A DNA stretch of 64,000 bases from Gordonia shandongensis DSM 45094 (GTDB lineage: Bacteria > Actinomycetota > Actinomycetes > Mycobacteriales > Mycobacteriaceae). Positions within the stretch are counted from its first letter, which is position 1. Every line of letters begins with the position of its first letter. Both the position numbers and the translations under genes were made by a program. The stretch covers positions 62,001-126,000 of the forward strand of contig NZ_AUHE01000011.1 in assembly GCF_000423025.1 (NCBI RefSeq), given 5' to 3'. Under the pieces are notes generated by a model. The model was not told the origin of the DNA. It saw only the letters and a program-made list of their open reading frames with translations, and did no database searches. Positions 1 through 64,000 of this stretch are shown here, piece by piece.

Positions 1-2224
<2,224 letters not shown>

Positions 2225-2229
2225 CAGCA

Positions 2230-2883
2230 GTGACCACAGCCCAGCCCACATCCGCCGGACGCCGCGTCGCCCGGGTGGAACGGACCACCCGCGAATCGTC
2301 GATCACCGTCGAGATCGACCTCGACGGCACCGGGACGACCGACATCGACACGTCGGTGCCGTTCTTCGACCACATGTTGACCGCCTTCGGCGCCCACGGC
2401 AGCTTCGACCTCACGGTGCACGCCCGCGGCGACATCGACATCGAAGCGCATCACACGGTCGAAGACACCGCCATCGTCCTCGGTCAGGCGATCGGGGAGG
2501 CCCTCGGCGACAAGGCGGGGATCCGCCGGTTCGGCGACGCCTGGATCCCCATGGACGAGACCCTCGCTCAGGCCGTCGTCGACGTGTCGGGGCGACCGTA
2601 CTGCGTGCACACCGGCGAACCCGACCACATGTTGACCGCGGTCATCGGTGGGTACTCCGGCGGCGACAAGCCCGTCGTCTCGTACGGCACCGTGCTCAAC
2701 CGGCACGTGTTCGAGTCGATCGCCCTCAACGCGCGGATCGCCCTGCACGTCCGGGTCCTCTACGGCCGCGACCAGCACCACATCACTGAAGCGGAGTTCA
2801 AAGCCGTCGCGCGAGCCCTGCGGCAGGCCGTGGAATCCGATCCGCGGACGACCGGCGTCCCGTCGACGAAGGGCGCCCTTTGA
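2230..2883 (+). CDS. hisB: Imidazoleglycerol-phosphate dehydratase (HisB)
   Basis: Dehydrates imidazole glycerol phosphate to imidazole acetol phosphate using a di-manganese centre. The 217-aa protein is the monofunctional actinobacterial type, with no phosphatase domain. Metal-ligand motifs are present: [29 protein letters not shown] and the second-half [11 protein letters not shown] chose the GTG at 2230, five bases after the hisC stop, because similarity to IGPD proteins begins a few residues after it ([11 protein letters not shown]). The longer open frame upstream only shadows hisC. The stop overlaps the TTG start of hisH. Confidence 0.95.
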
Positions 2884-3518
2884 GCGGCAGTCGCGTGGCG
2901 CTGCTCGACTACGGTTCGGGCAACCTCCGTTCGGCTCAGCGGGCGCTCGAACGCGCCGGTGCCGACGTGGAGATCACGGCGGACTTCCACACCGCGATCG
3001 AGGCGGACGGTCTCGTCGTACCCGGTGTGGGGGCGTTCGCCGCATGCATGGCCGGACTGCGCGGCGTTCGCGGCGACCGGATAATCGGGCGACGCCTCGC
3101 GGGCGGCCGACCGGTGCTCGGGATCTGCGTGGGCATGCAGATCCTGTTCGACCGCGGCGTGGAAGGCGGCGTCGACACCCCGGGCTGCGGGGAATGGCCC
3201 GGTTCGGTGACGCGGCTGGCGGCACCGGTCCTCCCGCACATGGGGTGGAACACCGTCGACGTCGCCGCCGGTTCGCGGCTGTTCGCCGGAATCGACGCGG
3301 GCACCCGCTTCTACTTCGTGCACTCCTACGGGGTGCAGACCTGGGAGATGGATTCGGAGGGCTCTCCGCTCGCCGCACCCCGCCCGTCGTGGTCGGATCA
3401 CGGCGGCCCGTTCCTCGCGGCCGTCGAGAACGGGCCGCTGAGCGCCACCCAGTTCCACCCCGAGAAGTCGGGGGACGCCGGCGCCGAACTCCTCGCCAAC
3501 TGGATCGGAGGACTGTGA
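2880..3518 (+). CDS. hisH: Imidazole glycerol phosphate synthase, glutaminase subunit (HisH)
   Basis: Class I glutamine amidotransferase subunit (212 aa) that supplies ammonia to HisF. The nucleophile cysteine lies in GICVGMQ and the catalytic His-Glu in FHPEKSG. The N-terminal DYGSGNLRS is typical of HisH. The start is a TTG at 2880 that overlaps the hisB stop (TTGA), so translation is probably coupled. Its partner hisF is four genes downstream, the usual actinobacterial arrangement. Confidence 0.95.
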
Positions 3519-3814
3519 TGAATTCCGACAGCACCCCGAACGGTCGCCGGAGCTCCGACACGGGTTTCTCCTTCCTCCGCCTGGTGATGTACGCGCTCGG
3601 CGGGGGCGTGGCCGTCCTCATCGTCGCGGTGCCCGTCGTGATGGTGCTGGGCCGGAACCACCCGACGGCGGCGCTCATCGTGGCGCTGGGCGCCGTGGTC
3701 CTGATGATCGCGGTGATCGCACTCGTCTCACGCCGGATGACAGCCGGCGTCCAGCGGGAGATCGACGCCCGCCGTGCCGAACTGGCAGCCAAGAACGACC
3801 ACCCGAGAAAGTAG
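3518..3814 (+). CDS. Small two-helix membrane protein in the his operon
   Basis: A 98-aa protein of unknown function. It has a polar N-terminus, two hydrophobic stretches (about residues 20-46 and 51-72) and a charged C-terminal tail (QREIDARRAELAAKNDHPRK), so it is probably an integral inner-membrane protein. The ATG overlaps the hisH stop by one base and its own stop directly abuts the hisA ATG, so it is cotranslated with the his enzymes. Small membrane or hypothetical proteins are known within his clusters of related Corynebacteriales, but I do not know a function for them. Position suggests a histidine-linked or merely co-expressed role. Confidence 0.85.
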   Translation: MNSDSTPNGRRSSDTGFSFLRLVMYALGGGVAVLIVAVPVVMVLGRNHPTAALIVALGAVVLMIAVIALVSRRMTAGVQREIDARRAELAAKNDHPRK

Positions 3815-4579
3815 ATGCCGAAACCGATGGGCCAGATCCTCGAACTCCTCCCCGCCGTCGACGTTGTCGACGGGCAGGCCGTCCGACTCGTGCAGGGGGA
3901 GGCCGGGTCGGAGACCTCGTACGGCTCTCCGCGCGACGCGGCCCTCGCCTGGCAGCGCGACGGTGCCCGGTGGCTGCACCTCGTCGACCTCGACGCGGCA
4001 TTCGGGCGGGGCGACAACCGCGAGTTGCTGGCCGCCGTCACCGCCGAGGTCGATGTCGACGTGGAGCTCTCCGGCGGCATCCGGGACGATGCGACGCTGG
4101 CCGCTGCGCTCGCCACCGGATGCCGACGGGTCAATCTGGGCACCGCTGCGATCGAGGATCCCCGATGGTGTGCCCGCGCGATCGCCGAGTACGGCGACCG
4201 CATCGCCGTCGGCCTCGACGTCACCCGTGACGGCGACTCGTATCGGGTGCGCGGCCGGGGTTGGGTGAGCGAGGGGGGCGACCTGTGGGAGACGCTCGAC
4301 CGCCTCAACCGCGACGGCTGCGCCCGATACGTGGTGACCGACGTCAGCAGGGACGGGACGTTGACGGGCCCGAACCTGGAGCTGCTGGAGCAGGTTGCGC
4401 GCGCCACCGATTCGCCGGTCGTCGCCTCGGGAGGCATCTCGGCGATCGATGACCTGCTGGCGATAGCCGAACTGACGTCCGTGGGCGTCGAGGGCGCGAT
4501 CATCGGCAAGGCGCTCTACGCGGGCCGATTCACGCTCGGAGAGGCACTGGACGCCGTGGCCGCAGCAGGGAGCCGGTGA
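3815..4579 (+). CDS. priA: Phosphoribosyl isomerase, HisA, probably bifunctional PriA
   Basis: TIM-barrel isomerase (254 aa) acting on ProFAR in histidine synthesis. Family knowledge: in actinobacteria lacking trpF the same enzyme (PriA) also isomerises phosphoribosyl anthranilate for tryptophan. The sequence carries [18 protein letters not shown], with the first catalytic Asp; the RGRGW loop, whose Arg and Trp set dual specificity in the M. tuberculosis enzyme; and [10 protein letters not shown] with the second catalytic Asp. No trpF is found among the trp genes in this window, which fits a dual role. The start abuts the stop of the preceding membrane protein. Confidence 0.93.
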
Positions 4580-4586
4580 CCGTTCG

Positions 4587-5420
4587 ATGACGGACTCGGC
4601 CGACCTGGATCTGCCCGGCCTGCTCGACGCCGCGGGGGCGGTGCTCGACGAGGTGACCGGGCAGTTCATCGACGGCCTCGGATCCCCGGGAACCCACATC
4701 AAGGGGCGGGGCGACTTCGCGACCGACGTCGATCTGGCGCTCGAGGAACGCATCGGCCGACTGCTCGAGCAACGGACCGGCATCGAGGTGCACGGTGAGG
4801 AGTTCGGCGGCCCGGCGCCCGAGACGGGAGCCATGTGGATCCTCGATCCGATCGACGGCACGTTCAACTATTCGGTCGGCATGCCGCTGGCGGCGATGCT
4901 CCTCGCGTTGACGGTCGACGGTCACCCGGTCCTCGGACTGACCCGGCTTCCGCTGATCGGTCAGAGTTTCGCCGGACACGCCGACGGTCCGCTCCTGGTG
5001 GACGGTCACGCCGTCGGACCCGTGGCCGACAGCCCCCTGGAATCCGCGGTGATCGGGTACGGAGCGTTCAATGCGAAGGCCGGTGGCCGGTATCCGGGCG
5101 CGGCGCGCGCCGATCTGCAGCGTGTGCTGAGCTACCGGGCCGGTCGGCTCCGCATGACCGGGTCGAACGGCACGGACGTGGCGTACGTCGCGGCGGGCGT
5201 GTTCGGGGGAGCGGTCTCCTTCAGCGCGAAACCGTGGGACAACGCCGCGGGTGCGGCCCTGGTGCTCGCGGCCGGAGGCATGGCGACCGACGTCGACGGT
5301 GAACCGTGGACGGTGCAGTCGGCGTCGCTCGTGACCGGCAACCGCCGACTGCACGGTGAACTGCTCGAGATCATCTCCGGCACGCTGGTGACCGACAAAC
5401 GAAGGAGAGTTGAGAAGTGA
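4587..5420 (+). CDS. impA: Inositol monophosphatase family protein (ImpA)
   Basis: Mg2+-dependent phosphatase of the inositol monophosphatase/FIG superfamily (277 aa). The signature [12 protein letters not shown] provides metal ligands, [10 protein letters not shown] precedes it, and the C-terminal [17 protein letters not shown] motif carries the third metal Asp. The gene sits between hisA and hisF, as impA does in mycobacteria and Corynebacterium. Members of this fold include histidinol-phosphate phosphatases (HisN), so a role as the missing phosphatase is possible but unproven. The stop is overlapped by the hisF GTG. Confidence 0.9.
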
Positions 5421-6190
5421 CGGTGGCGGTGCGCGTGATCCCGTGCCTGGACGTCGATGGCGGTCGGGTGGTGAAGGGGGTCAATTTCGAGAATCTGCGC
5501 GATGCGGGAGACCCGGTGGAACTGGCGGCGCGGTACGACGCCGAGGGCGCCGACGAACTGACCTTCCTCGACGTCACGGCGTCGAGTTCGGGGCGGGGAA
5601 CCATGATCGACGTCGTCCGGCGCACCGCCGATGCGGTGTTCATCCCGTTGACCGTCGGCGGCGGGATCCGCACGGTCGACGATGTGGACGCGATGCTCCG
5701 CGCGGGCGCCGACAAGGTCAGCGTCAACACGGCGGCGATCGCCCGCCCGGAGGTGCTCGCCGAGATGAGCGAGCGGTTCGGCTCCCAGTGCATCGTGCTG
5801 TCGGTGGACGCCCGCACCACCGTCGACCCGGAGGTGAGCACCCCGTCCGGGTGGGAGGTCACCACGCACGGCGGACGGCGCGGGACCGGGATCGACGCCG
5901 TCGAGTGGGCGCGCCGCGGTGAGGAACTGGGTGTCGGCGAGATCCTGCTCAACTCGATGGACGGGGACGGCACCAAGTCGGGCTTCGACCTGCCGATGAT
6001 CCGCGCGCTCCGGGCGGCGGTCTCCGTTCCGGTGATCGCCAGCGGCGGGGCCGGCGCGGTGGAGCATTTCGCGCCCGCGGTCGCGGCCGGCGCCGACGCG
6101 GTGCTCGCCGCATCGGTGTTTCACTTCGGGGAGATGACGATCGGACAGGTCAAGGACGCGATGCGCCGAGACGGCGTCACCGTCCGCTGA
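5417..6190 (+). CDS. hisF: Imidazole glycerol phosphate synthase, cyclase subunit (HisF)
   Basis: The (beta/alpha)8 cyclase subunit (257 aa) that joins HisH-derived ammonia to PRFAR, giving imidazole glycerol phosphate and AICAR. The catalytic aspartates are in [15 protein letters not shown] (N-terminus) and VLSVDART (middle). [15 protein letters not shown] and [11 protein letters not shown] are the phosphate-binding motifs. The GTG start at 5417 overlaps the impA stop, with a good AAGGAGAG ribosome site at about 5402-5409. Confidence 0.97.
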
Positions 6191-6205
6191 CCCGATAGGA
6201 GGATC

Positions 6206-6580
6206 ATGGCACTGCCACCGGACCTGGCGGCCGCGCTCAAACGGACGCCCGACGGGCTGGTCGCGGCGATCGCGCAGGAGCGGTCGACGGGCATCGTCCT
6301 GATGATGGCGTGGATGGACGACGAGGCGTTGGAACGGACGCTGGCGACGCGGCGCGCCACCTACTACTCGCGGTCGCGCCGCGAGTACTGGGTCAAGGGC
6401 GAGACGAGCGGTCACACCCAGTATGTGCACGACATCCGGCTCGACTGCGACGGTGACACCCTGCTGCTCGTCGTCGACCAGGTCGGCGCCGCATGCCACA
6501 CCGGCAATCACAGCTGTTTCGACACCGAATCGCTGCCGTTCGGCGTGCCGAACGATCACATCGACCCCCGAACCACGTGA
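6206..6580 (+). CDS. hisI: Phosphoribosyl-AMP cyclohydrolase (HisI)
   Basis: Zn/Mg-dependent hydrolase (124 aa) opening the purine ring of PR-AMP, the third step of histidine synthesis. Motifs are [26 protein letters not shown] (Mg-binding acidic residues and a Zn Cys) and the paired cysteines of [11 protein letters not shown]. It is the monofunctional form without the HisE domain; hisE and hisG are not in this window. AGGAGG lies just upstream of the ATG. It is the last his gene before the tautomerase and trpE. Confidence 0.96.
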
Positions 6581-6589
6581 GGACATGAG

Positions 6590-6769
6590 ATGCCGTTGAT
6601 TCAGATCTCCCAGACGCCGGGACTGTCGGATCGGGTGAAACGCGAGACCATCGCTGCGGTCACCGACGCGTACGCCCGCGCAACCGGAAAGAATCCGGAC
6701 TCCGTGTGGGTGACGATCACCGAGGTCCCGCGCCAGCAGTGGGGTGTGGGCGGGGAGTCGCTCGGATGA
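6590..6769 (+). CDS. 4-oxalocrotonate tautomerase-like protein
   Basis: A 59-aa protein starting Met-Pro-Leu-Ile. After Met removal this gives the N-terminal catalytic proline that defines the 4-oxalocrotonate tautomerase superfamily. The [18 protein letters not shown] stretch matches the 4-OT C-terminal core, and the length (59 aa) fits a small hexameric enzyme. It begins nine bases after hisI, and its stop overlaps the trpE ATG (ATGA), so it links the his and trp genes in one transcription unit. The substrate cannot be read from the sequence. M. tuberculosis has other genes at this point, so this is a local substitution. Confidence 0.87.
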
Positions 6770-8361
6770 GTGCGCAGACGACGAGCACCGGTCCGATGAG
6801 CACGACCACCCTGGAGACGTTCCTCGATCTGGCGGTCGATCACCGGGTCGTCCCGGTGACGCGCAAGGTGCTCGCGGACTCCGAGACGCCCCTGTCGGCG
6901 TACACCAAGCTCGCCGCCACCGGGGCTGCGGGGCCGGCGGACTCGCGAGCGCCCGGCGGCTCGCTGCGCGAGGGCACGTTCCTGCTCGAGTCCGCGCCCA
7001 ACGGACAGTCGTGGTCGCGGTGGTCGTTCATCGGTGCGGGAACCCGCTCGGCGCTCACGGTGCGCGACGGGCAGGCCCACTGGTGGGGGGATGTGCCCGC
7101 CGGCGCGCCGACCGGCGGCGACCCGCTCGACGCGTTGGCCGAGTCGCTGCGGCTTCTGCACACCGACCCGCTCGCCGGAATGCCGCCGCTCACCGGCGGA
7201 TTCGTCGGTTTCATGGCGTACGACCTGGTGCGTCGTCTGGAACGACTCCCCGAGAACACCGTCGACGACCTGGGGCTGCCCGACATGTTCTGGCTGCTCG
7301 TGGCGGATCTGGCGGCATTCGATCATCACGAGGGCACCATCACCCTCATCGCGAACGCCGTGAACTGGAACGGTGCGCAGGACGGTGCGGCCGACGCCTA
7401 CCGCGACGCGGTGGCACGGTTGGACGCCATGACCGAGTCGCTGGCGGCGCCGGCACCCTCGACGGTGTCGACGTTCTCGCGGCCCGATCCGGAGCACACC
7501 TCGCAACGAACCCTCGACGACTATCGGGAGATCGTCACCGGGCTGGTCGACGAGATCGAGGCCGGTGAGGCGTTCCAGGTGGTCCCGTCGATGCGCTTCG
7601 AGATGGACTCCGAGGCCGATCCCCTCGACGTGTACCGGGTGCTGCGGGCGTCGAACCCGAGTCCGTACATGTATCTGCTGCACATGCCGGGGATCGACCG
7701 TGATCCGTTCACGATCGTCGGTTCGTCGCCGGAGGCGTTGGTGACGGTGGCCGACCGGGTCGCGACGACGCACCCGATCGCGGGCACCCGGTGGCGCGGG
7801 GCCACCGAGGGCGAAGACCAGTTGCTGGCCAAGGGGCTGCTGGAGGATGAGAAGGAGAACTCCGAACATCTGATGCTGGTCGATCTGGGACGCAACGATC
7901 TCGGGCGGGTGTGTCGCCCCGGAACGGTCCGGGTCACCGACTACCGACGGGTGGAACGCTACAGCCACGTGATGCACCTGGTCTCGACCGTGTCGGGGAC
8001 GCTGCGCGACGACAAACACGCGCTCGACGCGGTGACGGCGTGTTTCCCGGCGGGGACGTTGACCGGCGCGCCGAAGGTGCGGGCGATGGAGTTGATCGAG
8101 AACATCGAGATCACGCGGCGCGGCCTGTACGGCGGTGTCGTCGGGTACCTCGACTTCGCGGGTGACGCCGATACGGCCATCGCAATCCGTACCGCGCTGA
8201 TGTCGGGCGGCACCGCCTACGTGCAGGCCGGTGGCGGGGTCGTCGCCGACAGCGATCCGGAATACGAGTACAACGAGGCCAGGAACAAGGCCACCGCGGT
8301 CCTGCGGGCGATCGCCGCCGCCGGGACCATGTCGCCGGTGGCGGGACAGGAGAAGACATGA
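6766..8361 (+). CDS. trpE: Anthranilate synthase component I (TrpE)
   Basis: Chorismate-utilising subunit (531 aa) making anthranilate with ammonia from the TrpG glutaminase, which is not in this window. Visible are the feedback-inhibition motif [27 protein letters not shown], the chorismate-binding core [18 protein letters not shown], and [18 protein letters not shown] take the ATG at 6766, which overlaps the tautomerase stop. A second in-frame ATG at 6796 (MSTTTLETF) is a possible alternative. The stop overlaps the ATG of the next gene. Confidence 0.96.
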
Positions 8362-9077
8362 CTTCGGCAGATCCGACGACGCCGGACGTCCCGGAACCCG
8401 GTGCGCGTCCCGCCGCTGCCACCGCGAACCGTCGGTGGCAGCTGGTGGCGCTGGTGCTGCTGCTGCTCGCCGCGGCCGGCCTGTGGGGGGCGTCCCAGCT
8501 CACGTGGGCGCAGGTGCTGACCGCCGACCGGCTCGGACCGCCTCGGGAATGGACGGTCACCGGCGCCACGTGGAGCCCGCTTCTGCTGGTGGTCCCGGGT
8601 GTGATCGTCGCGGCGGCCCTGGTCCAGTTCGCACTCCGCGGCTGGGCGCTGCGGGCCGTCGCGATCCTGGTCGCGATCTTGGCGGTCCTGGCGGCGATCC
8701 CGGCGATCTCGCTGCTCACCGACGGCGAGGACAACATGTACGTCGCCAAGATGGTCGACCTGCCGAGTCGGGCGCAGGTGACGGGTATACCGACGAACTC
8801 CGGGCCGGGATTCCTCGTGATCGCGGCCGTCGTCGCAGCGGTCGTGGGCGCCGTCGCGATGGCCCGGACCGCACGAGACCCGGGCATGTCGTCGAAGTAC
8901 TCGTCGCCGGCGGCGCGTCGTGCGGAGCTCGAACGGCGGGTCTTCGCCGACAGGGAACGTGCCGAGGCCCAGGCCGCCGCGGGGCAGACGCCGACACGGG
9001 GTGAGACCGAGTCGAACGAACGACTGCTGTGGGACTCGCTCGACGAGGGCATCGATCCCACCGACGACGAGCACTGA
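8358..9077 (+). CDS. Trp-operon-associated membrane protein (Rv1610-like)
   Basis: A 239-aa protein with about four hydrophobic segments: near residues 27-50, 73-95, 98-120 and 150-175. The last two thirds of the C-terminus are charged. Position between trpE and trpC and the topology match the actinobacterial Trp-biosynthesis-associated membrane protein family known from mycobacteria; its biochemical role is unknown. The ATG overlaps the trpE stop and has an AGGAG ribosome site. A role in tryptophan transport or enzyme anchoring is only a guess from context. Confidence 0.88.
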
Positions 9078-9121
9078 CCGAGGTAGGGCACCCCGGGGGG
9101 TCGACGGCCGTCGGGCTTGCC

Positions 9122-9127
9122 TACTCT
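9122..9127 (+). promoter_or_regulatory. Possible -10 box upstream of trpC
   Basis: TACTCT fits the actinobacterial TANNNT -10 pattern and would start transcription around 9134, giving a leader of about 25 bases with a GGAAAGG ribosome site before the trpC GTG. The 81-base gap after the membrane protein is the first real break in the his-trp run. No convincing -35 is visible. Confidence 0.35.
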
Positions 9128-9158
9128 TGAGGGCAAGCGTGGAAAGGGGCCGATAGCC

Positions 9159-9977
9159 GTGACCAATCCGTCAGTGCTCGATTCGATCATCGAGGGAGTC
9201 AAGGCTGACGTCGCTGCGCGTGAAGCGGTTCTCGACCTCGCCGCCGTCAAGCGGGCCGCGGAGACCGCGCCGCCGCCGCGTGACGCGATGGCGGCGCTGA
9301 GTCAGTCGGACATCGCCGTGATCGCCGAGGTCAAGCGGGCCAGTCCGTCCAAGGGGCAGCTCGCGAACATCCCGGACCCCGCGGATCTGGCGAAGGCGTA
9401 CGAGGACGGCGGTGCGCGCATCGTGAGCGTCCTGACCGAGGAGCGCCGGTTCGGCGGATCGTTGGCCGACCTCGACGCCGTCCGTGCGACGATCGACATC
9501 CCGATCCTCCGCAAGGACTTCATCGTCGGGCCGTACCAGATCCACGAGGCCCGCGCTCACGGTGCCGACGTCATCCTGCTCATCGTGGCGGCGCTCGAGC
9601 AGAACGTGTTGGCGTCGCTGCTCGACCGGACCGAGTCTCTGGGGATGACGGCACTGGTGGAGGTGCACACCGAGGAGGAGGCCGACCGTGCGCTGGAGGC
9701 AGGTGCCTCGGTGGTCGGCGTCAACGCCCGGAACCTCAAGACCCTCGACGTCGACCGGGACTCCTTTGCGCGCATCGCGCCGGGGCTCCCGTCGAACGTC
9801 ATCAAGGTGGCCGAGTCCGGAGTTCGGGGACCCGCCGACCTGCTCGCCTACGCCGGAGCGGGGGCCGATGCGATCCTCGTCGGCGAGGGCGTGGTGACCA
9901 GCGGTGATCCGCGCCTGGCCGTCGCGGATCTGGTGACTGCGGGGTCGCACCCGTCGTGCCCCAAACCCTCCCGCTGA
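9159..9977 (+). CDS. trpC: Indole-3-glycerol-phosphate synthase (TrpC)
   Basis: TIM-barrel enzyme (272 aa) cyclising CdRP to indole-3-glycerol phosphate. Motifs are [13 protein letters not shown] (catalytic Lys), [51 protein letters not shown] and VAESGVRG. The GTG at 9159 gives exactly the length I recall for mycobacterial TrpC, has a GGAAAGG site at 9141-9147 and aligns at VLDSIIEGV. It is a monofunctional TrpC; the PRAI step is presumably done by PriA. Confidence 0.96.
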
Positions 9978-10031
9978 CGCCGACGGTAATCCGGTTGCCG
10001 CCGACTTCGATCGATGAGGATACTGAGAGAC

Positions 10032-11390
10032 GTGACTGAACTCCCCGAGGCCGGACACCCCGAGACCGGCGATCCGGCTGCCCTCCCGCAGGCCAGCGCC
10101 GGTGTCGCCGACGTCCACCCGATCGGGCCGGACGAGCGGGGCCACTGGGGTGCGTTCGGCGGTCGCCACGTGCCGGAGGCGCTGATGGCGGTGATCGAAG
10201 AGGTGACGGCCACCTACGAGAAGGTGCGGACCGACTCGACGTTCCTCGACGAGTTGGACCGGCTGCAGCGTGACTACACGGGCCGGCCCTCGCCGCTGTA
10301 CGAGGCGCAGCGCCTGCGCGAGGACGCGGGCGGCGCCCGGCTGTTCCTCAAACGGGAGGACCTCAACCACACCGGTTCGCACAAGATCAACAACGTGCTC
10401 GGTCAGGCGCTCCTGGCGACACGGATGGGCAAGACCCGACTCATCGCGGAGACCGGTGCCGGCCAACACGGCGTCGCCACCGCGACCGCCGCCGCGCTCC
10501 TGGGCCTGGAATGCCTCATCTACATGGGGCGTGTCGACACCGAGCGTCAGGCACTCAACGTGGCGCGGATGCGTCTGCTCGGCGCGACCGTCGTCGCCGT
10601 CGAGACGGGATCGGCGACGCTCAAGGACGCGATCAACGAGGCGATGCGCGACTGGGTGACGAACGCCGAGAACACGTACTACGCCTTCGGCACGGCAGCC
10701 GGCCCGCACCCCTTCCCGATGATCGTCCGCGACCTGCAGCGCGTCATCGGCATGGAGGCTCGAGTGCAGATCAAAGAGAAGGTCGGGAGGCTGCCCGATG
10801 CGGTGACGGCCTGCGTCGGCGGCGGGTCCAACGCCATCGGCATCTTCCATCCGTTCCTCGAGGACGCCGGGGTCCGGCTCGTCGGCTTCGAAGCCGCCGG
10901 CGACGGTGTCGAGACCGGCAGGCATGCGGCCACGTTCGCCGGCGGATCGCCGGGGGCGTTCCAGGGCGCGTACTCCTACCTCTTGCAGGACGACGACGGC
11001 CAGACCGTCGAGTCGCATTCGATCTCGGCGGGCCTCGACTATCCGGGCGTGGGGCCCGAGCACGCGCACCTGTTGGAGACGGGTCGTGCCGAATACCGGC
11101 CGGTCACGGACTCCGAAGCGATGGACGCACTGGCGCTGCTGTCGCGCAAGGAGGGCATCATCCCGGCGATCGAGTCGGCGCACGCGGTGGCCGGCGCGCT
11201 GACGCTGGGCCGCGAACTCGGCCCCGACGCCGTCATCGTCGTCAACCTCTCCGGTCGCGGCGACAAGGACGTCGACACGGCGGCGGAATGGTTCGACCTG
11301 TTCGACAAACCGCCGTCGGAGACCGAGTACGCAGCACGCCTCGCCGGGGAGTCCGGACGCGGCGCCGATGCAGGGGAGAGCAACCAGTGA
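10032..11390 (+). CDS. trpB: Tryptophan synthase beta chain (TrpB)
   Basis: PLP-dependent beta subunit (452 aa) condensing indole and serine. The Schiff-base lysine is in HTGSHKINN, the phosphate-binding loop is [10 protein letters not shown], and [15 protein letters not shown] is the COMM-region motif. GTG 10032 is preferred because a purine-rich GAGAG stretch precedes it; an in-frame ATG at 10014 lacks a ribosome site. The stop is overlapped by the trpA GTG. The N-terminal 30 residues are a poorly conserved acidic extension before the [15 protein letters not shown] core. Confidence 0.96.
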
Positions 11391-12193
11391 GCGTCCACAC
11401 CGCACCCGCGTCACGGTTGGGCGAGACGTTCGCCGCCTGCCGAGCCGAGGACCGCGCCGCCCTGATCGGCTACTTCCCGGTGGGATACCCCGATCTCGCG
11501 ACGTCGCTGGACACGGTCCGAACCATGGTGGCGGTCGGCTGCGACATCGTCGAGATCGGCGTGCCCTACTCCGATCCCGTGATGGACGGGCCGACGATCG
11601 CGCGGGCCGCCGAGACCGCCCTGTCGGCGGGGACCCGCGTCCGGGACGTGTTCACCGCCGCCGAGGCCATCGCGGACGCGGGGGCTAAGCCGGTGGTGAT
11701 GAGCTACTGGAATCTCGTCCTCAAATACGGTGTCGACGCGTTCGCCCGTGATCTCGCCGCCGCGGGCGGGACCGGCATCATCACGCCGAATCTCATCCCG
11801 GAGGAGGGCGACGACTGGTTCGCCGCGTCCGAGGCGCACGACCTGGACCGCATCTATCTCGTCGCGCCGTCGTCGACGGCCGAACGGATCGCGCTCACCG
11901 TCGACAACTGCCGGGGATTCGTGTACGCCGCGTCGACGATGGGCGTCACCGGTGCCCGCGACGCCGTGTCGAATGCCGCACCGGATCTGTGCGCGCGAGT
12001 CCGCGAGTACTCGGACATCCCGATCGGCGTCGGACTCGGCGTCCGCGACGGCGACCAGGCAGCGCAGATCGGCGCGTATGCCGACGGTGTGATCGTCGGC
12101 TCGGCGATCGTCGCGGCCGCAGACTCCGGGCAGGACGCCGTCGCGGACCTCATCGCCGATCTGGCGGACGGTGTGCGGCGCGCCCGCCGCTGA
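11387..12193 (+). CDS. trpA: Tryptophan synthase alpha chain (TrpA)
   Basis: Alpha subunit (268 aa) cleaving indole-3-glycerol phosphate to indole, which is channelled to TrpB. The catalytic Glu and Asp are in [29 protein letters not shown] and [12 protein letters not shown] are family motifs; [15 protein letters not shown] forms the phosphate site. GTG 11387 overlaps the trpB stop and follows a GGGGAGAG site. It ends the trp unit, 33 bases before lgt. Confidence 0.96.
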
Positions 12194-12213
12194 CCGTTCG
12201 GGTCTGCGCACGA

Positions 12214-12219
12214 TACTGT
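12214..12219 (+). promoter_or_regulatory. -10 box for leaderless lgt transcript
   Basis: TACTGT (TANNNT) ends seven bases before the GTG at 12227, the spacing at which transcription would start on the start codon itself. No ribosome binding site precedes that GTG. The same geometry recurs at pyk, tesB, polA, uvrB and argC in this window. Confidence 0.55.
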
Positions 12220-12226
12220 GGCACGT

Positions 12227-13840
12227 GTGACTGACCCAAGCGTCCTCGCCTACATTCCGAGTCCGTCCCAGGGTGTGTGGCACCTCGGTCCGGTTCCGAT
12301 CCGCGCCTACGCCCTGTGCATCATCGTCGGCATCATCATCGCCTGCTGGTGGGGCAGCCGTCGCTGGCAAGCCAGGGGCGGACAGCCGGGCGAGGTCATC
12401 GACGTGGCCCTCTGGGCCGTGCCGTTCGGGCTCGTCGGCGGACGCATCTATCACGTCCTGACCGACTGGAGCACGTATTTCGGTGCCGGCGGCCGAGGTC
12501 TCGGCGCGGTCTTCCGCATCTGGGACGGTGGACTCGGGATCTGGGGGGCCGTCGCCTTCGGCGCCCTCGGCGCATGGCTCGGTGCGCGGACGATGGGCAT
12601 CAAACTGCCCGCCTTCGGCGACGCGATCGCCCCCGCGATCCTGCTGGCGCAGGCGGTCGGTCGCCTGGGCAACTACTTCAATCAGGAGCTCTTCGGCCGG
12701 GAGACCACGGTGCCGTGGGGGCTGGAGATCTTCGAACGCCGCGAGGCGTCGGGAGGCCCGACCGGGTACAACGTGATCGACGGCGTCTCCACGGGAGTCG
12801 TCGACCGGGTGGTCCACCCGACGTTCCTGTACGAACTGGTCTGGAATGTGATCGTCGTGATCGCCCTCGTTCTCCTCGACCGGCGTTTCTCGATCGGTCA
12901 CGGGCGTCTGTTCGCCCTCTACGTGGCCGGTTACTGCGTCGGTCGATTCGGTGTGGAACTTCTGCGGGATGATTACGCGACGGAGCTCTTCGGCATCCGG
13001 ATCAACGTCTTCACCTCGGCGATCGTGTTCATCTGTGCGGCGCTGTATGTCGTGATGGCACGCAAGGGGCGTGAGCAGGGTCTGTCGATGTACTGGCCGG
13101 ACCGCGCCGACGAGCTCGCCGCCGAGGGCGCGGTGGGCTATGTGCCCCCGAGCCTCGACGACTGGGATGACGAGGAGAGCTGGGATGACGAGGAGAGCTG
13201 GGACGACGAGGAGAGCTGGGACGGCGAGGAGAGCTGGGACGGCGAGGACACCTGGGACGGCGAGGAGAGCTGGGACGACGCGGAGACGGCGGGTGACGCG
13301 CCCGACTTCGTCGTGACCGAGGAATCCCTCGACGTCGCGGCGCCGAGCGACGGCTCCGTCGACGATGATCTGCTGCAGGCTCCCGACTCCGACGGCGGCG
13401 AGTTCGTCGAGACCCAGGTCGACCTCTCCTCGCCCGACGTCCCCTCACCCGACGTCCCCTCTCCCGACGTCCCCTCGCCCGACGGTGGGGCCGACCGGTC
13501 AGATCTGGACACGGACGACGAGGAGCCTGCGGAGCCCACCGATACCGAGGGGCCCGCCGACACCGAGGGGACCACCGACACCGAGGATTCGCCGGCGTCG
13601 ACGCCTGCGGTCGAGTCGGCGGAGACCACCGGATACACGGTCACTCCGGTCGACGACCAGTTCGAGGGCATCACGATCATCGAGCAGAACCCCGGAGGCT
13701 CGGCCGGCGCGATCGAGATCCGGCGGGCCGCCGACACGGACGGTGATTCGAGTCCCAGGGATTCGAGTGCCAGTGATGCGAGTGCCGGCGACGAGTCCGA
13801 TGACGACGCTGAGCGCGACACCTCGGGCGAGGCCGACTAG
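12227..13840 (+). CDS. lgt: Prolipoprotein diacylglyceryl transferase with long acidic repeat tail (Lgt)
   Basis: Polytopic membrane enzyme that transfers diacylglycerol from phosphatidylglycerol to the lipobox cysteine of prolipoproteins. The first 290 or so residues carry the Lgt fold: PIRAYALCIIVGI, GGRIYHVLTDW, WDGGLGIWGAV and the signature GRLGNYFNQELFGRET. The last 230 residues form a very acidic, presumably cytoplasmic and disordered tail with seven WDDEES-like hexapeptides (residues about 313-354) and three full SPDVP pentapeptides. Total length is 537 aa against about 280 for E. coli; mycobacterial Lgt also has a tail, but of other composition. GTG 12227 is preferred to GTG 12218 from the -10 spacing. 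Confidence 0.93.
   Translation: MTDPSVLAYIPSPSQGVWHLGPVPIRAYALCIIVGIIIACWWGSRRWQARGGQPGEVIDVALWAVPFGLVGGRIYHVLTDWSTYFGAGGRGLGAVFRIWDGGLGIWGAVAFGALGAWLGARTMGIKLPAFGDAIAPAILLAQAVGRLGNYFNQELFGRETTVPWGLEIFERREASGGPTGYNVIDGVSTGVVDRVVHPTFLYELVWNVIVVIALVLLDRRFSIGHGRLFALYVAGYCVGRFGVELLRDDYATELFGIRINVFTSAIVFICAALYVVMARKGREQGLSMYWPDRADELAAEGAVGYVPPSLDDWDDEESWDDEESWDDEESWDGEESWDGEDTWDGEESWDDAETAGDAPDFVVTEESLDVAAPSDGSVDDDLLQAPDSDGGEFVETQVDLSSPDVPSPDVPSPDVPSPDGGADRSDLDTDDEEPAEPTDTEGPADTEGTTDTEDSPASTPAVESAETTGYTVTPVDDQFEGITIIEQNPGGSAGAIEIRRAADTDGDSSPRDSSASDASAGDESDDDAERDTSGEAD
13163..13288 (+). repeat. Seven 18-bp tandem repeats coding WDDEES in lgt
   Basis: Seven in-frame 18-bp units encode WDDEES x3, WDGEES, WDGEDT, WDGEES and WDDAET. 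Identity is high between the first units, so the array looks recently expanded and may vary in length between strains. Confidence 0.9.
13430..13483 (+). repeat. 15-bp tandem repeats coding SPDVP in lgt
   Basis: Three full 15-bp units and a partial fourth encode SPDVP. The units differ only at the third base of the serine codon. The array lies in the disordered Lgt tail, downstream of the WDDEES array. Confidence 0.85.
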
Positions 13841-13843
13841 CCT
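13838..13843 (+). promoter_or_regulatory. -10 box for leaderless pyk transcript
   Basis: TAGCCT overlaps the lgt stop codon (TAG) and ends seven bases before the pyk GTG at 13851. There is no Shine-Dalgarno sequence, so a leaderless mRNA is inferred. Confidence 0.5.
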
Positions 13844-13850
13844 GGTGGAC

Positions 13851-15284
13851 GTGACTCGTCGAACAAAGATCGTCTGCACCCTGGGCCCGGCCACCGACTC
13901 TCCGGCGAGCATCACCGAGCTCGTCGAGTGCGGAATGGACGTCGCCCGACTGAATTTCAGCCACGGCACCCACGACGACCACCGACGCGTGTACGACGCC
14001 GTCCGCGAGGCGTCGGCCGCGACCGGCAAGGGAGTCGGCATCCTCGCCGACCTCCAGGGGCCCAAGATCCGCCTCGGGAGGTTCGAGGACAACGGCCGCC
14101 CCAACGGGGCCGTCGACTGGCGGACCGGTGACGAGATCCGGATCACCGTCGAGGACGTTCTCGGCGATCAGGGACGGGTCTCCACCACGTACAAGCAGCT
14201 CGCCCAGGACGCCGTGGCCGGTGATCGGCTGCTGGTGGACGACGGCAAGGTCGGACTCACCGTGCTCCGTGTGGAGGGACCGGACGTCGTCTGCCTCGTC
14301 ACCGAGGGCGGAACCGTCAGCAACAACAAGGGCCTGTCGATGCCGGGGATGAAGATCTCGGTGCCCGCACTCTCAGACAAGGACATCGCGGACCTCGAGT
14401 TCGCGATCGCGCTCGGGGTCGACCTGGTCGCCCTGTCGTTCGTGCGGAGTCCGTCGGACATCGAGCTGGTGCACGAGGTCATGGACCGCGTCGGCCGACG
14501 GGTTCCGGTGGTCGCGAAGTTGGAGAAGCCCGAAGCCATCGAAAACCTCGAAGCCGTGGTGCTCGCGTTCGACGCCATCATGGTCGCTCGCGGCGACCTG
14601 GGTGTCGAGATGCCGCTCGAACAGGTGCCGCTGGTGCAGAAGCGGGCGATTCAGATGGCTCGGGAGAACGCCAAGCCGGTGATCGTCGCGACGCAGATGC
14701 TCGACTCGATGATCGAGAACTCACGTCCCACACGCGCCGAGGCCTCGGACGTCGCGAACGCCGTCCTCGACGGCGCCGACGCCGTGATGCTCTCGGGTGA
14801 GACCTCGGTCGGCCGATACCCGCACGACACCGTGCGAACCATGGGGCGGATCGTCACCGCGGCCGAAGGCGGGAACCGTGACGTGCCGCCGCTGACCCAT
14901 GTGCCGCGCACTCGACGCGGAGTGGTGACCTATGCGGCGCGAGACATCGCCGAACGACTGGGGGCGGCCGCGATGATCGCGTTCACCGAATCCGGCGACA
15001 CCGTTCGACGGGTGGCCCGACTCCATTCGCGCGTCCCGCTCATCGGGATGACGGCCACCGAGGCGACCCATCGGCAGATGGCGGTCAGCTGGGGCGTCGA
15101 GTCCGTCCTCGTGGCCCGCATGCAGCACACCGACGACATGATCGATCAGGTCGACGACGTCCTCATCGCGAACGGCAGGCTCAAACGCGGTGACACCGTC
15201 GTCATCATCGCCGGCGCACCGGCCTCGGTGGTCGGGTCGACGAACTTCGTGCACGTGCACCGCATCGGCGAACAGGACCACTGA
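13851..15284 (+). CDS. pyk: Pyruvate kinase (Pyk)
   Basis: Glycolytic enzyme (477 aa) converting PEP and ADP to pyruvate and ATP. It has TKIVCTLGPAT at the N-terminus, MDVARLNFSHG, the B-domain, VAKLEKPEAIENL (catalytic Lys), MVARGDLGVE (divalent-metal Glu and Asp) and ATQMLDSMIENSRPTRAE. The C-terminal allosteric domain follows. GTG 13851 aligns with the mycobacterial TRRGKIV start; the in-frame GTG at 13845 is the alternative. Mycobacteria have two small genes between lgt and pyk that are absent here. Confidence 0.96.
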   Translation: MTRRTKIVCTLGPATDSPASITELVECGMDVARLNFSHGTHDDHRRVYDAVREASAATGKGVGILADLQGPKIRLGRFEDNGRPNGAVDWRTGDEIRITVEDVLGDQGRVSTTYKQLAQDAVAGDRLLVDDGKVGLTVLRVEGPDVVCLVTEGGTVSNNKGLSMPGMKISVPALSDKDIADLEFAIALGVDLVALSFVRSPSDIELVHEVMDRVGRRVPVVAKLEKPEAIENLEAVVLAFDAIMVARGDLGVEMPLEQVPLVQKRAIQMARENAKPVIVATQMLDSMIENSRPTRAEASDVANAVLDGADAVMLSGETSVGRYPHDTVRTMGRIVTAAEGGNRDVPPLTHVPRTRRGVVTYAARDIAERLGAAAMIAFTESGDTVRRVARLHSRVPLIGMTATEATHRQMAVSWGVESVLVARMQHTDDMIDQVDDVLIANGRLKRGDTVVIIAGAPASVVGSTNFVHVHRIGEQDH

Positions 15285-15308
15285 GCGGGTCGTCGGCGCG
15301 CCCTGGCA

Positions 15309-15314
15309 TAGGCT
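15309..15314 (+). promoter_or_regulatory. -10 box for leaderless tesB transcript
   Basis: TAGGCT is followed by GGAGGG and then the tesB ATG six bases later. The hexamer between could act as a ribosome site only on a longer mRNA, so either initiation mode is possible; spacing favours a leaderless start. Confidence 0.45.
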
Positions 15315-15320
15315 GGAGGG

Positions 15321-16217
15321 ATGACTGACGCCGACGCCACCGCAGCCGCCGCGACGACCGACCTGGAGACCCTCGTTCGACTGCTCGACGTCCAGCGGGT
15401 CGACGACGACCTGTTCGTCGGTCAGCATCCCGACCAGTTGACGGCTCGAACGTTCGGCGGGCAACTCCTCGGGCAGGGGGTCGTCGCAGCCGGGCGGACC
15501 ATCGTGAAGGGTGCGCCGCCGGTGCACGCGCTGCACGCGCACTTCGTGCGCGGCGGCGATGTGAGCAAGCCGCTGGAGTACCACGTCGACCGGTATCGCG
15601 ACGGCCGGGCGTTCGCCAACCGTCAGGTCACCGCGAAACAGGACGGCGAAGTGATCTTCACGATGCTGGTGTCCTTCCAGGACAACTCCGCCGGTCTCGA
15701 GCACGCCGTCGAGATTCCGGAGGTGCCGTACCCGGAGGAACTGCCGACGATCGACGAGCACTTCAAGGGATACGAGGAGCAGATCGAGGCGTTCGTCAAC
15801 GCGCTGCACCCGATCGACATCCGGTTCGCCAACGATCCGACGTGGAAGATGAAGGCGACGGGGGAGCGGTTGAACCACAATCGGGCGTGGATGAAGGCCG
15901 ACGGCGTGCTGCCGGACGATCCGCTCATGCACGTCGGCGCGATGGCCTACTCGTCGGACACGACGGTGCTCGACTCGATCATCACGACGCACGGACTGTC
16001 CTGGGGGATCGACCGCCTGTTCGCGGCGACCGTCAACCATTCGATGTGGTTCCATCGCGAGTTCCGTTTCGACGAGTGGATGCTCTACGCGACCGAATCG
16101 CCGGTGGCCGCGGGCTCGCGCGGCCTCGGGTCGGGGCGATTCTTCACCCGCGAGGGGGCGTTGGCGACGTCGGTCGTCCAAGAGGCGCTCATCAAGTATT
16201 TTCCACCACGCAATTGA
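15321..16217 (+). CDS. tesB: Acyl-CoA thioesterase II (TesB)
   Basis: Double hotdog-fold thioesterase (298 aa) hydrolysing acyl-CoA to free fatty acid and CoA. Features are the RTFGGQLLGQGVVAAGRT region, LHAHFVRGGD, the GRAFANRQVTAKQ segment and the second hotdog with HVGAMAYSSDTTVLDS, where the catalytic Asp of TesB proteins lies. The C-terminal SRGLGSGRFFTREGALATSVVQEALI block is also conserved. Length and position after pyk match tesB1 of mycobacteria. Confidence 0.95.
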   Translation: MTDADATAAAATTDLETLVRLLDVQRVDDDLFVGQHPDQLTARTFGGQLLGQGVVAAGRTIVKGAPPVHALHAHFVRGGDVSKPLEYHVDRYRDGRAFANRQVTAKQDGEVIFTMLVSFQDNSAGLEHAVEIPEVPYPEELPTIDEHFKGYEEQIEAFVNALHPIDIRFANDPTWKMKATGERLNHNRAWMKADGVLPDDPLMHVGAMAYSSDTTVLDSIITTHGLSWGIDRLFAATVNHSMWFHREFRFDEWMLYATESPVAAGSRGLGSGRFFTREGALATSVVQEALIKYFPPRN

Positions 16218-16232
16218 GACATCGGGGGACAG

Positions 16233-16709
16233 ATGGTCGATGGCACGCAGGGGACCGGCGCACCGGAGATGCGGTTCTTCCTTCCGCAGGGGCCGGCGTT
16301 GCCGCCGAAACGGTGGCAGCGTCGCTGGAAGCCGGGCATCCGGATCGGCAGCATCATCGTCGGCACGGTACTGCTCATCGCCGCTCTCGCCGCCATCGTG
16401 ACGGGGGTCGTCGGGAGTCTGTCGTTCACGGCGAGGGGCGTGGTCCAGGTCGACTGCACCACCCGGACCAAGCCTTTCGCCCGGGGGGTCGGTGCGCTGG
16501 CTCCCGTCCGCATCGTCGACGCCGACACCGGTGAGGTCTACGGGCGCGGTCGACTCGACGAGACGGCGACCCTGTCGAGCGGTGTCTGTCTGCTCGGGTT
16601 CGAGATCGACGATGTGCGCCGGACCGATCTCTACACGCTGCAGATCGGCGAGGACTACCGCGTCCTGGTCTCCTACCAGTCGCTCGCGTCGGGCGCGCTC
16701 ATCGACTGA
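16233..16709 (+). CDS. Single-pass membrane protein of unknown function
   Basis: A 158-aa protein I do not recognise. A short basic cytoplasmic N-terminus (PPKRWQRRWKPG) is followed by one hydrophobic helix (about residues 36-62). An extracytoplasmic domain of about 95 residues with two cysteines (VDCTTRT and GVCLLGF), which could form a disulfide, follows. The predicted fold would be mostly beta. It follows tesB by 15 bases, with a GGGGGA ribosome site, so it may share that transcript. It converges on the hydrolase gene downstream. Confidence 0.75.
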   Translation: MVDGTQGTGAPEMRFFLPQGPALPPKRWQRRWKPGIRIGSIIVGTVLLIAALAAIVTGVVGSLSFTARGVVQVDCTTRTKPFARGVGALAPVRIVDADTGEVYGRGRLDETATLSSGVCLLGFEIDDVRRTDLYTLQIGEDYRVLVSYQSLASGALID

Positions 16710-16751
16710 TTCGGTCGGCGTCGAACGATCTCGTCGGCGTCCGCCGCCGCA

Positions 16752-18803
16752 TCAGCGCAGCGGCCGCGACAGCGGCACATTCACCCAACTCGGGTTCTTC
16801 GGGTCGATGTGGATGTACTGCGGGCGCAGTTGAGACGACCAGAGACCGGGGCCCAGGGGCAGCGCCTTCGAGAAGTTGAACGAATAGATGTCCACGCGAA
16901 GTCGGTCACCGGGCTTCAGTGCGGCCTGCGTCGCCGACATCGGGATGTCGACGTTGAGGATCTGACCCGGTTTGACCGGCCGGTAGTGGTCGAGTGAGAG
17001 GTACAGGTACGGATCGGTGAGGTCGCCGTTGGGTGCATATCCGCTCTTGGTCTTGTCGACGTCACGCAGTGAGACCATCAGCTGCCCCATCGAGACGACC
17101 TGGGAGCGGCCGTCCGGCGACACGACGTTGACCGTGGCGTGCCAGTAGCCGTCGGAGGCTTGAACTCGCTGGCGCAGATGGACCACGGGCGTCCCGCTGA
17201 TCCGGGTCAGTTTCGCGGCGGGTTTGCCGGTGAACGTCTGCGCGGCCACCTCGGTGATCCGCGAGTCCTTTCCGCAGAAGTCGAAGAACGCGGTGATGCC
17301 GATTGTCGATTGTGCGTTGTCGCGGCCGCACAGCGTCGAGAGACCCGGTTTGACCTCGCGGACCGCCTTCCGAGCAGGGGCGGATCGGCCCAGGGAGCCG
17401 TCGCCGCCGACGGGAGTGTGGACGGTGCCCGACGGCGTACCCGACAGATACTGCCGCTGGTAGGTGTACCCGGGCAGCGGGAAGGTGTCGCCCTGCAGGA
17501 AGTTGCCGGTGGGTTCGGACGCCAGGGTGGCCGGTGCGTACTTCTCGATGCCGTTGTCGATGCCCTTGAGCCACTTGTCGTACCAGGCGCGAGCGAGGAC
17601 GTCGATGCGCGGGGGGTGCCCGGGACTGCCGAAGTTCGAACTCGACGTGATGTGGTAACCGTCATCCATGATCAGCTTCTTCTTCGCGTCGGGCAGCGAG
17701 GTGAGCTTCGAGAGCATGCGTGCCTCGGAGAAGGTGAACAGGTCGTTCCAACCGCCGATGGTGAACGTCGGCGTGGTCACCTTCGACAGATCGGTGTACA
17801 TCGACTGCCGTCGCCGGGAGCTGTCGATCAGCATCTGACGGGTGGTTCCGTGGACGTCCTTGACGTCGCGCGTGGTGATCGCCTGGATCAGCACGTCGAA
17901 GTAGGTCAGCGGATCCTTCACCCTGTCGGCCAACCACCGCCAGTCGAAGGTGCCGTTCAACATCGACGCGAGGTTGGGGATCAGCTTGAGACTGTTGACG
18001 GCGGCGAGCCAGGGAGCGAGGAACCCGAAGCCGAGACCGCCGCCGGGGGCGATGACGTCGCGCACCAAGTCGGCGCCCGGAACCACCGGGAAGGTGGCGC
18101 CGAGTGCACCCGGTGCGTCGGAGGACGCCTGCAACTGGTTGATCGCCGAGTACGACACGCCGGCCATGCCGACCTTGCCGTTCGACCAGCGCTGTTTGGC
18201 AGCCCAGTCGACCACCTCGACGGTGTCCTTGCGTTCGCGGTCGCCGAAGACCTGCCAGGTCCCCTGCGAGAAGCCGGTGCCGCGGACGTCGACGACGAGC
18301 ATGTTGTATCCGCTCTTCACCAACTGCGGATCGTAGGCGAACGTCTGGACGAGCCCGCCCTTCAGAGCGCCGACGAGTTCGTTGTAGCCGGAGATGACGG
18401 TGCCGCGGACGTTGATTCCGTTGAGCAGGTCGATCAGCTGTGGCACCAGGACCGGATAGTTGACCACTTCGGCGGCCAACGCCGACACCATCTTGGTGTA
18501 CGGCGTCATGTTGACGATCACCGGCAGCTTCTTGGAGGTCGGCTTGCCGGACTTCCCGGTCGGCCGGATGAGGTTGCCCTTGAGGACGGTCCCGTCGCTC
18601 ATGCGGATCGGCACGTCGGGGGTCACCGAGTAGCCGGAGTACTTCTGCGGCCCGTCGTGAGTGCGGGTCCATTTGGCGCCCAGGGCACCGGAGAGGGCGG
18701 CGTCGGACGTGCCGGGTCCCGGTGCGACGAGCAGCGGTACCGCGGTGAGCGCGGCGACGACGACGGCGAGCAGAATACGAGAGACCGATCGCTGTGAGCG
18801 CAC
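16752..18803 (-). CDS. Secreted CocE/X-Pro dipeptidyl-peptidase family hydrolase
   Basis: Alpha/beta hydrolase of the CocE/NonD family (683 aa) with a C-terminal jelly-roll domain. Inferred catalytic triad: Ser217 in GVSYSA, Asp354 in IGGWNDLF, His384 in DDGYHITS. The GTG at 18803 follows a strong GGGAGGAAG site and begins a typical signal peptide (basic VRSQRSVSR, hydrophobic core to about residue 27, likely cut near Ala36). An upstream in-frame ATG at 18878 would spoil it. The C-terminal third matches the XPP-type domain (about 460-683). The substrate is unknown: peptides, esters or lipids are all possible in this family. It is monocistronic and convergent with the preceding membrane protein. 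Confidence 0.88.
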   Translation of the reverse strand: MRSQRSVSRILLAVVVAALTAVPLLVAPGPGTSDAALSGALGAKWTRTHDGPQKYSGYSVTPDVPIRMSDGTVLKGNLIRPTGKSGKPTSKKLPVIVNMTPYTKMVSALAAEVVNYPVLVPQLIDLLNGINVRGTVISGYNELVGALKGGLVQTFAYDPQLVKSGYNMLVVDVRGTGFSQGTWQVFGDRERKDTVEVVDWAAKQRWSNGKVGMAGVSYSAINQLQASSDAPGALGATFPVVPGADLVRDVIAPGGGLGFGFLAPWLAAVNSLKLIPNLASMLNGTFDWRWLADRVKDPLTYFDVLIQAITTRDVKDVHGTTRQMLIDSSRRRQSMYTDLSKVTTPTFTIGGWNDLFTFSEARMLSKLTSLPDAKKKLIMDDGYHITSSSNFGSPGHPPRIDVLARAWYDKWLKGIDNGIEKYAPATLASEPTGNFLQGDTFPLPGYTYQRQYLSGTPSGTVHTPVGGDGSLGRSAPARKAVREVKPGLSTLCGRDNAQSTIGITAFFDFCGKDSRITEVAAQTFTGKPAAKLTRISGTPVVHLRQRVQASDGYWHATVNVVSPDGRSQVVSMGQLMVSLRDVDKTKSGYAPNGDLTDPYLYLSLDHYRPVKPGQILNVDIPMSATQAALKPGDRLRVDIYSFNFSKALPLGPGLWSSQLRPQYIHIDPKNPSWVNVPLSRPLR

Positions 18804-18875
18804 TGGACTTCCTCCCCGATGGACGTTCATGACGACGCGGTCGAGAGGAGCTGTCTCCGGTGACGACACACGGTT

Positions 18876-18898
18876 CATGTGACTTCTGTGATGTGACT
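18876..18898. promoter_or_regulatory. Paired ATGTGACT direct repeats upstream of the hydrolase
   Basis: Two copies of ATGTGACT spaced 14 bases apart sit 75-95 bases upstream of the hydrolase start (it reads AGTCACAT on the hydrolase strand). Paired direct octamers in a divergent gap suggest a regulator site; the regulator is unknown. The remainder of the 254-base gap to the tRNA holds no gene that I can see. Confidence 0.3.
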
Positions 18899-19031
18899 CT
18901 CAGGTAACAATAAGGGTCGGGGGCCGGGAACGAAAGGGTCACAAAATTTGGCACCGTGGCCATATTTGCTGAACACAGCGTTTCTCAGGGTGCGATTCGG
19001 GGCCGAGTCGTCGGCACCGGCGGCGCGCCCG

Positions 19032-19037
19032 TACACT
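19032..19037 (+). promoter_or_regulatory. -10 box for tRNA-Leu
   Basis: TACACT (TANNNT) lies 20 bases before the mature tRNA 5' end, a normal promoter distance for a tRNA gene. No clear -35 is seen. Confidence 0.4.
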
Positions 19038-19057
19038 TGTCTCTCGCACCACCACCG

Positions 19058-19139
19058 GCCCCGGTGGCGAAACAGGCAGACGCGCCGCACTCAAAATGCG
19101 GTCTCCTAGGAGGTGCCGGTTCGAGTCCGGCCCGGGGCA
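19058..19139 (+). tRNA. tRNA-Leu(CAA)
   Basis: A class II tRNA folds here. The acceptor stem GCCCCGG pairs with CCGGGGC; the D-arm has GCG/CGC; the anticodon stem CCGCA/TGCGG bears loop CTCAAAA, giving anticodon CAA. A long variable arm TCTCC/GGAGG is typical of leucine, and the T-arm GCCGG-TTCGAGT-CCGGC is complete. Discriminator A is at 19139. The 3' CCA is not encoded (CCC follows). It decodes UUG, a rare leucine codon in such a GC-rich genome. Confidence 0.95.
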
Positions 19140-19151
19140 CCCACCCGACAG

Positions 19152-19181
19152 GGGAACCCATACGCCGGGAACCCATACGCC
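19152..19181 (+). repeat. 15-bp perfect tandem duplication after tRNA-Leu
   Basis: GGGAACCCATACGCC occurs twice back to back between the tRNA and pdtaR. The copies are identical, so the duplication is recent. Its function is unknown. Confidence 0.9.
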
Positions 19182-19204
19182 GGCAGAGCGGGGGAGCGAC
19201 AGCG

Positions 19205-19804
19205 ATGACCGATCGCACCGAGACGACGAGCGGCCCCATGCGCGTCGTCGTGGCGGAGGACGACTCCCTCATCCGGCTCGACCTCGTCGAGATGCTCCGC
19301 GAGGAGGGCTATGACGTCATCGGCGAGGCCGGAGACGGGCAGGTGGCCGTCGAGCTCACCGAGCGGCTCCGCCCCGACCTCGTCGTCATGGACGTCAAGA
19401 TGCCGGTGCGCGACGGGATCGACGCCGCCGGCGAGATCGCCCGCCGTCGGCTGGCCGCCGTCGTGATGCTGACCGCGTTCAGCCAGCGCGAGTTCGTCGA
19501 ACGGGCACGCGACGCCGGCGCCATGGCCTACCTGGTGAAACCCTTCACCCAGGCCGACCTGGTGCCGACGATCGAACTCGCCCTCAGTCGCTACCGCGAG
19601 TTGACGGCGCTCGAAGCCGAGATCGACGACCTCGCCGACCGCCTCGACGCGCGAAAGCTGATCGACCGCGCCAAGGGACTCCTGATGGACTCGCGAGGCC
19701 TCAGCGAACCCGAAGCGTTCCGATGGATCCAACGGAACGCGATGGACAGACGGGTGACGATGCGGGCCGTCGCAGAGATCGTGGTCGAGACCCTCGGCGG
19801 TTGA
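19205..19804 (+). CDS. pdtaR: ANTAR-domain response regulator (PdtaR)
   Basis: A 199-aa two-component response regulator with an RNA-binding output. The receiver domain (residues 12-130) has the acidic pair EDD, the phosphoacceptor Asp63 in VMDVKMP, the switch Thr90 and Lys112 in LVKPF. The C-terminal ANTAR domain (about 135-195) contains LIDRAKGLLMDSRGLSEPEAF and RWIQRNAMDRR. ANTAR proteins act as RNA antiterminators; in mycobacteria PdtaR is phosphorylated by the kinase PdtaS, which is not in this window. ATG 19205 has a GGGGGAG site. Position before polA matches Rv1626. Confidence 0.95.
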   Translation: MTDRTETTSGPMRVVVAEDDSLIRLDLVEMLREEGYDVIGEAGDGQVAVELTERLRPDLVVMDVKMPVRDGIDAAGEIARRRLAAVVMLTAFSQREFVERARDAGAMAYLVKPFTQADLVPTIELALSRYRELTALEAEIDDLADRLDARKLIDRAKGLLMDSRGLSEPEAFRWIQRNAMDRRVTMRAVAEIVVETLGG

Positions 19805-19808
19805 CTCG

Positions 19809-19888
19809 CCCGTCTGCGCCTGATCCCGTCTGCGCCTGATCCCGTCTGCGCCTGATCCCGTCTGCGTCTGACCCCGTCTGCGTCTGAC
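19809..19888 (+). repeat. Five 16-bp tandem repeats between pdtaR and polA
   Basis: Three identical copies of CCCGTCTGCGCCTGAT are followed by two copies of CCCGTCTGCGTCTGAC and a degenerate partial copy up to about 19902. The array starts five bases after the pdtaR stop and ends close to the polA promoter, so it fills the whole intergenic space. It has no inverted symmetry and is not a classical terminator. Confidence 0.95.
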
Positions 19889-19906
19889 CCCGTCGGTGTC
19901 GGTCAC

Positions 19907-19912
19907 TAGACT
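19907..19912 (+). promoter_or_regulatory. -10 box for leaderless polA transcript
   Basis: TAGACT ends seven bases before the GTG at 19920, and no ribosome site is present. The box directly follows the 16-bp repeat array, so array length changes would alter what lies in the -35 region. Confidence 0.55.
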
Positions 19913-19919
19913 CGTGCAC

Positions 19920-22661
19920 GTGAGCGCAGCGAAGACCACCCGGGCATCCACGACCCAGGCATCCACGACCCAGCCCACCCTGATGCTCCTCGACGGGCAT
20001 TCGCTGGCCTATCGGGCCTTCTTCGCGCTGCCCGCGGAGAACTTCACGACCAACACGGGGCAGACCACCAACGCGGTGTACGGCTTCACGTCGATGCTCA
20101 TCAACCTGCTCCGCGACGAGGACCCGACCCACGTCGCCGCAGCCTTCGACGTCTCGCGCGTGACCTTCCGATCCGAGATGTACCCGGAGTACAAGGCGCA
20201 GCGCAGCAAGTCGCCCGACGAGTTCCGCGGTCAGGTCGACCTCACCAAGGACGTCCTCGACGCGATGGGAATCCCGGTCATGGCGGTCGAGGGATTCGAG
20301 GCCGACGACATCATCGCGACGCTGGCGACGGCCGCCGATCAGCAGGGATACCGCGTCTACATCGTGACCGGCGACCGCGACGCCCTGCAACTGGTCAACG
20401 AGAACATCACGGTCCTGTACCCGAAGCGGGGCGTGTCGGAGATGACCCGCTTCACCCCCGACGAGGTGGAGCGGAAGTACGGCCTGACCCCGCAGCAGTA
20501 TCCCGACTATGCGGCGCTGCGCGGGGATCCCAGCGACAACCTCCCCGGCATCCCCGGCGTGGGGGAGAAGACGGCGGCGAAATGGATCCGCGAGTACGGG
20601 TCGCTCGCCGAACTCGTCCACCACGCCGACGAGGTGCGCGGCAAGGTCGGCGACGCACTGCGCGCCAATCTGGCGAACGTCCAGATGAACCGCAGGCTCA
20701 CCGAGATGGTCCGCGACATGGACCTGCCGTCCGGACCCGATGAGCTGGCGCTGCACGCGTGGGACCGCGACCGGATCCACCGGCTGTTCGACGACCTCGA
20801 ATTCAAGGTGCTGCGCGATCGACTGTTCTCCACCCTGACCTCGGTGGAACCCGAGGCCGACGCCGGCTTCGAGATCTCCGGGACGCGCCTTCGCGCCGGG
20901 GAGGTCGGACCGTGGCTCGCCGACCACGTCGGGGAGGGGCGCAGCGGGCTCGCGATCGCCGCGCCGCACCGGGTCGTCGGCAGCGACGTGGAGGCGATCG
21001 CGATCGCGGCGGCCGACGGCGAGGCGGCGCACATCGACCCCACCGTGTTGACCGCGGCCGACGACGCCGCCCTCGGCGCATGGCTGGCGGACGCATCGCG
21101 TCCGAAGGCCCTCCACGAGGTCAAATGGGCGCTGCATGCGCTGCGTGGACGCGGGTGGTCCCTGTCGGGGGTCACGTCCGACACGGCTCTCGCGGCGTAT
21201 CTGGTCCGACCCGGGCAGCGGACATTCCAACTCGACGACCTCACCCTGCGGTACCTGAGGCGCGAGCTCGCCGCCCAGGATGCGGGCGACGACGACGGGC
21301 AGCTGTCCCTCCTCGACGCCGACGCCGACGCTCACCGTGCCGCCGACGAGTTGATGCTGTCCGCGGCTGCCGTCGCGGAACTGGCCGACACCCTCGACAC
21401 CGAACTCGATCGGATCGACAGCGTCTCCCTGCTGCGCGACATGGAACTGCCGCTCGCGTTCGTCCTGGCCGACCTCGAAGCCGCCGGCATCGCCGTCGAC
21501 ACCGACCATCTCGACGATCTCGAGCGGGAGTTCGCCCAGCGGGTGCGGGACGCCGCCGAATCGGCGTACGAGGTTATCGGCGAGCAGGTCAACCTCGGGT
21601 CGCCGAAACAGCTGCAGTCGGTGCTCTTCGACAAGCTCGACATGCCGAAGACCAAGAAGACCAAGACCGGGTACACGACCGACGCCGACGCCCTCACCTC
21701 GCTGTACGAGAAGACCGAGCATCCCTTCCTCAAATTCCTGCTCGAGCATCGTGACGCCACCCGCCTGCGGGTGACCGTGGAGGGATTGCAGAAGACCGTC
21801 GCCGTCGATCAACGCATCCACACCACGTTCAACCAGACGGTCGCGGCCACCGGGCGCCTGTCGTCGACCGAGCCCAACCTGCAGAACATCCCGGTCCGGA
21901 CCGAGGCCGGCCGACAGATCCGGCACGCGTTCATCGTGGCTCCGCGGGGCGAGTCGGTGGAGTTCGAGAGTCTGATGACCGCCGACTATTCGCAGATCGA
22001 AATGCGGATCATGGCCCACCTCTCGGAGGATGCGGGCCTGATCGAGGCCTTCCGGACCGGCGAGGACCTGCACAATTTCGTGGGCTCACGTGCTTTCGGC
22101 GTCCCGGTCGACCAGGTCGACGCCCAGATGCGGTCACGGGTCAAGGCGATGTCGTACGGCCTCGCGTACGGGCTGTCGGCCTACGGTCTGGCCGCTCAAC
22201 TGGGGATCAGTCGGGAGGAGGCCAAGGAGCAGATGGAGCGGTACTTCGACCGGTTCGGCGGAGTGCGCGACTACCTCCACCACGTCGTGCAGGAGGCGCG
22301 GACCAACGGTTACACCGCGACGCTCCTCGGCCGCAGGCGGTACCTGCCGGATTTGAACTCCGACAACTTCCAGCGCCGCCAGTCCGCGGAACGCATGGCC
22401 CTCAACGCTCCGATCCAGGGCACTGCCGCCGACATCATCAAGGTCGCGATGATCAACGTCCAGCGGCGTCTCGGGGAGTCCGGTCTCGGCTCTCGAATGC
22501 TCCTGCAGGTGCATGACGAACTGGTCATCGAGGTCGCCGCCGGTGAGCGTGACGCGGTCGAGGCGCTGGTCCGCGACGAGATGAGCGGCGCCATCGAACT
22601 GTCGGTGCCGCTGGAGGTCTCGGTCGGATACGGCCGCAGCTGGGACGACGCGGCACACTGA
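19920..22661 (+). CDS. polA: DNA polymerase I (PolA)
   Basis: Repair and Okazaki-fragment polymerase (913 aa). The N-terminal 5'-nuclease domain (to about residue 300) has LLDGHSLAYRAFFAL, AVEGFEADDIIATLA, TGDRDALQLV and GDPSDNLPGIPGVGEKTA. The middle exonuclease-like domain lacks recognisable DEDD proofreading residues, as in other actinobacterial PolA. The polymerase domain has motif A TADYSQIEMRIMAHLS, the O-helix RVKAMSYGLAYGLSAYG and motif C QVHDELVIEV. GTG 19920 is chosen from the -10 spacing (GTG 19914 is also in frame). The first 20 residues include a duplicated ASTTQ. Confidence 0.96.
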   Translation: MSAAKTTRASTTQASTTQPTLMLLDGHSLAYRAFFALPAENFTTNTGQTTNAVYGFTSMLINLLRDEDPTHVAAAFDVSRVTFRSEMYPEYKAQRSKSPDEFRGQVDLTKDVLDAMGIPVMAVEGFEADDIIATLATAADQQGYRVYIVTGDRDALQLVNENITVLYPKRGVSEMTRFTPDEVERKYGLTPQQYPDYAALRGDPSDNLPGIPGVGEKTAAKWIREYGSLAELVHHADEVRGKVGDALRANLANVQMNRRLTEMVRDMDLPSGPDELALHAWDRDRIHRLFDDLEFKVLRDRLFSTLTSVEPEADAGFEISGTRLRAGEVGPWLADHVGEGRSGLAIAAPHRVVGSDVEAIAIAAADGEAAHIDPTVLTAADDAALGAWLADASRPKALHEVKWALHALRGRGWSLSGVTSDTALAAYLVRPGQRTFQLDDLTLRYLRRELAAQDAGDDDGQLSLLDADADAHRAADELMLSAAAVAELADTLDTELDRIDSVSLLRDMELPLAFVLADLEAAGIAVDTDHLDDLEREFAQRVRDAAESAYEVIGEQVNLGSPKQLQSVLFDKLDMPKTKKTKTGYTTDADALTSLYEKTEHPFLKFLLEHRDATRLRVTVEGLQKTVAVDQRIHTTFNQTVAATGRLSSTEPNLQNIPVRTEAGRQIRHAFIVAPRGESVEFESLMTADYSQIEMRIMAHLSEDAGLIEAFRTGEDLHNFVGSRAFGVPVDQVDAQMRSRVKAMSYGLAYGLSAYGLAAQLGISREEAKEQMERYFDRFGGVRDYLHHVVQEARTNGYTATLLGRRRYLPDLNSDNFQRRQSAERMALNAPIQGTAADIIKVAMINVQRRLGESGLGSRMLLQVHDELVIEVAAGERDAVEALVRDEMSGAIELSVPLEVSVGYGRSWDDAAH
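19943..19972 (+). repeat. 15-bp tandem duplication in the polA N-terminus
   Basis: GGCATCCACGACCCA is present twice in tandem and encodes the repeated ASTTQ before the 5'-nuclease fold begins. It is in frame and upstream of conserved residues, so probably tolerated. Confidence 0.85.
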
Positions 22662-22666
22662 CGCCC

Positions 22667-23746
22667 ATGACTGCTGACGATCACCTGCCGCTGGCCGTGC
22701 TCGCCGGGGACGGCATCGGACCGGAAGTCGTCCCGGTCGCCGTCGAGGTCGCGGCCGCGGCCCTCGAACCGCACGGGATCGTCGTGGACCGGGTCGACCT
22801 GCCCTTCGGCGGCCACGCGATCGCATCCCACGGTGCACCGGTACCGCAGACGACCCTGGACGGCCTCGCCGAGACTCCCCTGTGGGTGGTCGGCCCGCAC
22901 GACAGCGCCTCCTATCCCGATCAGCTGCGAACGCCACCGCCCGGAGCACTGCTTCGCACCCGGTTCGATCTGTTCGCGAACCTGCGTCCGGCGCGCGCAC
23001 TGCCCGGTGTTCCGGCCACGACACCGTCGATGGACGTGCTGGTGGTGCGGGAGAACAGCGAGGGTCTGTACGCCGACCGGAACATGGCGGTCGGCGCCGG
23101 CGAGTTCATGCCGACGCCCGACGTGGCGATGTCGATCGGCGTCGTCACCCGGGCGGCCACCGAACGCATCGCCGTCGAGGCGTTCGAAGCCGCACGCCGA
23201 CGGCGCGGGCACGTGACCATCGTCCACAAGGCCAACGTCCTGCGGTTGACGACGGGACTGTTCCGTGACGTCTGTCTCGACGTCGCCCGGCGGTACCCGG
23301 ATGTGCGGGTGAGCCAACAGCACGTCGATGCGATGGCCGCGTTGCTGGTGCGCAGCCCCGACGCCATCGATGTGATCGTCGCCGAGAACCTGTTCGGCGA
23401 CATCCTCTCCGACCTGGCCGGCGAGCTGTCCGGATCGCTGGGATCGGCACCGTCGCTCAACGCCTCGTCGGCGCGGGCGATGGCGCAGGCCGTCCACGGT
23501 GCGGCGCCCGACATCGCCGGCCGCGGCATCGCGAATCCCGTCGGGATGATCGGTTCGGTGGCGATGCTGTTGCGGTGGCACGGCGACCGCACGGGTGAGC
23601 ATCGCGTGACAGCCGCGGCCGACGCGATCGACGCTGCGGTGGCGCATGCGTCGGCGAACGGTGCGCGCACCGCCGATCTCGGCGGTGCCGCGACGACCGC
23701 GGACGTCGGGGCGGCCGTTCGCGCCGCACTCAGCGAAGTCGGCTGA
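22667..23746 (+). CDS. Isocitrate/isopropylmalate-family dehydrogenase
   Basis: A 359-aa NAD(P)-dependent beta-decarboxylating dehydrogenase. Seen are the N-terminal LAGDGIGPEVVPVA, the substrate arginine region LRTRFDLFANLRPARAL, VVRENSEGLYAD, the KANVLRLTTGLF block with the catalytic Lys, and VIVAENLFGDILSDLAGELSGSLG with the metal-binding Asp residues. The NSEGLYAD loop is closer to tartrate, homoisocitrate or isocitrate types than to LeuB, so the substrate is uncertain. It starts five bases after polA with no clear ribosome site. The following 142-base gap separates it from the transporter. Confidence 0.85.
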   Translation: MTADDHLPLAVLAGDGIGPEVVPVAVEVAAAALEPHGIVVDRVDLPFGGHAIASHGAPVPQTTLDGLAETPLWVVGPHDSASYPDQLRTPPPGALLRTRFDLFANLRPARALPGVPATTPSMDVLVVRENSEGLYADRNMAVGAGEFMPTPDVAMSIGVVTRAATERIAVEAFEAARRRRGHVTIVHKANVLRLTTGLFRDVCLDVARRYPDVRVSQQHVDAMAALLVRSPDAIDVIVAENLFGDILSDLAGELSGSLGSAPSLNASSARAMAQAVHGAAPDIAGRGIANPVGMIGSVAMLLRWHGDRTGEHRVTAAADAIDAAVAHASANGARTADLGGAATTADVGAAVRAALSEVG

Positions 23747-23843
23747 CGCAGAACTCGTCGACCGCCCCGCGCGCAGGCGGGGAGATCCGAATCGGTCATA
23801 CTCGATGATCTGAACTCATACGCTGGGCGGGCCACGACGGACC

Positions 23844-23877
23844 GCGGTCGAACGACGACGGCGGTCAAACGACGACG
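23844..23877 (+). repeat. 17-bp tandem duplication upstream of the ABC transporter
   Basis: GCGGTCGAACGACGACG is followed by GCGGTCAAACGACGACG, which differs in one base. It lies immediately before the GGAGG ribosome site of the binding-protein gene, in the 5' untranslated region or promoter. Confidence 0.85.
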
Positions 23878-23888
23878 GAGGTGAGCCG

Positions 23889-24791
23889 ATGCGGAAGGCC
23901 ACATTCCGCATGCGCGCCGGGATGCTCGCGGCGGCCGCGGCACTCGGCGGATCACTGCTGACCGGCTGCGTCGTCGACGAGTCCGCATTCGACACCCGAC
24001 CGCTGACGCTGACGGTCGACGAACAGCCCGAGATCGCGGCGTTGCTGCCCGCCGGGGTGCGGTCCTCCGGGCGGCTGCGCGTGGGAACGAACCCGCCGTA
24101 TCAGCCGAACGAGTTCAAGAACCGCGACGGCGAGATCATCGGTTTCGACGTCGACCTGATGAACGCAGTCACCCAGGTCCTCGGGGTGCGGCCGGTCTAC
24201 GTCGAGTCCGACTTCGCCAAGATCATCCCGGCGCTGCAGAGCGGCAGTTTCGATGTCGGAATGTCGTCGTTCACCGACTCGGTGGAACGCCAGCGGCAGG
24301 TCGACTTCGTCGATTACTTCAGTGCGGGCATCCGGTGGGCGCAGAAGGCCGGTCGCGACATCGACCCCGATGACGCCTGCGGCCTGCGGGTCGGTGTGCA
24401 GCGGACCACCGTCGAGGACATCGAAGAACTGCCGGCGAAGAGCGCCGCGTGTGTGCGGGCGGGCGAGGACGCCATCAAGATCGTCAAGTTCGACTCCCAG
24501 GATCAGGCGGTCAACGCCGTCCTGCTGGGACAGGTCGACGCGTTCTCCGCGGATTCGCCGGTGACGGCGTACGCGGTGAAGAAGACCGAGGGACAGATCG
24601 AGGAGGTCGGCCCGCTGTACGACGCATCACCCTACGGCTGGCCGGTCGTCAAGGGGTCGTCGCTCGGTCCCGCCCTTCGCGACGCATTGCAATACCTCAT
24701 CGACAACGGCCAGTACGAGGCGATCGCCACGCACTGGGGAGTGGAAGCCGGAATGATTCAGCGATCGGTGATCAACGGGGCGGAGGACTGA
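23889..24791 (+). CDS. Amino-acid ABC transporter substrate-binding lipoprotein
   Basis: A 300-aa periplasmic-binding-protein type 2 family 3 (polar amino acid) solute receptor. The signal peptide ends in the lipobox LLTGC with lipidated Cys27, so Lgt (this window) would anchor it to the membrane. Core motifs are LRVGTNPPYQPNEF, GFDVDLMNAVTQVLG, VGMSSFTDSVERQRQVDFVDYF, VGVQRTTVEDIEEL and SPYGWPVVKGS. An internal disulfide could form between the Cys of DDACGLRV and SAACVRAGE. GGAGG precedes the ATG. It is followed by permease and ATPase in an operon; ligand unknown. Confidence 0.93.
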   Translation: MRKATFRMRAGMLAAAAALGGSLLTGCVVDESAFDTRPLTLTVDEQPEIAALLPAGVRSSGRLRVGTNPPYQPNEFKNRDGEIIGFDVDLMNAVTQVLGVRPVYVESDFAKIIPALQSGSFDVGMSSFTDSVERQRQVDFVDYFSAGIRWAQKAGRDIDPDDACGLRVGVQRTTVEDIEELPAKSAACVRAGEDAIKIVKFDSQDQAVNAVLLGQVDAFSADSPVTAYAVKKTEGQIEEVGPLYDASPYGWPVVKGSSLGPALRDALQYLIDNGQYEAIATHWGVEAGMIQRSVINGAED

Positions 24792-24795
24792 TCCG

Positions 24796-25752
24796 ATGAC
24801 GACAGCAGATCCAGATCGCTCCCGCGGGGACGACACGGAGTCGGACGGGCCGGCACCCATCAAGGCGGTACCGCTGAAGCACCCCGGGCAGTGGGTCGCC
24901 GCAGTGATCGTCCTGGTGCTGGCCGGATTGTTCGTCTACGGTGCCGCGACCAACTCCGCCTACCACTGGGACACGTTCGGCAAGTATCTGTTCGAGCGGC
25001 GCATCCTGTCCGGTGTCGGCTACACCCTCGCGCTCACCGTGCTGTCGATGGTCATCGGTGTCGTTCTCGGTGTCCTGCTGTCCGTGATGCGGATGTCGTC
25101 CAACAGGGTGTTGAGCTGGACCGCATGGGTGTACCTCTGGATCTTCCGGGGAACCCCGGTCTTCGTGCAGCTGACCCTGTGGGGACTGGTCGGATCGCTG
25201 TATCAGACGGTCGACGTCGGCGTCCCGTTCGGCCCGACCGCGATCACGATCGACATTCAGGAGCTGAGCCTCAAATACGTCTTCTTCCTCGCGGTGATCG
25301 GTTTGGCGCTCAACGAGGCCGCCTACATGGCCGAGATCGTGCGCGCGGGGATCTCGTCGGTGGGAGAGGGCCAGATGGAGGCATCGGTCGCCCTCGGCAT
25401 GTCGTGGTGGCAGACCATGCGGCGCACCGTGCTGCCGCAGGCGATGCGGGTGATCATCCCGCCGACGGGCAACGAGGTCATCAGCATGTTGAAGACCACG
25501 TCGCTGGTGACGGCCGTGCCGTTCAGCCTGGAGCTGTTCGGTCGGCAGGGCGACATCTCGGGAGTCAACTTCCAGCCGATCCCGATGCTGCTCGTGGCCT
25601 CGACGTGGTATCTGGTGGTCACGTCGATCCTGATGGTCGGACAGCATTACATCGAGAAGCACTATGAGCGGGGCTCGTCGCGAGAACTGTCCGACAGTCA
25701 GTTGAAGGCCCTCGCCGCAGCGAACAGGACCGTCGTCGAGGAGGGCAAGTGA
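24796..25752 (+). CDS. Amino-acid ABC transporter permease
   Basis: A 318-aa HisM/GlnP-type permease with about five or six membrane helices. It has [28 protein letters not shown], the [24 protein letters not shown] coupling (EAA) loop and [24 protein letters not shown]. It starts four bases after the binding-protein stop and overlaps the ATPase start. A single permease is present, so a homodimer is expected. The N-terminal 30 residues are polar and cytoplasmic. Confidence 0.94.
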
Positions 25753-26540
25753 CAGAGGCGAATTCGACGGCCGGTGACCGGACGCCGATGGTCTCGGCGG
25801 ACCGCGTGTGCAAGAACTTCGGGGCACTGCAGGTGTTGACCGGTGTCTCGCTCGACGTTCAGCGCGGCGAGGTCGCCTGCCTGATCGGGCCGTCGGGGTC
25901 GGGCAAGTCGACCTTCCTGCGCTGTGTGAACCATTTGGAGAAGGTCAACGCGGGACGGTTGCTGGTGGACGGCGACCTCATCGGTTATCGCGAACGCGAC
26001 GGAAAGCTGTACGAGATGAGCCCGCGCGATGCGGCCCGTCAGCGGCGTGACATCGGCATGGTGTTTCAGCATTTCAACCTCTTTCCGCACCGGACCGCCG
26101 TGGAGAACATCATCGAGGCGCCGATCCTCGTCGGCGGGAAGTCGAAGGACGAGGCCACCGAGCGGGCCCTCGACCTGTTGAGTCAGGTGGGTCTGCGCGC
26201 GAAGGCCGACGCGTACCCGACTCAACTGTCCGGTGGGCAGCAGCAGCGTGTCGCGATCGCCCGCGCCCTTGCGATGGACCCGAAGCTGATGCTCTTCGAC
26301 GAGCCGACATCGGCCCTCGACCCGGAGCTGGTCGGCGACGTGCTCGCGGTGATGCGGACGCTGGCGTCCGAGGGGATGACGATGCTCGTCGTCACCCATG
26401 AGATGGGCTTCGCTCGCGAGGTGGCCGATCAACTCGTCTTCATGGACGGCGGTGTCGTGGTGGAGAAGGGCGACCCGCGCGACCTGTTGTCGAATCCGAC
26501 GCAGGAGCGGACTCGCGAGTTCCTCTCCAAACTGCTGTGA
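25749..26540 (+). CDS. Amino-acid ABC transporter ATP-binding protein
   Basis: A 263-aa GlnQ/HisP-type ATPase. Walker A is [12 protein letters not shown], the Q-loop lies in [13 protein letters not shown], the signature is [17 protein letters not shown], Walker B is [14 protein letters not shown], and the H-loop is VTHEMGFA. The GTG at 25749 follows GAGGAGGG and overlaps the permease stop. Its own stop is overlapped by the next small gene. It powers the importer encoded just upstream. Confidence 0.95.
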
Positions 26541-26830
26541 CCGGGGCCGAGGACCGCAATCGGACGCTCGTCGTCCGGCTCGGTCGTGAAGAGATCATCA
26601 TTCGGCGCCGCTACGAGGCGTTGAGCATCGCCAACGATGTCCTGATCGGAGTCTGGTTCCTGATCGGGAGCTTCCTCTTCTTCTCCGACGACACCGTGTT
26701 CGCGGGGACGTGGCTGTTCGTCATCGGGAGTGTCGAGATGCTGATCAGGCCGGTGATCCGGCTGGTACGGCATGTTCATCTGCAACGCTTGGCGCCCGAG
26801 CCGGCCGTGGAGTCCGACGGTGACTTCTAG
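26537..26830 (+). CDS. YrhK-like small membrane protein
   Basis: A 97-aa protein with two hydrophobic segments (about residues 31-50 and 55-72). The [26 protein letters not shown]...[15 protein letters not shown] arrangement is that of the YrhK domain, a family without an assigned function. The GTG overlaps the ABC ATPase stop, so it is cotranslated with the amino-acid importer. Its TAG stop shares the palindromic CTAG with the stop of the opposing methyltransferase gene. Confidence 0.8.
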
Positions 26831-27651
26831 GCGCGGGGTCTGCGGCAGCAGAAGATCGCCGTCCCGGGGAAGTAACCGCCGCGCAGCGGCGACCACTGGC
26901 CCCACTCCGCGTCCAGGTCGTCGGGCCACTCGGGTTCGACGATGTCCTCGAGAATCAGGCCTGCCGTGACGATCTCGCGGACGCGGTCGCCGATCGTGCG
27001 GTGGTGCTCCACGTAGGTCACCGATCCGTCGCTGTCGGTCTCGGAGTACGGCGTGCGCGAGAAGTACGACATCTGGACGACCAGCCCGTCCGGACCGGGA
27101 TCGTCGAGGAACATCCACCGCATCGGATGGTTGGTGGAGAACACCCAGCGGCCGCCGGGGCGAAGGACGCGAGCCGCCTCCGCCATCAGGCGCGCGGAGT
27201 CGGCGACGAACGGGACGGCGCCGAACGACGAGCACACGATGTCGAACGATTCGTCGGCGAACGGGAGGTGTTCGGCACCGGCCCGGACGAGGGGGACCGG
27301 TTCGGGGTCCTGCGCCATCGCCGTCACCGCGTGGCTGAGCATCCCGATCGACACGTCGAGGCCGATCGCGCGGGCGCCCTGCGATGTGAGCCACCGCGAA
27401 CACGGGGCCGAACCGCATCCGATCTCCAGCACGTCACGGTCGGCGACGTCGCCGAGGAGTCGGGCGTCGTCCTCACGAAACCGTTCGGGACCCCACACGA
27501 ACTCGCCGCCGGGGGTGGTGTTGCCGATGAATGAACCGTGTTCCTCGTGGTACTCGTCGGCTTCGGTGTCCCACCAGTGGCGGCTCGCGTTCTCACTGGT
27601 GGCCGAGTCGATCGCACCGAGGAGGCGCGGGGATCGCGGGTCGGAGGTCAC
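26827..27651 (-). CDS. SAM-dependent class I methyltransferase
   Basis: A 274-aa Rossmann-fold methyltransferase of the UbiE/Methyltransf_11 type. Motif I is VLEIGCGSAPCSRWL, motif II is AIGLDVSIGMLSHA, motif post-II/III is LPFADESFDIVCSSFGAVPFV, and RVLRPGGRWVFS closes the core. The N-terminus WWDTEADEYHEEHGSFIG and the C-terminal PEWPDDLDAEWGQWSPLRG are specific to a family common in actinobacteria with unknown substrate. The ATG overlaps the stop of the upstream 2H phosphoesterase gene, so the two are one operon. Confidence 0.88.
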   Translation of the reverse strand: MTSDPRSPRLLGAIDSATSENASRHWWDTEADEYHEEHGSFIGNTTPGGEFVWGPERFREDDARLLGDVADRDVLEIGCGSAPCSRWLTSQGARAIGLDVSIGMLSHAVTAMAQDPEPVPLVRAGAEHLPFADESFDIVCSSFGAVPFVADSARLMAEAARVLRPGGRWVFSTNHPMRWMFLDDPGPDGLVVQMSYFSRTPYSETDSDGSVTYVEHHRTIGDRVREIVTAGLILEDIVEPEWPDDLDAEWGQWSPLRGGYFPGTAIFCCRRPRA

Positions 27652-28289
27652 CGGAGGTCCTTTCCATCCATGGTCACCGTGTCACGCGACACGCCTGTCA
27701 CCGTGTCATGCGACACGCCTGTCACCGTGTCACGCGCGTGGAACACGATGTCGGTCTTCGCGTCGCCGTCCCATCGTCGCAGCGCCATCGCGCGGCCGTC
27801 GCGATTCGCGGAGCTCTCGTCCGGTGGGGCGCCGAGCCGCTCGAGTGCCGCCGGAACCCCTGTCGGAGACAGGCGTCGAATCTCTGTCGGAGACAGACGC
27901 CGAAGGAGCGTGACGTGGGGAGTCCACCGGTCGGGCGCACAGTGCGGTGACGCGTCGGTCACGCCGTCGACGTAGGCGTCGTGGACGGCGTGGTGCAGGG
28001 CGATGAGCGCTCGGGAGGGGAGCACCGAACGGGTGAGGGTGACGCGTCGGCCGCCGCCGAGGATCACCGGCGGGCCCAGTCGCAGCGGGATCGGCAGCAT
28101 CGTTGTGGCGATCCTTCCGGTCAGACGGTCCAGCCGGGGCGTGATCGCCGATCCGGCGACCAGCGTGCAGTGGGGTCGATGGGCGGCCGGCCGGGAGGGT
28201 CGTCCGACGAGGTCGTCGAGGACCGTCCACTCGGCGCGCACCGCGGCTTCGGTGTCCGGATCCATCAGGATCTCGATCGAGTGCGCCAT
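27648..28289 (-). CDS. 2H phosphoesterase / 2'-5' RNA ligase-like protein
   Basis: A 213-aa protein of the LigT/CPDase 2H superfamily. The two catalytic H-x-T-x motifs are visible: HCTL near residue 40 and HVTL near residue 125. Members act on 2'-5' RNA linkages, cyclic phosphates or ADP-ribose cyclic phosphate; which applies is unknown. ATG 28289 follows GAGG at a good distance; the longer open frame from 28421 has no support. The last part is built on tandem repeats: an RRLSPT pair and a tail of repeated DTVTGVS. It overlaps and is coupled to the methyltransferase. Confidence 0.82.
   Translation of the reverse strand: MAHSIEILMDPDTEAAVRAEWTVLDDLVGRPSRPAAHRPHCTLVAGSAITPRLDRLTGRIATTMLPIPLRLGPPVILGGGRRVTLTRSVLPSRALIALHHAVHDAYVDGVTDASPHCAPDRWTPHVTLLRRLSPTEIRRLSPTGVPAALERLGAPPDESSANRDGRAMALRRWDGDAKTDIVFHARDTVTGVSHDTVTGVSRDTVTMDGKDLR
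27673..27736 (-). repeat. 24-bp tandem repeats in the 2H phosphoesterase tail
   Basis: Two complete 24-bp units, one base apart in sequence, and a 16-base third unit encode the C-terminal DTVTGVS repeats. The array covers the end of the gene up to a few codons before its stop. Confidence 0.9.
27859..27906 (-). repeat. 24-bp tandem duplication inside the 2H phosphoesterase gene
   Basis: Two 24-bp units, each containing the interrupted palindrome CTGTCGGAGACAG, encode LSPTEIRR and LSPTGVPA. Four differences separate the copies, so it is older than the array at the gene end. Confidence 0.8.
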
Positions 28290-28339
28290 CGCATCGTCAC
28301 CTCGTCGTGGTCGGCGCGCGGACCGCGTGTGGGTCGCGT

Positions 28340-28368
28340 TTGTGCAGGCCAACCCAGGGTAGTACGCT
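28340..28368 (+). promoter_or_regulatory. Promoter of rpsA
   Basis: A TTGTGC -35 and a TACGCT -10 are separated by exactly 17 bases, giving a start near 28375 and a 5' leader of about 170 bases before the rpsA ATG. This is the best complete -35/-10 pair I see in the window. The 254-base gap between the divergent 2H phosphoesterase gene and rpsA holds nothing else that I recognise. Confidence 0.5.
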
Positions 28369-28543
28369 TGGTCACGTGTGTGCGCGACGCGTCCGCACAG
28401 CGCCGCCGGGGGCCTGATCACCGTCGGTGCGCCTGATGCAAGAAACCGGGCACAGCCAGCGACGATTCGAATACCGATTCCGCATCCGAGCGCTCTGCCT
28501 GGACCCTGTACCTACTAGATGCCTGTCCGGAGCTACTCAACAC

Positions 28544-30016
28544 ATGTCGTCCCCCACCATCACCTCGCCGCAAGTCGCCGTTAACGACATCGGCACGGCC
28601 GAGGATTTTCTCGCCGCCGTCGACTCGACGATCAAGTACTTCAACGATGGCGACATCGTCGAAGGCACCATCGTCAAGGTCGACCGCGATGAGGTCCTGC
28701 TCGACATCGGTTACAAGACCGAGGGAGTCATCCCGTCTCGTGAACTGTCGATCAAGCATGACGTCGACCCCAACGAAGTCGTCACCGTCGGCGACGAGGT
28801 CGAGGCCCTGGTTCTCACCAAGGAGGACAAGGAAGGCCGCCTGATCCTGTCGAAGAAGCGTGCTCAGTACGAGCGCGCCTGGGGCACGATCGAGGAGCTC
28901 AAGGAGAAGGACGAGGCCGTCAAGGGCACCGTCATCGAGGTCGTCAAGGGCGGCCTGATCCTCGACATCGGCCTGCGTGGCTTCCTCCCCGCCTCGCTGG
29001 TCGAGATGCGCCGCGTCCGCGACCTGCAGCCGTACATCGGCAAGGAGGTCGAGGCCAAGATCATCGAGCTCGACAAGAACCGCAACAACGTCGTTCTGTC
29101 GCGTCGCGCATGGCTCGAGCAGACGCAGTCGGAGGTCCGCAGCGAGTTCCTCAACCAGCTGCAGAAGGGCCAGGTCCGCAAGGGCGTCGTCTCGTCGATC
29201 GTCAACTTCGGTGCGTTCGTCGATCTCGGCGGCGTCGACGGCCTGGTGCACGTCTCGGAGCTCTCCTGGAAGCACATCGACCACCCGTCCGAGGTCGTCA
29301 CCGTCGGCGACGAGGTCACGGTCGAGGTCCTGGACGTCGACATGGATCGTGAGCGCGTCTCGCTGTCGCTGAAGGCCACTCAGGAAGATCCGTGGCGTCA
29401 GTTCGCCCGCACCCACGCGATCGGTCAGATCGTGCCGGGCAAGGTCACCAAGCTGGTGCCGTTCGGTGCGTTCGTCCGCGTCGAGGAGGGCATCGAGGGT
29501 CTGGTGCACATCTCGGAGCTGGCCGAGCGCCACGTCGAGGTTCCCGATCAGGTCGTCTCGGTCGGCGACGACGCGATGGTCAAGGTCATCGACATCGACC
29601 TGGATCGCCGTCGCATCTCGCTGTCGCTGAAGCAGGCCAACGAGGACTACACCGAGGAGTTCGACCCCTCGAAGTACGGTATGGCCGACAGCTACGACGA
29701 CCAGGGGAACTACATCTTCCCCGAGGGCTTCGACGCCGAGACCAACGAGTGGCTCGAGGGCTACGAGCAGCAGCAGCAGGAGTGGGAGGCCCGCTACGCC
29801 GAGGCCGAGCGTCGCCACAAGCTGCACACCGCTCAGATCGAGAAGTTCGCTGCGGCTGCAGCCGAGGCGGAGAACGCTCCGAGCGACTACTCGTCGAGCA
29901 CGGGGGCGGCGCAGGCTGCACCCGCGACCAGCAGCGGCCCCGCTCAGTCGGGCGGCTCGCTGGCCAGCGACGAGCAGCTCGCCGCGCTGCGCGAGAAGCT
30001 GTCGGGCAACGCCTGA
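28544..30016 (+). CDS. rpsA: 30S ribosomal protein S1 (RpsA)
   Basis: RNA-binding ribosomal protein (490 aa) with four S1 (OB-fold) repeats at about residues 33-110, 120-190, 205-275 and 290-360. The start TSPQVAVNDIGTAEDFLAA and the core are nearly identical to mycobacterial RpsA. ATG 28544 is set by that match, with GGAG about 11 bases upstream; the longer open frame from 28427 is untranslated leader. The C-terminal 100 residues are a Glu/Ala-rich tail ending LASDEQLAALREKLSGNA. A strong terminator follows. Confidence 0.97.
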   Translation: MSSPTITSPQVAVNDIGTAEDFLAAVDSTIKYFNDGDIVEGTIVKVDRDEVLLDIGYKTEGVIPSRELSIKHDVDPNEVVTVGDEVEALVLTKEDKEGRLILSKKRAQYERAWGTIEELKEKDEAVKGTVIEVVKGGLILDIGLRGFLPASLVEMRRVRDLQPYIGKEVEAKIIELDKNRNNVVLSRRAWLEQTQSEVRSEFLNQLQKGQVRKGVVSSIVNFGAFVDLGGVDGLVHVSELSWKHIDHPSEVVTVGDEVTVEVLDVDMDRERVSLSLKATQEDPWRQFARTHAIGQIVPGKVTKLVPFGAFVRVEEGIEGLVHISELAERHVEVPDQVVSVGDDAMVKVIDIDLDRRRISLSLKQANEDYTEEFDPSKYGMADSYDDQGNYIFPEGFDAETNEWLEGYEQQQQEWEARYAEAERRHKLHTAQIEKFAAAAAEAENAPSDYSSSTGAAQAAPATSSGPAQSGGSLASDEQLAALREKLSGNA

Positions 30017-30040
30017 TCCGCTTCTAGCCCGCTAGACCAC

Positions 30041-30070
30041 GGTGCCCCGGAACTTCGGTTCCGGGGCACC
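30041..30070. terminator. Terminator hairpin between rpsA and the IclR gene
   Basis: A perfect 13-bp stem, GGTGCCCCGGAAC with its complement, is closed by a TTCG tetraloop. There is no U-tract, as is usual in actinobacteria. Its position between convergent genes allows it to work in both directions. Confidence 0.85.
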
Positions 30071-30088
30071 GCTGTCTGGTTCGCCCGC

Positions 30089-30856
30089 TCAGCGGAGGAG
30101 GGCGCGGCGTTGCAGGGTGGCGGCGATTCCGCCGGCGGCGGCACGGACGGCGTCGGCGTGGGCCTCGGGCCGGTAGCGGTTCAGCGGCCCGGTCATGCTG
30201 ATGGCGGCGACGGCGTCGTCGGTCCCGACGTCGAGGACGGGGGCGGCGACACACGCGATCCCGAGCGCCGACTCCTCGTATTCGAAGGCGACGCCGTTCT
30301 CGCGGACGGCGTCGAGCTGCCTGCTCAGCATGCCCGGAGCGACGATGGTCCGCGGAGTTCGTCGGATCAGGTCGCCGGACAGGACGTCGCGTCGAAGGTC
30401 GAAGGTGGAATGGGCGAGGAGGGCCTTGCCGATTCCAGTGCAGTGCAGGGGCATTCGGCCGCCTGTACGCGACGGCGCGGTGGCCGAGCGGTGGCCGCCG
30501 ATCTTGGCGACGTAGACGACCTCGTGGCCGTCGAGGACGCCGAGGTGCACGGTCTCGCGTGTGCGGGTGTAGAGGTCCTGCATGAACGGCATCGCGATCT
30601 CCAGCAGGCTGCGTTCCACCGAGGCGAGCATGCCGAGTTCGAAGAGACCGCCGGAGAGTCGGTACCCGGCATCGGTGCGGTCCAGGAGGCGGACGTCGGC
30701 GAGTTCGCGGGCGAGTCGGTGCACGGTGGCCTTGTGGAGGCCCGTTCGGCGAACCAACTCGGCCAGGGGGAGTTCGGAGTCGTCGACCGTGAAGGCGCGC
30801 AGGATCAGCACCACCTTGCCGATCACGGTGTCGGGAGTGCCCGCCTCACTGGTCAT
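30089..30856 (-). CDS. IclR-family transcriptional regulator
   Basis: A 255-aa regulator with an N-terminal winged helix (residues about 10-65, helix LAELVRRTGLHKATVHRLAREL) and a C-terminal IclR effector domain (MPLHCTGIGKALLAH, RENGVAFEYEESALGIACVAAPV). It is divergent from the hydratase-dehydrogenase-aldolase operon, and IclR proteins often control the adjacent aromatic-catabolism genes, so a pathway intermediate is the likely ligand. TAGTGT lies six bases before its ATG, suggesting a leaderless mRNA. Confidence 0.9.
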   Translation of the reverse strand: MTSEAGTPDTVIGKVVLILRAFTVDDSELPLAELVRRTGLHKATVHRLARELADVRLLDRTDAGYRLSGGLFELGMLASVERSLLEIAMPFMQDLYTRTRETVHLGVLDGHEVVYVAKIGGHRSATAPSRTGGRMPLHCTGIGKALLAHSTFDLRRDVLSGDLIRRTPRTIVAPGMLSRQLDAVRENGVAFEYEESALGIACVAAPVLDVGTDDAVAAISMTGPLNRYRPEAHADAVRAAAGGIAATLQRRALLR

Positions 30857-30862
30857 GCATCC

Positions 30863-30868
30863 ACACTA
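30863..30868 (-). promoter_or_regulatory. -10 box for the IclR regulator gene
   Basis: On the minus strand TAGTGT is followed by six bases and then the regulator ATG. The box lies inside the short divergent control region, so the regulator can easily be autoregulated. Confidence 0.45.
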
Positions 30869-30920
30869 CGCGGAGCGTATCGCTGAGTGAGACGATGTTC
30901 TTTCGTCTTTCCTCGACGCC

Positions 30921-30936
30921 GGTGACCATGGTCACC
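30921..30936. promoter_or_regulatory. Perfect 16-bp palindrome before the hydratase gene
   Basis: GGTGACCATGGTCACC is a perfect inverted repeat that ends one base before the ATG at 30937. It lies in the divergent region between the IclR gene and the catabolic operon, so it is a good operator candidate. IclR binding is an inference. The ATG at 30928 lies inside it and is an alternative start for the hydratase. Confidence 0.5.
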
Positions 30937-31734
30937 ATGACTTCCACCACCGACCGCGACGTCGCCGAGGAGCAGGCGGCCCAGCGGCTGTTGACCGCGC
31001 TCCGCACCCGTCAGGCCTGCGCACCGGTGCGCGACCTGATCGGAGCCGTCGATCTGCCGGCGGCCTACCGAGTCCAGGAACGGCTCACGGCGGGCCGCGT
31101 GGCCGGTGGCGCCACGATCGTGGGCCGAAAGATCGGCCTCACCTCCGACGCCGTCCAACAGCAGATGGGTGTCGATCAGCCCGACTTCGGGGTCCTCTTC
31201 GACGACATGGCGTACGACGACGGCGCATTGGTCCCCACCGACACGCTGCTCCAGCCGAAAGCGGAGGCGGAGATCGGCTTCGTCCTGAGTGAGGACCTGG
31301 CGGACGGCGACCTCGGTCTCGCACAGATCCGGGGCGCCGTCGCCTACGGGGTTCCGGCCATCGAGATCTGCGACAGCCGGATCGACGGATGGGACATCGC
31401 CTTCGCCGACACCGTGGCCGACAACGCTTCCTCCGGGGTCTACGTCCTGGGAACGGTCCGCAAGACCCTCGACGAATTCGATCCCGTCGACACCACGATG
31501 TCGATGGTGATCAACGGCGAGGAGGTCTCGACCGGCACCGGCGCCGCATGCCTCGGTGATCCGCTCAACGCGGTCGCCTGGCTGGCGAAGGCGGCCCGTG
31601 ACTTCGGTGAACCGCTGCGTGCCGGACAGGTCATCCTGTCCGGAGCCCTCGGTCCGATGCGGCCGCTGGCGTCCGGCGACGAGGTGACCGTCGAGATCGG
31701 CGGCCTCGGATCGGTCGGTGCGCGGTTCTCGTGA
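30937..31734 (+). CDS. 2-keto-4-pentenoate hydratase
   Basis: Metal-dependent hydratase (265 aa) of the MhpD/HsaE/BphH family, adding water to 2-hydroxypenta-2,4-dienoate-type products of meta cleavage to give 4-hydroxy-2-oxo acids. Seen are [24 protein letters not shown], the metal-binding [10 protein letters not shown], the second acidic cluster [14 protein letters not shown], and [12 protein letters not shown]. The start is uncertain: ATGs at 30895, 30928 and 30937 are in frame. I prefer 30937 for family length. It is first of three catabolic genes in order hydratase, dehydrogenase, aldolase. Confidence 0.92.
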
Positions 31735-31796
31735 CCGCCGCACCGCACGGGCGTCCCCACACCAGGCAGGAAGAGTCAGATGAAGGAAGAACAGCG

Positions 31797-32756
31797 ATGA
31801 GCAGCAAGACGAAGGTCGCCATCATCGGATCGGGCAACATCGGCACCGATCTGATGATCAAGGTGATCCGCACGGCGAAGCATCTCGAGATGGGCGCGAT
31901 GGTCGGTATCGACCCGGACTCCGACGGTTTGGCGCGCGCCGAGCGTCTCGGCGTGCCGACGACCCACGAAGGCGTCGAGGGGCTCCTCGCACTGCCGAAC
32001 TTCGATGAGATCGAGATCGTCTTCGACGCGACGTCGGCCAAGGCCCACGAGCACAACGCGTCGATCCTGCAGCCGTTGGGTAAACGGCTGATCGATCTCA
32101 CGCCGGCCGCGATCGGCCCGTTCGTGGTGCCCGCGGTCAACATCGACGACCACCTCGACGCGCAGAACGTCAACATGGTGACGTGCGGCGGTCAGGCCAC
32201 GATCCCGATCGTGGCGGCCGTCTCCCGGGTCGCGCCGGTCGCATACGCCGAGATCGTCGCATCGATCTCCTCGAAATCGGCGGGCCCCGGCACCCGCGCC
32301 AACATCGACGAGTTCACCGAGACCACCTCGGGCGCCATCCGTGACGTCGGCGGTGCGCGGAACGGCAAGGCGATCATCATCCTGAACCCGGCCGAGCCGC
32401 CGCTGATCATGCGCGACACCGTGTACGCGCTCGTCGACGCCCCCGACCTGGACACGCAGGAACGCATCCGCAACTCGGTGGAGAAGATGGTCGCCGACGT
32501 CTCGGCCTACGTGCCCGGCTACCGGCTCAAGCAGAAGGTGCAGATCACCGAGATCGGCGAGGGCGCGACGGTGCACACCCTGATGAAACAGGATCCGGAA
32601 TCGGAGCCGACCCACCAGGTCTCGGTGTTCCTCGAAGTCGAGGGCGCCGCACACTACCTGCCCGCCTACGCGGGCAATCTCGACATCATGACGTCCGCCG
32701 GTCTGCAGTACGCGGAGCGGATCGCGGCGCTCAAAGAGCAGGAGGCCACCGCATGA
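31797..32756 (+). CDS. Acetaldehyde dehydrogenase (acylating)
   Basis: A 319-aa MhpF/DmpF/HsaG-type enzyme that oxidises acetaldehyde or propanal to the acyl-CoA with NAD+ and CoA. The Rossmann motif is [16 protein letters not shown] and the catalytic cysteine lies in [41 protein letters not shown] is a conserved block. ATG 31797 follows AAGGAAG; a GTG overlapping the hydratase stop (31731) is in frame but would add an unusual 22-residue leader. It forms a channelling complex with the aldolase encoded next, whose ATG overlaps its stop. Confidence 0.95.
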
Positions 32757-33790
32757 CTTCGACGGGAACGCCCATTTTCGTTCAGGACGTCACACTCCGC
32801 GACGGCATGCACGCCATCCGGCACCAGATCAGCACCGATGACGTCCAGCGCATCGTCAAGGCCCTCGACGAGGCGGGCGTCGACGCCATCGAGGTGGCGC
32901 ACGGCGACGGTCTCGCCGGCGGGTCGGTGAACTACGGCCCGGGATCGAACACCGACTGGGAGTGGATCGAGGCGGCCGCCGACGTCCTGGAGAACGCGCG
33001 TCTCACGACGCTCCTGCTGCCGGGCGTCGGCACGGTCGAGGAACTCGAACACGCCTGGAATCTCGGTGTGCGCTCGGTCCGCATCGCCACGCACTGCACT
33101 GAGGCCGACGTCGCCGCCCAGCACATCGCCGCGGCCCGCGAGATCGGCATGGACGTCTCGGGGTTCCTGATGCTGTCCCACATGTCGGAACCGGCCGCAC
33201 TGGCCGAGCAGGCCAAGCTGATGGAGTCGTACGGCGCTCACTGCGTCTACATCACCGACTCGGGCGGCCGACTCACGATGCGCGACGTCGAAGCCCGAGT
33301 GAAGGCGTACCGCGATGTGCTCGACCCGGGCACGCAGATCGGCATCCACGCCCATGAGAACCTGTCTCTCTCGGTGGCGAACTCCGTCGTCGCCGTCGAG
33401 AACGGGGTGTACCGGGTGGACGCCTCGCTGGCCGGCCACGGCGCGGGCGCCGGCAACTGCCCGATCGAACCGTTCATCGCCGTCGCGAACCTCTCGGGAT
33501 TCGAGCATCGCTGCGACCTCAATCGTCTCGAGGACGCGGCCGACGACATCGTGCGCCCGCTGCAGGACCGTCCCGTCCGAGTCGATCGGGAGACCCTGAC
33601 GCTCGGCTACGCGGGCGTCTACTCATCCTTCCTACGGCACGCCGAAGCCGCTGCGGAGCGCTACGACCTCGACGTCCGCGACATCCTCACGGTCTGCGGC
33701 GAACGTCGCCTCGTCGGCGGCCAGGAGGACATGATCGTCGACATCGCGTTGACCCTCGTCGCCGAGCGCGACGGCGAGGACGTCGCCTGA
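32753..33790 (+). CDS. 4-hydroxy-2-oxovalerate aldolase
   Basis: A 345-aa MhpE/DmpG/HsaF-type class II aldolase splitting 4-hydroxy-2-oxo acids into pyruvate and an aldehyde, which passes to the partner dehydrogenase. Present are [14 protein letters not shown] (metal Asp and catalytic Arg/His), [34 protein letters not shown] with metal histidines, and [17 protein letters not shown]. The ATG overlaps the dehydrogenase stop. Its end is only nine bases from the opposing coaE stop. Confidence 0.96.
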
Positions 33791-33799
33791 CGCGCCTGC

Positions 33800-34741
33800 T
33801 CAGACGCCGACCGCCCGGAGTCGAACTCGAACCGGGCGGTCGGCGTCTGCGCTGATGTGGAGACGGCCGGGACCCGACGACTCCGCACGCGGGAAACCGC
33901 CCGCGGTGAGGGAGTCCGCGACGGAGTCGGCCACGCCCAGATCGGCGACCGTCGCCTCGACGTCGATGACCGGCGCGGCGCGGCCACCGACCACGGATGT
34001 CGGGCCGACGTGCTCGACCGCGGAGGCGTTCGCGCCGAGCAGCGCCCACACCCTCGCGACGACCCGCCGGCCGAGAACCGCCCAGTCGGGGTCGTAGTCG
34101 CGGACCTGCGTCGGCAGGGCGGCAGGGACCCCCGCGGCGACGTTGTCGCGCAACGGGATCAGGCGTTCCTCCCATACCGTGCGCGCCTGCGTCGCGAGCT
34201 CCTCCGGGGTGCCGGAGTTGTCGAGCCAGATGTCGGCGACCTCGCGACGCTGCTCGTCGGTGGCCTGCGCCGTGATCCGTGCTCGCGCGTCCTCGGCGTC
34301 CATCCCGCGCAGATCGACGAGACGGCGAAGGCGGACGTCGGCGTCCGTGTGCACCACGGCGACCAGGTGGTAGAAGGGCGCCATGTGGCCCTCCACGAGC
34401 AGCGGCACATCGTGCAGGATGATCGCATCGGCCGGTGCGGCATCCGTGAGCTCCTGGGTTCGGGCCCCGATCAACGGATGGGTGATCGAGTTGAGGAGTG
34501 CCCGACTCTCGTCGTCGACGAACGCCCGCGCGGCCAGCGCGGGCCGATCGAGCGCGCCGTCAGGCCCCAGGATCTCGGAACCGAAGGCGTCGACGAGGCG
34601 GTCGAGACCCGGGGTGCCCGGTTCGACGACCTCGCGCGCGATCCGGTCGGCGTCGACGTGATAGGCACCCCGATCGATGAAGGTCGTCGCCACGGTCGAT
34701 TTCCCGGCACCGATGCCGCCGGTGAGCCCCACTCTGATCAC
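33800..34741 (-). CDS. coaE: Dephospho-CoA kinase with truncated GrpB-like domain (CoaE)
   Basis: Final enzyme of CoA synthesis, phosphorylating dephospho-CoA. The kinase domain (residues 1 to about 195) has the P-loop GLTGGIGAGKST, the VDADRIAREVV region and HDVPLLVEG. A second domain resembles the GrpB/UPF0157 domain fused to CoaE in mycobacteria (AVEHVGPTSVVGG...VIDVEATVADLGVAD). It stops after about 100 residues, so total length is 313 aa against about 407 in M. tuberculosis. The last 16 codons form one arm and loop of the hairpin at 33801-33849. Orientation is opposite to that in M. tuberculosis. Confidence 0.93.
   Translation of the reverse strand: MIRVGLTGGIGAGKSTVATTFIDRGAYHVDADRIAREVVEPGTPGLDRLVDAFGSEILGPDGALDRPALAARAFVDDESRALLNSITHPLIGARTQELTDAAPADAIILHDVPLLVEGHMAPFYHLVAVVHTDADVRLRRLVDLRGMDAEDARARITAQATDEQRREVADIWLDNSGTPEELATQARTVWEERLIPLRDNVAAGVPAALPTQVRDYDPDWAVLGRRVVARVWALLGANASAVEHVGPTSVVGGRAAPVIDVEATVADLGVADSVADSLTAGGFPRAESSGPGRLHISADADRPVRVRLRAVGV
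33801..33849. terminator. 18-bp perfect hairpin overlapping the coaE 3' end
   Basis: CAGACGCCGACCGCCCGG (33801-33818) pairs perfectly with 33832-33849 around a 13-base loop. It lies just after the aldolase stop and inside the last codons of coaE on the other strand, and so would terminate both convergent transcripts. There is no U-tract. Confidence 0.8.
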
Positions 34742-34769
34742 GTGTCCAGTGTGTCAGACCCGAGGTCGA

Positions 34770-35585
34770 TCACTGCCAGGTGTAGTCGCCGAGGGTCTCC
34801 GCGCAGAACCCGATCTGACGCTGCGGATCGGTTGCGATGGTGAAGGTCAGCGGCTTCTGCGTGGCCTCGTCGGAACAGTTCGGCACATCGGTGCTCTCGA
34901 CGCGCTCGGTGACCTTGAAGTGGGCTGAGGCGATGCCGGACGGCTTGGAGCAGTCGACCGTGGTGAGTTCGACCTTCAACGAGAACGAGGACTCCTTGTA
35001 GCAGGTTCCCTGCCGGTAGTTCGGGATCAGGCACGACACGTCGTCGCTGGCGTCGCTGCCGTATTCGGACACGTAGTAGCTGTATCCGGCCGACTCGCAC
35101 AGGTACTTCGTCGGGAGTGCGGCGCCGACGATGAACGACGGCGTGGAGTCCGCGCAGTCGACGGCCTCCGTCTCGACGTCCATCGACGACCCGCTCACCG
35201 TGATGCACGATCCGACGGGGCTGGAGTCGACCGAGGTTCCGCTGTCGTCATCGCGGTTCATGGTGTAGACGATGACGCCGCCGATCGCGACGACGAGGAC
35301 CAGGGCCACGCCGATGACGACGGTCAGCAGGTTCTTCTGCGGATTCCTTCCGTTCTGCGGTCCCCGGGGAGCCGGCGGCACGGGGCCGCCGGGGAACTGC
35401 CCCTGCGGCGGCACCGGCCCGCCCGGGAACTGGCCGCCCGGGAACTGGCCGCCCGGGAACTGGCCGCCCGGGAACTGGCCGCCGGGGAACTGCCCCTGCG
35501 GCGGCACCGGCCCGCCCGGGAACTGGCCGCCCGGGAACTGGCCGCCCGGCTGGTTCGGCGGTTGCTGCGGCGGGGGAGTGGTCAT
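34770..35585 (-). CDS. Proline/glycine-repeat membrane protein with LppU-like ectodomain
   Basis: A 271-aa membrane protein. Residues 1-78 are cytoplasmic and consist largely of GGQFP pentapeptides with GGPVPPQ spacers. A single helix (about 85-108) precedes an extracytoplasmic domain of about 160 residues with eight or so cysteines. The pattern PVGSCITVSG...VDCADSTPSFIVG resembles the LppU/SCO3897 family of actinobacterial surface proteins, a weak but plausible match; function unknown. ATG 35585 has AAGGTG upstream. The longer open frame above it has no support. Confidence 0.78.
   Translation of the reverse strand: MTTPPPQQPPNQPGGQFPGGQFPGGPVPPQGQFPGGQFPGGQFPGGQFPGGQFPGGPVPPQGQFPGGPVPPAPRGPQNGRNPQKNLLTVVIGVALVLVVAIGGVIVYTMNRDDDSGTSVDSSPVGSCITVSGSSMDVETEAVDCADSTPSFIVGAALPTKYLCESAGYSYYVSEYGSDASDDVSCLIPNYRQGTCYKESSFSLKVELTTVDCSKPSGIASAHFKVTERVESTDVPNCSDEATQKPLTFTIATDPQRQIGFCAETLGDYTWQ
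35373..35546 (-). repeat. 15-bp repeats coding GGQFP
   Basis: Tandem 15-bp units encode GGQFP seven or more times, in two blocks separated by GGPVPPQ. Many units are base-for-base identical, so the number of copies probably varies between strains. Confidence 0.88.
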
Positions 35586-35655
35586 CGTGATGGCACCTTC
35601 TACGGAGAGCGACGGATCAGACGAAGTGTGACACGTCGGCCGGCCGAGCGCTCCG

Positions 35656-36180
35656 TCAGGTGCGGTCCAACCAGTGCAGACGCTCGCCGATCTGCTCGTC
35701 GAGCCAGGACTGGACGTCGCCGGCCCGTTCGGCCCCGCCGAGGGCGACGGTCGCGATCCGTACGGCCTGTTCGGCATCGACCGTCGACAGGAGCGAAGCG
35801 GCGTGCGCCTCGAAGAGTTCGTCGACGTCGACCAGCTGCAACGGCCGACCGGGACGGTCGACGAGGTCGAGGTACCAGTCGACGGCGTGCCAGCGGCCGT
35901 CTTCGTCGGGACCGGAGAACCGACCGACGTCGAGGTAGAGGCGCTGGTCGGAGCGATGTCCCGGCGTGAAGTGGAAGATGTTGGCCCGCAACCCGAGTGT
36001 GGGGAGCAGCCAGCTCTCGAGGTGATGGAACCGCCGATGATCGGCCGTCCGGGACATGTAGAGGCCGTAGTCGGTGCTCCGGAACTCCTCGACGGCGCGG
36101 ACGATGCCCTTGTTGTCGGTGTTCGTCATCGCCGGCGGGTCGAAGACCTCCCGCTTCGGGGGATGCAGATCGGCGGCCAT
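35656..36180 (-). CDS. DUF402 family protein
   Basis: A 174-aa protein starting MAADLHPPKREVFD, which with the following TNTDNKGIVRAVEEF and the HAVDWYLDLVD core marks the DUF402 fold (FomD/ribonuclease-like barrel). Function of this actinobacterial branch is unknown; other family members are phosphatases or RNA-related. Its place between coaE and uvrB corresponds to Rv1632c. ATG 36180 is set by the conserved N-terminus; GAGGA lies unusually close to it. Confidence 0.82.
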   Translation of the reverse strand: MAADLHPPKREVFDPPAMTNTDNKGIVRAVEEFRSTDYGLYMSRTADHRRFHHLESWLLPTLGLRANIFHFTPGHRSDQRLYLDVGRFSGPDEDGRWHAVDWYLDLVDRPGRPLQLVDVDELFEAHAASLLSTVDAEQAVRIATVALGGAERAGDVQSWLDEQIGERLHWLDRT

Positions 36181-36237
36181 GTCCTCAGCGTGGCATGTCG
36201 GGGCGGACGACGGTCGCGTTCGAGGGATGTGCAAAGC

Positions 36238-36251
36238 GGTCAGGTCTGACC
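36238..36251. promoter_or_regulatory. 14-bp palindrome upstream of DUF402
   Basis: GGTCAGGTCTGACC is a near-perfect inverted repeat (six-base arms, two-base centre) about 60 bases upstream of the DUF402 start. It could be an operator; no regulator is known to me for it. Confidence 0.3.
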
Positions 36252-36296
36252 GGGCCTCGTCTTCGTCGGGCAGGCGTCACGCCGGACCCCGTGTTC

Positions 36297-36338
36297 CGTC
36301 AGATCGCTGTCCCGTCTGGCCGCTGTCCCGTCAGACCG
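36297..36338. repeat. 16-bp tandem repeat at the VOC gene end
   Basis: About 2.6 copies of a unit resembling CGTCAGATCGCTGTCC. The last partial copy carries the stop codon and final codons of the VOC gene (minus strand), so the repeat may have modified the protein end. Confidence 0.75.
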
Positions 36339-36792
36339 AGATCACGGTGCCGTCGGAGGCGACTGCGAACCCGGGGTTGTGGACGAAGTCCCAGCGGAAC
36401 CCGTCCGGATCGGCGACGCACGCGCTCACCCCACCCCAACTCTGCCGACTCGGCGGATTCACCACCGTGGCTCCGGCCGCGACCGCCGCGTCGAACAGCG
36501 CGTGGACGAGGTCGGGGTGATCGACGTTGTGCCCCAACGAGACCGGTGGCCCCGACCGGCCGTGGGCGACGTCCCCGTACTCCTGCGGCATCGATCGGAT
36601 GTTCCAGAGGGCGAGCAGCAGTCCGTGCCCGGCCTGGACGAACGAGATCTCGTCGGGAACCGAGCTGATCGGCCGGAAGCCGAGGCCGTCGACGTAGAAC
36701 TCGGTCGATCGAGCGACGTCGCGGACGCCGAGGGTGACGGCGGAGATCACGGGCGGCCGTCGATCGCCGGACGTGCCGTGCGGCGGATGCAT
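36331..36792 (-). CDS. VOC (glyoxalase/bleomycin-resistance fold) family protein
   Basis: A 153-aa single-VOC-module protein: [24 protein letters not shown] opens the module and the C-terminal [16 protein letters not shown] supplies the typical end strand. The Glu/His metal set is only partly evident, so enzymatic activity is uncertain. The ATG at 36792 has AGGAG. The gene is divergent from uvrB with 115 bases between them. Confidence 0.85.
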
Positions 36793-36895
36793 CTGGATCT
36801 CCTGTCTGCCGGTGGATGCGACAGTACGCGCGTTCGCCGCCGGGCACGGCCCGGCCGAGCAGATCGGGGCGAGCGGATCTGTCGGTACCCGCGTC

Positions 36896-36901
36896 TACTG
36901 T
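36896..36901 (+). promoter_or_regulatory. -10 box for leaderless uvrB transcript
   Basis: TACTGT is followed by GGAGGT and then ATG at 36908 (six-base spacer). GGAGG is too close to the ATG to serve as a normal ribosome site, so a start on the AUG is favoured. I see no mycobacterial LexA box. Confidence 0.5.
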
Positions 36902-36907
36902 GGAGGT

Positions 36908-39061
36908 ATGGCATTTCCTGCGGAGAAACCGGTCATCGCGCAGTCCGAGTTCCGCCCGATCGGCGAGATCCAGCGCACCGACAAACCCTTCGAGGTGGTC
37001 AGCGAATACGAGCCGGCGGGCGACCAGCCCACGGCGATCGCCGAGTTGGAGCGACGCCTGGTCGCGGGCGAACGCGATGTGGTGCTCCTGGGGGCGACCG
37101 GCACGGGTAAATCGGCGACCACCGCCTGGCTCATCGAACGCGTCCAGCGTCCGACACTGGTCATGGCGCCGAACAAGACCCTCGCAGCGCAGTTGGCGAA
37201 CGAGCTGCGGGAGATGCTGCCGAACAACGCCGTCGAATACTTCGTCTCGTATTACGACTACTACCAACCTGAGGCGTACATCGCGCAGACGGACACGTAC
37301 ATCGAGAAGGACAGCTCCATCAACGACGACGTGGAGCGGCTGCGGCACGCCGCGACGTCGAACCTGCTCTCCCGACGGGACGTGGTGGTGGTGGCGTCCG
37401 TGTCGTGCATCTACGGCCTGGGCACCCCGCAGTCGTACCTCGACCGGTCGGTGGAGATGTCGGTCGGGGACACGATCGACCGCGACGCGCTGCTCCGCCT
37501 CCTCGTCGACGTCCAGTACACCCGCAACGACACCGCATTCACCCGCGGCAGCTTCCGTGTGCGCGGTGACACCGTCGAGATCATCCCCTCCTACGAGGAA
37601 CTGGCGGTTCGGATCGAGTTCTTCGGCGACGAGGTGGAGGCGCTCTACTACCTGCATCCGCTCACCGGCGACGTCGTCCGGCAGGTCGAGAACCTGCGGA
37701 TCTTCCCGGCGACCCACTACGTGGCGGGGCCCGAACGCATGGCCGCGGCGATGGAGGGCATCGAAGCCGAACTCGCCGAACGCCTCACCGACCTGGAGGC
37801 GAAGGGGAAACTGCTCGAAGCCCAGCGGTTGCGCATGCGAACCACATACGACCTCGAGATGATGCGACAGGTCGGCTTCTGCTCCGGCATCGAGAACTAT
37901 TCGCGGCACATCGACGGGCGGGGACCGGGGTCGGCGCCCGCAACGCTGCTCGACTACTTCCCGGACGACTTCCTGCTGGTGATCGACGAGTCGCACGTGA
38001 CGGTCCCGCAGATCGGGGCGATGTACGAGGGCGACATGTCGCGCAAACGCAATCTCGTCGACTACGGGTTCCGCCTCCCGTCCGCCGTCGACAACCGCCC
38101 CCTCACGTGGGACGAGTTCGAGGGCCGCGTCGGACAGACCGTCTACCTGTCGGCGACGCCGGGAGACTACGAGCTCGGGCAGGCCGGGGGCGAGGTGGTC
38201 GAACAGGTCATCCGGCCGACCGGACTCCTCGATCCGAAGGTCGTCGTCAAGCCGACCAAGGGACAGATCGACGATCTGGTGCACGAGATCAGGGAACGCA
38301 CCGAGAAGGACGAGCGGGTCCTGGTGACGACGCTGACCAAGAAGATGGCAGAGGACCTCACCGACTATCTGCTGGAACTCGGCATCCGGGTCCGCTATCT
38401 GCACTCGGAGGTCGACACGCTGCGACGAGTCGAACTGCTGCGGCAGCTCCGGACGGGCGACTACGACGTCCTGGTCGGCATCAACCTTCTCCGCGAGGGA
38501 CTCGACCTCCCCGAAGTGTCGCTGGTGGCGATCCTCGACGCCGACAAAGAGGGATTCCTCCGCAGCACGCGGTCACTGATCCAGACGATCGGGCGTGCGG
38601 CGCGCAACGTCGACGGCGAAGTCCACATGTACGCCGACAAGATCACCGAGGCGATGGAGAGCGCCATCGACGAGACCGATCGTCGGCGGGCCAAACAGAT
38701 CGAGTACAACGCCCGAATGGGCGTCGACCCGCAGCCCCTGCGTAAGAAGATCGCCGACATTCTCGACCAGGTGTACGCCGAAGCCGAAGACGCCGTCGAC
38801 GTCGGCGGATCCGGACGCAACGCGAGCCGCGGCCGACGCGCACAGGGTGAGGTCTCGACCGCCGCATCGGCGGGCGTCATCGAGAAGCGGGACACATCGT
38901 CGATGCCGAGGGCCGAACTGGCGGATCTGGTGCAGCAGCTCACCGATCAGATGATGAATGCGGCCCGGGACCTGCAGTTCGAATTGGCCGGCCGACTGCG
39001 CGACGAGATCGCCGACCTGAAGAAGGAACTGCGTGGAATGGACGCCGCTGGGATCAAGTGA
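36908..39061 (+). CDS. uvrB: Excinuclease ABC subunit B (UvrB)
   Basis: Damage-verification helicase of nucleotide excision repair (717 aa); takes over DNA from UvrA and recruits UvrC. Walker A is [15 protein letters not shown], the damage-probing beta-hairpin is [13 protein letters not shown], the DEAD-like box is [13 protein letters not shown], motif V/VI is [16 protein letters not shown] with [11 protein letters not shown], and the C-terminal UVR domain is in about the last 40 residues. The start at [10 protein letters not shown] matches mycobacterial homologues. Confidence 0.97.
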
Positions 39062-39159
39062 CCCAGAGCAGGAGACATTCGGGGTATCTTCATGACGAGG
39101 AATCGCGCTCCCGGGAGTCGGGTGCGCTGCTCACTTCACGTTTGGAGGGACCTAGAAGC

Positions 39160-39603
39160 ATGAGCGCTTACACCACGGTCGTGGTCGGTACAGACGGCTC
39201 GGAGTCGTCGATGAAGGCCGTCGAACGCGCCGGCGCCATCGCGGGCGATGCGACGCTCGTGATCGCCTGCGCCTACTTCCCGAATGACGGCAAGGCGGCC
39301 AGCGCGGCCACCGATACGCTCCGCGACGAGGCCTACCAGGTCATGGGGTCGTCTCCCACGGAGGAGATCCTCCGGACCGCGAAAGAGCGGGCCGTCGGTG
39401 CCGGCGCTGCGAAGGTCGTCCAGCGAGCGGTGCAGGGCGCGCCGGTCGACGCGCTCCTCCAGCTGGTCGTCGACACCCAGGCCGACCTCCTCGTGGTCGG
39501 CAACAAGGGACTCAACTCGATCGCCGGGCGCCTGCTCGGATCGGTGCCGGCAGACGTCGCGCGCAAGGCCGCATGTGACGTGCTGATCGTCCACACCACC
39601 TAG
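39160..39603 (+). CDS. Universal stress protein, Rv1636/TB15.3-like
   Basis: A 147-aa single-domain USP. The nucleotide-binding pattern G-x2-G-x9-G-S is visible in VVGNKGLNSIAGRLLGSVP, with VVVGTDGSESSMKAVERA at the start. The M. tuberculosis homologue at the same locus binds cAMP and ATP. The ATG follows GGAGGG at about ten bases. It ends at a bidirectional terminator. Confidence 0.93.
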   Translation: MSAYTTVVVGTDGSESSMKAVERAGAIAGDATLVIACAYFPNDGKAASAATDTLRDEAYQVMGSSPTEEILRTAKERAVGAGAAKVVQRAVQGAPVDALLQLVVDTQADLLVVGNKGLNSIAGRLLGSVPADVARKAACDVLIVHTT

Positions 39604-39617
39604 AAACGCGGAGTCCC

Positions 39618-39658
39618 ACCGCCGGTCCTCCCGCCAGTCGGTTGCGAGGGCCGGCGGT
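39618..39658. terminator. Terminator between the stress protein and helicase genes
   Basis: ACCGCCGGTCCTC pairs with GAGGGCCGGCGGT (13 bp, one G-T wobble) around a 15-base loop. The right arm touches the helicase stop codon. It sits between convergent genes and likely serves both. Confidence 0.75.
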
Positions 39659-41973
39659 CAGCCGTGCGCGGGCATGTCGGCGAGATCCGGTGGCAACGCC
39701 CGGCCGTGGACGACGATGAGCCGCTGGGTGGCACGCGTGAGCGCGACGTACAGGTCGTTGTACCCCCGCGGTGACTCGGCGATGAGATCGGCCGGCTCCA
39801 GCAGGATCACCGTGTCGAACTCCAGCCCCTTGGCCGCGGTGATCGCGTGAACGCTCACATCGACAGCCGACGCCGACGCCGCCCGCAGCGCCGCGGCAGC
39901 CCCCTCGTCGGACCCGATGATCGTCGTCAACCCGGGTTCGCGGATCTGCGTCGCGATGCGGACCGCCGTCGACGCGGCATCACCGTCGTCGGCGACCGGA
40001 ACCGCGTACGGCTCGATCCCGTTCGACCGCAGCGACTCCGGAGGCGTCTGTCCCGGGTCGATCCAATCGAGCACACGGTTCGCGTACCGGGTGATCTCCG
40101 ACGGGGTCCGATAGTTGACCGTCAACTCGTGCAACCGCCACCGGTCGGCCACATACGGGGAGAAGACCGCCTCCCACGAATCCGTTCCGGCGGCGTCCCC
40201 GGTCTGCGCGGTATCACCGATCACGGTCATCCACCGGTTCGGAATCCGCCGCATCACCATGCGCCACGCCATCGGCGACAGCTCCTGGGCCTCGTCGACG
40301 ATCACGTGACCGAAAGTCCACGTCCGATCCCCGTAGGCGCGTTCGGACGTGGTTCGGCGGTCCACGTGCTCCTGACGTTCGGCGAGCTGCTCGGCATCGA
40401 TGAGGTCGTACGCCATGAGGATCTCCGGATCCAGATCGTCCTCGAGGTCCTGCGGCGCCGAGCCGGTGAGGATGTCGAGCGCATCCTGGGCGTCGGCGAG
40501 CCGCTGCCGCCACCGGCTGCGCGTCAGCCGGTCGGCCTCGTCGGTGCGGTAACCGATCAGTTCGGCGAGCTCGTCGAGCAGCGGAACATCTGCGGGGGAG
40601 ACGTCGGCGTCGTCGGCCAGCGGACGCGCTTCGCGGAACAGCGCCGCCCGCTCGTCATCGGTCCATCCGCGGGTCGCCCTGCGGAGGAATGCGGGGTCCG
40701 CGAACAGATCGCGCAGCAGTCCCTGCGGCGTGAGCTGTGGCCAGAACCGTCCGAGCACCTCGGTGACACCGGGATCGGCCTCCAGCTCGACGCGGATGTC
40801 CTCGAGATCGGCGGGCGTCAACAGTTGACCGCCGTCGAGCGGGTCCGCCCCGACCCGGTGAGCGTGAACCGCGGCGAGCTCGTCGAGCGCCGCACGGAGA
40901 AATGCGCGGCGAGCGAGGTTGTGGGCCCGCCGCGTCGACCGGGCATGCGCGCGGGCGGTCTTCACGATCTCGGGGGCGATGGGCAGGTCGTAGCCGTCGA
41001 ACGTGATCGACAACCCGCGTGGGGGCAGCGATTGACGCGCCCGGACCGCGGCACGCAGAACGGACTGCATCCTCGGGTCCCCCTTGAGGGCCACGGCGGC
41101 GCGCGAATCCCGACCGCGAGCGCGGACATCGGGGAACAGGTCGCCGATCGTCGAGAGCAGCACCCCCGTCTCACCCAGCGACGGAAGCACCTGGCCGATG
41201 TAGTTCAGGAAGTCGGTGTTGGGACCGATGATGAGGACTCCACTGCGGGCGAGCAGGTCACGGTACGTGTAGAGGAGATACGCCGCGCGGTGCAGGGCGA
41301 CAGCGGTCTTCCCGGTCCCCGGTCCGCCCTGCACCACGGTGACCCCGCGGTGCGGGGATCGGATGATCTGGTCCTGTTCGCGCTGGATGGTGTCGACGAT
41401 GTCGGTCATCTCGCCGGTCCGGGCGGCGTTGAGGGCGTCGACCAACGCCGATTCGTTCACCACATTCGCCGTCGTGTCGTCGGCATCGTCGATGCGGCCG
41501 GAGCGGAGATACTCATCCGACACTCCGCGAACACGCCGGGACCGAGTGCGGACATGCCGACGGCGCTCGACGCCCTCGGGGGAGGCCGGCGTCGCGAGAT
41601 AGAACGGGCGTGCCAGCGGTGCACGCCAGTCGAGCAGCAGTGTCGTGTCGGCGGCGTCGTCGTCGAGAATGCCGATTCGCCCGATGCGGCGGGGCTCGTC
41701 CTCACCGTCGATGTCGAGGCGGCCGAAGTACAGATTGTGTTCGGCCGCATCGATCTTCACGAGTTCCTCGCTGTACAGCCGTTCGTACGACTCTCGCTCG
41801 GAGAGGGCCTGAGGTGTCCCGGCCGATTCGCGCAGGGTCTCGTCGAGTCGGCGACGGGTGGTGGCCCGCATGCGGTCGAGTCGCCCGTAGACGGTGTCGA
41901 GGTGTGTCTGCTCCTCACCGGTCCGCGGATCGGTACCGGGGGAGTCGTCGCTCTTCGGCGTTGGCGCTGTCAC
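39658..41973 (-). CDS. HelD/HelR-type RNA polymerase-associated helicase
   Basis: A 771-aa UvrD-like superfamily 1 ATPase. A long charged N-terminal arm (EEQTHLDTVYGRLDRMR..., about 1-100) precedes the GGPGTGKTAVALHR Walker A (about residue 215). An insertion of about 250 residues separates it from VIVDEAQELSPMAWRM (motif II); motifs AITAAKGLEFDTVIL and DLYVALTRATQRLIV are near the end. This layout matches actinobacterial HelD/HelR, which release stalled or rifampicin-blocked RNA polymerase; the assignment comes from architecture alone. The GTG has GGAG just upstream. No rifampicin-associated element is seen upstream. Confidence 0.85.
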   Translation of the reverse strand: MTAPTPKSDDSPGTDPRTGEEQTHLDTVYGRLDRMRATTRRRLDETLRESAGTPQALSERESYERLYSEELVKIDAAEHNLYFGRLDIDGEDEPRRIGRIGILDDDAADTTLLLDWRAPLARPFYLATPASPEGVERRRHVRTRSRRVRGVSDEYLRSGRIDDADDTTANVVNESALVDALNAARTGEMTDIVDTIQREQDQIIRSPHRGVTVVQGGPGTGKTAVALHRAAYLLYTYRDLLARSGVLIIGPNTDFLNYIGQVLPSLGETGVLLSTIGDLFPDVRARGRDSRAAVALKGDPRMQSVLRAAVRARQSLPPRGLSITFDGYDLPIAPEIVKTARAHARSTRRAHNLARRAFLRAALDELAAVHAHRVGADPLDGGQLLTPADLEDIRVELEADPGVTEVLGRFWPQLTPQGLLRDLFADPAFLRRATRGWTDDERAALFREARPLADDADVSPADVPLLDELAELIGYRTDEADRLTRSRWRQRLADAQDALDILTGSAPQDLEDDLDPEILMAYDLIDAEQLAERQEHVDRRTTSERAYGDRTWTFGHVIVDEAQELSPMAWRMVMRRIPNRWMTVIGDTAQTGDAAGTDSWEAVFSPYVADRWRLHELTVNYRTPSEITRYANRVLDWIDPGQTPPESLRSNGIEPYAVPVADDGDAASTAVRIATQIREPGLTTIIGSDEGAAAALRAASASAVDVSVHAITAAKGLEFDTVILLEPADLIAESPRGYNDLYVALTRATQRLIVVHGRALPPDLADMPAHG

Positions 41974-42019
41974 AGTCGCTCCATGGTACCGGCGTTCAAT
42001 CCCCGGGGCTCGTCACAAG

Positions 42020-42055
42020 ACCGGGGTCCGCGCCGTGATCGGCGCAGACCCCGGT
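42020..42055 (-). terminator. Terminator hairpin after the DoxX gene
   Basis: ACCGGGGTCCGCGCC and GGCGCAGACCCCGGT form a long stem (one mismatch) with a six-base loop. It lies downstream of the minus-strand DoxX gene and upstream of the helicase start, so it probably ends the DoxX transcript. Confidence 0.75.
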
Positions 42056-42099
42056 GTGACGTTCCGAGCCGGAAGTCGTCCGGCCCCGTGAATGTCAGC

Positions 42100-42822
42100 T
42101 CAGCGATCGGCGAGGGCTCGTCGCCAGCGGCGGGTCCGCACAGCGGTCTCCTCACCGGCGCGTTCGGCCAGATCCCGCGCGCGATCGGCGACCTCCGGAG
42201 CCCGGTCGACCACCTGGTCGGCGAATGTGCCGGCACGGTCGCGCACGGTGTCGATGACCTCCGGCGCGCGGTCGGCGACCTGGTCGGCGACGTCCTGGGC
42301 CCGATCCGCTGCCGTACCGGCCCACTGTGAGGTTCGCTCGGCCACGTCGTCCCACGCGGACTGGCGCTGTGCACCGGACGGGAGGGCGTCGACCACCGAG
42401 GTACGCGCGCTCTCGAGTCGGCGACGGCCACGCCAACCGAGGGAGGGGCGGCCCTCGGTGTCGGCCGAGGCGATCAGCGCACCACCGAGCAGTCCGAGGT
42501 TCTTGACGAACTCCGACCGCTTCGCGCTCTTGAGCGCGGGATCGGTCTCGTTCCAGAAGTCACTTGCGAACACCGTGGTCGGAACCAGAGTGCCGGCGAG
42601 GACGGCTGACGAGAGTCGAGGAGCCTTGCCCGCGGCCAGGGCGACGCCGGCCGCCACCTGGACGGCGCCGGCGGCACGGATGACGGTCTCGGACTCCGCC
42701 GGGACGGAATCGAGCAGGGGCTCCGCCACCCGGGCGGGGCCTGCGGGCGCACGGAGGGCGTCGACCCCGGACGCGACGAACGCGGTCCCCAGGAGCGGAC
42801 GGGCGATGGTGCGGAGCAGCAT
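42100..42822 (-). CDS. DoxX family membrane protein with repeat tail
   Basis: A 240-aa protein. The first 125 residues show the four-helix DoxX fold (LLRTIARPLLGTAFVASGVDALR, AAGAVQVAAGVALAAGKAPRLSSAVLAGTLVP), a family tied to redox or sulfur homeostasis in mycobacteria. The tail (about 155-240) is a highly charged alpha-helical region with a 13-residue motif seen twice (ADQVADRAPEV and ADQVVDRAPEV), like amphipathic or coiled-coil repeats. ATG 42822 has AAAGG; a longer in-frame start at 42879 is unlikely. Confidence 0.83.
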   Translation of the reverse strand: MLLRTIARPLLGTAFVASGVDALRAPAGPARVAEPLLDSVPAESETVIRAAGAVQVAAGVALAAGKAPRLSSAVLAGTLVPTTVFASDFWNETDPALKSAKRSEFVKNLGLLGGALIASADTEGRPSLGWRGRRRLESARTSVVDALPSGAQRQSAWDDVAERTSQWAGTAADRAQDVADQVADRAPEVIDTVRDRAGTFADQVVDRAPEVADRARDLAERAGEETAVRTRRWRRALADR

Positions 42823-42956
42823 GGATTTCGGCCTTTCATCTCGGAGAACGAAAGACGAGGCGCTCACCCCCGAGAGCATCGCGAACCGCTGACCGCGGGA
42901 GCGAACACGCCGTCACGATCCACGCTACCGGCAACGTCCGGCGGGGACGCCGAATG

Positions 42957-43655
42957 TCACCAGCCCCTCTTCCGCCACTCGTCGAGATGAGGTCGTTCGA
43001 CACCGATCCGGGTGTCCTTGCCGTGCCCGGGATAGACGATGGTCTCGTCGCCGTACCGGTCGAAGAGTTTGCCGGTCACTCCGTCGAGCAGGGTCTCGAA
43101 GTCACCGGGCTGCCATGTCTTGCCGACTCCGCCGGGGAACAGGGTGTCGCCGGTGAACAGGTGGGTCCGTCCGGACTCCTCGGTGAGGACGAGGGTGATC
43201 GATCCCGGAGTGTGACCGGGGATCCCGATGACGTCGAGCGTCAGATCGCCGACGTCGACGGTGTCGCCGTCGGTCAGGACGCGGTCGGGGTCGAGCGGGA
43301 GCTCATCGGCGTCGGCCTCGCCGACGGCCGTCGGCACTCGCAGGACGCGGTGCACCTCCTCAAGAGCCTGCCAGTGGTCGAAGTGGCCGTGCGTGGTGAC
43401 GATCTGGCGGACGTTCCCGGGGAGGATGTCGAGCAGCGCCAGGATGGTCTGCGGATCGTTGGCCGCATCGATCAGGAGAGCATCACCCGTCGCAGTGTCG
43501 GTGATCACGTACACGTTGTTGTCCATCGGGCCGACCGAGATCTTGACGATGGTCGCGTTGTCGAGGACTCGACGCTGGGCGCGCGCTCCGTGATGGTCTG
43601 GATCGGGGGTGACGTCGCCGGTGTAATCGTCTGTGAGGGTGACCTGTGTACTCAT
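42957..43655 (-). CDS. MBL-fold metallo-hydrolase (glyoxalase II-like, Rv1637c-like)
   Basis: A 232-aa metallo-beta-lactamase fold hydrolase. Zn ligands are in THGHFDHW, IPGHTPGS, FTGDTLF and VYPGHG. The DNNVYVITD and DTLFPGGVGKTW motifs resemble the hydroxyacylglutathione-hydrolase/mycothiol-linked thioesterase group; the substrate is not established. Position near uvrA matches Rv1637c. The ATG follows TAGCCT by six bases, suggesting a leaderless transcript. Confidence 0.92.
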   Translation of the reverse strand: MSTQVTLTDDYTGDVTPDPDHHGARAQRRVLDNATIVKISVGPMDNNVYVITDTATGDALLIDAANDPQTILALLDILPGNVRQIVTTHGHFDHWQALEEVHRVLRVPTAVGEADADELPLDPDRVLTDGDTVDVGDLTLDVIGIPGHTPGSITLVLTEESGRTHLFTGDTLFPGGVGKTWQPGDFETLLDGVTGKLFDRYGDETIVYPGHGKDTRIGVERPHLDEWRKRGW

Positions 43656-43661
43656 GCCTTC

Positions 43662-43667
43662 AGGCTA
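43662..43667 (-). promoter_or_regulatory. -10 box for the MBL hydrolase gene
   Basis: On the minus strand TAGCCT precedes GAAGGC and the ATG at 43655. The six-base spacer fits a leaderless start; GAAGG is too close to the ATG for a standard ribosome site. Confidence 0.45.
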
Positions 43668-43710
43668 GCCACGTCGAGGAGACGGCTCGCCGGCATTGAT
43701 GTAAGCGGAT

Positions 43711-43795
43711 CCTGGACGGCAGGGGGTCTGGGACGGCAGGGGGTCTTTGACAGCAGGGGGTCTTGGACAGCAGGGGGTCTTGGATGGCAGCGGGG
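43711..43795 (+). repeat. Five 17-bp tandem repeats before the DUF222/HNH gene
   Basis: Five units of the type CTGGGACGGCAGGGGGT with two or three variable positions lie between the MBL promoter and the DUF222/HNH gene. They are noncoding and have no dyad symmetry. They leave about 85 bases before the next start. Confidence 0.92.
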
Positions 43796-43881
43796 CCGTT
43801 TTGTCGGAGGCTCTTGTTAGTGTCGTGTCACAGCTTCAATAGCAGCGATGAGCTGCAGGAACACGCTAGGGGGTGAGGGTC

Positions 43882-45334
43882 GTGACGACGATCATCGCCA
43901 CGCCGACCTCACCCGACCTGGACGCCCTGCTGCCCGATGATCCGATCGCCCTGGCCGCCGTCGCGAATGCGGTCGCCGTGAAACTCGCCGCACTACCGCT
44001 GGCCGCATCCACCGAGGGCGAGCTACTGACGGCCGCCGAGTCGTTGGAGCAGGCGCGACGCCGGTTCGACGCCGCCGACGCGGCCGTGCTGGTGGAGATC
44101 TCCGACCGAGGCGCCTACCGCACAGCCGGCTACCTGTCGTTGCACTCCTATCTGTCCGGTGGTCTGCGGGTCGGTGACGGCGCGGCGAGGCGTCGCCGGG
44201 TCGCCGCCGCGGCGATCGGACGATTCACCAGCATGCAAGGTCAAACCCTGTCTCCGCGGTGCCCCGCGACGGCCGATGCGGTTGCTGACGGGGCGATCGG
44301 GGTCGATCACGTCCTGGAAATCGATGCCGTCTTGACCCGCATCCCGGCCGCGGTCGACGAGACCACCCGCGAGGGTGCCGAAGCCCAGCTGGCGGCCGTG
44401 GCCCGCACGTTGACTCCCGCCGGGGTCCGCACCGCCGGTGTGCGTCTGCTGGCGCATTTGGATCCTGATGGGCAGCTCACCGACGACCGCGACCGCCGCC
44501 GCCTGCGCGGTCTGGCGTTGATGCCCCAAGACCGACAGCTGATGAGCACCCTGCGCACCCGGCTCACCCCGGGGTTGCGGGCCGACCTCGAGATCATGCT
44601 CCAGTCCTGGGCCGCCCCGGGTATGAACAACCCCGATGATCCCGCCTCCCCGACCGGAGCCGTCGAATCGGCCGACCCGGCCGTGGTGGCTGCGGCGGCC
44701 GAGCGCGATGACCGCACCCCGATGCAACGCAACCACGACGCCCTGCACGCCCTCCTGATCCTCGCCCGCTCCCACAGTGCCGCCCCGGCGTCGGGGTCGT
44801 TGCGCTCCGAACTCGTCGTCACCATCACCGACGCGGAACTGGCCGCCCACGCCGGCATCGCGTTGACCGCCACCGGAACACGAGTACCGATCAGCGAACT
44901 GGTGCGCCTGGCCGCCGAAGCGACCCCACACCTGGCGGTCTTCGCCCACACCACCGGCGAACCCCTCTACCTCGGACGCGGGCGCCGCCTGGCCTCCCGC
45001 GCCCAACGGTTGATGCTCTTCGCGCGGGACCGCGGCTGCACCGCCCCCCGGCTGCCCGGCACCCTTCGCCCGCACCGAAGCCCACCATTTTCCGGACTGG
45101 CAAGACGGCGGCCCCACCGACATCGACCACCTCGGGGCGGCCTGCGGCAGCCACAACCGCACCGTCGGCACCGCACCCGGCCAATGGGAAACCCGCATCG
45201 CGGCCACCGGCCCCCACACCGGACGCGTCCACTGGCGACCGGCAACCGGGAGCCCCCACCGGTGGCAGCTCAACACCATCCACCACGCAGAACTGCTCCC
45301 GGTGCCGAATGCCCACCCACCGCCGAGATCATGA
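43882..45334 (+). pseudogene. DUF222/HNH endonuclease (13E12 repeat family), frameshifted
   Basis: DUF222 protein with C-terminal HNH nuclease motif, a multicopy family in Mycobacteriales. The N-terminal part (GTG 43882, after AGGGGG, to about residue 387) reads correctly, ending RDRGCTAP. There a run of six C (45044-45049) shifts the frame; removing one C restores CPAPFARTEAHHFPDWQDGG and IDHLGAACGSHNRTVG, the complete HNH motif, ending at TGA 45332-45334. As sequenced, translation runs on out of frame to 45378 and loses the nuclease. Either a real inactivation, phase variation at the C-run or a sequencing error. Confidence 0.85.
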
Positions 45335-45399
45335 TTGTCGGAGGTCCCGCGTACTGTTGCAGCCGGGTAAATCTGTGATGAGAACGTGAGGAAATTCCT

Positions 45400-48254
<2,855 letters not shown>

Positions 48255-48258
<4 letters not shown>

Positions 48259-49091
48259 CGTCGGCGGCGGACGCCCGCCTCCTCGGCCGACTGCGCCGAG
48301 CGGGCTGCGTCTTCGCCGAGGACGAATTGGCCGAACTGCGGCGGTGGGCGTCCGACGCCGCGGAGTTGACCGCGTGGGTGGATCGCCGCGTCCGCGGCGA
48401 ACCGGTGGAACATCTCGTCGGTCACGTGCGGTTCGGGGATCTCGATCTCGCCGTGGGAGCGCAGACGTTCGTACCGCGACAGCGATCCCTGCTCCTGGCG
48501 AAGACCGTGTCGCGGCTCATCGGCCACCGGCGGCGCCCGGTGGTCGTCGAACCGTTCTGCGGTGTGGGCCCGATCGCGGCGCACGTCGCCGCGACCCATC
48601 GGGAATCGACGGTGTTCGCCACCGACGTCGATCCCGAAGCGGTGCGCCTGGCGTCGAGGAACGTGGGAATCGGCCGGGTGCGGTGCGGTCCCGGGCTGTC
48701 ATGCCTCCCGGCGGAGCTCCGCGGGAGGATCGATGTGATCGCCGCGGTACCGCCGTACGTTCCCGAGTCCGCAGCCGACCTGCTGCCGCACGAGGCGCGG
48801 GATCACGAACCGGCGGCCGCGCTCTTCGGTGGCGGGGCGGACGGTCTCGACCACGTCCGGTCACTGCTCGCCGAAGCCCCCGACTGGTTGACCGACGGCG
48901 GGACCGTCGCCGTGGAGCTGAACATCGGGCAGTTGGCCGCCGCCCGGACCGCCGCTCGCGCCGAGGGGCTGTCGCCCGTCTGTGTCGTCGACGAGGTCAG
49001 TGTCGTCGATGAGGTCGGGGACGTGGTCACCGATGGTGACGGCCAGACGGCGCTGCTCGTCGCCGAACTCTCCCAGCGGACACCGGTGTGA
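48255..49091 (+). CDS. PrmC/HemK-like methyltransferase with altered NPPY motif
   Basis: A 278-aa Rossmann methyltransferase related to protein N5-glutamine methyltransferases. It has the N-terminal helical domain, [26 protein letters not shown] and the SAM site [15 protein letters not shown]. The substrate motif usually written NPPY reads VPPY (Val165), so the Asn that binds the glutamine amide is missing. It may be a divergent paralogue with another substrate or no activity; the true PrmC should be elsewhere. GTG overlaps the uvrA stop. Confidence 0.82.
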
Positions 49092-49145
49092 CGAGCGCAG
49101 GCGTCAGGGAACGGGTGCCTCGAGGATGTTCGGCATCGCCCCAGA

Positions 49146-49538
49146 TCAGCCGGTGACCGGGCCGGTGGACTTCTCTCCGGGGCCGGCGCCCGGCTCGTCG
49201 GGGAACGCCGACGCCTCGCGGAACGCGAGCTGCAGGGCCTTGAGCCCGTCGAGGATCGGCTTGCGGTGCAGACCGAGGTCGGGTGAGGCCGCCATCACGA
49301 GACCGGCGAGCGCATTGATCAGCGACCGAGCCTCCGCGAGATCGCGGTACTCCTCGTCGCCGCCGGCCTCCGGGCCGATCTTCTCCGCGGCCGCGCTCAT
49401 GAGCATGACGATCGAGCGGGTGACCACCTCGACGGCCGGGATCGTGGCGAGTTCTCGGACGTCGTCGCCTCCCGACGATGCGACGTGGACGTTCTCATCG
49501 GACGGGGCGCCGGTCGGCGAATAGGAGTTATCGTTCAC
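49146..49538 (-). CDS. DUF1844 family protein
   Basis: A 130-aa protein. ELATIPAVEVVTRSIVMLMSAAAEKIG and the DLAEARSLINALAGLVMAA stretch are characteristic of DUF1844, a family of unknown function that often lies divergent from infC in actinobacteria. The N-terminal 40 residues are polar and the C-terminus (PGAGPGEKSTGPVTG) disordered. The GTG at 49538 is the best start. It lacks a ribosome site. Confidence 0.82.
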   Translation of the reverse strand: MNDNSYSPTGAPSDENVHVASSGGDDVRELATIPAVEVVTRSIVMLMSAAAEKIGPEAGGDEEYRDLAEARSLINALAGLVMAASPDLGLHRKPILDGLKALQLAFREASAFPDEPGAGPGEKSTGPVTG

Positions 49539-49544
49539 GCCTGT

Positions 49545-49550
49545 TAGACT
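49545..49550 (+). promoter_or_regulatory. -10 box for the infC operon
   Basis: TAGACT would start transcription near 49557, leaving a 5' leader of about 234 bases before infC. The leader has no gene that I can support; it contains small hairpins such as GCCAGC-ACA-GCTGGC near 49743, and might host autoregulation. The DUF1844 start lies seven bases away on the other strand. Confidence 0.4.
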
Positions 49551-49779
49551 TTCACATCGATGACCGCCTCGGCACACGCCGGGGTAGCAAGAGGAACTTC
49601 GAGTCCCACCGTACGACACCGCCTCCGGCGCGTGGTTGTCCGGTTCCGGTCACACCGTCGCGAGTCGGCGGGGCGCCGGCGAGAGATCGCCGAGAGTGTG
49701 CCCGCACGCGACGGTTGTTCGGTCTCGATCCTCCTCGCGCTGCCAGCACAGCTGGCCGGCCATTCGGAACACATTGATC

Positions 49780-49786
49780 GAGGAGG
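49780..49786 (+). promoter_or_regulatory. Ribosome binding site deciding the infC start
   Basis: GAGGAGG lies four bases before the ATC at 49791 and is the strongest Shine-Dalgarno match in this region. No ATG, GTG or TTG follows it at a usable distance in the infC frame, which makes the ATC start the best reading. Confidence 0.75.
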
Positions 49787-49790
49787 CCAC

Positions 49791-50345
<555 letters not shown>

Positions 50346-50431
50346 ACCGACCCCCGTTAGCAGCAGTGGACGGTGACACCGCCCGGATCGGATCCGGGTG
50401 GGGTCGCTGTTCGCCAGAACGAAGGAAAATC

Positions 50432-50626
50432 ATGCCGAAGAGCAAGACCCACAAGGGCACCGCGAAGCGTTTCAAGGTGACCGGCAGCGGGAAGATCCTC
50501 CGCCAGAAGGCCAACCGCCGCCACCTGATGGAGCACAAGTCGTCGCGCCGCACGCGTCGCCTCGACGGTGTGACCGTCGTGAGCGAGAACGACGCTCCGC
50601 GCATCAAGCGCCTGCTGAACCGCTGA
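50432..50626 (+). CDS. rpmI: 50S ribosomal protein L35 (RpmI)
   Basis: A 64-aa basic protein, [20 protein letters not shown] at the start and the [16 protein letters not shown] core. GAAGGA precedes the ATG. The longer open frame from 50366 is not supported. It lies between infC and rplT as in most bacteria. Confidence 0.97.
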
Positions 50627-50660
50627 TCTCCCGCACCGATTTCGAGAAGGACTAAGACTC

Positions 50661-51041
50661 ATGGCACGTGTGAAAAGGGCTGTCAACGCCCAGAAGAAGC
50701 GCCGCTCCATCCTGGAGGCTTCGAAGGGCTACCGCGGGCAGCGTTCGCGCCTCTACCGCAAGGCCAAGGAGCAGCAGCTCCACTCGATGACCTACTCCTA
50801 CCGGGACCGTCGCGCACGCAAGGGCGACTTCCGGAAGCTGTGGATCACCCGCATCAACGCCGCGGCGCGTGCGAACGACATCACGTACAACCGCTTCATC
50901 CAGGGCCTCAAGCTCGCGGGTGTGGAGGTCGATCGCAAGGTGCTCGCCGATCTCGCGGTGACCGATCCGGCCGCGTTCACCGGCCTGGTCGAGGTCGCTC
51001 GGAAGGCGCTGCCGACGGACGTCAACGCTCCGGCGGCCTGA
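50661..51041 (+). CDS. rplT: 50S ribosomal protein L20 (RplT)
   Basis: A 126-aa L20 protein needed early in 50S assembly; in several bacteria it also represses the infC operon. [15 protein letters not shown] at the start and [23 protein letters not shown] are conserved. GAGAAGGA lies upstream of the ATG. It is last of the operon's ribosomal genes. Confidence 0.97.
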
Positions 51042-51060
51042 CCTGCGCGATCGGGTAACA

Positions 51061-51894
51061 GTGACTGACTCACGACCCGCGACGGACGTTCTCACAGAAC
51101 GGTCGTCGCGGGTCGTTGCTGTGGCGAAGCTGCACCGTGCCGCGGTTCGTCGCGACGAGAAGCAGTTCCTCGCCGAAGGCGCCAACGCCGTCGATGCGGC
51201 GCTGGCCACCGGTCGTGCCCGCAGGCTGCTGGTTCGGGACGGCGACTCCGATCGCCACGGAGCTCTGCTCGGGCGCGCCGAGGAGGCTGGGATCCCGGTC
51301 CTCCGCGTGACGGCGCGGGCGGCCGACAAACTGTCCGAGACGACGACGCCGCCGGGAGTCTTCGCGGTGTGCGACCTGCTGACGGTCCGACTCGCCGATG
51401 TGCTGGCGGCGCGGCCGCGACTGCTCGTCGTCGCGGTGGAGCCGCGCGAACCTGGGAATGTGGGAACCCTGATCCGGTGTGCCGACGCGATGGGGGCCGA
51501 CGCGGTGATCCTGCTCGGCGACTCGGTGGATCCGCACAACGGCAAGGCGGTACGGGCGAGCGCCGGCAGCGTCTTTCACATCCCCGTGGTCCGGTCGGCG
51601 GAGGTCGCCTCCGGCCTCGACCTGATCGGCGAGGCGGGGATCTCGACACTGGCGACGACGATGGACGGTGAGGTCGGCCTCGACGATGCGGACGACGTGC
51701 TCGGTGAGCCGCATGCCTGGCTGTTCGGCAATGAGGCGCACGGGCTGCCCGGCGACGTGGTGCGCGACGCCGTGCGGCGGATCCGCATCCCCCTGCGGGG
51801 GCGGGCGGAGAGCTTGAATCTCGCTGCGGCCAGTGCCATCTGCCTGTATGCGAGCGCCCGGGTACAGGCGACACGGGACGGGCGGCCGGGGTGA
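51061..51894 (+). CDS. SpoU-family (SPOUT) rRNA methyltransferase
   Basis: A 277-aa TrmH/SpoU-type 2'-O-ribose methyltransferase. Trefoil-knot motifs VVAVEPREPGNVGTLIRCADAMG, LFGNEAHGLPG and IRIPLRGRAESLNLAAASAI are clear. The position after rplT corresponds to the gene annotated tsnR in M. tuberculosis. The exact rRNA site is unknown. GTG 51061 follows rplT by 19 bases. The stop overlaps the next GTG. Confidence 0.92.
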   Translation: MTDSRPATDVLTERSSRVVAVAKLHRAAVRRDEKQFLAEGANAVDAALATGRARRLLVRDGDSDRHGALLGRAEEAGIPVLRVTARAADKLSETTTPPGVFAVCDLLTVRLADVLAARPRLLVVAVEPREPGNVGTLIRCADAMGADAVILLGDSVDPHNGKAVRASAGSVFHIPVVRSAEVASGLDLIGEAGISTLATTMDGEVGLDDADDVLGEPHAWLFGNEAHGLPGDVVRDAVRRIRIPLRGRAESLNLAAASAICLYASARVQATRDGRPG

Positions 51895-52238
51895 GCGCCC
51901 ATCTGCTGTTCAGTTACGGCACCCTGCGGGACCCGGCGGTACAGCGGGGCGTCTTCGGTCGCAGCGTGCCGACCGTCGCCGATTCGCTTCCCGGGTTCCG
52001 AGTCGATGAGCTGACGATCACCGATCCGGCGGTGATCGCGTTGAGCGGGACCGACACCCATCTGGTGCTCCGGCCGGATCCGCGTGCCGATCCGGTGCCG
52101 GGGGTGCGCCTCGAGGTCGACGACGCGGGATTGTCGGCCGCTGACGATTACGAGGTGGACGATTATCGACGGGTCCGCGTCACGTTGACGTCGGGACTGC
52201 GGGCGTGGGTGTATCTCGCAGCCGAACCCACCGACTAG
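51891..52238 (+). CDS. Gamma-glutamylcyclotransferase-fold (AIG2-like) protein
   Basis: A 115-aa protein with the GGCT signature FSYGTLRDPAVQ at the N-terminus, DDAGLSAADDYEVDDYRRVRV (with the likely acid of the active site in DDYE) and VYLAAEP at the end. It may act on gamma-glutamyl amines or be a salvage enzyme; substrate unknown. The GTG overlaps the methyltransferase stop. Confidence 0.85.
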   Translation: MSAHLLFSYGTLRDPAVQRGVFGRSVPTVADSLPGFRVDELTITDPAVIALSGTDTHLVLRPDPRADPVPGVRLEVDDAGLSAADDYEVDDYRRVRVTLTSGLRAWVYLAAEPTD

Positions 52239-52239
52239 G

Positions 52240-52258
52240 CCAGGCATGGCTTACCTTA
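52240..52258. promoter_or_regulatory. IdeR/DtxR-like iron box
   Basis: CCAGGCATGGCTTACCTTA matches the 19-bp DtxR/IdeR consensus (TWAGGTWAGSCTWACCTWA) at 15 of 19 positions by my count, with the right half perfect. It lies two bases after the preceding stop codon and about 60 bases before the ABC ATPase gene, overlapping the expected -35 region. Iron-dependent repression is inferred. Confidence 0.65.
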
Positions 52259-52267
52259 CTTAGGGGT

Positions 52268-52273
52268 TATCAT
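52268..52273 (+). promoter_or_regulatory. -10 box for the ABC ATPase gene
   Basis: TATCAT is ten bases downstream of the iron box and would start transcription near 52280, 39 bases before the GTG. It fits a promoter blocked by IdeR when iron is plentiful. Confidence 0.5.
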
Positions 52274-52318
52274 TCTTTCGGCGGTGCCGCAGCGGCCCCC
52301 GGGAGGTGAGGAGACCCC

Positions 52319-53137
52319 GTGACGACGATCCACCGAGCAGTGCATCCCGCACGGCTGCGTGCGGCCGACCTGACGGTGGGATACGACGGGTTCACCGTGC
52401 TCGACGGGCTCGACCTGGACGTGCTGACGGGGCGGGTGACCACCATCGTCGGTCCCAACGGGTGCGGCAAGTCGACGTTGCTGAAAGCGCTCGCCCGACT
52501 GCTTCGTCCGACCGGCGGGACCGTGCTGCTCGACGGTGCGGACATCGCATCGCGCAAACCCAAGGACGTGGCACGGACGCTCGGGCTGCTGCCGCAGGCG
52601 CCGACGGCTCCCGACGGTCTCACCGTGGCCGACCTCGTCGCCCGCGGACGTCATCCGCATCAGAGCTGGTATCGGCAGTTCTCGGGCGCCGACGACGAGG
52701 CGGTGAGGTCGGCGATGGACCTGACCGCGACCCGCGATCTGGCCGATCGGCCCGTCGACTCGCTCTCCGGCGGTCAACGGCAGCGGGTCTGGATCGCGAT
52801 GACCCTCGCCCAGGAGACCGACCTGATCCTGCTCGACGAGCCGACGACCTATCTCGATCTGGCGCACGCGGTCGACGTGCTCGACCTCGTCGACGACCTG
52901 AGCCGCGAGCACGGGAAGACCGTGGTCATGGTCCTCCACGATCTCAACCTCGCCGCACGCTACAGCGATTCGATGGTCGTCATGGCCGCCGGCGGGATCG
53001 TCGCCGAAGGGGCGCCGGCCGACATCATGACGCCCGACCTGCTGAGCGAGGCGTTCGGACTGTCGGCGACGGTGGTCGACGATCCCGTCGGAGGCGCCCC
53101 GATGGTGGTGCCGATCGGTCGGTGCCGCCGGCGGTGA
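52319..53137 (+). CDS. Iron-siderophore-type ABC transporter ATP-binding protein (FecE/FhuC-like)
   Basis: A 272-aa ATPase. Walker A GPNGCGKSTLLKALARLL, Q-loop LGLLPQAPTAPDGLTV, the VARGRHPHQSW motif typical of FecE/FepC/BtuD importers, signature LSGGQRQRVWIAMTLAQ, Walker B LILLDEPTTYLDL and H-loop MVLHDLNLAARYSD. No permease or binding protein lies nearby, so it must serve components encoded elsewhere. The GTG has GGGAGGTGAGGAG. The upstream iron box supports a siderophore role. Confidence 0.92.
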   Translation: MTTIHRAVHPARLRAADLTVGYDGFTVLDGLDLDVLTGRVTTIVGPNGCGKSTLLKALARLLRPTGGTVLLDGADIASRKPKDVARTLGLLPQAPTAPDGLTVADLVARGRHPHQSWYRQFSGADDEAVRSAMDLTATRDLADRPVDSLSGGQRQRVWIAMTLAQETDLILLDEPTTYLDLAHAVDVLDLVDDLSREHGKTVVMVLHDLNLAARYSDSMVVMAAGGIVAEGAPADIMTPDLLSEAFGLSATVVDDPVGGAPMVVPIGRCRRR

Positions 53138-53140
53138 CCG

Positions 53141-55435
53141 TCAGATCTTCACCTTCAACGGCGTCGTCTGCTTCGTTTCGTCGGCGGCGGGATTGCCGAT
53201 CTCGCCTTGGCTCGACGAGCCCCAGCAGTAGATCTCCTGATCGTCGCCGACCTGGGCGCAGGTGGTGCTCGACCCCGTGGTCACAACGCGAACGTCGGAG
53301 AGGTCGGACACCCGGGTCGGGTCCTTCACCGCGTCGTCCGAAGTGGTGCCGTTCCCGATCTGCCCGAACCGATTATTGCCCCAGCAGGAGAGCTCGCCGT
53401 CGCTGATCGCGCAGGTGGTGCCGACGTTGATCGCGACGAGGTCGGCATTCGTGACGCCGGAGACCGCGACCGGAACGGTCCGTGAGCTCTGGCTGTTGCC
53501 GGGCTCGGCGCCCCAGCAGTACACGGTGCCGTCGGCCGTCGCACAGGCGCTCACGTACAGGGTGTCGGAGGAGAGCACGAGTCCCAGGGACACCGATGTC
53601 ACCGACGACAGGTTCTTGACCTTGGTGGGCTTGTTGCGCTGGGCCTTCGTGCCGTCTCCGATCTGACCGGACCCGTTCGATCCCCAGCAGAACAGTTCGC
53701 CGTCGCCGGTGATCGCGCAGAAGTTGGCGCCGCCCGATTCGAGGGTGCGGACGTCCTGGAGGTCGAGCTTCGCCGGCGACGTGACCTGCCTCTCGGTGGT
53801 TCCGGTGCCGATCTGCCCGTTGCCGCCCGAACCCCAGCAGTAGACCTCCCGGTCGACGGTGAGTGCACAGGTCGACGCGTTGTCGGTGGCGATCCCGGTG
53901 ACCTTCGGCAGTCCCGGCACCTTGATCGGCTTCGGCTGCGTCGAGGTGGTGCCGTCGCCGATCTGCCCGTAGTGATTGGCGCCCCAGCAGTAGGCGTCGC
54001 CGTCGGCGACGGCGCAGGTTGTGCTCTGGTAGTTCCGTTCGGTGTCGCGGTAGCCGCCGACCGACACCGCCGTGACGTCGTTGAGCCCCGGCACGGTCAT
54101 CGGAGTGTTCCGCGATTCGGTGGTCCCGTCGCCGAGCTGACTGCTCTGGTTGGCGCCCCAGCAATGCAGGGTGCCGTCGTTGACGGCGCACGTGGTGCTG
54201 AACGCTGTGGCCACCTGCATGTTGGGGTGGGTGTCGAGGACGGGTTCGGCATCACCGCGCGGCCACCACAGCGGCGACGTCCCGGCGACCGCCACGATGG
54301 CGACGACGGCGGCGGCCAGCGCGATCCACAGGCCCTTCCGGCTCTTCTTCGCCGGCGGCGGACCACCCGGTGCGCCCCACGCCGTCTGCGGCGGGCCGAA
54401 TCCGGGAGGCGGCGGCGTGCCGAATCCCGGCTGGCTCGTGAAACCCGGCTGGCTCGTGAAACCCGGCTGGCTCGTGAATCCGGGTTGGCTCGTGGAGCCC
54501 GGGGCAGGGGTGCCGGTCGGCGGGCCGAATCCCGGCGCCGGCGTCGGTGCGGGTGTGTGGCCGGCCATCATCGGCGGAGGGGTCGGCGCCACAGCGGTCG
54601 CGGTGCCGGCCTGGGTCGAGGAGAATGCGCGGCGCAGCTCCTCGGCGAACGTCGTGCAGTCGGGGAATCGCTCCGCCGGATTCTTGGCCATCGCGCGTGC
54701 CAGTACCGGACCGAGAGGCGCCAGGTCGGGCCGGACCTGGCCGAGGACGGGCGGCGGTGCCTGGATGTGCGCCATCATCAGGGCGGTGGTCGACGGCGCC
54801 TGGAAGGGTGCCGTCCCGGCGAACAGCTGGTAGGCGGTGCATGCCAGTGAGTACTGATCCGAAGCCGGCGAGGCCGTCTGTCCGTTGATGATCTCCGGGG
54901 CCGTGTACGCGGCCGTTCCGACGACCGAGTTGACGGCGGTGAGCTGGGGTGAGTCCGCCAGCTTCGCGATGCCGAAGTCGAGCATGACGGCCCGGTCGAA
55001 ATCGCCCCTGTCGTTCCGAGTGGCGACGATGTTCGCGGGTTTGATGTCGCGGTGCACCACGCCGCGGGCGTGGGCGTAGTCGAGGCCGGAGGCCACCTGG
55101 GCGATGGCGGCGACCGCATCCCCCGGTGTCAGCGTCGTCGACGACAGGTCGGGGCCCTGGACGTACGACATCGTGAACCAGGGGAGTTCGCCGTCGACTC
55201 CGTAGCCGTGCACGGTGATGATGCTTGGGTGGTCGAGCGATGCCGCCGTGCGGGCCTCGTTGGCGAAGCGCTGATGGAAGTCGTCGTTGGAGGCGCCCCC
55301 GACGGAGATGACCTTCATGGCCTCGCGTCGTTGAAGCTGCTCGTTCTCGACGACGTACACGTCGCCCATCCCGCCGGAGCCGAGCACCGACACGACGCGG
55401 TAACCGGCGATCCGACTTCCAGGTTCAACTGGCAT
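53141..55435 (-). CDS. Transmembrane Ser/Thr protein kinase with RCC1-repeat ectodomain
   Basis: A 764-aa PknB-type kinase. The kinase domain (residues 12-270) has the Gly loop GSGGMGDVY, Lys41, the catalytic HRDIKPAN (Asp130), DFG at 153-155 and GTAAYTAPE. A Pro/Gly-rich linker (275-365) has four TSQPGF repeats. A helix at about 369-392 is followed by an ectodomain (405-764) of seven RCC1-like repeats with CxWG...QxGDGT; each repeat has two cysteines about nine residues apart. Seven repeats are enough for a closed beta-propeller. GGGAGGAG precedes the ATG. Ligand and targets unknown. Confidence 0.93.
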   Translation of the reverse strand: MPVEPGSRIAGYRVVSVLGSGGMGDVYVVENEQLQRREAMKVISVGGASNDDFHQRFANEARTAASLDHPSIITVHGYGVDGELPWFTMSYVQGPDLSSTTLTPGDAVAAIAQVASGLDYAHARGVVHRDIKPANIVATRNDRGDFDRAVMLDFGIAKLADSPQLTAVNSVVGTAAYTAPEIINGQTASPASDQYSLACTAYQLFAGTAPFQAPSTTALMMAHIQAPPPVLGQVRPDLAPLGPVLARAMAKNPAERFPDCTTFAEELRRAFSSTQAGTATAVAPTPPPMMAGHTPAPTPAPGFGPPTGTPAPGSTSQPGFTSQPGFTSQPGFTSQPGFGTPPPPGFGPPQTAWGAPGGPPPAKKSRKGLWIALAAAVVAIVAVAGTSPLWWPRGDAEPVLDTHPNMQVATAFSTTCAVNDGTLHCWGANQSSQLGDGTTESRNTPMTVPGLNDVTAVSVGGYRDTERNYQSTTCAVADGDAYCWGANHYGQIGDGTTSTQPKPIKVPGLPKVTGIATDNASTCALTVDREVYCWGSGGNGQIGTGTTERQVTSPAKLDLQDVRTLESGGANFCAITGDGELFCWGSNGSGQIGDGTKAQRNKPTKVKNLSSVTSVSLGLVLSSDTLYVSACATADGTVYCWGAEPGNSQSSRTVPVAVSGVTNADLVAINVGTTCAISDGELSCWGNNRFGQIGNGTTSDDAVKDPTRVSDLSDVRVVTTGSSTTCAQVGDDQEIYCWGSSSQGEIGNPAADETKQTTPLKVKI
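54422..54493 (-). repeat. Four 18-bp repeats coding TSQPGF in the kinase linker
   Basis: Four 18-bp units encode TSQPGF in the juxtamembrane linker; units are nearly identical. The linker lies on the cytoplasmic side between kinase and membrane. Confidence 0.88.
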
Positions 55436-55607
55436 GGCGTGAAACTCCTCCCGAGGCCGGCGGACGGATTGCGGCCGACTGTCGCGGGGATGACGTTATC
55501 GCAGGGAATGCGCATTTCGTGGGATCGGGGTCGGCTCCGCGAACGACCCCGGGCATCGGACGAACCGGTCGATCGGGCCTGACCGAGGCGCATGCCCACT
55601 GGTCGAT

Positions 55608-55613
55608 TAACCT
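55608..55613 (+). promoter_or_regulatory. Possible -10 box for pheST
   Basis: TAACCT (TANNNT) would give a start near 55620 and a leader of about 40 bases carrying GAGGAG before the pheS GTG. The leader is too short for a T-box or a phenylalanine attenuator. The 225-base divergent gap to the kinase gene shows no other feature. Confidence 0.4.
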
Positions 55614-55645
55614 GGACAGCGTTGTTGCACACCCCCGACTCATGA

Positions 55646-56713
<1,068 letters not shown>

Positions 56714-56771
56714 CCGCCGCCCGACGACCACGCTCGAAGAATCCCGCCTCACGAAAGTAGTTGGTGAACAA

Positions 56772-59260
56772 GTGCGCCTCCCACAGTCCTGGTTGACCGA
56801 AGTCCTGCGTGCCGGAACCCCGGAGTGGACGGCGTCGACCGCGGAGATCGACGCGGGCTTCGTCCGTGTCGGATTCGAGATCGAAGACGTCGAGCCCTTT
56901 CCGGAGACGACGGGCCCGCTGGTGATCGGTCGCGTCGACGAGATCGAGGAACTGACCGAGTTCAAGAAGCCGATCCGGTTCTGTCGGGTGGCGGTGGGCG
57001 AGGATCAGCCGCGCGGGATCGTGTGCGGTGCGCGGAACTTCGTCGAGGGCGATCTCGTGGTCGTCGCGCTGCCCGGAACGGTGCTGCCCGGCGACTTCGA
57101 GATCGCGGCACGCACGACATACGGGCGCACGTCCGACGGGATGATCTGCTCGGTCACCGAACTCGGGATCGGTTCGGACCACTCCGGGATCCTGGTGCTC
57201 GCACCGGGTACCGCCGAGCCCGGCGCCGACGCCCGCGACGTCCTCGGACTGGCCGACACGGCGATCGAGGTCAACGTGACCCCCGACCGCGGCTATGCGT
57301 TCTCGATGCGCGGTCTGGGGCGTGAACTGGCCAGCGCCTTCGCCGTGCCCTTCGTCGACCCCGTCGAGGAGGCCGAGCCCCTCGCGGCGGACGTCGACGG
57401 CGATCCGTGGCCGGTCGCGGTCGACGCCGACAGCGACGGCACCCGGTACACCGCGCGGGTCATCGGCGGGGTCGACGCGACGGCGAGATCGCCGTGGTGG
57501 ATGGCCAAGCGGCTGATGGTCGCGGGCATCCGTCCGATCTCGGCGATCGTCGACGTCACCAACTACGTGATGATCGAACTCGGACAGCCCCTGCACGCCT
57601 TCGACGCCGCCACCGTGACGGGCACGGTCCACGTGCGCGAGGCCCGGCCGGGCGAGACGCTGGAGACCCTCGACGGTGTGGTGCGGACCCTCGACCCCCA
57701 GGACGTGGTGATCGCCGACGACTCCGGTCCCATCGCACTCGCCGGCGTGATGGGCGGCGCCGCCACCGAGGTCACCGACCAGACCACGGAGGTCCTCCTC
57801 GAAGCGGCGACCTTCGACCCGGTGCGGGTGTTCCGGACGGGTAAGAGGCACAAGCTGAGCTCCGAGGCCGCCAAACGGTTCGAACGGGTCGTCGACCCGG
57901 AGATCACCGCCGTGGCCTCGGATCGTGCCGCCGCGCTGATCGCACAGATCACCGGCGGTGCGGTCGCCGGACCGCTGTCGGAGGCCCGCGTGGCCGTTCC
58001 CGGTCCCGCGACCATCGAGATCGACGCCGGGCTCCCGGACGCGACGGCCGGTGTGACATACCCGGCGGGGACCACCGCCGCCCGGCTCCGCGAGGTCGGC
58101 GCCACGGTCGAGGACGGGACGCCGCTGCGCGTCACGCCGCCGTCCTGGCGGCCGGATCTGCGGCAGCGCGCAGACCTCGTGGAGGAGGTCCTCCGGCTCG
58201 AAGGTCTGGAGGACATTCCCGCGGTCGTGCCCCGTGCTCCCGGTGGGGCCGGGTTGACCGGCGTGCAGCGTCGGCGCCGGGCGATCGGAGTCACGCTGGC
58301 GACCGACGGCTACGTCGAGGTCCTTCCGTATCCGTTCCTTCCCGCAGGTGTCTTCGACGTCTGGGGTCTGCCGGACGACGACCCGCGCCGGCGGACGGTG
58401 TCGGTCGTCAACCCGCTCGAATCGGACCGACCGGAGCTCAACACCACCCTGCTGCCGGGGCTGATGGAGATGGCCTCGCGCAACATCGCCCGTGGTCGCC
58501 GCGACCTCGCGCTCTACGCGATCGGCCAGGTGGTTCTGGGCGGCACCCAGGGTGCGGCGGTCGAGGCGATCGACGTGACCCGGCGGCCGACGCCGGAGGA
58601 GCAGTCCGCCCTGGACGCGTCGCTGCCGGATCAGCCGGTCCACGTCGGGGTGCTCCTGAGCGGTCTGCGAGAGCCGGCCGGACCGTGGGGCGGCGGCCGG
58701 GCCGCCGACGCCGTCGACGCCTTCGAGGCGGCGCGTCAGATCGGCAGGACGTCGGGGGTCGAACTGGAACTGGTCGCCGACGACCGTCTGCCGTGGCATC
58801 CCGGGCGGTGTGCACGGCTCGTCTGCACGGACGACGCCGGTGCGGAGACGGTGGTCGGCCATGCCGGTGAACTGCACCCCGCGATCCTCGAGCGCGCGGG
58901 GCTGCCGCCGCGGATCTGCGCGGTCGAGATCGACCTCGACGCCCTTCCGGTTCGTCGGAACCTGCCGTCGCCGCGTGTCTCGCCGTTTCCGGCCGTCCTT
59001 CAGGACGTGAACGTGGTGGTCGGCGCCGAGGTGCCCGCGGAGGATGTCCGCCGGGCACTCGAGGAGGGCGCCGGCGATCTGTTGGAGTCGATCGCCCTGT
59101 TCGACGTGTTCGCCGGTGAGCAGGTCGGGGACGGGCACAAGTCGTTGACGTTCGCCCTCACGTTCCGTGCGCCGGACCGCACCCTCACCGAAGAGGAGGC
59201 CAACGCGGTCAAGATGACGGCGGTGGCGCACGCGGGTGATGTGGTGGGGGCTCGACTGCG

Positions 59261-59264
<4 letters not shown>
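56772..59264 (+). CDS. pheT: Phenylalanyl-tRNA synthetase beta subunit (PheT)
   Basis: Beta subunit (830 aa) with the editing site and tRNA anticodon-binding domain. Domains in order: B1/EMAP-like tRNA-binding ([26 protein letters not shown]), B3/B4 editing, B5 (VTYPAGTTAARLREVGATVEDG), class II core-like domain and the C-terminal FDX-ACB domain (PFPAVLQDVNVVV...SLTFALTFRAPDRTLTEEE). The GTG at 56772 lacks a strong ribosome site. The stop overlaps the next GTG. Confidence 0.96.
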
Positions 59265-62719
<3,455 letters not shown>

Positions 62720-62723
<4 letters not shown>

Positions 62724-63658
62724 CGACCACTCCCGGTGGAACCACCCCGCCCGCGCGGCTCGATCCGCTGCAGAAGGCCGAGATCCTCGCCGAGTCGCTG
62801 CCCGCACTGCAGGCCCTGCACGGTCGGCGCGTCGTGGTGAAGTACGGCGGCAACGCGATGGTCGCCGACGACCTCAAACGCGCCTTCGCCGCCGACATGG
62901 TCCTCCTGCGCGCCTGCGGCATCCATCCCGTCGTGGTGCACGGCGGCGGACCGCAGATCTCGTCGATGCTCGGCCGGCTCGGCCTGGACGGCGAGTTCCG
63001 CGGCGGATTCCGCGTCACCACGCCCGAGGTCATGGACGTGGTCCGGATGGTGCTCTTCGGTCAGGTCGGTCGCGAGCTGGTCGGACTCATCAACGAACAC
63101 GGCCCCTATGCCGTCGGCATCACCGGCGAGGACGCCCACATGTTCACGGCCACCCGCCGGACCGTCCTGGTGGACGGTGAGCCGACCGACATCGGTCTGG
63201 TCGGCGACATCACCTCGGTCACCACATCGACGATCGACGACCTCATCGACGCCGGGCGCGTTCCGGTCGTCTCGACGATCGCGCCCGACGCGGCGGGCCA
63301 GGTGCACAACATCAACGCCGACACCGCGGCCGGTGCCGTCGCATCGGCCCTCGGCGCCGACCGCCTGGTGATGCTGACCGACGTGGAGGGGCTCTACACG
63401 GACTGGCCGGACCGCACATCGCTGGTCTCGGAGATCTCGGCCGACGAGGTCGAGGCCCTGCTGCCGAGCCTCGACGCGGGGATGGTCCCCAAGATGGAGG
63501 CCTGCATGCGCGCCGTCCGCGACGGCGTCGGCACCGCCCACGTCATCGACGGCCGAAGCCCGCACTCGGTGCTCGCCGCGCTGCTCACATCGTCGACCTC
63601 GGGAACCACGATCGTCCCCGGTGGTCCGTCGACCGAATCGAACGGAGACCGGACATGA
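62720..63658 (+). CDS. argB: Acetylglutamate kinase (ArgB)
   Basis: A 312-aa amino-acid kinase phosphorylating N-acetylglutamate, the arginine-inhibited step. [10 protein letters not shown] holds the nucleotide Lys; [29 protein letters not shown] and [32 protein letters not shown] are typical. The N-terminal helix (residues 13-35) is of the hexameric, arginine-sensitive form. The ATG overlaps the argJ stop and its stop overlaps argD. Confidence 0.97.
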
Positions 63659-64000
63659 CCGCGCCGCTGCAGGAACGCTGGGCCGCCGCACTGATGAACA
63701 ACTACGGCACCCCGGGGGTCGCGTTGGTCCGCGGTGAGGGTGCGACGGTCTACGACGCGGACGGACGCGCCTACCTCGACCTGCTCGGCGGGATCGCAGT
63801 GAACGCACTCGGGCACGCGCACCCCGCCGTCGTCGAGGCCGTGACCACGCAGATCGCCACCCTCGGGCACGTCTCGAACATCTACATCGCACCGCCCGTC
63901 GTGGAGCTGGCCGAACGGCTGGCCGCCGCGGTCGCCGACGATGCCCGCGTCTTCCTGTGCAACTCCGGCACCGAGGCCAACGAGGCGGCGTTCAAGATCG
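63655..64000 (+). CDS. argD: Acetylornithine aminotransferase (ArgD), 3' end missing
   Basis: First 115 residues of a PLP-dependent class III aminotransferase (about 400 aa), cut by the window edge. The start [59 protein letters not shown] and [16 protein letters not shown] are diagnostic. The ATG overlaps the argB stop. The frame is open to the last base. Confidence 0.95.

Follow-up and report, generated by a model that had tools for sequence, protein, structure and literature searches.

The gene on the minus strand at positions 53141-55435 of the window (the whole 64,000-nucleotide stretch of Gordonia shandongensis DSM 45094 DNA analysed here) encodes a receptor-type Ser/Thr kinase with an RCC1 ectodomain; the reading frame is intact, begins with ATG and specifies 764 amino acids. 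Judging from its sequence features, we consider it fairly probable that the protein is a single-pass receptor kinase, in which a closed, seven-bladed and disulfide-stapled propeller binds an external partner and controls the kinase. A cytosolic N-terminal PknB-like kinase would be connected through a flexible linker and one helix to an exported C-terminal RCC1 domain, the seven repeats of which would form the closed propeller, with a cross-strand disulfide, made as the protein is exported, putatively stapling each blade. Through its variable loops the propeller may bind some external protein or peptide, or a component of the wall, and such binding may alter the clustering or the dimer state of the receptor and, in turn, trans-autophosphorylation of the kinase. 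Few bacterial receptor kinases have, to our knowledge, a known ligand, and no description of a bacterial kinase-RCC1 fusion was found among the titles and abstract openings listed from the open-licence literature. The RCC1 kinase represents a candidate sensor type that is widespread in Gordonia and recurs elsewhere, its plan matches that of a plant receptor kinase family, and its ectodomain, compact and probably stapled by disulfides, lends itself to ligand fishing and to crystallography.

Domain architecture and genomic surroundings

The kinase domain comprises residues 12-270 (54626-55402, minus strand), with a Pfam Pkinase match over residues 12-224 (6e-40, 137.7 bits against a cut-off of 31.7). 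It retains the P-loop LGSGGMG, K41, E60, the HRD motif at 128-130, N135, the DFG motif at 153-155 and the APE motif at 179-181, and its cysteines are located at 199 and 260. The best match among solved structures is 7naa (6.7e-62, residues 1-267), and chains of PknI, PknE, PknA and PknB are also among the best solved matches. The kinase is followed by a Pro/Gly/Thr-rich juxtamembrane linker, residues 271-366 (54338-54625, minus strand), within which an 18-bp tandem repeat at 54404-54511 encodes TSQPGF repeats; this is a possible site of between-strain length variation. Hydropathy analysis reveals one hydrophobic segment, a single predicted transmembrane helix at residues ~368-386 (54278-54334, minus strand), the best 19-residue window beginning at 368. 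As the helix is preceded by the basic stretch KKSRK, the positive-inside rule places the kinase inside and the propeller outside the cell. The Pkinase match, the intact catalytic residues tested and the one hydrophobic segment bear out the original prediction of a PknB-like membrane kinase with one helix.

The ectodomain, residues 410-764 (53141-54208, minus strand), carries seven C-Xn-CWG repeats and, with Pfam scores well above the cut-offs, belongs to the RCC1 superfamily: WD40_RLD is matched at 1.8e-65 (222 bits against 150) and RCC1 (PF00415) at 7.4e-50 (167.8 bits against 21.7), five stretches passing for the latter. These five are the only PF00415 matches in the genome of the strain (3.33 Mb, 32 contigs, 100% complete). 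No NCBIfam model matched the ectodomain at 0.001, and the best solved match of an ectodomain profile is UVR8 (7.7e-63). The cysteines are arranged in pairs at 416/425, 474/483, 523/533, 573/583, 631/640, 675/684 and 726/737, with no further cysteine in the ectodomain, and all 14 coincide exactly with the positions predicted originally. The repeat motif put forward at the same time, CxWG followed by QxGDGT, stands as to the number of repeats and needs correction as to their form: the spacing is C-X8-10-CWG, and a full QxGDGT is found in only three of the seven repeats (1, 2 and 4), with the variants QIGTGT and QIGNGT in repeats 3 and 6, EIGNPA in repeat 7 and no such motif in repeat 5. When the ectodomain was shuffled, two or more C-X7-11-CWG motifs were obtained in five of 10,000 trials against seven in the real ectodomain, so that the repeat is not a product of chance. 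The protein ends with TTPLKVKI just before the stop codon, and most fusions end shortly past a TPxKVxI-like stretch, which is what a ring closed by its last strand would give.

The gene is co-directional with neither of its adjoining genes. According to the ORF map, a FecE-like ABC ATPase gene (52319-53137, plus strand) is convergent with it, and pheS (55661-56713, plus strand) is divergent from it across an intergenic region of 225 bp (55436-55660); the neighbourhood comprises infC, a gene for a tsnR-like methyltransferase, a GGACT protein gene, the ABC ATPase gene, pheS and pheT. An operon with the iron-type ABC ATPase was rejected, the two genes being convergent. A search of 52900-55800 for a sigma-70-like promoter or a terminator gave no match.

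Distribution of the fusions and history of the locus

An ectodomain profile, built from 23 sequences, matched 39 of 59 Gordonia genomes at E<=1e-20; the other 20 lack a detectable copy and constitute natural comparison strains. ORFs were taken from the regions around the matches, those with identical last 60 residues were merged, and loci were assigned to genomes by hand. On this basis, 38 of the 59 genomes contain at least one ORF matching both the kinase and the RCC1 profile, giving 78 distinct fusions among 89 RCC1-positive ORFs, and 27 of these 38 genomes encode two or more. The 11 ORFs without a kinase match include three cut by the edge of a region or contig, five pieces of 90-370 amino acids, one (L264, genome G020) whose start resembles an Hsp70-type ATPase, and two unexplained ORFs of 455 and 582 amino acids (L265 and L269). 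The K/D/N/D set is intact in 66 of the 78 fusions and not intact in 12, some of which are partial ORFs; at least one fusion with an intact set is present in 37 of the 38 genomes, the exception being G010, where none of three ORFs retains it.

In wider samples, profile matches were obtained in 42 of 301 genomes of the family at 1e-10 (21 of the 42 being Gordonia), 61 of 397 of the order at 1e-20 and 37 of 396 of the phylum at 1e-40. Outside Gordonia the loci inspected were 75 of 80 named loci (among at least 567 confirmed), 26 order loci and 27 phylum loci, together with 19 of 20 further regions, the remaining one (L222) belonging to Gordonia. Two kinase fusions were found among them, a count that is a lower bound since at many of the loci the flanks extended just 1.5 kb: one in a genome of the order (G291, L139/L214), with a kinase 31% identical and 12 cysteine pairs, and one in a Gemmatimonadetes metagenome-assembled genome (L106), with seven pairs. 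The expectation that RCC1 ectodomains are much rarer on such kinases than other sensors thus agrees with the wider samples, but not with Gordonia itself. A single origin of the Gordonia and Gemmatimonadetes fusions found no support, since the Gordonia ectodomains group with a support of 0.963 to the exclusion of L106 in a midpoint-rooted FastTree phylogeny of 27 ectodomains, eight of them from Gordonia and with that of G291 left out. A plasmid search with the ectodomain returned 70 of 72,556 records, all below 60% identity, and no kinase was named among the 20 of these 70 that were listed.

The location seen in the window, with tsnR and pheS on either side of the gene, recurs in 14 of the 20 Gordonia regions that were fetched and in 14 of 17 genomes, which had been chosen for RCC1 matches; the other six regions represent copies elsewhere, and the fetched regions span the tsnR-pheS site of all these genomes except G012, G006 and G033. 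A horizontal island is made unlikely by this recurrence, bearing in mind how the 17 other genomes were picked. Among the 20 match-free Gordonia genomes tsnR is present in all; pheS follows with no kinase between in five, and in 15 the flank stops short of pheS. Sixteen tsnR-pheS copies were compared in 120 pairs, originating from 15 genomes including that of the window; two of them come from G019, and one truncated copy was left out. Mean identity is 73.9% for the kinase (66.3-96.7), 46.7% for the ectodomain (35.8-79.1) and 43.7% for the linker. Identity of the 15 other copies to the window protein is 69-83% over the kinase and 41-56% over the ectodomain; the corresponding figures for the neighbours are 81-88% for pheS, 66-76% for tsnR and 64-76% for the ABC ATPase (in the seven regions where it was found). 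Within the blades the Cys and Gly of CWG are invariant and the Trp nearly so, and the most variable positions include +3, +5 and +6 after CWG, several at +13 to +19, and -15 to -13, which plausibly correspond to loops. The rapid divergence of the ectodomain could also reflect relaxed constraint on a scaffold; change in the linker is equally rapid.

Turnover in Gordonia is evident from copies in tandem, from truncated ORFs and from RCC1 pseudokinases, and, as the 20 match-free genomes show, the genus can do without the function. Two RCC1 kinases stand in tandem between pheS and tsnR at L161 (3128-7877) and L156 (5922-10688); L161 has a truncated first copy and, in addition, a stand-alone RCC1 piece of 179 amino acids. 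In four Gordonia genomes a pseudokinase-RCC1 gene is followed on the same strand by a kinase-RCC1 gene in which the catalytic residues tested are intact (L039/L261, L256, L260 and L262; stop-to-stop ORF limits 2408-7193 in L039, 3372-8055 in L256, 1800-6558 in L260 and 2670-7542 in L262). The pseudokinase of these tandems has R in place of K, HGD or HSD for HRD and DVG or DIG for DFG, and has lost P-loop glycines.

Cysteine pairs and the role of the propeller

All 14 cysteine columns are invariant in the 23-sequence ectodomain alignment, at 25-56% identity to the window protein, an invariance conditional on the search, which demanded at least five CWG and yielded 28 ORFs of which these are 23. 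The 14 cysteines are likewise present in 44 of 45 fusions selected for at least four pairs (the sole exception being a truncated ORF) and in 16 of 16 tsnR-pheS copies, the window included. Among the 78 fusions unselected for cysteines, 58 contain seven strict C-X7-14-C[WF]G pairs, 14 contain six, three contain five, two contain four and one contains three, counted with a pattern that misses variants such as CMG. Outside Gordonia, the repeats of 87 ORFs from named loci, each with at least five recognised repeats, have both cysteines in 469 cases, neither in 498 and a single one in 19; at the level of ORFs the pair occurs in at least 80% of the repeats in 47, in none in 38 and in a mixed pattern in two. 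One of the two locus search patterns contained YCW; the proportion of ORFs with pairs is therefore no population estimate, but this does not account for the near absence of single cysteines. Complete non-Gordonia ORFs carrying five or more pairs number 39; in 30 of them the total is 7, 14 or 21, and in the others it is 6, 10, 12, 13 or 20. An all-or-none pair, with or without a kinase, is the pattern expected of a disulfide that is present solely as a pair, in rings built in units of seven, and its independence of the kinase makes stabilisation outside the cell the simplest role. The comparative data thereby agree with the original prediction that the pairs behave as disulfides. The cysteines of a pair are mostly nine residues apart and Asp-Gly is frequent at the turn, features that would fit directly opposed positions of a hairpin; a homologue of the disulfide-forming enzyme VKOR is encoded in the same genome. 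Taken from sequence comparison, the ectodomain is probably disulfide-stapled.

The seven-repeat C-Xn-CWG propeller was also observed on Hsp70/DnaK-like ATPases, at L204, L206 and L207 of another genus of the same family and at L264 of Gordonia, the N-terminal domain being identified by eye from DFGT[ST]NTAAA near the start.

Such sharing bears on what the propeller does. It may be a localisation module, or one docking the kinase to the wall or to a partner and so placing it (the septum or a secreted partner being conceivable sites), rather than a ligand-gated sensor. We regard this as the main rival, possible though not likely: the same propeller type on Hsp70-like and many non-kinase proteins speaks for a general module, and the available text of PMC12564199 presents the RCC1-like domain of NEK9 as an intramolecular inhibitor, scaffold and docking interface. 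On the other hand, the stronger divergence of the ectodomain than of the kinase among tsnR-pheS copies is suggestive of different partners, and the multiple fused ORFs in 27 of 38 genomes similarly hint at several partners rather than one fixed address. The shared pairs tell against the proposal, made in the original prediction, that extracellular redox state is sensed, by which reversible opening of at least one of the seven disulfides would change propeller shape and kinase activity. Seven conserved pairs and the lack of other ectodomain cysteines are compatible with such a sensor, but pairs that are all-or-none in RCC1 proteins lacking a kinase across many phyla, and shared with the Hsp70-like fusions, point to a structural staple and argue against a dedicated redox sensor; structural disulfides account for them without any sensing. 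The redox reading is thus weakened and appears very unlikely.

It is also improbable that the family is decaying or neutral, with an active kinase and an ectodomain devoid of a specific present function. The truncated copy and separate RCC1 piece of L161, the incomplete K/D/N/D set in 12 of the 78 fusions (partial ORFs among them) and the 20 of 59 genomes without an ectodomain match would be consistent with decay. Against it stand the intact copy in the window, the tsnR-pheS copy in 14 of the 17 other genomes examined, and the retention of the 14 cysteines in 16 of 16 tsnR-pheS copies at ectodomain identities down to 36%.

Comparison with known systems

The plan of kinase, linker and single helix is shared with PASTA-type PknB/PrkC and other actinobacterial Ser/Thr kinases. 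An ordinary PASTA kinase was nevertheless rejected, as Pfam identified no PASTA repeats in the Gordonia protein and the score for the NCBIfam PASTA-kinase model, 233 bits, stayed below the cut-off of 450. PknD of M. tuberculosis, which has an NHL propeller as ectodomain, offers the nearest known sensor plan, although its propeller family differs from RCC1. BLIP-II (beta-lactamase inhibitory protein II) is exported and has, as far as we know, neither a kinase nor a membrane helix; it was matched by the Gordonia ectodomain profile at 1.7e-11. The available text of PMC4617170 describes it as an RCC1-like seven-bladed propeller from a Streptomyces, and states that the templates used for modelling ACR4 (BLIP-II and RCC1) are without the regularly spaced cysteines of the crinkly repeat.

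The kinase-then-RCC1 order of the Gordonia protein is also that of the animal kinases NEK8 and NEK9 (Nercc1), in which an N-terminal kinase precedes the RCC1 repeats, and these, in NEK9, autoinhibit the kinase and dock partners (available text of PMC12564199). The NEK kinases constitute a different kinase family, and the Gordonia protein differs by its hydrophobic helix at ~368-386. Neither a membrane helix nor export of the propeller is known to us from NEK8 or NEK9.

In the CRINKLY4 family of plants the ectodomain is N-terminal and the kinase C-terminal, whereas the Gordonia order is the opposite (kinase at 12-224, RCC1 at 410-764). CRINKLY4 moreover has a TNFR-like cysteine domain, for which the Gordonia protein has no Pfam match and no ectodomain cysteines beyond the 14. 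The Gordonia ectodomain profile matched the ACR4 chain 7a0j with an E value of 1.8e-7, no single stretch passing 0.001, and 7a0j was not among the matches listed in a consensus-peptide search. The two fusions are taken as a case of convergence. Failing these features of membership makes it less likely that the protein is a CR4, and leaves unaffected that it may work like one. CRINKLY4 and ACR4 are described in the available text of PMC4617170 as membrane Ser/Thr kinases with an extracellular seven-repeat RCC1-like domain, in which C(X~10)CWG is thought to provide stabilising disulfides, and the seven C-X8-10-CWG of the Gordonia protein conform to the crinkly repeat as defined there. Besides ACR4, which is an active kinase, the family has members with hardly any activity, and ACR4 can interact with its relatives (same text of PMC4617170). 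CRINKLY4 is the closest analogue of the Gordonia protein, and the roles of the two would be comparable. A more tentative extension, which we hold to be doubtful as it stands, is that Gordonia possesses a bacterial equivalent of the CRINKLY4 system: a lineage-specific, expanded set of receptors whose stapled propellers diverge fast so as to recognise various partners outside the cell, be they peptides, neighbours or components of the wall, with the tandem pseudokinase as a co-receptor.
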